Shown here: piece by piece, positions 1-40,265 of the stretch | How the letters are laid out: each line of letters opens with the position of its first letter | How positions within the stretch are numbered: the first letter of the stretch is position 1 | From: Nitrospira sp. | GTDB lineage: Bacteria; Nitrospirota; Nitrospiria; Nitrospirales; Nitrospiraceae | Length of the DNA stretch: 40,265 nucleotides | NCBI GenBank assembly: GCA_030692565.1 | Contig: JAUYAO010000019.1 | Span: forward strand, 1-40,265 | Reading direction: 5' to 3' | The notes under the pieces: model-generated | What the model was told of the DNA's origin: nothing | The model's database searches: none | Seen by the model: the letters and a program-made list of their open reading frames with translations, nothing else | Made by a program: the position numbers and the translations under genes

Positions 1-222
1 AATTGTCAGCGTGTACGGAGATCTCTCCCCCAGGCTCTTTCCGGCAATCCCGGTTGGTTGAGCAAGACTCAGACCATCCGGCGCTGTCATGAGCCTCTGC
101 ATGGTCAATGAGTTAGCACTGTCGGCTGATGGGGAGCTGTACGGATGCAGGTTAGGCTGTACAAAGCGGAATGGAGGTGAAGGTTGAGGCTGGATGCAGG
201 GAGCCTACAAGAGGGCCAGGCC
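1..222. other. Left edge, no gene recognised
   Basis: I see no convincing coding sequence here. Positions about 171-196 carry a short GAGGTGAAGGTTGAGG-type stretch that resembles the imperfect purine repeats found again near 7552-7648 and 3535-3585. The short plus-strand open frames that start here run antisense to the DUF2283 gene and have no plausible ribosome binding site. Confidence 0.5.
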
Positions 223-453
223 TCAGGCCGTCAACGGGATTTCACGGCGTTGTCCTTCCGACTCTACGATCAGCGTGCCATGGTCGTCTGCCAATTGTTC
301 CTTCGCATTCAGCAATTCAATGCCGTAAACGGTCCCATCCGGTGCGATGTCGATGTTCATCTCTTCACTCACCTTAATGGTGGTGACGTGCCCTATCTTT
401 TCGTGTAAACGCAGATACGCAATGTTGTATTTGGCATCATAGCTAAGTTTCAT
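223..453 (-). CDS. DUF2283 domain protein
   Basis: A 76-residue protein matching the DUF2283 family by eye: it begins MKLSYDAKYNIAYLRL and has the typical core NIDIAPDGTVYGIELLNA. The family is small, cytoplasmic and of unproven function. It is commonly encoded next to DUF4258 genes, and the pair is suspected of being a toxin-antitoxin-like module. Here it starts 13 bp after the end of the DUF4258 frame, with AAGGAGG just before the ATG, so the two are almost certainly co-transcribed. This member looks intact while its partner is frameshifted. The family call is strong; a role as antitoxin is inference. Confidence 0.85.
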   Translation of the reverse strand: MKLSYDAKYNIAYLRLHEKIGHVTTIKVSEEMNIDIAPDGTVYGIELLNAKEQLADDHGTLIVESEGQRREIPLTA

Positions 454-466
454 ACAGCCTCCTTAT

Positions 467-714
467 TCAGAAGAATTTGACTACGACGGTGATAACCAGC
501 CACCCTTGTTCTTCTACTGCATAGGCTTCGACCTGTTTGGTTGCGTAGTGCTTTCCCATCCACTCACGGTTAAACGGGAAGTTGCGACGAAACCCAGATC
601 TTCCATATTTTGCAGCGAAGCGCTCTCCGGTCTCGACCGTGAGCCGGACATCTTCCTCCGTTGCTCCTCGTTCCTCCAATCGACCTCTGGCGTGCGGATG
701 TATCTAATGTTCAT
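467..714 (-). pseudogene. DUF4258 protein, frameshifted
   Basis: The 70-residue frame that opens at a TTG (679) carries a clear DUF4258 core (RLEERGATEEDV, then the GERFAAKYGRSGFRRNF and VITVVVKFF segments) but lacks the usual start. The expected N-terminus, MNIRYIR, lies in another frame from an ATG at 714 with an AGGA-type binding site upstream. Adding one C after that arginine codon would give RHARGRLEERG, the normal family sequence. The span is 248 bp, one base short of a whole number of codons. So this is a one-base deletion, or a sequencing error. DUF4258 proteins are RelE-fold-like and are suspected toxins. A TTG-started shortened protein cannot be excluded. Confidence 0.75.
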
Positions 715-798
715 TCTGGGCTTCCTGCTCCGCAGGCCAGAGTACGTGCCCTCGCACGATACGCCGCGATCATTTCGGATTCCCCTATGGGACCGGAG

Positions 799-891
799 TC
801 ACAAGCGCGGGATAGAGTGTTCTTCATTTTCTTGCTTGTGCCTCTTCCAACCATGGCTCGCCGAAGGCTTGATGGTGAACCGGTATTTCAG
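799..891 (-). pseudogene. Possible RelE/ParE-type toxin remnant
   Basis: Directly behind the antitoxin-like gene, and overlapping its stop codon, a 30-codon frame begins (L)KYRFTIKPSAS. This resembles the first strand and helix of RelE/ParE-family toxins, which often start KYxFxIxPSA. It ends at a TGA after 30 codons, whereas the family is usually 85-100 residues. There is no ATG; the first codon of the frame is CTG. I read it as the truncated 5' end of a lost toxin gene. The resemblance is short, so the call is tentative. Confidence 0.35.
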
Positions 892-1100
892 AGACGGCCT
901 GCCTTTTTCAAGCGCTCCTGCACACGCCGGTACGGAATGGCCCGCTCTGCGCGCCGGTCATGCCATTTTGCCACATCGATCAGATCTTCCTTCAATGCCG
1001 GGTCGGTGAAAAGTCGCTGCATGATCGCTTCACGCTCGGACTTCGGTAAGGACTCAAATGCCGTTATGAACACTTCCGCTGTGGCATCGGCTATTTTCAT
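888..1100 (-). CDS. Antitoxin-like small protein
   Basis: A 70-residue acidic-to-basic protein beginning MKIADATAEVFITAFESL. The ATG at 1100 is chosen because GGAGGG lies just upstream; the frame stays open a further 47 codons, but that part reads as non-coding. The helical N-terminal half with SLPKSEREAIMQRL, followed by DPALKEDLIDVA, is the pattern of short antitoxins encoded in front of RelE-type toxins. No DNA-binding motif can be named with certainty. The position immediately before a RelE-like N-terminal remnant supports the antitoxin reading. The function is inference. Confidence 0.6.
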   Translation of the reverse strand: MKIADATAEVFITAFESLPKSEREAIMQRLFTDPALKEDLIDVAKWHDRRAERAIPYRRVQERLKKAGRL

Positions 1101-1248
1101 AATGGCGCCCTCCTTTGAAATGCACCCATGATCTCGGGTGGAGTACTGGGGACAGTTCCTGTTGCCTCGACCCCGAGTAATGGGGTCCGGCCTGAGTATT
1201 GACTTATTGAAAGACTCTCGCCTCTTGTTTTCCGTCAGCAAGGATCAC

Positions 1249-1524
1249 TTACTCCTCCGGCATTCGGTCTACGATTCGATCCCATTCTTTGATGGCAGGT
1301 TTTACGTGGTGATCCAGGTGCGTAAGAGCGGCATAGAGCCGCCCCTCGTACTCATCGCGGTTTGTGTCGTCCAGCGGAATTACTCTCAAGGTGGCTGACA
1401 GATTATGGATCTCTTCCACGGCCTCAAGGATATCCTCAAAGTGATGTTCAAGGGTTGGGGTGGACGGCATCACCAGCGTGTCAGGTTCAGGATACGCTAC
1501 GCGCGATGGTCGCTTAGTCTTCAT
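1249..1524 (-). CDS. Conserved-looking hypothetical protein
   Basis: A 91-residue protein that I cannot assign to a named family. It is probably helical, with a His- and acid-rich middle (LEHHFEDILEAVEEIHNLS) and a second helix (LTHLDHHVKPAIKEWDRIVDRM). The start at ATG 1524 has a GGGAAAGGGAG stretch upstream and overlaps the 3' end of the preceding gene by 11 bp. This suggests translational coupling of the two. No signal peptide or membrane segment is visible. The upstream partner is also unknown, so the pair may act together. Confidence 0.6.
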   Translation of the reverse strand: MKTKRPSRVAYPEPDTLVMPSTPTLEHHFEDILEAVEEIHNLSATLRVIPLDDTNRDEYEGRLYAALTHLDHHVKPAIKEWDRIVDRMPEE

Positions 1525-1720
1525 GATGGCTCCCTTTCCCCAATCGCCGTTCAAGATTCTTGGCTGTTCGTTGCCAGGCTGTAATTTCCGTCTTCCAATG
1601 CCGGATCAGTGTGTCGTCCGGAACCGACCGGCTCCGCTCACGCGCGATTTTTCTCAAGTGGATTGCGATCACTCCTCGCAAGCCCGCGATCCTTGTTCGC
1701 AACTTCTTGTTGCGCCCCAT
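1514..1720 (-). CDS. Small basic helical hypothetical protein
   Basis: A 68-residue, strongly basic protein (MGRNKKLRTRIAGLRGVIA..., later LIRHWKTEITAWQRTAKNL). It is predicted to be one or two long helices and might form a coiled coil or bind nucleic acid. The ATG at 1720 is favoured over the track-style earlier start at 1759, because the residues before it look non-coding. Its 3' end overlaps the next gene by 11 bp, an operon-like arrangement. No family or function is recognised from sequence. Confidence 0.55.
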   Translation of the reverse strand: MGRNKKLRTRIAGLRGVIAIHLRKIARERSRSVPDDTLIRHWKTEITAWQRTAKNLERRLGKGSHHED

Positions 1721-1871
1721 GCCGTTCCCCGTGTCGGTCACCGTACAGCCAGCCGCCACGCACTGTCAATTATGGGCTCCCCGCTGATTGGAAGAGCGAC
1801 CGTTTCCCTTCCTCGCTGCTATCCCTCACCCTTCGAATGCTAAGATTCACGCTTTTGAGGTTGCCGCTTCA

Positions 1872-2099
1872 TCAGGAGACCAAGGGAAGATCCTTTTCTT
1901 CCGATCTCCAGGCTGCGTATGTAAGAGCTTGCAAGATATCTTCCCGTTCGATGTAGGGATAGGCCGCCAAAACTTCGTCAATCGCCTTTCCCGCGGCCAT
2001 CAAGCCCACTATTGTCCCGACGGTCACGCGCATACCCCTGATACAGGGTTTCCCTCCCATGACCGCAGGGTCCATGGTGATGCGATCCAACTGTTTCAT
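1872..2099 (-). CDS. DUF433 domain protein
   Basis: A 75-residue DUF433-family protein: MDPAVMGGKPCIRGMRVTVGTIVGLMAAG is split here by its hallmark GKPCIRGxRVTV motif, followed by the DILQALTYAAW helix. DUF433 proteins have a winged or ribbon-helix DNA-binding character and normally act as VapB-type antitoxins next to a DUF5615 PIN-like toxin. The start at 2099 has GGAGG six bases upstream. I looked at the sequence that follows (1740-1870) and found no DUF5615-like frame, so this is an orphan antitoxin-type gene. Confidence 0.85.
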   Translation of the reverse strand: MKQLDRITMDPAVMGGKPCIRGMRVTVGTIVGLMAAGKAIDEVLAAYPYIEREDILQALTYAAWRSEEKDLPLVS

Positions 2100-2204
2100 G
2101 GCTTCCTCCACCCATCGGAGTTGCAGGCCCTGTTCATTGATTCAGATGATGCTGTGCGGCAGTGCTGCGTGTATCACTCATGTGTGACGGGATCGGACGC
2201 ATGG

Positions 2205-2262
2205 GTCGCCCCTACAAGGGATCGCCTGACCCGGAGTACGCGTAGCGCATTCCGCCGGGTGT
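2205..2262. repeat. REP-like dispersed hairpin repeats
   Basis: Two palindrome-type pieces stand together in the gap between the DUF433 gene and the PemK-like pseudogene. Positions 2233-2253 can fold as GGAGTACGC-GTA-GCGCATTCC with G-T pairs. Beside it, read on the minus strand, is a TTGTAGGGGCGACCCATGCG string of a type seen dispersed in many genomes. Neither encodes anything. They may act as transcription attenuators between the small genes. Confidence 0.5.
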
Positions 2263-2267
2263 GCTCG

Positions 2268-2606
2268 TCAAGAGCCTCCGGCGCAGCCAAGCCCCGAGCA
2301 CACAGCTTTCAACACGCATCCATACGCCTCGGGAGTCAGCTTCCCAATGCGGCCGAGAATCAAGGACTGATCAAACGTATGCAACTGATCGCAGCGCACC
2401 CAGCTCAACTTGGGGAGCGAGCCGAACTCAAAATCGCCAGGCTCAAGCGGCACGGCGGCCGGGTGACCTGAGCGGGAGGTGACTGCCCGTGCGACGATAT
2501 CGCCATAGGTTGCCAGGCTTCGGAGAATCAGCGCCGGACGACGCTTCGTCGAGCTCAGATCGCTGAAAGGAAAAGGCAGCTAGACCACTTCACAAGGTTG
2601 GAACAT
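2268..2606 (-). pseudogene. PemK/MazF-like toxin with premature stop
   Basis: The frame from ATG 2606 reads MFQPCEVV, then TAG (2582-2580), then LPFPFSDLSSTKRRPALIL and onward through SLPKLSWVRCDQLHTFDQSL to a stop at 2268. With the TAG read through, it is 112 residues, the normal length for PemK/MazF endoribonucleases, which cleave mRNA. The VxLPFPFSDL strand, the KRRPALIL strand and the SWVRCDQL segment are the family signatures. The start overlaps the end of the antitoxin gene in a different frame, the classic antitoxin-toxin overlap. A C-to-T change (CAG to TAG) explains the stop. No good alternative start follows it, so the toxin is probably dead. Confidence 0.8.
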
Positions 2607-2805
2607 CGTTCCATACCTCGTCTTCCACGTTATCCCACACTTTCTTCAGGCTCGTTTCCTGAGCATAGATCAGATTCAACTCCTCCGCCCGCTCCGGTGT
2701 GACGCCTCTGTGCATGCGAAGGAAGCGAACGAAATCGAGCACCTCGCGTACCAGCGGTTCGGGAAGCGGTTTTACCGCCTCATAGACCTGCTCCGCGGTC
2801 GTCAT
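2590..2805 (-). CDS. DUF2281-type antitoxin of the PemK-like pair
   Basis: A 71-residue protein, MTTAEQVYEAVKPLPEPLVREVLDFVRFL, with the opening helices of the DUF2281-type short antitoxins (PLPEPLVREVLDFVRFL). It is followed by a variable acidic tail that would wrap the toxin. AAGGAGG sits at normal distance from the ATG. Its stop codon overlaps the first codons of the PemK/MazF-like frame. It looks intact although its toxin carries a nonsense codon. It should neutralise the toxin and repress the operon if the family analogy holds. Confidence 0.8.
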   Translation of the reverse strand: MTTAEQVYEAVKPLPEPLVREVLDFVRFLRMHRGVTPERAEELNLIYAQETSLKKVWDNVEDEVWNDVPTL

Positions 2806-2924
2806 TTCTACCTCCTTGCAAGGAAACGAAATTGTTCTAGCATAGCCCCAATATCAGACAAAGGTCGAGTCGGCACCCACCAACATACGCGCCTGCTGTC
2901 ATGTTTCCGAGCCACCCCATCGCC

Positions 2925-3206
2925 TTAGGCCGCGTGCCCTGTGGATGTTCTGGGACGGTGGGCCGGAGTTCCATGCAGCATGCCTTCTACGCTGATATCC
3001 TCATCAATGTCAGGCCAGCGAATCCCCTGACCATCGCCAAGAATTTCCCAATGTTGTCGCTGCTCCGGGGTGGCCTCCGCTAACCGCCATGACCAGACCA
3101 ATGGCACGCTGATCGTCCGCCCGTCTACCAGGTGTGCAATGATCTCATCATCGGTGACGTCCATACTCATGACTCGAGGTTCAACAATGTTTGCCGCAGT
3201 GCTCAT
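2925..3206 (-). CDS. DUF2442 domain protein
   Basis: A 93-residue protein of the DUF2442 family, recognised from the VTDDEIIAHLVDGRTISVPL strand pair, the WSWRLAEATPEQRQHWEI segment and GIRWPDIDEDISVEGML. GGAGG precedes the ATG at 3206, and the gene overlaps the DUF4160 gene upstream by 26 bp. DUF4160-DUF2442 pairs are widespread and have been suggested to be toxin-antitoxin-like. DUF2442 has a NE0471-type N-terminal fold and no known catalytic role. The tail after HGTPAHR looks unstructured. Confidence 0.85.
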   Translation of the reverse strand: MSTAANIVEPRVMSMDVTDDEIIAHLVDGRTISVPLVWSWRLAEATPEQRQHWEILGDGQGIRWPDIDEDISVEGMLHGTPAHRPRTSTGHAA

Positions 3207-3426
3207 GCCATGCCTCCAGGAGTTTGGTCACGTTGGTCTCAACGATCCGTCGAATTGCATTCAGTTCTTTTGGGGAAAACCCTCTGTTGTGGCTTAAGGA
3301 GATCGGTTCCAGCCAAAACTTGCACATCAACGTTTCTCTTTGAATATGGATATGTTTCGGCTCGTTGCAATCGAAACTATAAAAGAACAAGCGGTAGGGC
3401 CCAGCAATGTTCTTTACCGTAGGCAT
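3181..3426 (-). CDS. DUF4160 domain protein
   Basis: An 81-residue DUF4160-family protein with the family pattern GPYRLFFYSFDCNEPKHIHI (strand, then E-P-x-H-x-H), the middle CKFWLEP and the helix GFSPKELNAIRRIVE. AAGGA lies upstream of the ATG. It is the first gene of a two-gene unit with the DUF2442 gene, which starts before this one ends. The conserved His pair in EPKHIHI might be functional, but no activity is established. It and its partner are the only apparently intact pair in this small-gene island. Confidence 0.85.
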   Translation of the reverse strand: MPTVKNIAGPYRLFFYSFDCNEPKHIHIQRETLMCKFWLEPISLSHNRGFSPKELNAIRRIVETNVTKLLEAWHEHCGKHC

Positions 3427-3848
3427 CGGTATTCCTTACGTTAACAGAATAGCCATACTCTATGGTAAGCCATTGGCGAAGGCAAGATTGTCGAGCCGTT
3501 GGGGATGGGGAGTCTGAGGGAAAAGAATTGCTGGAGGTTGGAAGTGCGAAGAGCGTTCGAGGTTTGAGGCTAGAGGTGGGATGCCAAAAGGGGGCGGGAG
3601 TCTATTCTCTGTGCCTCTCCATGAGGCCGACCTCGCTGCGTCATTCCAGCCGCGCTCTCCAGATGCTCCACGATCCGCTCCGCCGCCATGCCGACCCATG
3701 TCGTCAGCGCCACCGAAGGGGGACGGACACCGGCGCAGACGGCGGAGCCAGTCCCCTTCTGGCATTGCCCTGCCATGGCTTTGTGGCACTTGTCATGCCT
3801 GAAGAAGTGACTTATCTCAGTCTTGGCGATTGGCTAACAAGGAATGCA
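3427..3848. repeat. Gap with dispersed repeat, no convincing gene
   Basis: About 420 bp without a gene I can support. Positions 3713-3760 form an interrupted inverted repeat whose ends are GAAGGGGGAC and GTCCCCTTC, flanking the CGGCGCAGACGGCGGAGCC interior. This type of GGGGAC...GTCCCC element is dispersed in many bacterial genomes. Positions about 3535-3585 hold GGAGGTTGGAAG and GAGGTTTGAGGC strings similar to the purine repeats near 7552. Overlapping open frames on both strands come from the GC-rich repeat and have no binding sites or protein-like composition. Confidence 0.5.
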
Positions 3849-4346
3849 TTACTTCACGTTCCGCAGGAGGTTCTGCCAGGCCTGGAGCTGCTGACTGGTT
3901 CCCGCTTTCGGGTTGTTTTGCGCGGATCGCTGCTCGGCCTGGCTCCGTCCCGTGCTCAGCGCATCGATACGCTCTCCGACGTCCCGATACAGGCTGTCTT
4001 CCCGCCGAAGCCAGCGATAGGCTTCGAGCGCTTCGGCGATCCGGCCGAGCGATTCGAGGGTGCGGCCGAGCACGTAGAGGATTTGCACGATGTCTTTTTT
4101 CGATGCGCCGGGTGATTTGAGGGCGTTGCGGAAAGCCGCGACCGCGTCTTCGTATCGATCGCAGGACTTTTGCGAGAGTCCCATTTGGGCATAGGCTTTC
4201 AGGGCGAGCGCGGGGTCGCTCGTGGCCTTTTCAAATTGCTCGATCGCCGGCTTGAAGAGGCCGGCTTTCCGCAACGCAAGGCCCCGTTCGTATGCCTCAG
4301 CTGCGAGGTCGTTGAGATTTGTTTCCGGAAGGTCTGATTCTGACAT
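3849..4346 (-). CDS. Tetratricopeptide repeat protein
   Basis: A 165-residue soluble protein made mostly of TPR helices: AAEAYERGLALRKAGLFKPA (about residues 15-34), LKAYAQMGLSQKSCDRYEDA (about 50-69) and ILYVLGRTLESLGRIAEALE (about 88-107) show the spaced small-residue pattern. It lacks a signal peptide. The C-terminal 30 residues are Gln- and Ser-rich and probably flexible. AAAGGAG stands 12 bases before the ATG. The gene is divergent from gspC across a 270-bp gap, so it could share regulation with the secretion operon, but no direct functional link is visible. Confidence 0.8.
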   Translation of the reverse strand: MSESDLPETNLNDLAAEAYERGLALRKAGLFKPAIEQFEKATSDPALALKAYAQMGLSQKSCDRYEDAVAAFRNALKSPGASKKDIVQILYVLGRTLESLGRIAEALEAYRWLRREDSLYRDVGERIDALSTGRSQAEQRSAQNNPKAGTSQQLQAWQNLLRNVK

Positions 4347-4418
4347 GCAGGCACAACTCCTTTAGCAACTCCTGTTGAACTAGGCTGGAATCAGCAAGTC
4401 CCAGACCATGATGGCTGT

Positions 4419-4447
4419 TTGAGCAAATCTAAATGTATCAATAGATT
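4419..4447 (+). promoter_or_regulatory. Possible sigma70-type promoter upstream of gspC
   Basis: TTGAGC and TAGATT are separated by 17 bp in an AT-rich patch of the TPR-gspC gap. Each hexamer matches the sigma70 consensus at four of six positions. It lies about 170 bp upstream of gspC. The rest of the 4347-4617 gap shows no gene that I can support. Confidence 0.25.
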
Positions 4448-4617
4448 AGGATTTGGCAAATTCATGGCGGGTGCCCCAATGGCGTTCAATGTACACAGGA
4501 CTGCCGCGAAATCGCTGTCCATAAGCCGGCCGCGCTGGACGACCTCCTGAGCAACTCGATAAAAGTATTGCCTGTCGATCGCCCGATGCGTAGTATGGAC
4601 CGACACGCTCTTTTTGG

Positions 4618-5517
4618 ATGATACAGACCGGCATGGATATTCTCGGCGATCAACCCGGACGGCGCCTCACTATCGCCGCCTATCTTGCTGTGGGCGCATT
4701 GCTCATTGCGCATGGCGTCAATGCGTTTGTCGCCGCGGCCTTAGCCCTCCCGCCTGCGAAGGGCGCAGCTCCTCAATCAGCTCAGACGGCTGTTCCGGTG
4801 ACGTTTGTGCCGCAGCAATGGGTGGATCAAATTCAGTCGAGCGGCCTGTTCCTGCTGCCCGCCGCCCCGCTTGGAATGACCGGTGTGCCGGGGACTGCTT
4901 CGCAAGCACCCGTACGGGCGGCCTTGGGCGTGGCGAACAAGCTGCGGCTCTTAGGCGTCGTGTTAGGAAGCGAACGCGGGGTGTTCGCGATTGTCGAAGA
5001 ATTGGCCACGAAACGGCAGGTGCTCTACCGGCTGCACGACCAGATCCCGGATTTGGGAGAGGTCAGCGCCATTCGCCGGGACGGCATGGTGATTCGGAGC
5101 GGCGACCAGGAAGAGCTGCTGGAACTTTCCACGACCGACAAGCCGGCGACTCCGGTGGTGACCGCCGGCGCTCCTGTCGCAGCGGCGCCCGGGGTTCCCA
5201 TTAAAAAAGTGATCGATCGACGAGAGGTTGAAGCGGCGATGGCAGACTTGCCGAAGCTGCTGACTCAGGCGCGCGCCGTGCCGTTCATGGTCAATGGCAC
5301 CCCCAACGGGTATCGCATGGACTACATCGCCCCGGCCAGTTTTTATGAGAAGATCGGCATCCAATATGGGGATGTGTTGCAGCGGGTCAACGGTGTAGAT
5401 GTCCGTGATCCCTCCACGATGCTCAGTTTGTTCCAGCAATTGAAAAATGAACGAACGGTGAAAGTCGATATGGTTCGCAACAACCAGAAGACCACCATGA
5501 CCTTTGAGCTCCGATAG
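4618..5517 (+). CDS. gspC: Type II secretion system protein GspC
   Basis: Inner-membrane protein that links the cytoplasmic-membrane platform to the outer-membrane secretin. It has one N-terminal membrane helix (about residues 17-43). A homology region follows (about 105-170, KLRLLGVVLGSERGVFAIVEE and QVLYRLHDQIPDLGEVSAI). The C-terminal domain is PDZ-like (about 215-299, NGYRMDYIAPASFYEKIGIQ is its core). At 299 residues the length is normal. It opens the gsp operon, but the next gene is gspE, 290 bp on: the usual gspD partner is missing. The start is uncertain: ATG 4618 or ATG 4633, neither with a strong binding site. Confidence 0.9.
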   Translation: MIQTGMDILGDQPGRRLTIAAYLAVGALLIAHGVNAFVAAALALPPAKGAAPQSAQTAVPVTFVPQQWVDQIQSSGLFLLPAAPLGMTGVPGTASQAPVRAALGVANKLRLLGVVLGSERGVFAIVEELATKRQVLYRLHDQIPDLGEVSAIRRDGMVIRSGDQEELLELSTTDKPATPVVTAGAPVAAAPGVPIKKVIDRREVEAAMADLPKLLTQARAVPFMVNGTPNGYRMDYIAPASFYEKIGIQYGDVLQRVNGVDVRDPSTMLSLFQQLKNERTVKVDMVRNNQKTTMTFELR

Positions 5518-5771
5518 GTTTCGTCCTCACTCCTCGTGGCATATTGCGGGCTGGTCGGGTCTCTCCACACATACCGTTCTTTCTGTCGCGAATTGGCGCG
5601 TGAGCCCTCGGGGTTGATCCGGAGCCTCACTGCAATTGGGCTTCCGAGTCTGTTCTTGCAACGGGTAAGGGAGCACTCGACCAACTCCGGAGATGTCCTT
5701 GTTTTACTTGTAGTTAACGAAGAAACTTGGAATTGATCTTCAAGCCGGTTAGTCTAAGGACGTGGTCTCCC

Positions 5772-5777
5772 TATAAT
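5772..5777 (+). promoter_or_regulatory. Possible -10 element before gspE
   Basis: A perfect TATAAT stands 31 bp before the GTG start of gspE. The matching -35 region at 17-18 bp spacing (TTAGTC) is poor. The 290-bp gap between gspC and gspE is long for this compact operon, so a separate promoter for gspE onward is plausible. I saw no remnant of gspD in the gap. Confidence 0.3.
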
Positions 5778-5807
5778 GGTGAATGGTGAGATGGGGTACG
5801 GAGTACT

Positions 5808-7544
5808 GTGAGCGAGTCCGAACAGCAAGTTACCTTCGGCAGGCCGCTTCTCGGGCGGATTCTCGGGGAGAAATTCAATCTCCTGGATTCCAAGCTCGAC
5901 GAGGCGTTGGCCTATCAGCGTGAGAAAGGCGGCCGCCTCGGCGAAGCCCTCCTCCATTTGCGCGTGCTTCGCGAAGAGGAACTGTTGGAAGCCTTGGCCC
6001 AGCAATTTGAGCTGGCGTGGTTGCCGCATCTGGAAGTCTCCCATATCGATCATGAACTGATTAAGCGAGTGCCCATCGGCTTTGCGCGGCGCTACCGGAT
6101 TCTCCCCTTGCGCCATGAGGACGGTGCCGTCGTGGTCGCGACGACCGACCCGCTTGAGACGGTGGCGTTGGATGATTTGCGCCTCTTGTTGGGGAAACCG
6201 ATCCGGCCGGTACTGACTACAGGGCTTGCCCTTTTGGCCTGTTTGAACCGCGTCTATGACGAGGCGGCCAGCCCCGCCGGGGCTGAACAGGTCATGGAAG
6301 ACATTGCGGCGGCGGAAAATCTGGACCAGCTGGCCCATGAGCTGGATGAACCGCAGGATCTGCTCGACGCGACCGACGAGGCCCCGATCATTCGCCTGGT
6401 GAACTCGGTCTTGTTCCAGGCGGTGCGGCAGCGGGCCAGCGACATCCACTTCGAATCCTTCGAGCGCGGCCTCGTGGTCCGGTACCGGATCGACGGCGTG
6501 CTCTATCCCGTGCTGACCCCGCCGAAGCGCTTGCAGTCCAGCATCATCGCCCGCCTGAAGATCATGGCGGGGTTGAACATCGCGGAAAAGCGCTTGCCGC
6601 AAGACGGCCGCTTTGCCATCCGGACGGCGGGGAAAGACGTCGACTTGCGTGTGTCGGTGCTCCCCACCTCGCACGGCGAACGGGTGGTCCTTCGTCTGCT
6701 CGAAAAAGAGAATCGCCTTCTGAATCTGACGGAGATGGGATTTTCAACCGACCGGCTCTCGTCCATCCAGCAGCTTATTCAGCTGGCTCACGGCATCATC
6801 CTCGTGACGGGTCCGACAGGCAGCGGCAAAACGACCACGCTCTATGCCGCGCTCAGCCAGATCAACGCGCCCGATAAGAACATCATCACGGTCGAGGACC
6901 CGGTCGAGTATCAATTGCTCGGGATCGGGCAGATGCAGGTTAATCCCAAGATCAATCTCACCTTCGCGGCCGGCCTGCGTTCGATCCTGCGCCAGGACCC
7001 CGACGTCATCATGATCGGAGAAATCCGCGATCGCGAGACGGCGGAAATCGCGATTCACGCGTCGCTCACCGGGCACCTGGTCTTCTCCACGCTGCATACC
7101 AACGATGCGGCCAGCGCCGCGACGCGGTTGATCGATATGGGGATCGAGCCGTTTCTTGTGGCTTCCTCGGTCATGGCGGTCCTCGCGCAACGTTTGTTGC
7201 GGCAAATCTGCCCCGATTGCAAGAAGCCCTATAAGCCCACGGTGGATGAGCTTGGCCGTCTTGGCCTGGATGGCAAGGGGCCCTTTACGTTTTACCGCGG
7301 CGCCGGCTGTCCGAACTGTTCGCAGACCGGGTATCGCGGCCGGACGGGCATCTATGAATTGCTCGTGCTGGACGACGAAGTGCGGCGGCTCATCGGGGCG
7401 AAAGCCGACTCATCGGTGATCAAACAGGCGGCCATCGCCAAGGGCATGATCACGTTGAAGCAGGAAGGCGCGATGAAGGTAGCTCAGGGCGTGACGACGA
7501 CGGAAGAAGTGATGCGGATCACGCAGCAGGAGATTGAGATCTAG
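5808..7544 (+). CDS. gspE: Type II secretion ATPase GspE
   Basis: Cytoplasmic hexameric ATPase that powers pseudopilus assembly. The 578 residues show an N-terminal T2SSE_N domain (about 10-150) and the ATPase core. The core has Walker A GPTGSGKTTT (335-344), the Asp box IITVEDPVEYQ, Walker B LRQDPDVIMIGEIRD and the His box HLVFSTLHTNDA. The zinc-binding CM domain has two CxxC pairs (CPDCKK near 468 and CPNCSQ near 504), as in GspE rather than in many PilT proteins. The start is GTG with GGAG upstream. It would bind the cytoplasmic part of GspL, encoded downstream. Confidence 0.97.
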   Translation: MSESEQQVTFGRPLLGRILGEKFNLLDSKLDEALAYQREKGGRLGEALLHLRVLREEELLEALAQQFELAWLPHLEVSHIDHELIKRVPIGFARRYRILPLRHEDGAVVVATTDPLETVALDDLRLLLGKPIRPVLTTGLALLACLNRVYDEAASPAGAEQVMEDIAAAENLDQLAHELDEPQDLLDATDEAPIIRLVNSVLFQAVRQRASDIHFESFERGLVVRYRIDGVLYPVLTPPKRLQSSIIARLKIMAGLNIAEKRLPQDGRFAIRTAGKDVDLRVSVLPTSHGERVVLRLLEKENRLLNLTEMGFSTDRLSSIQQLIQLAHGIILVTGPTGSGKTTTLYAALSQINAPDKNIITVEDPVEYQLLGIGQMQVNPKINLTFAAGLRSILRQDPDVIMIGEIRDRETAEIAIHASLTGHLVFSTLHTNDAASAATRLIDMGIEPFLVASSVMAVLAQRLLRQICPDCKKPYKPTVDELGRLGLDGKGPFTFYRGAGCPNCSQTGYRGRTGIYELLVLDDEVRRLIGAKADSSVIKQAAIAKGMITLKQEGAMKVAQGVTTTEEVMRITQQEIEI

Positions 7545-7551
7545 CAAGATG

Positions 7552-7648
7552 GTGGAGGCTTGAGGGTGAAGGCTGAGGTCGAGGCTAAGGTTAAGGCTGA
7601 CATGAAGCGAACAGAATCTTCGCTCACCCTCAACCTTGACCTCAACCT
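7552..7648. repeat. Imperfect inverted purine/pyrimidine repeat between gspE and gspF
   Basis: A tract of GAGGTCGAGG, GCTAAGGTTAAGG type units (7552-7600) is followed by the complementary CACCCTCAACCTTGACCTC tract (7622-7648). Together they make an imperfect hairpin with about 20 of 26 paired positions. It fills most of the 164-bp gap. Similar purine strings stand near 171 and 3535, so this is a dispersed family. It could weaken transcription or stabilise the upstream mRNA. Confidence 0.55.
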
Positions 7649-7708
7649 GTTTTGCTGGGGGGCCGTTCTGAGCATCTTGTACGCTTCTCGCCCCGGAGTG
7701 CTCTAGCC

Positions 7709-8947
7709 ATGCCGGTCTATCAATACCGCGGGTATAAGAGCGACGGCGGATCTGCTGCGGGTATCGTCGATGCCGAGAGCGTGAAGGTTGCCCGTCTGAA
7801 GCTCCGCAAAGACGGGGTGTTTCCGACCGACGTCATTGAGCAGGGGCAAGCCACCGGCCGCGGGTTGGCGCATGACCGTGTCGCCATCTCGGCTCCGCTC
7901 GGAAGATCTCAGGTGTTGTCGGCACCCGAACTGGCGATGTTGACCCGTCAGTTTGCGACCTTGTTGGTTGCCGGACTTCCTCTGGTCGACGCGTTGGGGG
8001 TCTTGATCGACCAGTCTGAAAAGAAGCCGGCGAAAGCGTTGCTTGCCGATGTGCGCGAGCAAGTGCGTGCAGGAAAAGCGCTCAGCCACGTGCTGGAGTC
8101 CTACGGCAAAGACTTCTCCCCGATCTATGTGCACATGGTGCGGGCGGGGGAAGCGAGCGGCGCGCTGGACCAGATCCTTTTTCGCCTGGCCGAGTTTCTT
8201 GAAAAACAGCAGGCGCTCAGGAACAAAGTCACCAATGCCATTCTCTACCCCGCCTTGATGTTGATCGTCGGCGTGGGTGTATTGTTTTTCCTGATGACCT
8301 TTGTGGTTCCGAAGATCACGGCGGTCTTCGCCAGCATGAAAGCCGCGCTCCCCTTCCCGACCGTGGTGCTGATGACGATCAGCCGCTTCTGTTCCACCTA
8401 TTGGCCGCTCATGCTGCTGGCTGTAGTCGGCGGCGGGTGGCTCGTTCGCCGGTTCATTCAGACCGAATCGGGGCGCACCGTTGCCGATCGATTGATCCTC
8501 CGCATTCCCCTGATCGGCGAGGTGGCGCGGATGGTGGCCATCTCGCGGCTCACCGGCACCTTGGCGACGATGTTATCGAGCGGCGTCCAGCTGCTCGATG
8601 CCCTGGATGTCTCGAAGCGCGTGATGAACAATCGGGTCTTGGAGGAAGCGGTCGAAGGCGCCAGGCAGAATATTCGGGAAGGCGAAACGATTGCGGACCC
8701 GCTCAAGCGCAGCGGCCAATTTCCGTCCCTCGTGACCCATATGATCGCCGTCGGAGAACGCAGCGGCGAGATGGAAGAAATGCTGCGGCGCATCGGCCAG
8801 ATTTACGACGGCGAAGTGGAGCGGGTCATCACCCGGTTTACATCGCTCCTGGAACCGATCATGATCTTGGTCATGGGCGTCATCGTCTTCTTTATCGTGG
8901 TAGCCATTTTGCTGCCGATCTTTGAAATGGGTCAAATGGTGCGGTGA
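7709..8947 (+). CDS. gspF: Type II secretion inner-membrane protein GspF
   Basis: Polytopic platform protein of the secretion machine, 412 residues from ATG 7709 (MPVYQYRGYKSDGG). The earlier frame start at 7652 adds residues that do not look like the family. It has two T2SSF domains: the first about residues 70-195 (LTRQFATLLVAGLPLVDALG) and the second about 275-400 (ISRLTGTLATMLSSGVQLLDAL). Membrane helices follow each (ILYPALMLIVGVGVLFFLM and LEPIMILVMGVIVFFIVVAI). GspF contacts GspE and GspL. It is the third gene of the operon. Confidence 0.95.
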   Translation: MPVYQYRGYKSDGGSAAGIVDAESVKVARLKLRKDGVFPTDVIEQGQATGRGLAHDRVAISAPLGRSQVLSAPELAMLTRQFATLLVAGLPLVDALGVLIDQSEKKPAKALLADVREQVRAGKALSHVLESYGKDFSPIYVHMVRAGEASGALDQILFRLAEFLEKQQALRNKVTNAILYPALMLIVGVGVLFFLMTFVVPKITAVFASMKAALPFPTVVLMTISRFCSTYWPLMLLAVVGGGWLVRRFIQTESGRTVADRLILRIPLIGEVARMVAISRLTGTLATMLSSGVQLLDALDVSKRVMNNRVLEEAVEGARQNIREGETIADPLKRSGQFPSLVTHMIAVGERSGEMEEMLRRIGQIYDGEVERVITRFTSLLEPIMILVMGVIVFFIVVAILLPIFEMGQMVR

Positions 8948-8952
8948 ATATA

Positions 8953-9095
8953 GTGACAGGTGACGGGTGACGAGTTCAATGGGAGGTATTCGATGAGCGG
9001 CAAGGAACTGTACGAGAGCGCATGGACCAAATGGAACCGGCATCGCTTCCGATGTCCCTTCACGTCACGCGTCACGCGTCACGCGTCACGACTCG
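8953..9095. repeat. GTGACG heptamer inverted repeat spanning the gspF-gspG junction
   Basis: The left arm (8953-8974) has three GTGAC units at 7-8 bp spacing just after the gspF stop codon. The right arm (9061-9095) has CGCGTCA three times in tandem and ends in ACTCG, complementary to the left arm. The right arm lies inside gspG and encodes the RVTRHASRLG part of its leader. The same family recurs inside cheA and between cheY and cheA. Confidence 0.7.
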
Positions 9096-9550
9096 GCAAC
9101 GCACGCGGCTTCACCTTCATTGAAATCATGGTGGTGGTGGCGATTCTCGCCATCCTGGCGGCGCTGGTCGTCCCGCGGATCATGGGGCGGACCGACGATG
9201 CCAAACGGACCGCCGCAAAGGTGCAGATCCGCAATATCGAAGGGGCGCTCCAACTCTATAAGCTCGACAACGGTGTCTATCCTTCAAGCGAACAGGGGCT
9301 CAAAGCGCTGGTCGAGAAGCCGTCGGTGGGCGTGATTCCTAAAAAGTGGAAAATCGGCGGATACATCGACAAGCTTCCTGAAGATCCCTGGGGAAACCAG
9401 TACAAGTATCAAAGCCCGGCACCGATCCAGCAGGGACAATACGGGCAGATCAAGGCTGATTATGAAATCATGTCCCTCGGTACCGATGGCGAGGTCGGCG
9501 GAGAAGGCGTGAATGCGGATATTGCGAACTGGAACTTGGAAAAGGATTAG
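8993..9550 (+). CDS. gspG: Major pseudopilin GspG
   Basis: Main subunit of the type II pseudopilus, 185 residues. The class III signal is clear: cleavage after Gly39 in NARG/FTFIEIMVVVAIL, with Glu at mature position 5 and an N-terminal membrane helix. The C-terminal part has the GspG pattern QGLKALVEKPS, KLPEDPWGNQYKY and the calcium-loop-like SLGTDGEVGGEG. ATG 8993 is chosen for its GGGAGG. The leader is therefore 39 residues, far longer than the usual 6-10, because a GTGACG-type repeat has been absorbed into it. No later in-frame start codon exists before the cleavage site. Confidence 0.95.
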   Translation: MSGKELYESAWTKWNRHRFRCPFTSRVTRHASRLGNARGFTFIEIMVVVAILAILAALVVPRIMGRTDDAKRTAAKVQIRNIEGALQLYKLDNGVYPSSEQGLKALVEKPSVGVIPKKWKIGGYIDKLPEDPWGNQYKYQSPAPIQQGQYGQIKADYEIMSLGTDGEVGGEGVNADIANWNLEKD

Positions 9551-9554
9551 CAAG

Positions 9555-10151
9555 TTGTTGAAAACATCCGCCAGCGGCATGGGTGGCTTTACCTTGCTGG
9601 AGATGATCATCGTCATGTTTCTATTCGTGGCGATGTTGGGGATTGTCATTCCACGCATCAACTTGAGTGACGACCTGGCGTCGACCGGTCGGAAGTTGAT
9701 CGGAGCGCTGCGGACTCTTCAGGGGATCGCCATGAGCACGCAGAAGCCGGTCAAACTCTATCTGGACCTGGATCAAAGCCAATACTGGGCAAAGACGATT
9801 GAAGGAAAAGAGGAGAAGCCCCTGCCGGATGCCGCTTGGGATGCGCCGCGCATGCTTCCGGAGACCATCCGTCTGGCCGATGCGTCCTCCGGCTCAATCA
9901 AGCGGACAGCCGGTCGTCTCGATCTGATGTTGTACCCCAACGGTCGGATGGATGAAGCGGTTCTGCATCTGACCGATGCCAGTAACAACGTGTTGGCTAT
10001 CGTCGTCGAGTCCGCCACCGGAGCGATCCGCACCAGCGATGAGCGTATTGAGCCTCAGCGGCTGGCGTCCATTCCTGACCGGGTCAAGCCCCTGTTGATT
10101 CCGACGGCGACGGTAGCTGCCGGGACTCAGGCCGGCCTGGCGAAGCCCTAA
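9555..10151 (+). CDS. gspH: Minor pseudopilin GspH
   Basis: Minor pseudopilin of the tip complex, 198 residues from TTG 9555, which has AAAAGGA upstream. An ATG at 9513, overlapping gspG by 38 bp, is the alternative and gives a longer leader. The prepilin motif is GMGG/FTLLEMIIVMFLFVAM with Glu5. The rest fits the GspH beta-domain (GRKLIGALRTLQGIAMST, VKLYLDLDQSQYW, LMLYPNGRMDEAVL). It is processed by a prepilin peptidase that is not encoded in this window. Confidence 0.85.
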   Translation: MLKTSASGMGGFTLLEMIIVMFLFVAMLGIVIPRINLSDDLASTGRKLIGALRTLQGIAMSTQKPVKLYLDLDQSQYWAKTIEGKEEKPLPDAAWDAPRMLPETIRLADASSGSIKRTAGRLDLMLYPNGRMDEAVLHLTDASNNVLAIVVESATGAIRTSDERIEPQRLASIPDRVKPLLIPTATVAAGTQAGLAKP

Positions 10152-10165
10152 CGCAATCACGCCAC

Positions 10166-10591
10166 ATGCGGCCCTACCAACCACAAGACGAACGCGGATT
10201 TACTCTGCTGGAGGTGCTGCTGGCGGTCGCGATTCTTGCGATCGCTCTCCCCGTGCTCTTGGGCCTGAGGAATTTCGATTTGGAGCTGCAATCCCGCTCC
10301 ATGGAGTTGACGACGGCCACACTGTTGGCTCAGGAAAAACTCTTGGAAACGGAACTGTCTGGCTCCTTCCCCATTGGTGAATCGACGGGAGAGTTTCAAA
10401 CGCCGGCGCCCGGCGTCCTCTCGTCGATCACGGAGACCAATCGTGCGCCCGGTTATCGCTGGAAGCGCAGTATCATGCCGACGCCGCTGGAGCTCATTCG
10501 AGAAGTCAAGATCCAGATCTCCTGGCCGCGCGGCCAGCAGGATGAAACATTGGAAGTGAGTACCTATGTCTTTGCCGGCCTCGCATTCTAA
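10166..10591 (+). CDS. gspI: Minor pseudopilin GspI
   Basis: Minor pseudopilin, 141 residues, which nucleates the pseudopilus tip with GspJ and GspK. Its short leader MRPYQPQDERG is followed by FTLLEVLLAVAILAIALPVL, with Glu5. The SMELTTATLLAQEKLLETEL helix is typical for GspI, where LAxxKLxE is conserved. The ATG at 10166 lies 15 bp after the gspH stop with no strong binding site, so coupled translation is likely. Its end precedes a composite hairpin repeat. Confidence 0.9.
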   Translation: MRPYQPQDERGFTLLEVLLAVAILAIALPVLLGLRNFDLELQSRSMELTTATLLAQEKLLETELSGSFPIGESTGEFQTPAPGVLSSITETNRAPGYRWKRSIMPTPLELIREVKIQISWPRGQQDETLEVSTYVFAGLAF

Positions 10592-10661
10592 GGGGCGTCA
10601 AACAATCGAGCGGGTCAGGTCTGCCGTGCGCCGGAGTATTGAGGTCTCGCTTCTCTCTGTT

Positions 10662-10790
10662 CCTCCCCTTTGTAAGGGGAGGCAAGGAGGGGTTGAGACT
10701 CCTGGGCTGCGGTGCGGTTCACGAATACCGGCGCCAGTAAAGGCTGCCGGAAGACTCGACCTCCCCTCGCCCCTCCTTACGAAGGAGGGG
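10662..10790. repeat. Composite double-hairpin element, copy 1 (gspI-gspJ)
   Basis: Hairpin 1 is CCTCCCCTT-TGT-AAGGGGAGG (10662-10682). Hairpin 2 is CCCCTCCTT-ACG-AAGGAGGGG (10770-10790). The parts between begin with GGTTGAGACTCC and end with GGAAGACTCGACC, which are roughly inverse. The whole is a mirror-organised unit of about 129 bp. The same layout recurs at 23882-24022 after phoU. The element carries no gene of its own. The long open frame that would extend gspJ back to 10566 runs through it. Confidence 0.8.
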
Positions 10791-10856
10791 AAGCCACGAG
10801 AAGCCGGTATCGATTCGATGATGCCAACTCGTTCATCGACCCATGCAGAATCCGGA

Positions 10857-11459
10857 ATGGCTTATTCTAAGCACGAAGGCGGATTCACGCTGGTCGAAGC
10901 GTTGCTGGCGATTGCGCTGCTGGCGACGTTGGGCGCGATGGTCTTCGGATCTTTGCTGACGACGACGCGGGTCGTGGATGCCGGTCGAGCGGCGGCCTCA
11001 CGCGAGCAGACCATCCGGCGCGTGTTACGGCTGATGGCCGAGGAACTCACGGTCGGCGTCAAGGAGACGACGTTCCCCTGGGTCGGTTTGAACGGAACGC
11101 AAGACGGTCAGTCGGCCGATACGCTGGCCTTCGTGACGCGGGGGGACGGATTCGGTGTCCAGGCCGCGCGTGAGAGCGAGATCCTGCGCGTGATTTACAC
11201 GCGCGAGGGCGATCGCTTGATCCGGTTCGTCCGGCGCAATCTCTACGGGCTCACCGATGAGTCAGTCGATCAGGTCAACCTGGCAACGAAGGTGAAGGGG
11301 TTCAACGTTCGCTACTACAGCCGGCAAGGCCAGGTGTGGCTGGACGAATGGAGCTCAACCGGACCGTTGCCGACGGCGCTGCTGCTGGAAATCACCTTTC
11401 AAGAGCCCGATGCCGAACCCTATACCATTCGTGAATGGGTCACGGTGGGAGTCTCCTGA
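10857..11459 (+). CDS. gspJ: Minor pseudopilin GspJ
   Basis: Minor pseudopilin, 200 residues from ATG 10857. The leader MAYSKHEGG is followed by FTLVEALLAIALLATLGAMV, with Glu5. GspJ hallmarks are EQTIRRVLRLMAEELT after the helix and a C-terminal LLLEITFQEPDAE strand. The frame is open from 10566, but the extra residues are translated hairpin repeat, so a start at 10857 (or ATG 10818) is more sensible. No strong binding site is seen at either. It forms the tip with GspI and GspK. Its stop overlaps the gspN start (TGATG). Confidence 0.88.
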   Translation: MAYSKHEGGFTLVEALLAIALLATLGAMVFGSLLTTTRVVDAGRAAASREQTIRRVLRLMAEELTVGVKETTFPWVGLNGTQDGQSADTLAFVTRGDGFGVQAARESEILRVIYTREGDRLIRFVRRNLYGLTDESVDQVNLATKVKGFNVRYYSRQGQVWLDEWSSTGPLPTALLLEITFQEPDAEPYTIREWVTVGVS

Positions 11460-12349
11460 TGGTGTGGCCATGGAAGGACCTCTCGGCTTGGAAGGCCCCG
11501 CTGCTGTGGATGGCCTTTGGATCTGGACTGCTCTTCCTCTCGATCGCCCTCACCTTCCCCTATGGAGCTTTGCAGACGAGAGTCATCGGGGAACTGCAGC
11601 GGGCTACCGGTATGGACGTGCGCGCGGCAGACTGGTCGATCGGCTTTCCGGCGGCGATTGAATGGCGACAGATGACGTTGACCAAAACCGACTGGTCTCC
11701 CCTGCAGCTGGGTCTGGTGCGGGCTCAAGTAGGGCTCTGGCGGTTGTTGACCGGCGGGGTAGCTCTGGATCTGGCCGCGCAGTTAGACGAAGCCACCGCG
11801 ACACAGGGCACGGTGAAATTGACTGTGACGGCGTCCTCCTGGTCTATGACCGGCCCTATGGCCATGATAGGCAAGATTCAGAAGCTCGATCTTTCCAAGG
11901 TGCTTCGCCCCTATGTGACGCGTGGCAGCATGACGGGGGAGTTCTCGCATCGTCTCGATCGCTCCGCGACCGGCGGATCCGCCGCATTCGGCGAGGGCAC
12001 GTGGAAAGCGGAGGCCAAGGACCTGTCCCTGGATCACATTCCGGTGGGGAACGGCCGGATCCTTGCGCTGGCTTTCAGCACCCTCTCGATCAGCCTGGCG
12101 TGCCGGGAGCAGATCTGCGACGTGACCGAATTGAAGGGCGACGGGATCGACGGGTCGTTTTCCGGGCAGGGAACGGTTACAATGCAGCAACCCTTACAAC
12201 AGAGTCAGTTGGCGTTGTCTTTGACCGTGATTCCCGGTGTGGGATTTGCGGCCAAGGCTCCCGGGTTGGGTATTCCGCCGTTGCCGCCCGGAACGCCGTT
12301 CACGTTTAAAGTGATGGGAACATTGGCACAGGCCAGGGTGGCGTTGTAG
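11459..12349 (+). CDS. gspN: Type II secretion protein GspN
   Basis: A 296-residue protein with one N-terminal membrane helix (about 10-36, WKAPLLWMAFGSGLLFLSIAL) and a periplasmic beta-rich domain. The opening LTFPYGALQTRVIGEL followed by an AADWSIGFPAAIEWRQM segment is the GspN pattern (AsmA-like fold). GspN is an accessory part of some type II systems and its exact role is unclear. It overlaps gspJ by TGATG with GGGAG upstream. Its place between gspJ and gspL, rather than at the end of the operon, is as in delta-proteobacterial-type systems. Confidence 0.85.
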   Translation: MVWPWKDLSAWKAPLLWMAFGSGLLFLSIALTFPYGALQTRVIGELQRATGMDVRAADWSIGFPAAIEWRQMTLTKTDWSPLQLGLVRAQVGLWRLLTGGVALDLAAQLDEATATQGTVKLTVTASSWSMTGPMAMIGKIQKLDLSKVLRPYVTRGSMTGEFSHRLDRSATGGSAAFGEGTWKAEAKDLSLDHIPVGNGRILALAFSTLSISLACREQICDVTELKGDGIDGSFSGQGTVTMQQPLQQSQLALSLTVIPGVGFAAKAPGLGIPPLPPGTPFTFKVMGTLAQARVAL

Positions 12350-12383
12350 AGTAGCACGTGACCTTACGAGGAATTCAGACCGC

Positions 12384-13967
12384 ATGAGTATTGCCACCGA
12401 ATGCGTGGGCTTGGATATCGGCCAGACCGGTTTAAAGGCCGTGCGGTTTCGCCGCCGGCTGAGCGGTCGCGAAACGATCGAGTATTTCCATCAGCCCCTG
12501 CCGTTTGCGCACCCGGAAGATGTGGAGCCGGCCAGGCGCGTCCAATCGCTGCGCGGTTTTCTCTGGCACAACGGCCTCTATGCGACGGATCGGCTGGTGA
12601 CGGCGATCCCCTGCCAGGATCTGTTCGTGCGCACGCTCTCCTTCCCATTCAAAGATGCGGAGAAACTGTCACAGGTTGTTCCGTTTGAAGTGGAAAATCT
12701 GATCCCGATGCCGGTGGATGAACTGGCGATCGGAAGCGTCGTGCTTCCGCCCGGGCTCACCGCCGAAGGGATGTCGCGGATTACCAAAGGGTCGGACGTG
12801 CTGGTCACGGCGGCCCCGCGGGACAAAGTGGCCGAACACCTGCGCTTCCTCGCCCAGGCCGATATCGAGCCGGCCGCGATCAATGTCGATGCCATGGCCC
12901 TCTACTCCGTCACGCAATTCCTTCAACAGGAAGGCGGCCACGTTCCGCACGATCTGGCCATCATCGATGTGGGCGCGTCCAAGACGACCATCTGTCTGGT
13001 GCACGAAGGCCGACCGGTGGTCTTGCGGACTATTTTATGGGGCGGCAATCACCTGACTCATGCGTTGGCGGTGCGGCATGCCTGTAGTTTTGCCGACGCA
13101 GAACGGCGCAAGCGCAGCTTGAATGTCCAACAGGTCGATGCCTGGCTGGACCCGCTGCTCAAAGAACTGCGCGTTACCATTCAAGGCTACGAAGGGACCG
13201 AGCGCGGGCATTTCACCCACTGTTGGGTGTCCGGCGGAGGCGCAAAGCTCAGAGAGATCGGCGGATACCTCGCGCATCAACTGGGGCTCTATCCGGTCGG
13301 TCCGCGGCAGGGATTCGGGTTGAACAGCCCGCGCGCCTTTTCCATCGCTTTCGGGTTGGCGATCCATCCGAAACTGATCCGGCCGAAGTGGCGCTTCAAG
13401 CCGACGCCGGCCGGCCTGGCCCTCGATTTGAAGGCCGTCTCGGATGCCAACGCCCCGCAGTCCAAGAGATCGGCGCGTGATAAGCGTCTGGCGCTCGTGG
13501 GCGCCGTGGTGTTGGGGGCCCTGGCGCTCGCGGACGGTTTGACGCATCTCTATTTGAAAGACCAACGAGTGCAACAGCTGAAGGGGGCTCTTCAGGGCCA
13601 CTATGCCCAACTGTTTGAGCCGGGAGCTGCGCCGGGTGAAGAATTGGATCAGGCCCGCTTTCGCATTGCCGCGGTCGATAAGGCGCTCGCCGTCGTCGAT
13701 GCTTCGCAGCAGCACGTGCTCGCCACGATGGCGGCCTTCATGAAACAGATGCCCGCCGGCGCCCCCGTCAAAATACGCGATCTGACGATCGATGGCCCCC
13801 TGGTGTTGCTCGAAGGCGAGACGACCTCCTTCGAAGCCGTAGAGAAGATCAAACAGACCTATTCGGCCGGCGGGATGTTCAAGGATGTGGCCGTGAGCGA
13901 AACCCGGGTGGGCGCGTCATCGAATCAGGTGGTCTTTCGCATGAACGCGACGGTGGGACAGCCATGA
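12384..13967 (+). CDS. gspL: GspL, with complete PilM-like actin-fold domain
   Basis: A 527-residue inner-membrane protein that recruits GspE. The cytoplasmic part (about 1-330) has both actin-fold phosphate motifs: CVGLDIGQTGLKAV near residue 7 and LAIIDVGASKTTICL near 192. It also has WVSGGGAKL as the adenosine motif near 281. This resembles PilM more than the reduced GspL of enterics. A membrane helix follows (about 372-390, LALVGAVVLGALALADGL), then a periplasmic ferredoxin-like domain like PilN/GspL. Its last codons overlap gspM (ATGA). ATP binding is likely from the motifs but not shown. Confidence 0.88.
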   Translation: MSIATECVGLDIGQTGLKAVRFRRRLSGRETIEYFHQPLPFAHPEDVEPARRVQSLRGFLWHNGLYATDRLVTAIPCQDLFVRTLSFPFKDAEKLSQVVPFEVENLIPMPVDELAIGSVVLPPGLTAEGMSRITKGSDVLVTAAPRDKVAEHLRFLAQADIEPAAINVDAMALYSVTQFLQQEGGHVPHDLAIIDVGASKTTICLVHEGRPVVLRTILWGGNHLTHALAVRHACSFADAERRKRSLNVQQVDAWLDPLLKELRVTIQGYEGTERGHFTHCWVSGGGAKLREIGGYLAHQLGLYPVGPRQGFGLNSPRAFSIAFGLAIHPKLIRPKWRFKPTPAGLALDLKAVSDANAPQSKRSARDKRLALVGAVVLGALALADGLTHLYLKDQRVQQLKGALQGHYAQLFEPGAAPGEELDQARFRIAAVDKALAVVDASQQHVLATMAAFMKQMPAGAPVKIRDLTIDGPLVLLEGETTSFEAVEKIKQTYSAGGMFKDVAVSETRVGASSNQVVFRMNATVGQP

Positions 13968-14512
13968 TGCACCAATTGCGCGAACGGTGGACTCAGCTGG
14001 CTCCGCGCGAACGCGCGATCTTGTCGGTCGGCGGCGTGGTGGTCGCTGCCAGCCTCTTGTTCGTGCTGGTCGTGGATCCCCTGCTGGCGACCATGGACCG
14101 CCTGGATCGCCAGGCCGCCAAGAAGCAACGAGAGAGCAGCGAACTGGCGGCGTTGGGTGCCGACTATGCGAGCAAGCGCGCGCGACTGACTCGCGCGGAA
14201 CAGCGGATGCCGGTGACCGATGCGGGGTTCTCCCTGCTGGCCTTCATCGAGGAGGCGGCGAACCAGGCCCATGTCCGTGAGCGGATTGCCGGCATGCAGC
14301 CCCAGGTGCAAGCCCTGGCGCAAGGGTATCAAGAAACTGCGGTCGATCTCCGCTTGGATGGCGTGCAACTGCCGGATCTGATGGCGCTCCTGCTGGCGAT
14401 CGACCAGGCTCCGTATGAACTGCAAGTCAGGCATCTGCAAGTACGTCCGAAGTTCGACAATCCCGTGAATCTCGATGCCACTGTCCGAGTGGTCAGTTAT
14501 GCGAAAGGATGA
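13964..14512 (+). CDS. gspM: Type II secretion protein GspM
   Basis: A 182-residue bitopic inner-membrane protein that pairs with GspL. The N-terminus MMHQLRERWTQLAPRERAIL is the GspM-type cytoplasmic leader, followed by a membrane helix (about 22-42). A coiled stretch (about 43-85) and a small periplasmic ferredoxin-like domain (about 100-180) come next, with VDLRLDGVQLPDLMALLLAI. It overlaps gspL by four bases (ATGA) and gspK by 14, which implies strict co-translation of L, M and K. Confidence 0.9.
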   Translation: MMHQLRERWTQLAPRERAILSVGGVVVAASLLFVLVVDPLLATMDRLDRQAAKKQRESSELAALGADYASKRARLTRAEQRMPVTDAGFSLLAFIEEAANQAHVRERIAGMQPQVQALAQGYQETAVDLRLDGVQLPDLMALLLAIDQAPYELQVRHLQVRPKFDNPVNLDATVRVVSYAKG

Positions 14513-15452
14513 TGAACGCGGCGTCGCGCTCCTGCTTGCCCTGCTCATCTTGGCCCTGCTCGTGGCCCTGATTCTCGAATTCGACGGCGAGGCCCGGCGC
14601 GAATATCGCGACGCGGCAGCCTTTCGCGACAACTTCAAAGCGCACACCCTCACCCGCGCCGCTGTTCAGGCGGCTCGCGCCGTTCTCCAGCAGGATTTAT
14701 TGAAGGATAAACAAGTCGGTGAGTCGTACGATTCCCCCACCGATCTCTGGGCCATGCCGATCAAGAACTATGCGATCGGCGACGGCTTTCTGAGCGCACA
14801 GATCGAGGATGAGCGGGGCAAGCTCAATCTGAACGATCTGGCTGCTGCCGCCGGCGATGCTATTCAGAAGAAAGCGAAGATCGATCGGTTTAAGCGCCTC
14901 TTTGAATTACTTCAGCTCAGCCCCGATCTGGTCGATGCCGTGGTCGATTGGGTGGATCCGGATGAAAACCAGGAACCGGCCGGAGCGGAGAGCCTCTACT
15001 ATCAATCGCAGCGTCCGCCCTATCGCGCAGCCAATGCGCCGCTGTCAGGCTTGGGCGATTTGCGGCTGATCAAAGGCTTTACACCTGAAATAGCCGACCG
15101 GCTTTCGCGGTATGTGACGGTGTTCCCTCAGGAGGGCGGCGCGCTGGTCAATCTGAATACGGCGGACCCCTTGGTGATTCAAGCCCTGGATCCGGCGATC
15201 ACGCAATCGATGGCGGCAGAAATCATCCAGGGACGGCCCTATAAGAAAAAGGAAGATCTGGATCGCATCGGCAGCTTTCAGGAAATCGGCGCCAAACTGC
15301 GCGCGACGCAAAGCGGATATGATGTGAAGAGCGAGTTCTATTCAGCCCGGTTGGCCATCAGCGTGAACGATGTGACAAAGACCGCCTGGGTGGTGCTCCA
15401 GCGCGACGCGAATAAGGGCGACAGCACCGTAAAGTACCTGCGGGTGTTCTGA
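14499..15452 (+). CDS. gspK: Minor pseudopilin GspK
   Basis: The large minor pseudopilin that caps the tip, 317 residues from ATG 14499 (MRKDDERG/VALLLALL). Mature position 5 is Leu and not Glu, as is usual for GspK. The protein has the characteristic SAQIEDERGKLNLNDL segment and a VVDWVDPDENQEP acidic stretch. Its helix-hairpin-helix region comes later (ALVNLNTADPLVIQALD and YKKKEDLDRIGSF). It overlaps gspM by 14 bp. It is the last gene of the operon. The earlier start at 14475 would add residues before a leader that is already complete. Confidence 0.93.
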   Translation: MRKDDERGVALLLALLILALLVALILEFDGEARREYRDAAAFRDNFKAHTLTRAAVQAARAVLQQDLLKDKQVGESYDSPTDLWAMPIKNYAIGDGFLSAQIEDERGKLNLNDLAAAAGDAIQKKAKIDRFKRLFELLQLSPDLVDAVVDWVDPDENQEPAGAESLYYQSQRPPYRAANAPLSGLGDLRLIKGFTPEIADRLSRYVTVFPQEGGALVNLNTADPLVIQALDPAITQSMAAEIIQGRPYKKKEDLDRIGSFQEIGAKLRATQSGYDVKSEFYSARLAISVNDVTKTAWVVLQRDANKGDSTVKYLRVF

Positions 15453-15618
15453 GGAACGGATTCCGAGTTCCCATAGATACGTTCAGGCAGCGATAGACTT
15501 GAGGACGGTGTCCCGCAGGTCATGTCTCTCTTCACGAGGCATGAGCGGCCCGCTCTGGTAGGTCATCGCAACGCAGGGCCTACATCCTCCCCCTCCCCGT
15601 TATCGATCGCAAAGACAA

Positions 15619-15647
15619 AGTTAACAATCTTGTAACGCGCTTGTTAC
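15619..15647 (+). promoter_or_regulatory. Pho-box-like site upstream of the OprP-type porin
   Basis: Three half-sites repeat every 11 bp: AGTTAAC (15619), TTGTAAC (15630) and TTGTTAC (15641). This is the spacing and core of PhoB binding sites (CTGTNAC-type repeats every 11 bp). It lies about 80 bp before the porin start. The rest of the 15453-15725 gap shows no gene. Confidence 0.65.
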
Positions 15648-15725
15648 CTCGCAACAACCTATGAGGGCTACTCTTCCCGCCAGGTACTGAAATGCATAGT
15701 TTCCAATAGGAGGAAGCAACTCATT

Positions 15726-17171
15726 ATGTCGTTCATTGGCTGTATGGCAAAGACTCGGGTGTGGTGTCGGGCGGTTATTCTACTCACGACCCCGAACCGA
15801 TCAAGCGAAAGCAGGACCTGCAGAAACCTTTGGGCAGCGCTAGGACTCTGTGCCACCGCAGCCCTGCACTGTTTGGTTCCAGTTGCGGCTCAGGCCGGTT
15901 CCTTAGAAGACTTGATGCTGGATAAGGGACAGATGACGATCGATGAGTGGGTTCAGTTGAAGGCCGAAGAGGAACAGCGAGAGAGCAAGACGTTTGAAGA
16001 AAGCCGCGGCGTGGGCGACACTCCGGTCAAGGCCAAATGGTATGAACAAATTAGCATTCGTGGCTATACGCAGATTCGGTTTAACCGACTGGGAAATCCG
16101 AATGGCAGCTTACTCAACGACCAAGGAGATAAATCAATCGGCGACAACAACGGATTCTTTTTGCGACGGGCTCGTTTTATTGTGAGCGGTCAGCCGCATG
16201 ACCGAGTGTTTATCTACCTCCAGCCGGATTTTGCTTCGACGATCGGCGGAAGCGGCCACGTGGCGCAGCTGCGAGACTGGTATGCGGATCTGTTTCTGAC
16301 CGAGAACAAAGAGTGGCGAATCCGGGCGGGACAGTCCAAGGTACCCTATGGCTTCGAGAACCTCCAGTCGAGTCAAAATCGTCTCGGGCTTGATCGAAAC
16401 GATGCGTTGAACAGTGCCGTCTCCAACGAACGCGATTTCGGGTTCTTTCTCTATTATGCTCCGACGCATATTCGTGCCCTGTTCCGGAGACTGGTAGACA
16501 GTGGACTTAAAGGGTCGGGTGATTACGGCATGTTGGGATTTGGCGTCTATAACGGACAGACCGCCAATCAGGCGGAACGCAATGACGACAAGCACATGAT
16601 TGTGCGCGCCGATTATCCCTATGAGTTTGCCAATGGCCAAGTCTTGGAGGTAGGTGCCAGCGCTTATCGCGGTGTATTCGTGATCTCGAAAACAGCTGTG
16701 GTTCCGGTTGGAGGTGGGGCTGCCGTGACGCCGTCAGGCAACACGAGTATTCTCGATGAACGGGTGGAAGCGCACTTTGTACTTTATCCGCAGCCATTCG
16801 GACTACAGGGTGAATATACAGTTGGGCGAGGGCCAGAGCTGAGCCCCGATCGCCGATCCGTCGGCGAAAGCAGTCTCCACGGCGGATACATCCAGGCTAT
16901 GTATAACTATAAGTGCACGACCTATTGCCTCAATGTTTTTCCGTTCGTCCGGTACCAGGAATATCAAGGAGGGAAAAAACACGAGGCGAATGCGCCGAGT
17001 AATCGGGTTAGAGAATTAGAATTTGGCGTCGAATACCAGTTCAATTCTCATATCGAGCTGACGGCGCTGTATGCGTTCACCGATCGGACGTCGGCGCTTG
17101 CCACAGGTCCGGACCCGTACAAGAGTCAGGCCGGAAACTTGATTCGATTGCAGTTGCAGTGGAACTATTAG
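15726..17171 (+). CDS. OprO/OprP-type outer-membrane porin
   Basis: A 481-residue outer-membrane beta-barrel of the phosphate-selective porin family. A long N-terminus ends in a signal peptide (about 35-57, cleaved near AAQA/GS). The barrel is recognisable from ISIRGYTQIRFNRLG, NGFFLRRARFIVSG, YADLFLTENKEWRIRAGQSK, and a last strand ending in Tyr (LIRLQLQWNY). The segment after the signal peptide (LMLDKGQMTIDEWVQLKAEE) is a typical OprP coiled N-terminus. AGGAGG is 12 bases from the ATG; ATG 15744 is an alternative. With a Pho box upstream and pst genes next door, phosphate or polyphosphate uptake is the likely job. Confidence 0.88.
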   Translation: MSFIGCMAKTRVWCRAVILLTTPNRSSESRTCRNLWAALGLCATAALHCLVPVAAQAGSLEDLMLDKGQMTIDEWVQLKAEEEQRESKTFEESRGVGDTPVKAKWYEQISIRGYTQIRFNRLGNPNGSLLNDQGDKSIGDNNGFFLRRARFIVSGQPHDRVFIYLQPDFASTIGGSGHVAQLRDWYADLFLTENKEWRIRAGQSKVPYGFENLQSSQNRLGLDRNDALNSAVSNERDFGFFLYYAPTHIRALFRRLVDSGLKGSGDYGMLGFGVYNGQTANQAERNDDKHMIVRADYPYEFANGQVLEVGASAYRGVFVISKTAVVPVGGGAAVTPSGNTSILDERVEAHFVLYPQPFGLQGEYTVGRGPELSPDRRSVGESSLHGGYIQAMYNYKCTTYCLNVFPFVRYQEYQGGKKHEANAPSNRVRELEFGVEYQFNSHIELTALYAFTDRTSALATGPDPYKSQAGNLIRLQLQWNY

Positions 17172-17191
17172 CGAAGCGCTGGTACTGGTGT

Positions 17192-17929
17192 TCAGTGGGA
17201 GAGCTTCTCCCCTGTTTCTAGACGCCCATGATCCGACTCAAGACCGGCGCCGGCTTTGGCCGGCGCCAACTGCTTGAAGAGCACCACGATCTCTTGGCGA
17301 TCCGCCTGCAGCAGATTCTTGAGAGCGCCCTGCTTGGGCGAGGCGACGGCCCTGACCGGCTCGAAATACAGTCTCGTTTCCTGGGGGGCAATGGATCGCA
17401 TGGGCGTCAAGCGGTCATCAAATGTGTCGTCTGTGCCAGGGTCTGATGAATAATGGGTCGGCGAACGATAATTACCCAAGACGATGTGCAGTTCGTCCCC
17501 GTCGATGAATATGCCGCCTGAGGTCACCTTCCGGACAATCGCCGTTTCTTGGCGAGACTCATAGAAAGTGACGATTTCTTCTGAGGTGGCCGTGCCAAGG
17601 CCTTTTGCCAGCAATGGAGCGAAAAATCCGACCTCTGCTGTCGTGAACGCCGGATGGTTTGAGGATTCGTGATTCTTGCCTAACAGATTCATAAGACGGG
17701 CCGGTTCTTCAATCATCAGGCCGGACAGGATAGCGGCCATCTCGCCTGATGTGAGGCTCGCCGGATGGGAGTGGCCCCGATGCGCATCCAGCGTAGGATC
17801 GACTTCCAGCCGAACGAAACGTGACGGGCTATCGTAGATCACCACCGTCTGAAATGCCCGATTCTGGCACGCGACAAGGCCAAGAAACGCCATAATTCCA
17901 CACTGAAGAATCAACCCGCCGACTGTCAT
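17192..17929 (-). CDS. Putative lipoprotein of unknown function
   Basis: A 245-residue protein beginning MTVGGLILQCGIMAFLGLVACQN, which contains a lipobox-like LVAC with Cys21. I recognise no domain. It has a His-rich stretch (DAHRGHSHPASL), a possible beta-rich middle (VTFYESRQETAIVRKVTSGGIFIDGDELHIVLGNY is split here by a GG turn) and a polar tail. ATG 17929 is preferred over GTG 17938, because AGGAG is about ten bases before it and only two before the GTG. It lies behind the minus-strand pstS, beyond that gene's terminator. A phosphate-linked role is conjecture. Confidence 0.6.
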   Translation of the reverse strand: MTVGGLILQCGIMAFLGLVACQNRAFQTVVIYDSPSRFVRLEVDPTLDAHRGHSHPASLTSGEMAAILSGLMIEEPARLMNLLGKNHESSNHPAFTTAEVGFFAPLLAKGLGTATSEEIVTFYESRQETAIVRKVTSGGIFIDGDELHIVLGNYRSPTHYSSDPGTDDTFDDRLTPMRSIAPQETRLYFEPVRAVASPKQGALKNLLQADRQEIVVLFKQLAPAKAGAGLESDHGRLETGEKLSH

Positions 17930-17973
17930 GAGTTCCACGCTCCTATGACCGTGATGCTAGCACAGACTTTTGG

Positions 17974-18010
17974 CCAAAAGAAAACGCGCCGCCCGGTTGG
18001 GCGCGCGCGT
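17974..18010 (-). terminator. Rho-independent terminator of minus-strand pstS
   Basis: Read on the minus strand, CGCGCGCCC-AACC-GGGCGGCGCG forms a GC-rich stem with one bulge, followed at once by TTTTCTTTT. It begins about 25 bp after the pstS stop codon. Confidence 0.75.
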
Positions 18011-18032
18011 TACGCAGCTCGGTCCTCTAGAC

Positions 18033-19067
18033 TTAGTTCCTCGATTGCGCTGGCTTCTCGTTCGTCGCTGCCTGTACAGGTTTGGTCCAGGCGGCAACCT
18101 GCCGATTGAGTTCATCGGCAGGGAGAGGGAAAAATCCTTCTTTTATGACGATCTGCTGGCCGTCCTGGCTTATTGCAAACTTGACAAACTCAGAGACGAT
18201 TGCGGGCAGCTCAGACTTCGGAGGTTTATTTACATACAGATACAAATGACGTCGGAGCGGATAGGTACCATTGATCACTGTCTCGAAATTGGGCTCAACG
18301 AAGACACTCCCCCTCCGGTCGGAGAGTGCAATCGGCCTGACCTTCGAGGTTCGGTAACCGATTCCGCTAAATCCCGCGGCGTAACGATCCTTCGTGATTT
18401 CGACAATGATGGAGGCTGAGCCCGGCGCCTGCTTCAACGTCGGGAGAAACTCTCCGTTCTGGCAGACCTGGTCTCGGAAAAACGTCGTGGTTCCGGATGA
18501 GGAATTTCGTCCGTGGAGCCGAATTCCGGCCTGGCTCCATTCGTCCCCGAGGCCGAGTTGGCCCCACTTGGCGATCAGCTGATCGGCCCCACGGCGCCGA
18601 TCCTTGCAGAAGATGGCGTCAAGTTCTTGCAGGGTCAGCCCGGTGATCGGATTGTCCTGGTGAACAAAAACAGCCAGGGCGTCTGCGGCGACGGGGACCT
18701 CGGTCGGCTCATACCCGTAGCGCTTGACGAACGTGGCAATCTCATCGGAGGTCATTTTTCGGGAGAGTGCGGCGATCTGAGCCGTGCCATCCAGGAGTGC
18801 CGGCGGGCCGGTTTCTGATCCTAACCCCTGCGCCTTGACTGTAAAGTCTGGGTAAAGTTCCCGCAATCTGCTTTCCCACCTGAGAGTGAGAGGCTTCATG
18901 GTATCCGATCCGGCGACCGTGAGGGATCCGGTAATCGCAGTGCCCCGAACATAGGCCTGAATGTGTGGATCAATTGTCGGTTTGAGTTGGGCGAGGGCAG
19001 AGTTTGCTGCGATGGTCATAATACCGATCGAAACCGCAATAGAGAGTGGAAGCTTGGCTCGCATCAT
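18033..19067 (-). CDS. pstS: Phosphate-binding protein, PstS-like (first copy)
   Basis: A 344-residue periplasmic substrate-binding protein with a signal peptide (about 1-26, cleaved near SALA/Q). The phosphate-binding signatures are ITGSLTVAGSDTMKPL, the IAALSRKMT loop and the GRNSSSGTTTFFRD loop. GFSGIGYRTSKV and a C-terminal FVKFAISQDGQQIV helix follow, as in PstS/SphX. AGGAGGAACA precedes the two tandem ATG codons. It is transcribed alone, with its own Pho-box-like site and a terminator, divergently from pstS2-CAB. It differs clearly from the second PstS, so it may have a different affinity or ligand. Confidence 0.9.
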   Translation of the reverse strand: MMRAKLPLSIAVSIGIMTIAANSALAQLKPTIDPHIQAYVRGTAITGSLTVAGSDTMKPLTLRWESRLRELYPDFTVKAQGLGSETGPPALLDGTAQIAALSRKMTSDEIATFVKRYGYEPTEVPVAADALAVFVHQDNPITGLTLQELDAIFCKDRRRGADQLIAKWGQLGLGDEWSQAGIRLHGRNSSSGTTTFFRDQVCQNGEFLPTLKQAPGSASIIVEITKDRYAAGFSGIGYRTSKVRPIALSDRRGSVFVEPNFETVINGTYPLRRHLYLYVNKPPKSELPAIVSEFVKFAISQDGQQIVIKEGFFPLPADELNRQVAAWTKPVQAATNEKPAQSRN

Positions 19068-19179
19068 TGTTCCTCCTGTATTGATTCAACACGTCGATTC
19101 GTATCACTGCCTGAAATACTCTTCGAACTCTCACGAGCTCAGAAAGCAAGGTATCGTGTCGTAGTGACCGGCAGATTGC

Positions 19180-19205
19180 CGGAATGTTACAGAATTGTTA
19201 ACAAA
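19180..19205 (-). promoter_or_regulatory. Pho-box-like site upstream of minus-strand pstS
   Basis: On the minus strand GTTAAC (19202-19197) and GTAAC (19190-19186) stand 11 bp apart in the context TTGTTAACAATTCTGTAAC. It lies about 115 bp upstream of the gene. The divergent gap 19068-19410 also contains the site for the plus-strand pstS. Confidence 0.6.
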
Positions 19206-19294
19206 TGGTCTGCTCCTGATTACCAAATGCCGGAAGGTAGGTACGAAAAATGAGTCGGAGATCAGGTGATCAAGCGAAATGGCCGAGCAGTAAA

Positions 19295-19321
19295 TTAACA
19301 CACGGTTAACATGCCTGTAAT
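19295..19321 (+). promoter_or_regulatory. Pho-box-like site upstream of plus-strand pstS
   Basis: TTAAC (19295), TTAAC (19306) and GTAAT (19317) repeat at exactly 11-bp spacing. They lie about 90-115 bp before the pstS start. This is the best-spaced three-unit site in the divergent region. Confidence 0.65.
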
Positions 19322-19410
19322 CGAAGTGAAAGAATCTGCGCCTATCCTCTTTATCTTACGATGAAGATGGTTTTGTGGTTATGAGCGGAGCGCAGTGATG
19401 GAGGAACAAC

Positions 19411-20427
19411 ATGCACGTGTGTCTATCTGATGGAGTGAAGGCGAGTATTGGGCTGGTGGCCTTAGGCGTCTTGTGTTTGGTCCCCGGTCCCATATTCTCA
19501 GCACCTACCGCACTCATCAAAGTCGACGGGTCGAGCACCGTGTTCCCGATTACGGAAGCGGTGGCTGAAGAGTTCCAGAAGGAAACGAGAGGGTCGGTCC
19601 GTGTCACGGTCGGTATTTCAGGAACCGGCGGCGGCTTCAAAAAGTTCTGCCGCGGCGAGATTGACGTGCAGGATGCCTCGCGTCCTATTTCCAGCAGCGA
19701 AATGGAAGCCTGCCGTGCCGGCGGTGTGCAATTCTATGAATTGCCGATCGCCTTCGATGCGCTCACGATTGCCGTGAGCCCACAGGCCACCTGGGTGGAC
19801 TCCATCACGGTGGCAGAATTGAAAACCATGTGGGAGCCCTCTGCCCAAGGGCGGGTGACTAAGTGGAACCAGGTCCGTTCGACCTGGCCCGATCAGCCGC
19901 TGAAACTGTTCGGCGCCGGATCCGACTCCGGCACCTTCGATTACTTCACTGAAGCGGTGGTCGGGAAGGCCAAATCCAGCCGGGGCGACTTTACGGCGAG
20001 TGAAGATGACAATACGCTGGTCCAGGGCATCGCGAATGACAAACAGGCGCTCGGCTATATTCCCTATGCCTATTACGAACCGAACAAGAAGCGCTTGAAA
20101 GCGGTGGCCATCGATGACGGGCATGGGCCGGTGAGTCCGTCACGCGAGACGGTCGAAAATGGCTCCTATCAGCCCCTGTCTCGCCCGTTGTTTATCTATG
20201 TAAACGCGAAGTCCGCTTCCAAGCCTGAGGTGAAGCGCTTTGTCGAATTTTACCTGGCGCAAGTGCCGGTGCTGGCGCCGCAAGTGAAATATGTGCCGCT
20301 GCCGCCGCAAGCCTATGCGCTGGCCGGTGAGCATTTTAAGAACGGCCGACAGGGGACCGCGTTTCAGGGAGGCTCGACGATCGGCATGAAGATCGAAGAC
20401 CTGCTCCGGCGCGACGCAAAACTTTAA
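19411..20427 (+). CDS. pstS: Phosphate-binding protein PstS (second copy)
   Basis: A 338-residue periplasmic phosphate-binding protein at the head of the pst operon. The signal peptide is about residues 1-31. PstS motifs are clear: [61 protein letters not shown] and the helix [17 protein letters not shown] precedes the ATG. It delivers phosphate to PstCA, encoded next with a 10-bp gap. It is longer at the C-terminus than the E. coli protein and is closer to the SphX/PstS type of cyanobacteria and related groups. Confidence 0.95.
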
Positions 20428-20437
20428 GGGCAAAGGG

Positions 20438-21391
20438 ATGGACGCCATGGATGCTCACATCGCCGAGATCCCGGTCGAGAAGAAGACTGTCATCAAGAGT
20501 CTCTCTCCTCGACTCGTTCCCCGTCTCAAGGAGAAAGCGATCGAGCTGCTCTTGCAGTCGGCGGCTTTCACCTCGGTGGCGATTACGCTCGGGATTGTCG
20601 GCGTCCTGGCTTACGAATCGTTCCACTTCTTTCAGCAGGTCTCCGTGGTGGATTTTCTGACCGACCGCCAATGGACGCCGTTGTTTGCCGACGCGCATTA
20701 CGGGATTCTCTCCCTCGTGTCGGGCACGCTCGTCACGACGGCGGTGGCCTTGCTCGTGGCCGTTCCGATGGGAAGTCTGATCGCCATCTATTTGAGCGAA
20801 TATGCCTCGCGCCCGGTGCGCGAATTCGTGAAGCCGGTGCTGGAGCTGCTCAGCGCCGTGCCGACCGTCGTGTATGGATACTTTGCCCTGTTGTTCGTGA
20901 CGCCCGCCTTGCAAAAGATCTGGCCTGATCTTCCCGGCTTCAACATGCTGAGCGCCGGGCTCGTCATCGGCTTCATGATTGTTCCCTATGTCAGTTCCGT
21001 GAGCGAGGATGCCATGCGGGCGGTGCCCCTGTATCTTCGCGAAGGCGCCTTTGCCTTGGGCGCCACCCGCATGCAAACGGCGCTGCGGGTGGTCTTTCCC
21101 TCGGCCCTGTCCGGCATCACGGCCGCCTATGTGTTGGGCGTCTCGCGGGCCATCGGGGAAACGATGGTGGTGGCTATTGCCGCGGGGATGCAACCGATGC
21201 TGACTCTGAATCCGCTGGAACCGGCTGCGACGATGACCGCGTACATTGTCCAGGTCAGCCTGGGCGACCTGCCGCACGGAAGCGTGGGCTATCAAACGAT
21301 CTTTGCCACGGGGCTCATGCTCCTATTGATCACCCTTTTGTTTAACATTGCAGGCCATGCGCTTAAAAAACGGTATCGCCAGGTATATTAA
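20438..21391 (+). CDS. pstC: Phosphate ABC transporter permease PstC
   Basis: A 317-residue inner-membrane permease with six membrane helices. The EAA-type cytoplasmic loop is REGAFALGATRMQTALRVVFP, and the family-conserved AVPTVVYGYFALLFVTP is present. The first 35 residues are cytoplasmic and charged. AAAGGG precedes the ATG. It pairs with PstA, whose likely start overlaps the end of pstC by 35 bp. It carries phosphate from either PstS across the inner membrane. Confidence 0.95.
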   Translation: MDAMDAHIAEIPVEKKTVIKSLSPRLVPRLKEKAIELLLQSAAFTSVAITLGIVGVLAYESFHFFQQVSVVDFLTDRQWTPLFADAHYGILSLVSGTLVTTAVALLVAVPMGSLIAIYLSEYASRPVREFVKPVLELLSAVPTVVYGYFALLFVTPALQKIWPDLPGFNMLSAGLVIGFMIVPYVSSVSEDAMRAVPLYLREGAFALGATRMQTALRVVFPSALSGITAAYVLGVSRAIGETMVVAIAAGMQPMLTLNPLEPAATMTAYIVQVSLGDLPHGSVGYQTIFATGLMLLLITLLFNIAGHALKKRYRQVY

Positions 21392-22301
21392 GTCCACCGC
21401 CCTGCAACGGCGCATCATGCGGCGCAAGGGCCTCGATCGCTTCTTTGCCTTCGAAGGACTCCTCGTGATGGGCGTCGCCCTGCTCGTCTTGTTCGCCCTG
21501 GTGGGGCAACTCGCGGCCGATGGGGCCGGCCGGTTGTCCTGGCAATTTCTTACGTCCTTCCCGTCCCGGTTTCCGGCGCAAGCCGGCATTCTGACCGCCT
21601 GGATCGGCACCCTCTTGGTCATGCTGCTGACGGCGCTGACGGCCGTTCCCTTGGGGATCGGAGCCGCCATTTATCTGGAAGAATATGCCGCGAAAAGCCG
21701 GTTGACCGAGGTGATTGAAATCAACATCGCCAATCTGGCCGGCGTGCCGTCGATCGTCTACGGGCTCATGGCCCTCGGGCTGCTGGTCTATGAGCTGCAC
21801 CTGGGGCAAAGCTTTCTGACTGCCGGGCTGACCCTGGGCATGTTGATTCTTCCGATGGTCATCATTGCGACTCGCGAGGCGATTCGGGCCGTGCCCCCTG
21901 CCGTGCGCGAAGCGGCTTATGCGCTCGGCGCCACCAAGTGGCAGACCGTCCGGGATCATGTCCTGCCCTATTCGATGGGCGGCATTCTGACAGGGATGAT
22001 TCTGGCGCTTTCGCGGGCCGTCGGCGAGACGGCCCCGCTGATTACCGTCGGGGCCCTGTCGTTCATCGCCTTTCTCCCCCACCCGCCATGGCAGGGAGAG
22101 TTTCCGTTTGTCTCGTTCGAGTGGCTGTTCGATCCCTTCACCGTGATGCCGATTCAAATGTTCAATTGGGTGTCCCGACCGCAAGAGGAGTTTCACGTCA
22201 ATGCGGCGGCGGCCGGTCTGATCTTGCTGGCCATGAGTCTGGCGATGAATGCGGTGGCGATCGTCATTCGGGCGCGGTTCAGAAAACGGATCCACTGGTG
22301 A
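21357..22301 (+). CDS. pstA: Phosphate ABC transporter permease PstA
   Basis: The second permease, 314 residues from ATG 21357, with six membrane helices. It has [20 protein letters not shown], the conserved [17 protein letters not shown] and the EAA loop [21 protein letters not shown]. The start is not certain: ATG 21417 gives a 294-residue protein beginning [10 protein letters not shown] with no overlap with pstC. The N-terminal extra part ([10 protein letters not shown]) is basic and plausible as a cytoplasmic leader. Neither start has a strong binding site. Confidence 0.93.
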
Positions 22302-22305
22302 TGCC

Positions 22306-23091
22306 ATGAAAGCCTTGGATGTATCGCAAACGGTCCTCAAAGCGGAGTCGCAGGGGCTCAATTTCTTTTACGGCCGGGCGCAGGCGCTCCATGGCCTGTC
22401 CCTCCCGGTCTATGACCGCTGTGTGACGGCGCTGATCGGTCCCTCCGGCTGCGGGAAAACCACCTATTTGCGCTGTTTCAACCGCATGCACGACTTGTAT
22501 CCAGGAAATCGCTACGAAGGGGCTGTCATTCTGTATCCGGACCGGGTCAATATCGTGGGGCCTGAGGTCGATCCGATCGAGGTGCGGATGCGCATCGGGA
22601 TGGTGTTTCAAAAGCCCAACCCCTTCCCCAAGTCCATCTATGAAAATGTGGCGTACGGGATGCGGATCAGAGGGGTGTCATCGAAAGCCGATCTGGATAT
22701 GGTGGTCGAGCGGGCGCTGCAAGAAGCGGCCTTATGGGGAGAAGTCAAAGACCGGCTCCAGGCATCCGCGATGAATCTCTCAGGCGGGCAACAGCAGCGT
22801 TTGTGTATTGCCCGGGCTCTGGCGACCAGTCCGGAACTCCTCTTATTCGATGAGCCGACCTCGGCGCTGGATCCGACCGCGACGTCACGTATCGAAGAAC
22901 TCGTGACGGAACTGAAGCAGAAGGTTGCGATCGTTATCGTGACGCACAATATGCAGCAGGCGGCGCGAGTTTCGGACCACACGGCCTTCATGTACGAGGG
23001 GCGGTTGGTGGAGTTCGATCGTACGGAGAAGATGTTTACTAATCCATCCGTCAAACTGACGGAAGACTATGTCACCGGTCGTTTCGGGTGA
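22306..23091 (+). CDS. pstB: Phosphate ABC transporter ATPase PstB
   Basis: The 261-residue ATPase of the transporter. Walker A is [18 protein letters not shown]-loop is [16 protein letters not shown], signature is [15 protein letters not shown], Walker B is [13 protein letters not shown] and the switch His lies in VTHNMQQA. The order and the FNRMHDLYP stretch are specific for PstB. ATG 22306, four bases after the pstA stop codon, is chosen; the open frame extends upstream without family similarity. With PhoU it also takes part in repression of the Pho response when phosphate is plentiful. Confidence 0.96.
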
Positions 23092-23109
23092 TGGGCAGGA
23101 GCAGGCAGC

Positions 23110-23799
23110 ATGCAACGACATATCGATCAGGAACTCGGTGACTTGAAAGACCGTTTGCTCCAAATGGGGGCGTTGGTCGAAGAGCAGATCGAGCGCGCGA
23201 TTACGGCCATGATCGAACGCGATGCCGTGCTGGCTGGGCAGGTCATCGAGCGCGACACGCTGGTCAATCGCTACGATGTGGAGATCGACGAAGCCTGCAT
23301 CCGTCTGTTGGCCTTGCAGGCGCCCGCGGCAAAAGACCTGCGGTTTGTCACGACGGCGATGAAGATTTCCACAGAACTCGAACGCATGAGCGATCTCGCC
23401 GAAAATATCTGCGAGCGGGTCATCGAGTTGAATGAAGAACCGCAGCTGAAGCCCTATATCGATCTGCCGCGCATGGCCGCCTGGACCATGAAGATGGTGC
23501 ATGAAGCGCTGGATGCCTTTGTCCGGCAGGATGCGGCCCTGGCTCGAAAAGTCTGTGCCGACGATGACTTCGTCGATAATCTGACCCATCAACTCTTTCG
23601 TGAACTCGTCTCATTCATGATCGAAAACCCCTCCACCATTACGCGGGCTATTCGACTCACCTTTATCGGCAAATACATCGAACGGATCGCGGATCACGCC
23701 ACCAATATCGGCGAATTGGTCATCTATATGGTGGAAGGCAAGATCGTGCGACACATGACCCCTCCTGCTGTCCAGCCGAACACGTCCCTGAATAGCTAG
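23110..23799 (+). CDS. phoU: Phosphate signalling protein PhoU
   Basis: A 229-residue cytoplasmic protein made of two PhoU three-helix domains (about 5-110 and 115-215). The metal-binding-type segments are ERDTLVNRYDVEIDEACIRLL and RLTFIGKYIERIADHATNI. PhoU couples the transporter to the PhoR sensor. It closes the pst operon, 18 bp after pstB. No phoB or phoR gene is present in the window. A large hairpin element follows and may end the transcript. Confidence 0.95.
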   Translation: MQRHIDQELGDLKDRLLQMGALVEEQIERAITAMIERDAVLAGQVIERDTLVNRYDVEIDEACIRLLALQAPAAKDLRFVTTAMKISTELERMSDLAENICERVIELNEEPQLKPYIDLPRMAAWTMKMVHEALDAFVRQDAALARKVCADDDFVDNLTHQLFRELVSFMIENPSTITRAIRLTFIGKYIERIADHATNIGELVIYMVEGKIVRHMTPPAVQPNTSLNS

Positions 23800-23881
23800 C
23801 TCGGATCGCGCTTCATGGTTTCCCGTGGGTAATGGAATGGTCTTGCGCCCACGGCTTGACGCCATCTATGCCCTCCCCTTG

Positions 23882-24022
23882 CCTCCCCTTGCCCCTCCTT
23901 GGTAAGGAGGGGCAAGGGGAGGTCGAATCTTTGAGCGCCCACTCGGCCTCGCACGACAGACACGAGGGCATGACAGCCTGCGAAGACTCGACCCCACCTC
24001 CCCTCCCCTTACGAAGGGGAGG
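23882..24022. repeat. Composite double-hairpin element, copy 2 (after phoU)
   Basis: Hairpin 1 is a perfect 19-bp stem, CCTCCCCTTGCCCCTCCTT with loop GGT, at 23882-23922. Hairpin 2 is CCTCCCCTT-ACG-AAGGGGAGG (24002-24022). The interior begins GGTCGAATCTT and ends AAGACTCGACC, which match as inverse at 10 of 11 bases. The size and layout are those of the element at 10662-10790. It lies between the converging phoU and small winged-helix genes, a good place for a bidirectional terminator. The 23800-24211 gap holds no other gene. Confidence 0.8.
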
Positions 24023-24211
24023 CATCGAAAAAGGGTGGCGCCACACGACAGGCGAAGTCCCAGGTATTTGCCTCACTCGATTTCCGGAAGCGGTGAATGG
24101 ATAGAGGATGCTGTATCTTACTCGCAGGGAAGAGAGGGGGCATCCTTTCCCCGTGATAAGTATTGTGGAGGAAAACGCAGGAGAAACGAAGAGGCGGTAT
24201 AGCTCTGCCCG

Positions 24212-24460
24212 CTAGGCGGCGTAGTGCGCGGAGAAGAGCGTGTACTCGGAGCGGTGCCGGCGCAAGGTAATTCCCCCACTGCGGGCCAAGCGGTCGACGA
24301 CGTGGAAGATCTGGCTCCAGCTATACTCGGGCAGAAGAATGACGAGCGCATCCAACCCGATCACGGCTTGTTCTTCGAGATGCCCGAGAATGACGGATTC
24401 AAGCGATTCGCTCCCTATCCGGCTGGGGGCTGGTGTGTCGAGAAGTGCCTGAGCAGACAT
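24212..24460 (-). CDS. Small winged-helix-like protein
   Basis: An 82-residue protein with AGGAGG before its ATG. The helices LESVILGHLEEQ, DALVILLPEYSWSQIFHVVDRLARSG and the terminal strand pair ITLRRHRSEYTLF make a plausible winged helix-turn-helix with the wing at the end. I cannot name a family. It is the last gene of the minus-strand psiE operon, 10 bp after psiE, so it may be a regulator of that operon. The DNA-binding role is inferred from the fold pattern only. Confidence 0.6.
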   Translation of the reverse strand: MSAQALLDTPAPSRIGSESLESVILGHLEEQAVIGLDALVILLPEYSWSQIFHVVDRLARSGGITLRRHRSEYTLFSAHYAA

Positions 24461-24469
24461 ACAATCCTC

Positions 24470-24991
24470 CTAGAGTGTGGATGAGAAGATCGGGCCCATG
24501 GTTGGCGATGGTGCGGAATGAGCCGGTTGCGCCGGACTGAACCGGACGGCCAATACCCGGATGAGTCCGAGTGTGAGGAGAATCACCGCCAGGATGGCGA
24601 GCTTCTGCCAGTCTCCGCCGGTGAACCATTGGGAAATCACTTCCGTCAACATGACGACCAGGACGGTATCGACGATAAAGGTGACGCGCACGCGGCCGTC
24701 TGAAAAATAGGCCAGCGTCGTCTTCAGGACTTCCACCACCGCCAGCAGCATGAGTGTGTTGACGATGAGGTGACGCAGACCCTGATCGATGTCGGCGGTC
24801 AAGAGGAGCCGCAGGCCGATAAAGGTCTTGATGACTCCGCCCGCCAGTCCGACCAGGATGGTGACAATGAGGAGGCTCAGGACTGCCTGCGTCCCTTTTT
24901 CCCAGAGCAGGGTCAGATCCGGCGACGCGAAGAGCTGCCAGAGCCGGGGCAGACGCAGACGGGTTTCAGCCGATGCCAGGCTGCCGATCAT
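24470..24991 (-). CDS. PsiE-domain membrane protein
   Basis: A 173-residue inner-membrane protein with four predicted helices (about 34-57, 72-96, 104-124, 131-150). It fits the phosphate-starvation-inducible PsiE family: LLIVTILVGLAGGVIKTFIGL, then a DIDQGLRHLIVNTLMLLAVVE segment and HRV-type VRVTFIVDTVLVVMLTEVI. ATG 24991 has AAGGAG upstream and overlaps the stop of the small upstream gene (ATGA). The function of PsiE is unknown; in enterics it is induced by low phosphate. The Pho-box-like site upstream of this operon agrees. Confidence 0.8.
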   Translation of the reverse strand: MIGSLASAETRLRLPRLWQLFASPDLTLLWEKGTQAVLSLLIVTILVGLAGGVIKTFIGLRLLLTADIDQGLRHLIVNTLMLLAVVEVLKTTLAYFSDGRVRVTFIVDTVLVVMLTEVISQWFTGGDWQKLAILAVILLTLGLIRVLAVRFSPAQPAHSAPSPTMGPIFSSTL

Positions 24992-25119
24992 AGACTCTCC
25001 TTTCCAAAAAAGAGGAACGCCAGATCGCGCCAAAGCGATTGCAGAAACAGGAACAGCCCCAGGACCACCAGGCCCTGGAAGCCGACGAGCAAGGCCTCAC
25101 CGATGACTTGCGATAACAT
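24988..25119 (-). CDS. Small membrane protein (43 residues)
   Basis: A short gene from ATG 25119: MLSQVIGEALLVGFQGLVVL, then a second hydrophobic part and a basic end. It has one long or two short membrane segments (about 9-30). GGAG lies upstream, and the stop overlaps psiE by four bases (ATGA). The much longer frame to 25296 is not believable, since it runs antisense across the CBS gene. A membrane partner of PsiE is a reasonable guess. It is small enough to be missed by automatic annotation. Confidence 0.55.
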   Translation of the reverse strand: MLSQVIGEALLVGFQGLVVLGLFLFLQSLWRDLAFLFFGKESL

Positions 25120-25153
25120 CAATGTGTTCTCCGGTTCATAGTGTCTGTCTTCT

Positions 25154-25537
25154 CTAAAATTCGTCGATGGAGACCGGGTGAAGGAGATCCCGGACGGAAA
25201 GCGTGCCGACGATTGCGCCGCTCTTGAATACCGCCAGATGGCGCGTGCCATGGAGTTCCATGAGGTCGGCGGCTTCCGTAATGGGCCGCTGTTCATCGAT
25301 CCCGACGATGGGGCTGCTCATGATCTCTTCGACCGGAATGTAGTAGGGCACGCGGTCTGCTCCGACCACCTTCCGGACGATGTCCGGCTCCGTGACGATC
25401 CCGATGAACTGGTTGTTCTTCTTGACGAAGACGCTGCCGATCTTGTGCCGCGTCATCAATTTGGCGGCATCGATCGCCGAGGTGCCCGCTTCGATGTGGA
25501 CGACACGAGGGGTCATAATGTGACTGACTGTGACCAT
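25154..25537 (-). CDS. CBS-domain pair protein
   Basis: A 127-residue protein formed of two CBS motifs (about 7-60 and 70-125). The first has VSHIMTPRVVHIEAGTSAID and FIGIVTEPDIVRKVV, and the second has IMSSPIVGIDEQRPITEAA and VGTLSVRDLL. Such stand-alone Bateman modules bind adenine nucleotides and act as energy or ligand sensors. AAAGGAGG precedes the ATG. It sits in the operon with PsiE and small membrane proteins, so it might gate that membrane complex by nucleotide state. The partner is inference. Confidence 0.92.
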   Translation of the reverse strand: MVTVSHIMTPRVVHIEAGTSAIDAAKLMTRHKIGSVFVKKNNQFIGIVTEPDIVRKVVGADRVPYYIPVEEIMSSPIVGIDEQRPITEAADLMELHGTRHLAVFKSGAIVGTLSVRDLLHPVSIDEF

Positions 25538-25740
25538 AGAAACCTCCTTTGAACGGGTGGTTGCGAGAGCGATGGAATCGCCCGGTTGATGAGATGGGAG
25601 ACGCCGGCCGCATCGCGTGTGCGAAGCAACGGGACACAGGTCTTTCCCCGGAGCCCGAGCAGGGTTTGGCCGGCATAGGCGAGAGGCACCGCGAGGCTGA
25701 GGGAGAGTAATCCGATGAAGAGCCCGATTTCCTGCGTCAT
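25513..25740 (-). CDS. Small membrane protein, first gene of the psiE operon
   Basis: A 75-residue protein with one N-terminal hydrophobic helix (about 5-28, IGLFIGLLSLSLAVPLAYAG) and a basic, low-complexity tail. The tail overlaps the CBS start by 25 bp. No family is recognised. It is the first frame after the Pho-box-like site, with a modest AGG binding site. The AYAG could also be a signal peptide end. The tail may be unstructured. Expression is likely from position, but weakly supported by sequence. Confidence 0.5.
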   Translation of the reverse strand: MTQEIGLFIGLLSLSLAVPLAYAGQTLLGLRGKTCVPLLRTRDAAGVSHLINRAIPSLSQPPVQRRFLWSQSVTL

Positions 25741-25825
25741 GGTTCGCCTTTCCTGGAGCCTCTGAGACCGGCTCCTTGTATGGGCAAACTGTACCGCCCG
25801 GTTATTCCAGGGGGATCACCGATGG

Positions 25826-25842
25826 GTTAACTCTTGGTTAAC
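25826..25842 (-). promoter_or_regulatory. Pho-box-like site upstream of the psiE operon
   Basis: GTTAAC occurs twice with exactly 11-bp spacing (25826-25831 and 25837-25842), matching the sites before both pstS genes and the porin. It is about 85 bp before the first gene of the minus-strand operon. GTTAAC is palindromic, so the strand is assigned from the gene order. Confidence 0.55.
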
Positions 25843-25944
25843 TCGCAGGATGAGAGTCGTTTTGCAGGAATCGTGGCACCGGAGACAGCGCTCTCCGCGG
25901 AAGGGTCGGCCGGTCGAGCGTATGAGCACGCGTGAAACGAGGGG

Positions 25945-26181
25945 CTATTCGCTTTCCACGATGCGCCAGCCCTCCCGCTGCAGGCAGCGCTCGGTGGCGT
26001 TGAGGATCAGCAACTGGCTCCCCTGCTGAAGCTTCGGATCGCGGAGTACGAGATTCTGACAGCGGTTATATTCGTTCGTAAATTCCGAGGACGGTTTATT
26101 GGGGTGGACCCAATTGCTGCCTCCGCAACCGGCGAGGAGCCCTGAGAGGAGGAGCGATGCGACGATGAGGCGATTGGTCAT
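25945..26181 (-). CDS. Small lipoprotein of unknown function
   Basis: A 78-residue protein with a clear lipoprotein signal (MTNRLIVASLLLSGLLAGCGG; lipobox LAGC with Cys19). The mature part is only 60 residues, with two cysteines (RCQNLVL and ERCLQREGW) that might form a disulfide. GGGAGG precedes the ATG. No family is recognised. It faces the gap with the Pho-box-like site that precedes the psiE operon, and it reads in the same direction. Confidence 0.7.
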   Translation of the reverse strand: MTNRLIVASLLLSGLLAGCGGSNWVHPNKPSSEFTNEYNRCQNLVLRDPKLQQGSQLLILNATERCLQREGWRIVESE

Positions 26182-26267
26182 GCAAAACCTCCCAGTGGCA
26201 GACGGATGATGCCGGAAGATAGAGCCTCCGAGGGGGTGGCGTCAAGAGCAGGCGTGAGAGTCGACGG

Positions 26268-26364
26268 GTCTGTCTGGTCTATTTAGTCTGTCTGGTCTGT
26301 TCGGTCTGTCTGGTCTATTCGGTCCATCCAGTTCGACCAGACAGACGAGATAGACCAGACCGAC
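26268..26364. repeat. 18-bp tandem repeat with inverted copy
   Basis: Three 18-bp units of the form GTCTGTCTGGTCTATTTA follow each other (26268-26285, 26286-26303, 26304-26321) with one or two changes. A complementary tract of the same type (26334-26364) lies just after them. The region could fold into a long imperfect hairpin behind the end of the receiver-HATPase gene. A single related tract (GTCTGTCGGGTCTGTCTCG) lies before cheW at 35122-35147. Confidence 0.75.
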
Positions 26365-26377
26365 CTCCTTCAGGTTG

Positions 26378-27277
26378 TCAGTCGATAGGGATCTGCACCG
26401 TCACTTCATTTCCGCGATCGTTGTAACAAAGATTGGGAAAGAACGAACGAGCCAGGAAGATCCCCCGTCCGCTGGCATCTTCGGCGTTGCAGGGTGTCGT
26501 GGCCCGATGCAGCAAGGTTTTCCATTGAAACCCTTTCCCCTGATCGGCAATCCGATATTCCAGATGTCCGGCCTGACGGTCGCAATGCACATGGATCGTG
26601 ACGGTGCGTTGGGCCAGGCGCGGTTGAGCCAGACGTTCCTGCACGAGTTGGCTCAGCCGATTCTGATCGATGGCCTGTTGCTTGACCTGGTAGGAAATCT
26701 CCAGATTGCCGTGCTCGACGGCGTTGAGCAGCAACTCTTGCAGCGTGCCTCGGAGATGGAGCTGTGTGGTATCGGACAAGGCCCCGGCCGTGGCTCTGAT
26801 CAGCCAGGACACAATGCCGGGGATATGCCGCGGGTCTGAATCGACGGTCAGGGCGTAGTCGGAGCGCACAAGGCCTGGTGTATCCGCCATATCGGCCGGA
26901 AGCAGATAGCGCGCGCGTTGCAGCGCATGCGCCAGCTCTTCCACGCCGATCGGCTTCTGCAGAAAATCCACGGCTCCGGCGCGCAGCGCATGGATGACCG
27001 CCTGCTCGGATTGATGCGCGGCCATCACGATGACCGGGCACGGGACATGTCGCGCTCGAAGCGTTTTGGTCAGGGTCAGGCCGGCGCCTTCCGGGAGGAA
27101 CGAATCGGTCAACACGATATCCGGGGCCGTGAGCTCGATGGTCGCGAGCGCCGTGCTCGGGTCGGACGCCGTGATCACGGAAAACCCCCGATCTTGCATA
27201 TGGCCCAGGATCTGCGCTTGCGTCTCCCGGCAGGGATCGACCACCAGGACAGTGCAGGACGGGACGGGAGTCGTCAT
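26378..27277 (-). CDS. Receiver-HATPase fusion (RsbW-like kinase)
   Basis: A 299-residue protein. An N-terminal receiver domain (about 1-115) carries the phospho-Asp in IVLTDSFLPEGAG and the Lys in FLQKPIG. A GHKL ATPase (about 155-299) has N box LQELLLNAVEHGNLE, G1 IADQGKGF and G2 GRGIFLARSF. The ATPase resembles RsbW/SpoIIAB-type kinases that phosphorylate STAS proteins. The receiver's second acidic residue is replaced (VVDPC instead of VVDDx), which may weaken Mg binding. The start at 27277 overlaps the HPt stop (ATGA). It likely phosphorylates one of the two STAS proteins encoded upstream. Confidence 0.85.
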   Translation of the reverse strand: MTTPVPSCTVLVVDPCRETQAQILGHMQDRGFSVITASDPSTALATIELTAPDIVLTDSFLPEGAGLTLTKTLRARHVPCPVIVMAAHQSEQAVIHALRAGAVDFLQKPIGVEELAHALQRARYLLPADMADTPGLVRSDYALTVDSDPRHIPGIVSWLIRATAGALSDTTQLHLRGTLQELLLNAVEHGNLEISYQVKQQAIDQNRLSQLVQERLAQPRLAQRTVTIHVHCDRQAGHLEYRIADQGKGFQWKTLLHRATTPCNAEDASGRGIFLARSFFPNLCYNDRGNEVTVQIPID

Positions 27278-27633
27278 GATGCAGATCCGTTTGCGACGTA
27301 TGCGCGCAGCGCCGCAATGAGTTGTTGGAGTTCCCGATCGACTTGGGCGCACACCGTCGCGGCGCGGTCCAAGGTGCCGGCTTTCCCGAGGGCTTCCAGC
27401 TCTTTGGTCGCCTCGAACACACGGGGAGCGGAAAATTGCAAAATGGCGCCTTTCATCCGGTGCGCGGCGCGAGCCAAGGCCTCGGCATCCCCGGCATCGA
27501 GCGCGGCCTGTGTAGCAGCCATATCTATGGGTGCCTGCTCGACGAACAATTCAGCCAGTGTGTGAAACAGGTCTTCGTCCTCATCGACCCGCGTGAGCGC
27601 TTCGGCAAGATTAAACACGACGTCGGCGCTCAT
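27274..27633 (-). CDS. HPt domain protein
   Basis: A 119-residue histidine phosphotransfer protein. The phospho-acceptor His58 lies in ARAAHRMKGAILQF, the standard HPt motif, within a four-helix bundle. It has no catalytic domain. It overlaps the gene before (ATGA at 27630-27633) and the gene after (ATGA at 27274-27277), so it is made in strict stoichiometry with the two receiver proteins. It probably shuttles phosphate between a kinase, such as CheA or an outside hybrid kinase, and these receivers. Confidence 0.9.
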   Translation of the reverse strand: MSADVVFNLAEALTRVDEDEDLFHTLAELFVEQAPIDMAATQAALDAGDAEALARAAHRMKGAILQFSAPRVFEATKELEALGKAGTLDRAATVCAQVDRELQQLIAALRAYVANGSAS

Positions 27634-28829
27634 AGCCGGAACTCCAATCCCAGCAACGCGGCATCGTCGGGAAAGACCGGAGACCCATGCCAGCGTTCGG
27701 CTTCCGCCATGAGCGCCGGCAGCGCCTCCCCGAGTGGTGCGGACCGATGTGCCATAAGAGTGGTCTCCAAACGCGTGGTTCCCCAGAGTTCTCCCGTAGG
27801 CGCAGGCGCTTCGTAGATCCCGTCGCTCATCAGAATCACGCGATCTCCATCCGCAATCTGGACGGTCGTGAGCTCGTAGGCGCTGTCCGGTTCAAATCCC
27901 AGGGGAAGGTGGGCGTGGGTCAGCCATTCGATGCTGCCGTCCCGCCGTTGCATGAGCGCGCCGCCATGACCGGCCGTCGCGTAGCGCAGCTGATGGGTGG
28001 TTCGATCGAAGGATCCGATCCAGATCGTAAAGTAGCTGCCGTCTTCGGTCAGGGGATACCGTCGATTGGCTTCAACCAGCATCGCCGCTGGATCGTTCTG
28101 CCTGATGCAATGCCGGAGATTTTCGGCTCTCAGGAACGTGGCGAAGGAGGCGGCGCGCAACGCGGGAGATACGCCGTGACCGGAGGCATCCAGGATGTAA
28201 AAGTAGGCCGACTGATCGTCCCATGTGGAAAAGTTAAAGAGGTCTCCTCCCAAGGCCAGCGAGGGGCGATAGATCCAGGACATGCGGATACCGGGCGTGG
28301 CGTTGCCGGCTGCCGGAAGCAGGGAGTGGATGTAGTCTGCGGCTGACCGGAGTTCGCGCTCCAGCTCGTCCTGCTTGGCGCGCAGCTCATCACGCGCGCT
28401 TTCAATGCTGCGGACCAGCGAGGCGGCGCGGAGACTGGACTGCACGCGGGCCAGGATCTCCTGCTTACTGGCGGCTTTGCTGAGGAAGTCGTCGGCCCCC
28501 CGCGCCAAACCCTCGGCGATTTGTTCCGGTTGGTCGTGGGAGGTCATGAGGATGAGTTGACTGGACAGAATGTCGGGGTCTTGCCGGACCTGCTCGCAGA
28601 CCGTGGGTCCATCCATTCCCGGCATGACCCAGTCCAGGATCGTCAGATCCGGACGCTCACGCCGAAGAATGGCGAGCCCCTCCTTTCCATTGCCGGCTTC
28701 GAGGACGCGAAGTCCCATCCGCTTCAGGCGTGCGGCCATACTCAAACGGCTGACCGGCTCGTCATCCACCAGGAGCACGGTGGCGACAGCCGGAGACACA
28801 GCGGGTTTCGAAAGGGTATCAGGATTCAT
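27630..28829 (-). CDS. Receiver-PP2C (SpoIIE-type) phosphatase
   Basis: A 399-residue response regulator. The receiver (about 15-135) has LLVDDEPVS, phospho-Asp in LTILDWVMPGMDG and a Lys in LSKAAS. A helical coiled linker follows (about 140-165, ARDELRAKQDELEREL). The PP2C-type phosphatase (about 185-399) has metal-binding acidic motifs GGDLFNF, ILDASGHGVSPAL, MSDGIYEA and FPDDAALLGLEF, all intact. Such RsbU-like enzymes dephosphorylate phospho-STAS proteins when activated. Next to STAS and HATPase genes it completes a partner switch. It overlaps the HPt gene. Confidence 0.92.
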   Translation of the reverse strand: MNPDTLSKPAVSPAVATVLLVDDEPVSRLSMAARLKRMGLRVLEAGNGKEGLAILRRERPDLTILDWVMPGMDGPTVCEQVRQDPDILSSQLILMTSHDQPEQIAEGLARGADDFLSKAASKQEILARVQSSLRAASLVRSIESARDELRAKQDELERELRSAADYIHSLLPAAGNATPGIRMSWIYRPSLALGGDLFNFSTWDDQSAYFYILDASGHGVSPALRAASFATFLRAENLRHCIRQNDPAAMLVEANRRYPLTEDGSYFTIWIGSFDRTTHQLRYATAGHGGALMQRRDGSIEWLTHAHLPLGFEPDSAYELTTVQIADGDRVILMSDGIYEAPAPTGELWGTTRLETTLMAHRSAPLGEALPALMAEAERWHGSPVFPDDAALLGLEFRL

Positions 28830-28842
28830 GGTCGTTCAATTG

Positions 28843-29190
28843 CTACGCGGCCTGGGCTTTCCCGTTCACCGCATCCTGTTCGTTATCGAACACCGGAATC
28901 AGCTTCGGGATATTGGCCAGTCCCAGAATTTCCCGCACATAGCTCTGGGGTCTGAGCATGCTGACTTTGCCCTGATTGAGCTTGAAGTTCTGGGAGACCA
29001 GCGCCAGCAGGCCCAGGCCCGAGCTATCGACGAACCGCACCTCGGCCATATTCAGAATGACATGGCGGCAGCCTTTTTGGCGCAAGGTCTCCACGGCGGC
29101 TTTGAACACGTCACGATGGGCGTAGGTCAGATCTCCGTTCAGGTCGAGGATCACGGCGTTGGGAATCGGTCGTTCTTTAATCTGCATCAT
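28843..29190 (-). CDS. STAS-domain anti-sigma-factor antagonist (second of pair)
   Basis: A 115-residue STAS protein of the SpoIIAA/RsbV type. It has ILDLNGDLTYAHRDVFKAAV and the phosphorylation loop VRFVDSSGLGLLALVSQ, with the canonical Ser of DSSGLG. It should be a substrate of the HATPase kinase and of the PP2C phosphatase encoded just downstream. It lies 50 bp behind the first STAS gene. The two are about 35 percent alike by eye, so they may have different partners. Confidence 0.9.
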   Translation of the reverse strand: MMQIKERPIPNAVILDLNGDLTYAHRDVFKAAVETLRQKGCRHVILNMAEVRFVDSSGLGLLALVSQNFKLNQGKVSMLRPQSYVREILGLANIPKLIPVFDNEQDAVNGKAQAA

Positions 29191-29240
29191 GGTTATCCTT
29201 TCAATCTGATTGGTCGGGTCGCAACAATCGGCCTCTGCGC

Positions 29241-29573
29241 TTAGGCGGCTTTTTTGCTCAGCGCGGCGTCTTCACTCGCAAAGGTTGGAATCATTTGCTC
29301 GATATGGGCCAGGTTCAACACTTGTTTCACTGTTCCTTGCGCGCCGACCAAGGACAAGCTCCGGTTGGAGCTTTTGAATTGCTGTGCAGCCAGCGCGAGC
29401 AGTCCGATCGCGGCACTGTCGACAAACGTAACGCTTTTGAAATTCAGAATGACATGCGCGCACGTTTTCACCTTCTCGATTGCGGCAGAGAAATCTTTCC
29501 GGGTTCCGAAATTGAACTGCCCGGTGATGTCGAGGACATCGGCATTGCGATAGGAACGATGCACGATCTGCAT
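29241..29573 (-). CDS. STAS-domain anti-sigma-factor antagonist (first of pair)
   Basis: A 110-residue STAS protein from ATG 29573 with GGAGG upstream. It has ADVLDITGQFNFGTRKDFSA and the loop VTFVDSAAIGLLALAAQQF, where the phosphorylatable Ser follows Asp as in SpoIIAA but the next residue is Ala. It lies 17 bp after the cheB stop codon, so it is in the chemotaxis transcript. The frame start at 29609 would run into cheB. Together with the second STAS protein it is a likely output of the partner switch. Confidence 0.9.
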   Translation of the reverse strand: MQIVHRSYRNADVLDITGQFNFGTRKDFSAAIEKVKTCAHVILNFKSVTFVDSAAIGLLALAAQQFKSSNRSLSLVGAQGTVKQVLNLAHIEQMIPTFASEDAALSKKAA

Positions 29574-29589
29574 GACAAACCTCCAGAGT

Positions 29590-30672
29590 TTAAGAATGGT
29601 GAGATACATGAGTCAGCACGGCACTGGCGATGTCTCCCAGGGGGAGGATCTTGTCGACACCGCCTAACTTGATGGCTTCCTTGGGCATTCCAAAGACCAC
29701 ACAACTCGCTTCATCCTGCGCGATAGTATAGGCGCCGGCCTGTTTCATCGTGAGCATGCCTTTGGCGCCGTCCCCGCCCATCCCGGTCAGGATGACCCCG
29801 ACGGCGTTGCCGCCGGCATACCGCGCGACAGAGTCGAACATCACATCCACGGAAGGCCGGTGCCGATTGACCGGCGGGTCTTGATTGATGCGCACGGAAT
29901 AGCGGGCGCCGTTGCGCACCAGCGTCATGTGATAACTGCCCGGGGCGATCAGGGCATGGCCCGGGAGTACGCTATCCCCATCCTGCGCTTCTTTGACCGA
30001 GATCCGGCAAATCTGGTTCATCCGGTCGGCCCATGTTTTGGTGAAGTGCTCAGGCATATGTTGGGTGATCAGAATGGGAGGCGTGTTTGGCGGAAGGACT
30101 TCCAGGACCTCTTTGACCGCTTCCGTTCCGCCGGTTGAGGAGCCGATCGCAATAATGGTATCGGTCGTCTTGATCATGGCCCCCTCACCCACCCCTCTCC
30201 CCCCAGGGGAGAGGGCTAGGGAGAGGGGACGATTGACTATTGACGATTGACCGTTGACGGGTTTCCTCAACTTGGCCATGGCGGCGGCTTTCACCTTCTC
30301 AATTAAATCCTCTGCAATCTGCCCCATGCCCTCTCGAAGATCGAGCTTGGGTTTGGTGATATAGTCGACCGCGCCGAGTTCCAGGGCCCGGAGCGTGGTC
30401 TGGCATCCGGCCTCTGTCAGGGAGCTGACCATCACGACCGGCATGGGCCGGCCCCGCATCAATTTCTCCAAGAAGGTGAGCCCGTCCATCTTGGGCATTT
30501 CCACGTCGAGGGTAATCACGTCGGGATTCAGCGCTTTGATCTTTTCGCGCGCAATGTAGGGATCCGGAGCTGAGCCCACCACTTCGATGTCCGGGTCTTT
30601 CGACAGCAGCAGCGCCAGGACTTGGCGCATCAGCGCGGAATCATCGACATTCAGGACGCGTATCTTGGCCAT
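29590..30672 (-). CDS. cheB: Chemotaxis methylesterase CheB
   Basis: A 360-residue receptor glutamate methylesterase. The receiver (about 1-125) has [14 protein letters not shown] and phospho-Asp in [12 protein letters not shown]. The esterase (about 170-355) has the catalytic triad positions in [18 protein letters not shown] and [10 protein letters not shown]. Between them the linker contains [20 protein letters not shown] and RGVGEG, which is the translation of two dispersed repeats (30178-30262). It is 10 bp from cheD, with AGAGG upstream. It opposes CheR in adaptation. Confidence 0.96.
30178..30262. repeat. Dispersed repeats inside the cheB linker
   Basis: A perfect 10-bp hairpin, CCCTCTCCCC-CCA-GGGGAGAGGG (30193-30215), is followed by an array of GACGATTGACTATTGACG type hexamer-heptamer units (30229-30257). 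Both kinds are repeats usually found between genes. Here they are read in frame in the flexible linker of CheB. Confidence 0.8.
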
Positions 30673-30681
30673 GAGTACCTC

Positions 30682-31296
30682 TCAGAACAATGTGATATCG
30701 CTCTGCACTTGTTCCTCTTGCTTGAGATGGCGGGAGTATTCCGCCTCGCGGTCGATGATGGTCGTGTTTTTGATCCGTTCAATCTTCTTCATCAATACAC
30801 GGCCGGACTCCGTGAAGTAGTAGACCTTTCTTGGAAACACATCGCCCAGATCGCTCTTGGCGATCCCAAACCCGTCATTCTTCAGGTAGTGCAGAACCCA
30901 TTCGATGTTCCGCGCACCGACGTCGATATTCCCTTCGTAAATACGTCCCGCTCCGAACAGCTTCACCTCGAGGCGGTGCTTCATGCCGCCGCGCTTGAGA
31001 ATGCCGTTGATCAATTGCTCCATCGCAAACGAGCCATACCGGGTCGACTCCCCGCCCCAGGCATCACTGGACTGATGCTCGTTGGGTTTGGGCAGCATGA
31101 AGTGATTCATGCCTCCCACTCCGGAGATGGGATCGCGAATGCAGGCCGAGATGCAGGAGCCGAGCACGGTATAGACCACCATCGGTTCGCAGCTGACAAA
31201 GAATTCTCCGGGCAGGATCGAGGCGATCTCATGAGGAAAGCGCCGATCCGTCATGCGCCGGATATGACTAAAATGCTCAGTGTCCAGGGTAGGCAT
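30682..31296 (-). CDS. cheD: Chemoreceptor glutamine deamidase CheD
   Basis: A 204-residue CheD. The catalytic Cys lies in TVLGSCISACIRDP and the His in GGMNHFMLP, followed by the family's VKLFGAGRIY segment. The C-terminus ends in QSDITLF, a tail not part of the catalytic fold, and nearly the same as that of the MCP-type protein at 38590-39687 (HEDIVLF). It deamidates receptor glutamines and may interact with CheY phosphatases. It is tightly packed between cheR and cheB. The cheC partner is not in the window. Confidence 0.95.
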   Translation of the reverse strand: MPTLDTEHFSHIRRMTDRRFPHEIASILPGEFFVSCEPMVVYTVLGSCISACIRDPISGVGGMNHFMLPKPNEHQSSDAWGGESTRYGSFAMEQLINGILKRGGMKHRLEVKLFGAGRIYEGNIDVGARNIEWVLHYLKNDGFGIAKSDLGDVFPRKVYYFTESGRVLMKKIERIKNTTIIDREAEYSRHLKQEEQVQSDITLF

Positions 31297-31301
31297 TCCG
31301 G

Positions 31302-32120
31302 CTAGGTCCCCTTCCGATAAATCGTGGGGGCGATGGTCGAAAATTCATGCTTGATCCACTGGAGGCTCTCAGAATGTCCGATGAACAAGTGGCCGCCCGG
31401 CTTTAAGTAGCGGTGGAACTTGGCAATGAGCCGCTCTTGCGTCGGGCGGTCGAAATAAATCATCACATTGCGGCAAAAAATTAGATCCAACGGTGACCGA
31501 ATAGGGAACGTGTCGCTCATCAGATTGAGCCGGCGGAAGGTGATGAGCTTGGAGAGGTGCGGCTTCACTTTGACCAGACCGGCGCTCTTGCCCCGGCCCT
31601 TCAATAAGTGCCTTCGTGCGATGTCCGGCGAGACGGTCGTGATTCGTTCCTCGCCATACAGTCCTGCGGCGGCGTGAGCCAGAACTCGCGTCGAGATGTC
31701 GGAAGCCAGAATCCCCATATCCCACTGAGCCGGCGATGTGATGGCTTCGTGGAGGGTGATTGCAATGGTGTAGGGTTCTTCCCCGGTTGAACAGGCCGAG
31801 GACCAGATCCGAATCCGTTTCTCTCGTTCCAGCGTCGGCAGGATCTGCTCTCTGAGATAGTCGAAGTGTTTGGGCTCGCGAAAGAAATCGGTCTTGTTGG
31901 TTGAGAGCAGATCCAGCATCCGGGTGAATTCGCCGCCGCTGTCGTCCTGCGTCACCTGGTCGTAGTAGGCCGCGAAGCTGTCGATCTCCAGCTCGCGCAG
32001 CCGTTTGGACAGGCGGGAGACGACGAGGGATTGCTTATTATCCCCGAGCGAGATCCCGCTTTCGTCGTAGAGCAGCGTGCGGATCCGGTCGTATTCCTGT
32101 TTGCTGATTGGGTAATCCAT
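31302..32120 (-). CDS. cheR: Chemotaxis methyltransferase CheR
   Basis: A 272-residue SAM-dependent methyltransferase that methylates receptor glutamates. The N-terminal helical domain (about 1-75, YDRIRTLLYDESGISLGDNK) is followed by the Rossmann domain with IWSSACSTGEEPYTIAITL (SAM-binding), LASDISTRVLAHA, and DLIFCRNVMIYFD. No TPR or pentapeptide-binding insertion beyond the basic fold is visible. It follows the DUF420 gene by four bases and precedes cheD by five. Confidence 0.96.
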   Translation of the reverse strand: MDYPISKQEYDRIRTLLYDESGISLGDNKQSLVVSRLSKRLRELEIDSFAAYYDQVTQDDSGGEFTRMLDLLSTNKTDFFREPKHFDYLREQILPTLEREKRIRIWSSACSTGEEPYTIAITLHEAITSPAQWDMGILASDISTRVLAHAAAGLYGEERITTVSPDIARRHLLKGRGKSAGLVKVKPHLSKLITFRRLNLMSDTFPIRSPLDLIFCRNVMIYFDRPTQERLIAKFHRYLKPGGHLFIGHSESLQWIKHEFSTIAPTIYRKGT

Positions 32121-32124
32121 CCCG

Positions 32125-32586
32125 TTATCCCTTGTACCAGACGAAAATCATCATATAGACCAGATAGGCTGTCCCGATCGTACCGGAGAAGGTCCACATG
32201 AGGAGATGCCCGAGTCTCCGATGCGTGGTCATTCCGGCCGCCATGGCGCCGACACTGCCATAGCGCAGACGATGCAAGCCCATGTAGAGGTTGTAGCTTC
32301 CCAGTCCGATCGTGGTCACGGCGAACAGCATGTGCGTGGCAAAGATGGGGAGATACATCGTCCAGTACTGTTGAGGGGCTCCCCCGAATTGCTCCCGCCC
32401 AAACAGCGATTGTTTGAGCACATAGGCGATCAGCCAGATCCCGACCACGGTGCAGGCAATGATCATCCGTCGGGAGTGATGCGAAACATCGTGGACTTTG
32501 GCGGATCGCACCCCGGCTAACGCCACAAAATACGCGCCGGTGATGCTGGTCAGCACGACGTACCAAAGGAGTGATTTCAGATCCAT
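32125..32586 (-). CDS. DUF420-family membrane protein
   Basis: A 153-residue protein with four membrane helices (about 5-25, 40-60, 78-100, 128-150). It fits DUF420 by VHDVSHHSRRMIIACTVVGIWL, and THRRLGHLLMWTFSGTIGTA is its second histidine-containing motif. The paired His residues (HH near 36 and H near 84, 121, 126) are typical and might bind heme or metal. The family is often near cytochrome oxidase assembly genes. Here it is the first gene of the cheR-D-B unit, an unusual home. Its role in chemotaxis is unknown. Confidence 0.75.
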   Translation of the reverse strand: MDLKSLLWYVVLTSITGAYFVALAGVRSAKVHDVSHHSRRMIIACTVVGIWLIAYVLKQSLFGREQFGGAPQQYWTMYLPIFATHMLFAVTTIGLGSYNLYMGLHRLRYGSVGAMAAGMTTHRRLGHLLMWTFSGTIGTAYLVYMMIFVWYKG

Positions 32587-32630
32587 GTCATCCTCTCCGG
32601 TGGTGGTGGCGCATGAGCGGCCACGTCTCT

Positions 32631-32658
32631 GTATCGGTCGGTTGGTGTGGATTCTTTA
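32631..32658 (-). promoter_or_regulatory. Possible sigma28 (FliA) promoter of the DUF420-cheR unit
   Basis: On the minus strand TAAAGAAT (32658-32651) and ACCGATAC (32638-32631) are 12 bp apart. The FliA consensus is TAAAGTTT, 11 bp, GCCGATAA. It lies about 45 bp before the DUF420 start. The rest of the 32587-32763 gap includes the hairpin described in the next entry and no gene. Confidence 0.4.
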
Positions 32659-32724
32659 CTGGCCTATCTTGGGGAAAGCCGAATTTATACGGTGCGGGAG
32701 GGAGAATCGCCTTGGAGGGCGCGA

Positions 32725-32754
32725 GGTAGGCAGAGTGTGCCTACCCCGCGCAAG
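32725..32754 (-). terminator. Hairpin after the chemoreceptor gene
   Basis: GGTAGGCA-GAGTG-TGCCTACC is a perfect 8-bp inverted repeat that extends outward with GCG/CGC pairs, just behind the stop codon of the receptor gene. There is no T-run after it on the minus strand, so it could be a REP-type element and not a true terminator. Confidence 0.45.
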
Positions 32755-32763
32755 GGCTGGAAT

Positions 32764-34530
32764 CTAGAACTCTTCGAAGTCATCGTCCTTCCGGCGACGA
32801 TCATGGCCGTTGCCCGCTCCGACGCCGGCTGGAACCTTCTCATCCCCATGCTTGGCGGCCGGGGACGGTTTCTTCAGACCCGGCTTGGGCCCGTGACCGT
32901 TTGCCGCTGCCATCGGCTTGGCGGCCGGGCGGGCGGCCGCGTGATGCTCGCGTTTCTGGCTGCCGTGTCCCTCACTATGGGGGACTTTGAAGACTTCCAC
33001 CTGGGTCATCAGTTCCTTGGCCTGCTCCGTCATGGATTGGCTGGCCGAGGTCGTCTCTTCCACCAGCGCCGCGTTCTGCTGCGTGGTTTCGTCCATCTGC
33101 ATGATCGCCTTGTTCACCTGATCGATTCCGCTCGCCTGCTCCTGTGACGCAGCCGTGATCTCGGCGATGATGTCTGTGACGCGTTTGACGGAGCTGACAA
33201 TCTCTTCCAGCGTTTTGCCGGATTGATTGACCAACTCGCTGCCGTCGGAGACGCGCTGGATAGACTCGTTGATGAGTCCCTTGATTTCTTTGGCTGCTGT
33301 GGCGGAGCGTTGGGCCAGGTTGCGGACTTCGGCAGCCACCACTGCGAAGCCTCGCCCGTGCTCCCCTGCCCGGGCCGCCTCGACGGCGGCATTTAAGGCC
33401 AGGAGGTTCGTCTGGAAGGCGATCTCGTCGATCACGGTAATGATGTCGGCGATCTTCTTGCTACTCTTGTTGATCTCGCCCATGGCGTCGACTGCGCGTG
33501 TGGTGATGGCCCCGCCTTTGTCGGCAATATCGCGGGCGGCGATGGCCAGTTGGTTGGCCTGCTTGGCGTTGTCGGCATTCTGCTTGACCGTCGAGGTCAA
33601 TTCTTCCATTGAAGCCGAGGTCTCCTCCAGTGCGCTGGCCTGCTCGCTGGTGCGCTGCGCCAGATCTTCGTTCCCCTTGGTGATCTGTTCCGAGGCCGCC
33701 CCCACGCTGTCGGTCGCGTGCCGGACCGTGGTCACGACCGCAGTCAAGCGTTCCATCATGTCGTTGAAGGCTTGCGCCATGGTGCCGATTTCGTCTTTGG
33801 TATCACAGGCGACACGGCGGGTCAGATTGCCCTCTGCGGCAGATAAGGCGACTTCACCGACCTGCCGAAGCGGGTTGGCGATCATGCGGGCAATGATCCA
33901 TCCGAGGAACATGCCGAGAACGATGCCGCCGATGATGATGCCGGTCAACAGCATCTTCGAGTTGGCATAGATCGCTTGGGCTTCATCGTATTTCCCTTGA
34001 GCGATTTTCACTTTGATGTCCACCAGGTTGTTGATCGCGTCGATGGAGGCTTTGAATTTCACGGCTCCGTCGCCTTTCATGGCGGCGAGTGCCCCCGCAT
34101 GATCACCGGCCAGCAACAGACGGAACACGGTATTGTCCCGATAGGCTCGATAATCGTCATAGACCTTGGCGAAATCGTCGTAAGCCTTTTGGACAAGCTC
34201 GGCCTTGATGGATTTCGCAAAGTTCTCCCGGTTCTCGTCGACGAGTTTGTTCAGCTCTTTCACTTTGGCCAGCGAGTCCTCGCGGTCGGCGGCATTGGCG
34301 GTCAGCAATGCCGTGATCGTTTGCGAGCGCATCTGGTACACCAGGCCACGCACTTTAGTGAGAGTCATGAGGGGCTTGAGCTGCACGGTATAGATATTGT
34401 CGGTGGATTGGGTGATCGTCCCCATATTCGTGATGCCCATATAACCGACAAAGGCCATGAGCGCTCCCATGGCGGCAAAGCCCAGCATTAACTTACTGCC
34501 CACTTTCATATTGTTGAACCAACTGAACAT
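32764..34530 (-). CDS. Methyl-accepting chemotaxis protein
   Basis: A 588-residue chemoreceptor. Membrane helices are at about 13-33 and 193-213. Between them is a periplasmic four-helix-bundle sensor (4HB_MCP type, residues about 40-190). A HAMP domain follows (about 214-266, ANPLRQVGEVALSAAEGNL). The signalling hairpin has the near-invariant tip IDEIAFQTNLLALNAAVEAA then [20 protein letters not shown]. The last residues KDDDFEEF are acidic and aromatic, similar in character to the CheR/CheB docking tail of enterics. The ligand is not evident. It lies between cheW and the DUF420-cheR unit. Confidence 0.95.
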   Translation of the reverse strand: MFSWFNNMKVGSKLMLGFAAMGALMAFVGYMGITNMGTITQSTDNIYTVQLKPLMTLTKVRGLVYQMRSQTITALLTANAADREDSLAKVKELNKLVDENRENFAKSIKAELVQKAYDDFAKVYDDYRAYRDNTVFRLLLAGDHAGALAAMKGDGAVKFKASIDAINNLVDIKVKIAQGKYDEAQAIYANSKMLLTGIIIGGIVLGMFLGWIIARMIANPLRQVGEVALSAAEGNLTRRVACDTKDEIGTMAQAFNDMMERLTAVVTTVRHATDSVGAASEQITKGNEDLAQRTSEQASALEETSASMEELTSTVKQNADNAKQANQLAIAARDIADKGGAITTRAVDAMGEINKSSKKIADIITVIDEIAFQTNLLALNAAVEAARAGEHGRGFAVVAAEVRNLAQRSATAAKEIKGLINESIQRVSDGSELVNQSGKTLEEIVSSVKRVTDIIAEITAASQEQASGIDQVNKAIMQMDETTQQNAALVEETTSASQSMTEQAKELMTQVEVFKVPHSEGHGSQKREHHAAARPAAKPMAAANGHGPKPGLKKPSPAAKHGDEKVPAGVGAGNGHDRRRKDDDFEEF

Positions 34531-34577
34531 GATGACGTCCTTTCGATGATGGTTGCGAACGCTGTCGCGCGAATGCG

Positions 34578-35108
34578 TTAGGCTGCCTTGTCGAGTGCGT
34601 GCATGGCTTCTGTCTCATCGGCGGTGAGGACCTGGTCGATATTGAGCAAGGAGACCAGCTTGTCCCCGCATTTGCCGATTCCGCTGAGAAAGCTGACATC
34701 GACGTTGGTCCCGAATTGCGGAGGGGGCTGAATGTCTTTGGCGGCGATATCCAGAACGTCCGACACGGCATCCACGATCACCCCCATGATGCGATCGCGC
34801 ACGACGACGACCACGATCACGGTGAACATGGTCGGTTCGACTTCCGGCATCCCGAACTTGCTGCGCAGATTCACGATGGGCACGATGGTGCCGCGCAGAT
34901 TCAGCACGCCCTTGATGAAGCCTGGGGTGTTGGGGATGCGGGTGACGGCGGTGTAGCCTTTGATCTCCTGGACGCGCAGGATATCGACGCCGTAGTGTTC
35001 GTCGCCCAGGGTGAAGCTCAGAAACTGATTTCCGCCGGTCGCGAGACCGAGGCCGGCCGTCGTCTCAGCGCTGAGGGTGGCGGGCGTCTGTGTCATGCCT
35101 GCTGCCAT
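34578..35108 (-). CDS. cheW: Chemotaxis coupling protein CheW
   Basis: A 176-residue adaptor that links receptors to CheA. It has the CheW fold signature FLSFTLGDEHYGVDILRVQEI, followed by VTRIPNTPGFIKGVLNLRG and TIVPIVNLRSKFG. The first 30 residues are a Thr/Ala-rich flexible head. AAGGAGG precedes the ATG at normal distance. The upstream gap (35109-35299) contains a single tract of the GTCTGTC-type repeat but no other feature. It leads the cheW-mcp pair. Confidence 0.95.
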   Translation of the reverse strand: MAAGMTQTPATLSAETTAGLGLATGGNQFLSFTLGDEHYGVDILRVQEIKGYTAVTRIPNTPGFIKGVLNLRGTIVPIVNLRSKFGMPEVEPTMFTVIVVVVVRDRIMGVIVDAVSDVLDIAAKDIQPPPQFGTNVDVSFLSGIGKCGDKLVSLLNIDQVLTADETEAMHALDKAA

Positions 35109-35299
35109 AGAATCCTCCTTGTAGTCTGTCGGGTCTGTCTCGTCTCTCTAGAAACCCGGCGCATTCGACTGGCCGGCCCAGGATTGGCCGCAACGGTCCG
35201 TCCTGTTCTGGTCATCTCCCCTCATGATCCTGATGCCCCTCGCGTTGACTTCCCCCGTCAGAATCCCTACACTTTGCGCCGTCGCACGAGAGGACGGCT

Positions 35300-35776
35300 A
35301 TGGATTCCGAATCCCTGACACAGGTTGAACGGATCGTGACAGCGGTTACCGAAGGCCTCCGCCAGGACATAGCGGCGCTGCGTCACGACATGGCGGCGCT
35401 CCGCCAGTCCACCGACACCACGGCGACGGAACTTCGCCAGGACATAGCGGCGCTCCGCCAAGCCACCGACACCACGGCGACGGAACTCCGTCAGGACATG
35501 GCGGCGCTCCGCCAGTCCACGGAAATGACCGCTGAGGACATCAAACGTCATACTGGTGTATTGGTTGAAGGACTTCGCCACGATATCCAATCGGTCGCCG
35601 AGGGATTTCAGATGCATCTCGATCGCCGGCATGCCGAAGACCATGAATACATGGATCAAGAATTTCGAGAACTGCGCGCGCTCCTGAAATTGTCCTACGC
35701 GCAACTCCATGACCGCGTCGAAGCGCTTGATCATCGGGTCAGCCGTATCGAACAGCATCTTGGCCTCTCGGAGTGA
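35300..35776 (+). CDS. Coiled-coil protein with 54-bp internal repeats
   Basis: A 158-residue, entirely helical protein and the only plus-strand gene in the chemotaxis region. Residues 30-83 are three 18-residue units of the form D(I/M)AALRQ(S/A)TDTTATELRQ (DNA 35387-35548). The heptad pattern continues to the C-terminus (YAQLHDRVEALDHRVSRIEQ). There is no signal or membrane helix. AGAGGA precedes the ATG. No family is certain; it resembles generic apolipoprotein-like or Bdr-type coiled coils. It splits the cheA and cheW transcripts, so it may be inserted or independently regulated. Confidence 0.7.
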   Translation: MDSESLTQVERIVTAVTEGLRQDIAALRHDMAALRQSTDTTATELRQDIAALRQATDTTATELRQDMAALRQSTEMTAEDIKRHTGVLVEGLRHDIQSVAEGFQMHLDRRHAEDHEYMDQEFRELRALLKLSYAQLHDRVEALDHRVSRIEQHLGLSE

Positions 35777-35870
35777 GTCCGTCTCGAACATGATTGCGAT
35801 TCACCGCTCTGCGTGAAGCGTCGTCCGTTTCCGGATTCTGATGTTTCCCGCTTCACGCTTCCCATCCCGT

Positions 35871-38063
35871 TCATGCCGCGACGGAAAGTCCGTGACGGCT
35901 GAGTTCGATCAAGCCCCGCACATCGAGGATGAAGCTGACTGTTCCATCGCCGAGAATCGTCGCGCCGGCGATGCCCTCGACTTTTCGGAAGTTCTTTTCA
36001 AGGCTCTTGATGACCACCTGCTGTTGTCCCAGCAGCTCATCCACCATGACCGCCACGCGCTCCTGCTCGGTTTCCAGCATGACCAGAATCGCCTTGGTCG
36101 GATCCTGACAATCCGCCTCGATGGAAAAGGCCTCGGAGAGGCGCACGATCGGATGGTACGAGCCGCGCACTTCCACCACTTCGCCCTTACCGGTAATAGT
36201 CTTGACGGACGCCGCCGTCGGTTGAATCGATTCCAGGATCGAGACCAGCGGGATAATGTAACTTTCCCGTCCGACCCGCACCGTCATCCCTTCGATGATC
36301 GCCAGGGTCAGCGGGAGCTTGAGGGTAAACGTCGTGCCTTTGCCCAGCGCGGTCTTGATGCTGACGGTTCCGCCGAGGGCTTGGATGTTCTTTTTCACGA
36401 CATCCATGCCGACGCCCCGGCCGGACACGTCGGTGATCTTGTCGGCTGTGGAAAAGCCCGGTCGGAAAATCAATCCGTTGATCTGATCGTCGGAGAGCTT
36501 CTCCCCGTCTGCGATCAGGCCTTGCTTGATGGCCTTGGCCAGGATCTTGTCCCGGTTCAGCCCGCGCCCGTCGTCTTCGACCGTGATGCAGATGCTGCCC
36601 CCTTCATGAAAGGCATTCATGCGGATCGTGCCCAGTTCCGGCTTGCCGGCGGCGAGGCGTTCTTCCGGTGGCTCCAGCCCATGGTCGGCGGAGTTTCTGA
36701 CCAGGTGCGTGAGCGGATCGCCGATCGATTCGATGACGGTTTTATCGAGTTCGGTCTCTTCGCCCGAGAGGAGGAGCTGGATCTTCTTCCCGGATTTGCC
36801 GGACAGATCGCGCACCAGTCGGGGGAAGCGGCTGAAGGTACTGCCGATGGGAAGCATGCGAATGCCCATGACCCGCTCTTGGATTTCTCGGGTATTGCGT
36901 TCCAGCTGAGCGACCCGCTCGACCAGGACGGGCAGCTGGCTCATGTCGAACCGGGTGCCCAGCGAGCTCAACATTGATTGGGTGATGACCAGCTCTCCGA
37001 CCAGATTGATCAGCTTGTCGATCTTGCCGGTATCCACGCGAATCGAAGCGGCATCCCCGCCTTTCTTCGCCTGAGTGGCGGTATCGCCCTGTTTCTGCAG
37101 CGCCTGGGAGATCTGTTGGGGCGTCGCCGCGTGCTGCTCGACCAGAATCTCTCCGAGCCGCTTCTGTTGAGACAGCGCTTTGTCCAGTGTTTCGCGTGAG
37201 ACCACGCCGCTTTCGACCAGGATTTCGCCTAATGGTTTAGGTTCGCTGTCTTTAGAAGTGACGGGTGACTGGTCACTGGTGACGGAAGAAGAATCTGGCT
37301 CGTGACGCGTCACGCGTCCCTGGTCGCATTCTTCAATGGTGAGTTCGCCTTCGTCCCGAACAAAATCGAAGACCCCTTCGACCACTGCCTGCTCTTTGGG
37401 CGTCTCGAGTTCCAGCGTCCAGGTCAGATAGCAGGACTCAGGATCCAGGGATTCGAATGCAGGAAACCGGCTGGTATCGAGCCGGCGCGAGACGATCGTG
37501 CCGAGGTCTTCAAGTTCGCCGATCATGCGAACGGGATCGAGCCCTCGTTGAAACAGCCAGGTCGGAGCGGCCCACCTGATGCGAAAGCGATGAAGGCCGG
37601 GTGCGGAGGAAGCCGCGGCAGAGGTAGTGGGCGATGCAGACGAGGGTGTGGAAGGCGTGCTCCCCGGAGCCTCTCCGCCTTCGGCTGCAGCAGCGAGTTG
37701 CTGTTCAAGCTGTCGCAAGAGGTCCGTATCGGGCGCCGCTCCGCCTCTGGCGGCTTCGATCAGAATCTTGAGCTGGTCAGTCGACCGTAGGAGGATGTCG
37801 GTAATCTCAGGGGTGACGGAAAATTTGCCGTTCCGCAGTTGATCCAGGAGCGTTTCCATCTTATGGGTGAACTGACCCACGGCGGTGAAGCCGAACATCC
37901 CGCTGTTCCCTTTGATGGAATGGGCGGCCCGGAAGATCCGGTTCAGGAGATCGAGATCGTCCGGACGCTGTTCGAGTTGCAGCAATCCGTCCTCGATTGC
38001 GGTGAGGTGTTCCGACGACTCTTCAAAGAAGGCGTCCTGAAATTGGGAGAGATCAGTGCTCAT
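35871..38063 (-). CDS. cheA: Chemotaxis histidine kinase CheA
   Basis: A 730-residue kinase. The HPt domain (1-105) has phospho-His48 in FRAAHSIKGNSG. A regulator-binding-type domain lies at about 155-240. A linker (about 248-270) contains translated GTGACG-type repeat (SSSVTSDQSPVTS). Two LGEILVE repeats (about 275-325) follow, as in other deltaproteobacteria-like CheA proteins. Next come dimerisation, HATPase (HLVRNSADHGLEPPEER, VEDDGRGLN, DVSGRGVGMDVVKKN) and a CheW-like C-terminal domain. It receives receptor signals and phosphorylates CheY and CheB. Confidence 0.97.
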   Translation of the reverse strand: MSTDLSQFQDAFFEESSEHLTAIEDGLLQLEQRPDDLDLLNRIFRAAHSIKGNSGMFGFTAVGQFTHKMETLLDQLRNGKFSVTPEITDILLRSTDQLKILIEAARGGAAPDTDLLRQLEQQLAAAAEGGEAPGSTPSTPSSASPTTSAAASSAPGLHRFRIRWAAPTWLFQRGLDPVRMIGELEDLGTIVSRRLDTSRFPAFESLDPESCYLTWTLELETPKEQAVVEGVFDFVRDEGELTIEECDQGRVTRHEPDSSSVTSDQSPVTSKDSEPKPLGEILVESGVVSRETLDKALSQQKRLGEILVEQHAATPQQISQALQKQGDTATQAKKGGDAASIRVDTGKIDKLINLVGELVITQSMLSSLGTRFDMSQLPVLVERVAQLERNTREIQERVMGIRMLPIGSTFSRFPRLVRDLSGKSGKKIQLLLSGEETELDKTVIESIGDPLTHLVRNSADHGLEPPEERLAAGKPELGTIRMNAFHEGGSICITVEDDGRGLNRDKILAKAIKQGLIADGEKLSDDQINGLIFRPGFSTADKITDVSGRGVGMDVVKKNIQALGGTVSIKTALGKGTTFTLKLPLTLAIIEGMTVRVGRESYIIPLVSILESIQPTAASVKTITGKGEVVEVRGSYHPIVRLSEAFSIEADCQDPTKAILVMLETEQERVAVMVDELLGQQQVVIKSLEKNFRKVEGIAGATILGDGTVSFILDVRGLIELSRHGLSVAA
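37255..37323. repeat. GTGACG-type inverted repeat inside cheA
   Basis: The left arm (37255-37284) has GTGACGGGTGACTGG and GGTGACGG units. The right arm (37299-37323) has GTGACGCGTCACGCG. The family is the same as at the gspF-gspG junction. It is read in frame and encodes part of the linker between the P2-like region and the LGEILVE repeats. Confidence 0.7.
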
Positions 38064-38070
38064 AAGGCCT

Positions 38071-38149
38071 CGTGATGCGTGAGGAGTGAAGGGTGATGTG
38101 GAGACAATGCAAGATCCGACTGATCACACATCACGGGTCACCCTTCACG
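38071..38149. repeat. GTGAAGGGTGA inverted repeat between cheY and cheA
   Basis: The left arm (38071-38100) contains GTGAGGAGTGAAGGGTGATG. The right arm (38126-38149) contains CATCACGGGTCACCCTTCAC, complementary over most of its length. It fills the 90-bp gap between the two genes and would form a long hairpin in the cheY-cheA mRNA, which could set their ratio. Confidence 0.65.
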
Positions 38150-38153
38150 GTTG

Positions 38154-38525
38154 TCAACCGGGTAATACTTTTTGGACGACTTTCAGCATTTGTTCGGGAT
38201 TGAAGGGCTTGACGATCCAGCCGGTTGCGCCGGCGGCCTGTCCCGCTTTCTTCTTGTCATCGGCCGACTCGGTGGTGAGCATCAAGATCGGCGTGAATTT
38301 GAAGGCCGGCATCTTCCGAATCTCTTGGATGAGGGTAATGCCGTCCATCTCGGGCATATTGAGGTCGGTGACGACCAGGGCGGGTTTGGCGCCGCCGTTC
38401 AACTTGCCGACGGCTTCCTTGCCGTTGCCGGCCTCGACGATCTCATATCCCGCCCCTTTCAAGGTATAAGCGACCATTTGCCGCATGGTCGATGAGTCGT
38501 CTACGATCAACACTGTCTTTCCCAT
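38154..38525 (-). CDS. cheY: Chemotaxis response regulator CheY
   Basis: A 123-residue single-domain receiver. It starts MGKTVLIVDDSSTMRQMVAY, with phospho-Asp in LVVTDLNMPEMDG, the Thr in MLTTES and the Lys in WIVKPFNPEQM. GGAGG precedes ATG 38525; the frame upstream is open but runs antisense to nothing useful and over the end of the MCP-type gene. It binds the flagellar switch when phosphorylated. The gene lies between the MCP-type protein and cheA. A weak FliA -10 (ACCGATAA) stands about 30 bp before the start. Confidence 0.95.
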   Translation of the reverse strand: MGKTVLIVDDSSTMRQMVAYTLKGAGYEIVEAGNGKEAVGKLNGGAKPALVVTDLNMPEMDGITLIQEIRKMPAFKFTPILMLTTESADDKKKAGQAAGATGWIVKPFNPEQMLKVVQKVLPG

Positions 38526-38589
38526 GTCATCCTCCACCCGGTGTGGCGTTATCGGTTCCGTGCGACGCGGTATCCCTGCGCATGACTGC

Positions 38590-39687
38590 CTAAAACAACA
38601 CGATATCCTCATGGGCCGCCTGCTGGGCGGCGCCCTGATCGGTGCCCAGGTTCGTGGAATGCACCTGCCGTTCCTCCCGCATGGTGTAGCTCTGCTGGAG
38701 CTTGTGCACGTACTCCGTCGTCCCGTTGAACGACTCGGGAGCCACCCCGCGGGTGGCTGCAAGGAGATCCTCCTGCAACACTTTTAAAGGCTCGATGACA
38801 TGCTCGAGTTTCTGTCGGGCGCTATCCTGGAACTGCAGGGCCATGACGATAGCGGCGATATCCTGGCCTAACCGTTCGGCGCTGAGTTGCGTGTTGCCGA
38901 CATTCGAGCGCAGGGCGTCGTTCTTTTCCGTGAGGGTCTTCGTCATATGATCGAGTTTTTCCTTTGAGGCTAAGGTCTTGGTGAGGTCGATGGACGCAAG
39001 TTCCTCGACCTCGGTCATCGCCTGCTGGCTTTCTCGCTGCACATCCATGACGAGCTTCTTGATATTGATCGCGGCTTGCCCAGAACGGTTCGCGAGCTTC
39101 GTGACTTCGTCTGCCACCACGGCAAAGCCCCGTCCATGCTCCCCGGCTCGGGCTGCTTCGATGGCGGCATTCAGCGCCAGTAACCGGGTCTGGTCGGCAA
39201 TAAAGGTGATCTCGCCGAGAATGCCGCTGATGGCCTTGGTGCTGGAATCCATCTTGTCCATCGTCGTGGACACACTCATGGCGATGGTCGAGGATTGCGC
39301 CACGTCCCTGACAAATTGGTCGAGCATCTTGGAGGTTTCCCCCACGACGTCTACGTTGTCCTCGTCTCCGTTCGAAAAGAGCGCGGCGGATTCGTTGGCC
39401 TGTTCCTTGGCCCGATGGGCGATCTCTTGAAAGCGTTGGCCCAAGTCGAGGATCGCCTGTTCGCTCTGCGCGATCACGCCTTGCAACTGGCCGTTCATGA
39501 TCGGCACGAGCGGCGCCAGCGTGGCGCAAACGGCGGATTGGTAGCGCGTGCTGGTCTTCGCCTGCGTCGCTTCGAGGCGCGCCGTTTCCTCCGCGAGCCG
39601 GATAGCCAGGCGGCGCCGGCAATACCCGGCCATCCCCAGGGCGCCACAGACGACTCCCATCGCAGCGAACGCGACTTCGTTCCACAT
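38590..39687 (-). CDS. Membrane-anchored MCP signalling protein with CheZ-like motif
   Basis: A 365-residue protein with one N-terminal membrane helix (about 4-24), a coiled region and an MCP signalling hairpin without sensor or HAMP domain. The tip region reads [20 protein letters not shown] and [20 protein letters not shown]. After it a helix contains [18 protein letters not shown] (QFQDSARQ at 285-292), which matches the FQDxxxQ pattern of CheZ phosphatases. The last residues HEDIVLF match the CheD tail. ATG 39687 overlaps the STAS stop (TGATG). It may both couple to CheA and dephosphorylate CheY. Confidence 0.85.
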
Positions 39688-39956
39688 CACGTGAGCCCTT
39701 GTCCTTTCGGCCGCGTCCATCCCATCTGAGCGAACCGTTCTGTGACGCGAGCTGGTACATTGATGAGTTGCACCGACTCGTGGAGACAGGCCGCGATGAG
39801 CAGCTGGAGCGCGGATGCATCCACGGTTCCTGTTTCTCCAAGATCGACAGTGATGCCCTGGCCTTGTTTCAAGCCCGCCTGCAATTGGGTTTTGAAGTCG
39901 CTGATTTCAAATATCGTCAGGTCGCCGCTGGGGGCTAGAAGCAAAGGGTCCGTCAT
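39687..39956 (-). CDS. STAS-domain protein without phospho-acceptor Ser
   Basis: An 89-residue STAS protein, ending TRPKGQGLT. The loop reads [15 protein letters not shown]: the residue after Asp, where SpoIIAA has its phosphorylated Ser, is Ala. It is thus unlikely to be regulated as the two downstream STAS proteins are. AGGAGG precedes the ATG. It overlaps the MCP-type gene (TGATG), so the two are coupled. A MlaB-like or scaffold role is possible. Confidence 0.85.
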
Positions 39957-40016
39957 CGAGCCTCCTGTCGTGAATCCAAAAAGTCCGTATCCCTTACGAA
40001 CTATCGAAGCACTACC

Positions 40017-40043
40017 ATATCGGCGCGGTGTGCGCGATCTTGA
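40017..40043 (-). promoter_or_regulatory. Possible sigma28 (FliA) promoter of the STAS-MCP-cheY unit
   Basis: On the minus strand TCAAGATC (40043-40036), an 11-bp spacer and GCCGATAT (40024-40017) match the FliA consensus TAAAGTTT-N11-GCCGATAA with exact spacing and seven of eight bases in the -10. It lies 61 bp before the STAS start and immediately behind the MotB-like gene. Confidence 0.5.
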
Positions 40044-40067
40044 GCTCGTTGTGAAGAATATCTGCGA

Positions 40068-40265
40068 TTAATTCGTCGAGGGGGTGCTGCTTGACCCTGG
40101 GGACTGCAGTTCTGTCGGTATGTCATCCAGCGGCGCAGAGGGGAACGCATTGTCTTGTTGCTCCGGCCGGACCGGCGCATGTTCGAGGATCACCACTTCA
40201 ACCCGCCGGTTTTTGGCCCGCTGTTCGGGCGTGAGGTTCTCGACGAGCGGCCGGGAGTCGGCATA
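40068..40265 (-). CDS. MotB/OmpA-like protein, 3' end only
   Basis: The last 65 codons of a gene that begins beyond the window. The frame reads YADSRPLVENLTPEQRAKNR and continues RVEVVILEH, the C-terminal end of an OmpA-type peptidoglycan-binding domain (NLTxxxRAxNRRVE). A Pro/Ser-rich tail of about 35 residues follows. Together with the chemotaxis genes downstream it is probably MotB, the stator protein of the flagellar motor, but OmpA/Pal-type proteins share this end. Confidence 0.75.
   Translation of the reverse strand, partial: YADSRPLVENLTPEQRAKNRRVEVVILEHAPVRPEQQDNAFPSAPLDDIPTELQSPGSSSTPSTN

Follow-up and report, generated by a model that had tools for sequence, protein, structure and literature searches.

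PsiE takes its name from phosphate starvation in Escherichia coli, and we know of no function established for the PsiE family. Members of Nitrospira are major nitrite oxidisers in soils and water treatment. The closest described counterpart of the locus reported here is E. coli psiE, which likewise encodes a PsiE-family membrane protein and has historically been placed in the Pho regulon. In the available excerpt of PMC4415409, the PHO box is described as two 11-nt direct repeats, and E. coli psiE is given as a PhoB/CRP target. By contrast, ChIP-seq and expression data from E. coli, as excerpted from PMC10294691, revealed neither PhoB binding 5′ of psiE nor PhoB-dependent regulation, and psiE is considered there an unlikely target. 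Furthermore, the proteins expressed from the E. coli locus of heat resistance include PsiE (PMC7010813, excerpt), and an island protein with less than 30% identity to PsiE is reported for the tLST (PMC8290217, excerpt). The psiE gene of a 4.17 Mb Nitrospira genome differs from that of E. coli in having a clear Pho-type promoter and in being linked to genes for a CBS-domain protein and the small proteins P75 and P82. Searches of the open-licence literature found nothing on Nitrospira together with PsiE, nor on "PsiE family" together with "CBS domain". Among the matches listed, no title concerned Pho control in Nitrospira and none on globin-coupled sensors concerned a PsiE fusion, and the only match for Nitrospira, PhoB and "Pho box" concerns arsenite.

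The locus lies in a 40,265-nt stretch of DNA, hereafter the window, which is contig C19 of this genome. P75, CBS, P43, psiE, and P82 follow one another in this order on its minus strand, between 25740 and 24212. The reading preferred here, put forward tentatively as somewhat short of an even chance, is that they form a Pho-regulon unit P75-CBS-(P43)-psiE-P82, in which a CBS-controlled PsiE membrane effector would tune phosphate or polyphosphate handling and P82 would be a second-tier regulator. The five tightly packed open reading frames (ORFs), the PsiE and CBS identities, and the ATGA overlap between psiE and the 43-residue gene announced in the preliminary description were all recovered: PsiE (24470..24991; 173 aa) matches PF06146 at 36.7 bits against a cut-off of 23.9, the CBS gene (25154..25537; 127 aa) encodes two CBS stretches (Pfam CBS, E 4.5e-24), and P43 (24988..25119) overlaps psiE at 24991-24988. 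P75 (25513..25740), the first gene of the unit, shares 25 nt with the CBS ORF, and the psiE stop codon lies inside the Shine-Dalgarno sequence of P82 (TAGGAGG); translation of P82 (24212..24460) is probably coupled to psiE. P75, P43, and P82 had no match in Pfam or NCBIfam at E values up to 1, which places P82 in no named family of either collection. The unit is convergent with a plus-strand pstS2-pstC-pstA-pstB-phoU operon, of which the final gene, phoU (23110..23799), was named by Pfam (PF01895, E 6.1e-47) and the others by eye and by a PstB match. A small predicted lipoprotein gene on the minus strand, P78 (25945..26181), is located 5′ of the promoter box, outside the predicted transcript. 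A perfect inverted repeat with 19-bp arms is present at 23882-23922 between the convergent phoU and P82 genes and may be a two-way terminator or a dispersed repeat. On the other side of the unit, repeated GGTCTGTCTGGTCTATT-like units occupy 26266-26370, directly beyond the end of a response-regulator ORF (27352-26378). Rfam yielded nothing above gathering scores in the window from 22000 to 28000.

Of 59 related genomes, the own genome counted, 28 encode a PsiE relative, and the closest relatives in named records, among the matches listed, belong to Nitrospira MAGs. A species-level genome collection contained 119 places with a PsiE relative; the best 80 of the 119 together with the window make up the 81 loci to which counts out of 81 refer, with flanks of up to 4 kb on each side and shorter in some. 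P82 follows psiE within 1.5 kb on the 3′ side in 65 of the 81 loci. With automatically chosen start codons, 48 of these 65 have a gap of at most 22 nt between the two genes or overlap by 4 nt, 14 have one of 148-178 nt, and in three it is wider. Among the 16 loci lacking P82, L132 ends 74 nt past psiE and L082, read as its duplicate L035, has unread bases there; in 13 of the other 14, CBS is located 421-448 nt 5′ of psiE. Among the 59 related genomes, all seven psiE loci of one family (f3) likewise have no adjoining P82, and all have CBS before psiE. P78 is a conserved neighbour, present within 1.5 kb of psiE in 15/81 loci. The unit occurs in three unlike settings, namely beside pst-phoU, beside pstS and porin-like genes, and beside Ppx, SixA-like, and CYTH-CHAD genes, the last confirmed by Pfam matches to CHAD with CYTH, His_Phos_1, and Ppx-GppA. 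Neighbours are of the Pst type in 46/81 loci and of the polyphosphate type (Ppx, CYTH-CHAD, SixA) in 26/81; six loci have both and 15 have neither.

PhoB-dependent Pho-box promoters carry two or more 11-nt direct repeats with a -10 element at a fixed distance, and the promoter of the psiE unit has the same layout. A direct repeat TTAAC-N6-TTAAC with an 11-bp period is present on the minus strand at 25841-25826, with degenerate further units behind it, and the predicted -10 element TACAGT (25793-25788) begins 32 nt past the second repeat; the Pho-box-like site of the preliminary description is confirmed. Scanning the window with at most one mismatch gave seven matches where 0.40 would be expected; they lie at five places, two of which match on both strands, and none of 100 shuffles reached seven. 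Seventy-six of the 81 loci offered at least 600 bp of upstream sequence, and TTWAC-N6-TTWAC occurs within 1200 bp 5′ of psiE in 44 of them. TTWAC pairs at spacings of 2-5 and 7-11 were found in 0/76 loci, five control words at any spacing in 0-3/76, and the box itself in an equal downstream stretch in 1/76. The exact box is missing from 32/76 loci, some of which have a degenerate copy; 13 of the 32 are P82-less loci, and some others resemble N. defluvii and do have P82. With no limit on locus length, there are 46 boxes, which fall into 11 flank clusters, and 31 of the 46 are situated 89-134 nt before the match start (rather than the exact start codon) of P75, CBS, or psiE, whichever comes next. 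Of 27 dereplicated psiE loci, 19 have a TANNNT element at +32, against a background of 0.0070 per position, and no other offset reaches three loci. The window unit thus has tandem 11-bp direct repeats and a -10 distance equal to that of the genome's own pst promoters, and the plain reading of the sequence is that its promoter is of the same type as those of the phosphate genes. Pho-type control of the psiE unit is predicted with high confidence, and the suggested Pho link holds through both the promoter layout and the pst and polyphosphate neighbours; the gene cluster and this link are considered sound.

In the whole genome, the strict form TTAAC-N6-TTAAC occurs nine times at seven places, against two occurrences of the reversed word. 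The relaxed form TTWAC-N6-TTWAC occurs 13 times against ten for the reversed control and was not used for listing a regulon because it hardly exceeds that control; only the strict form and the -10 register separate from the control genome-wide. The strict places are located between the two pstS genes (pstS1/pstS2), at the psiE unit, at ppk1 (identified by Pfam), at a pstS paralogue (49%), at two exopolysaccharide-type genes, and at an arsR/acr3-like place, the last three being named by eye. The promoter before pstS2 (repeat at 19295..19310, plus strand) has TATCCT at +32, and the same offset of TANNNT is found at the psiE unit, the pstS paralogue, and a divergent PhoB-like regulator gene, with +33 at ppk1. 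Elsewhere, both exopolysaccharide places have an offset of +43 and the ars place one of +21, so that most offsets differ in steps of 11, and among other relaxed sites TANNNT is at +31 for C19:5703 and absent for C19:18841 and C58:618286. The two exopolysaccharide-type places (L066 and L067, C57, about 120-123 kb) are therefore one 11-bp step beyond the phosphate genes in this register. On the same contig, the pstS paralogue and the divergent PhoB-type regulator gene share one locus (L064, about 103.1-106.1 kb) with a CBS paralogue, and each of the first two has a Pho-type promoter directed towards it. This regulator has a Trans_reg_C match and scores 137.4 bits against the PhoB model (cut-off 296.2), and its receiver half has no Pfam receiver match. 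On C59, the best PhoB-like protein (246.8 bits; cut-off 296.2) is encoded beside the best PhoR-like protein (317 bits; cut-off 334.2), both below the NCBI cut-offs. The system differs from the described PhoB-dependent Pho box in that its repeat word is TTAAC/TTTAC, not CTGTCAT, and that binding of a regulator is a prediction here.

Substitution patterns in a close clade (four to six sequences per gene, window included) support the coding of the five ORFs. In most close pairs, changes fall mainly at third codon positions in P75, P82, PsiE, and CBS. The dN/dS ratio is 0.07-0.13 for PsiE, 0.05-0.15 for CBS, 0.13-0.57 and mostly near 0.2 for P82, and 0.05-0.13 for the neighbouring P78. For P75, from which the part shared with CBS was excluded, it is 0.08-0.38, and for P43 it is 0.12-0.52. 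These ranges omit the nearest pair (the window and G030), whose values of 1.13 (P75) and 0.79 (P43) reflect too few changes to judge either. P43 is a hydrophobic protein of 43 aa and is lineage-private. The preliminary description, which raised the possibility of a nucleotide-sensing membrane complex, would be contradicted if relatives with psiE and CBS lacked the small genes, and on this point the outcome is split. P82 follows psiE in most loci and P75-like ORFs precede CBS in 17 of the 35 CBS-linked loci, but P43 is present in 5/81 loci, and close relatives in which the remainder of the unit is retained do not have it (L072, G025, and G022). The core of the system therefore cannot be a complex of PsiE with P43, and a fixed nucleotide-sensing complex that includes P43 is not supported. 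Independently of the rival readings of the unit, it is conceivable and somewhat doubtful that P43 itself is a spurious or decaying ORF: its rarity, its absence from G025 and G022, dN/dS of 0.43-0.52 in three pairs with G033, and the value of the nearest pair fit decay, whereas dN/dS of 0.12 and 0.18 when G026 is paired with the window and with G030, and the ATGA coupling to psiE, speak for a maintained gene.

The CBS protein is a soluble protein of the Bateman type with two CBS domains, as in other tandem-CBS proteins, and its closest solved sequences are the hypothetical proteins 2ef7 and 2yzi; it differs from those described in having a PsiE membrane protein as its probable partner. Residues G46/T49/D52 and G111/S114/D117 are invariant in 21/21 aligned sequences, paralogues away from psiE included, such that both domains contain the ribose-type T/S-x-x-D motif, which we take to be a sign of nucleotide binding. 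Judged from these motifs, the CBS protein is probably an adenine-nucleotide sensor, in agreement with the earlier proposal, and confidence in CBS sensing is moderate. CBS is encoded within 700 bp 5′ of psiE in 35/81 loci, and in 17 of these 35 a P75-like ORF, defined as a small ORF with one hydrophobic stretch that ends at the CBS start, precedes it; similarity alone gives P75 in 10/81 loci. P75 itself (75 aa) has one hydrophobic N-terminal stretch, predicted to be a single transmembrane helix. A motif A-x-TL-x-M/L ... P-L/I/V-L/I-R, composed after the P75-like proteins had been viewed, is present in all 17 P75-like ORFs and at none of 363 control gene starts; some hydrophobic ORF occurs at 63/363 of the latter.

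PsiE is a membrane protein with four predicted helices, and residues E87, K90, R100, D108, and E117 are invariant in 23/23 aligned sequences. Its structural model consists of four long helices at low confidence (pLDDT 66.9). A fold assignment was dropped in view of this model and a best Foldseek PDB match at E 1.3, and for the same reasons the term "effector" is a guess. Of 100 genomes sampled across the phylum, counting the own one, 78 have a PsiE-family match, often in a frame of close to 300 aa, and all four long PsiE proteins tested, from other Nitrospirota, are Protoglobin-PsiE fusions. In these, the PsiE membrane domain is downstream of a cytosolic sensor domain as a single chain, the globin taking by fusion the place that a separate CBS protein has in the window; for the window PsiE, the only Pfam match above cut-off is PsiE, with no protoglobin domain. 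At L179, a two-CBS gene follows the fusion gene. The fusions, including that of L179, are the main reason for supposing that a cytosolic sensor drives PsiE. At four places (L176, L177, L178, and L189), two of which are among the confirmed fusions, a long PsiE gene is located between purH- and purD-like genes, as judged by eye. The own genome has a second PsiE-family gene (L181 4425-4952, C58; PF06146, E 4.5e-10), which served as a control; the 9.5 kb read there contain neither a box nor CBS nor P82.

The linkage data also bear on a simpler reading, according to which the genes are only loosely related and merely share a Pho-regulon operon, PsiE acting in general membrane protection, as in the proteobacterial stress island, and the CBS protein serving unrelated targets. 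In 46/81 loci, some of them short, the 700 bp 5′ of psiE contain no CBS gene, and a fixed co-encoded CBS-PsiE pair is therefore not universal; at L064, moreover, the CBS paralogue, 61% identical to the window CBS, stands beside a pstS paralogue with no psiE, and PsiE is expressed from the E. coli locus of heat resistance (PMC7010813, excerpt). This reading is nevertheless judged unlikely, against the location of CBS directly 5′ of psiE in two families of the order and the fusion of a sensor domain to PsiE elsewhere.

P82 (82 aa) had been described as winged-helix-like, and structure prediction agrees: the AlphaFold model has a core pLDDT above 90 and an H-E-H-H-E-E topology, Foldseek returns 2mh2 as its best match (E 4e-3), followed by MecI, BlaI, MarR, and CadC among the matches, and VIA-align gives mostly winged helices with Z of 9.6-11.0 (50 entries, among the matches listed). 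Since winged-helix matches dominate, the predicted fold is fixed and the family is not. MarR/BlaI/ArsR-type regulators share this fold, whereas P82 comprises only 82 aa with no further domain. A P82 profile identified relatives in 40 of 59 related genomes (E up to 1e-3), six matches being in the own genome and some in a second family of the order (f2); at E up to 1e-6, 52 of 198 genomes of the phylum, own included, have matches, 45 in the own family and seven in one other. Some of the P82-like small genes of the own genome (L153-L156) adjoin response-regulator-like genes and one adjoins an Hsp20-like gene, as judged by eye; one of them (L154:10451-10780) has no Pfam match. Seven loci examined have P82 and no intact psiE, not counting L164, which was left out as it has only a broken P82 frame. 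The box is kept in L157, L158, L160, L161, and L162 and not in L159 and L163, and psiE remnants are present in L157, L161, and L162. P82 thus outlives psiE in several genomes and cannot be regarded simply as a component of a PsiE complex. That P82 is the main product, a second-tier Pho transcription factor to which psiE and CBS are losable accessories, is improbable. The boxes and remnants at these psiE-less loci and the multi-copy state of the family, with some members beside response-regulator-like genes, would accord with it, whereas purifying selection is stronger on psiE than on P82, and in another family of the order CBS-psiE usually occurs with no P82.

Under the preferred reading of a CBS-controlled PsiE unit, low phosphate would lead a PhoB-type regulator to bind the tandem 11-bp repeats and to activate transcription from about 40 nt 5′ of P75. 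PsiE would act as a membrane effector with four helices, under the control of a cytosolic sensor; the two-CBS protein may bind and read the adenine-nucleotide state, the one-helix P75 may be the adaptor through which CBS contacts PsiE, and the fused protoglobin would be the sensor replacement in other Nitrospirota. The module would thereby tune phosphate or polyphosphate handling with energy state, and P82, translated from the psiE end, would act on its target as a winged-helix transcription factor, forming a second regulatory layer. Confidence in the function proposed for PsiE is low. A broader version, in which PsiE is a general membrane output module for exchangeable cytosolic sensors and P82 is the founder of a minimal winged-helix family, expanded in the Nitrospira family with one member as a second-tier Pho regulator, is speculative and less probable than the reading for the unit itself.

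These findings provide a lineage with strong and repeated promoter evidence for Pho control of psiE, unlike E. coli. The Pho-promoter signature, with its repeat word and -10 register, is usable for Nitrospira. Furthermore, the linked partner genes suggest what may control PsiE, and they open a family of long-unknown function to concrete tests.
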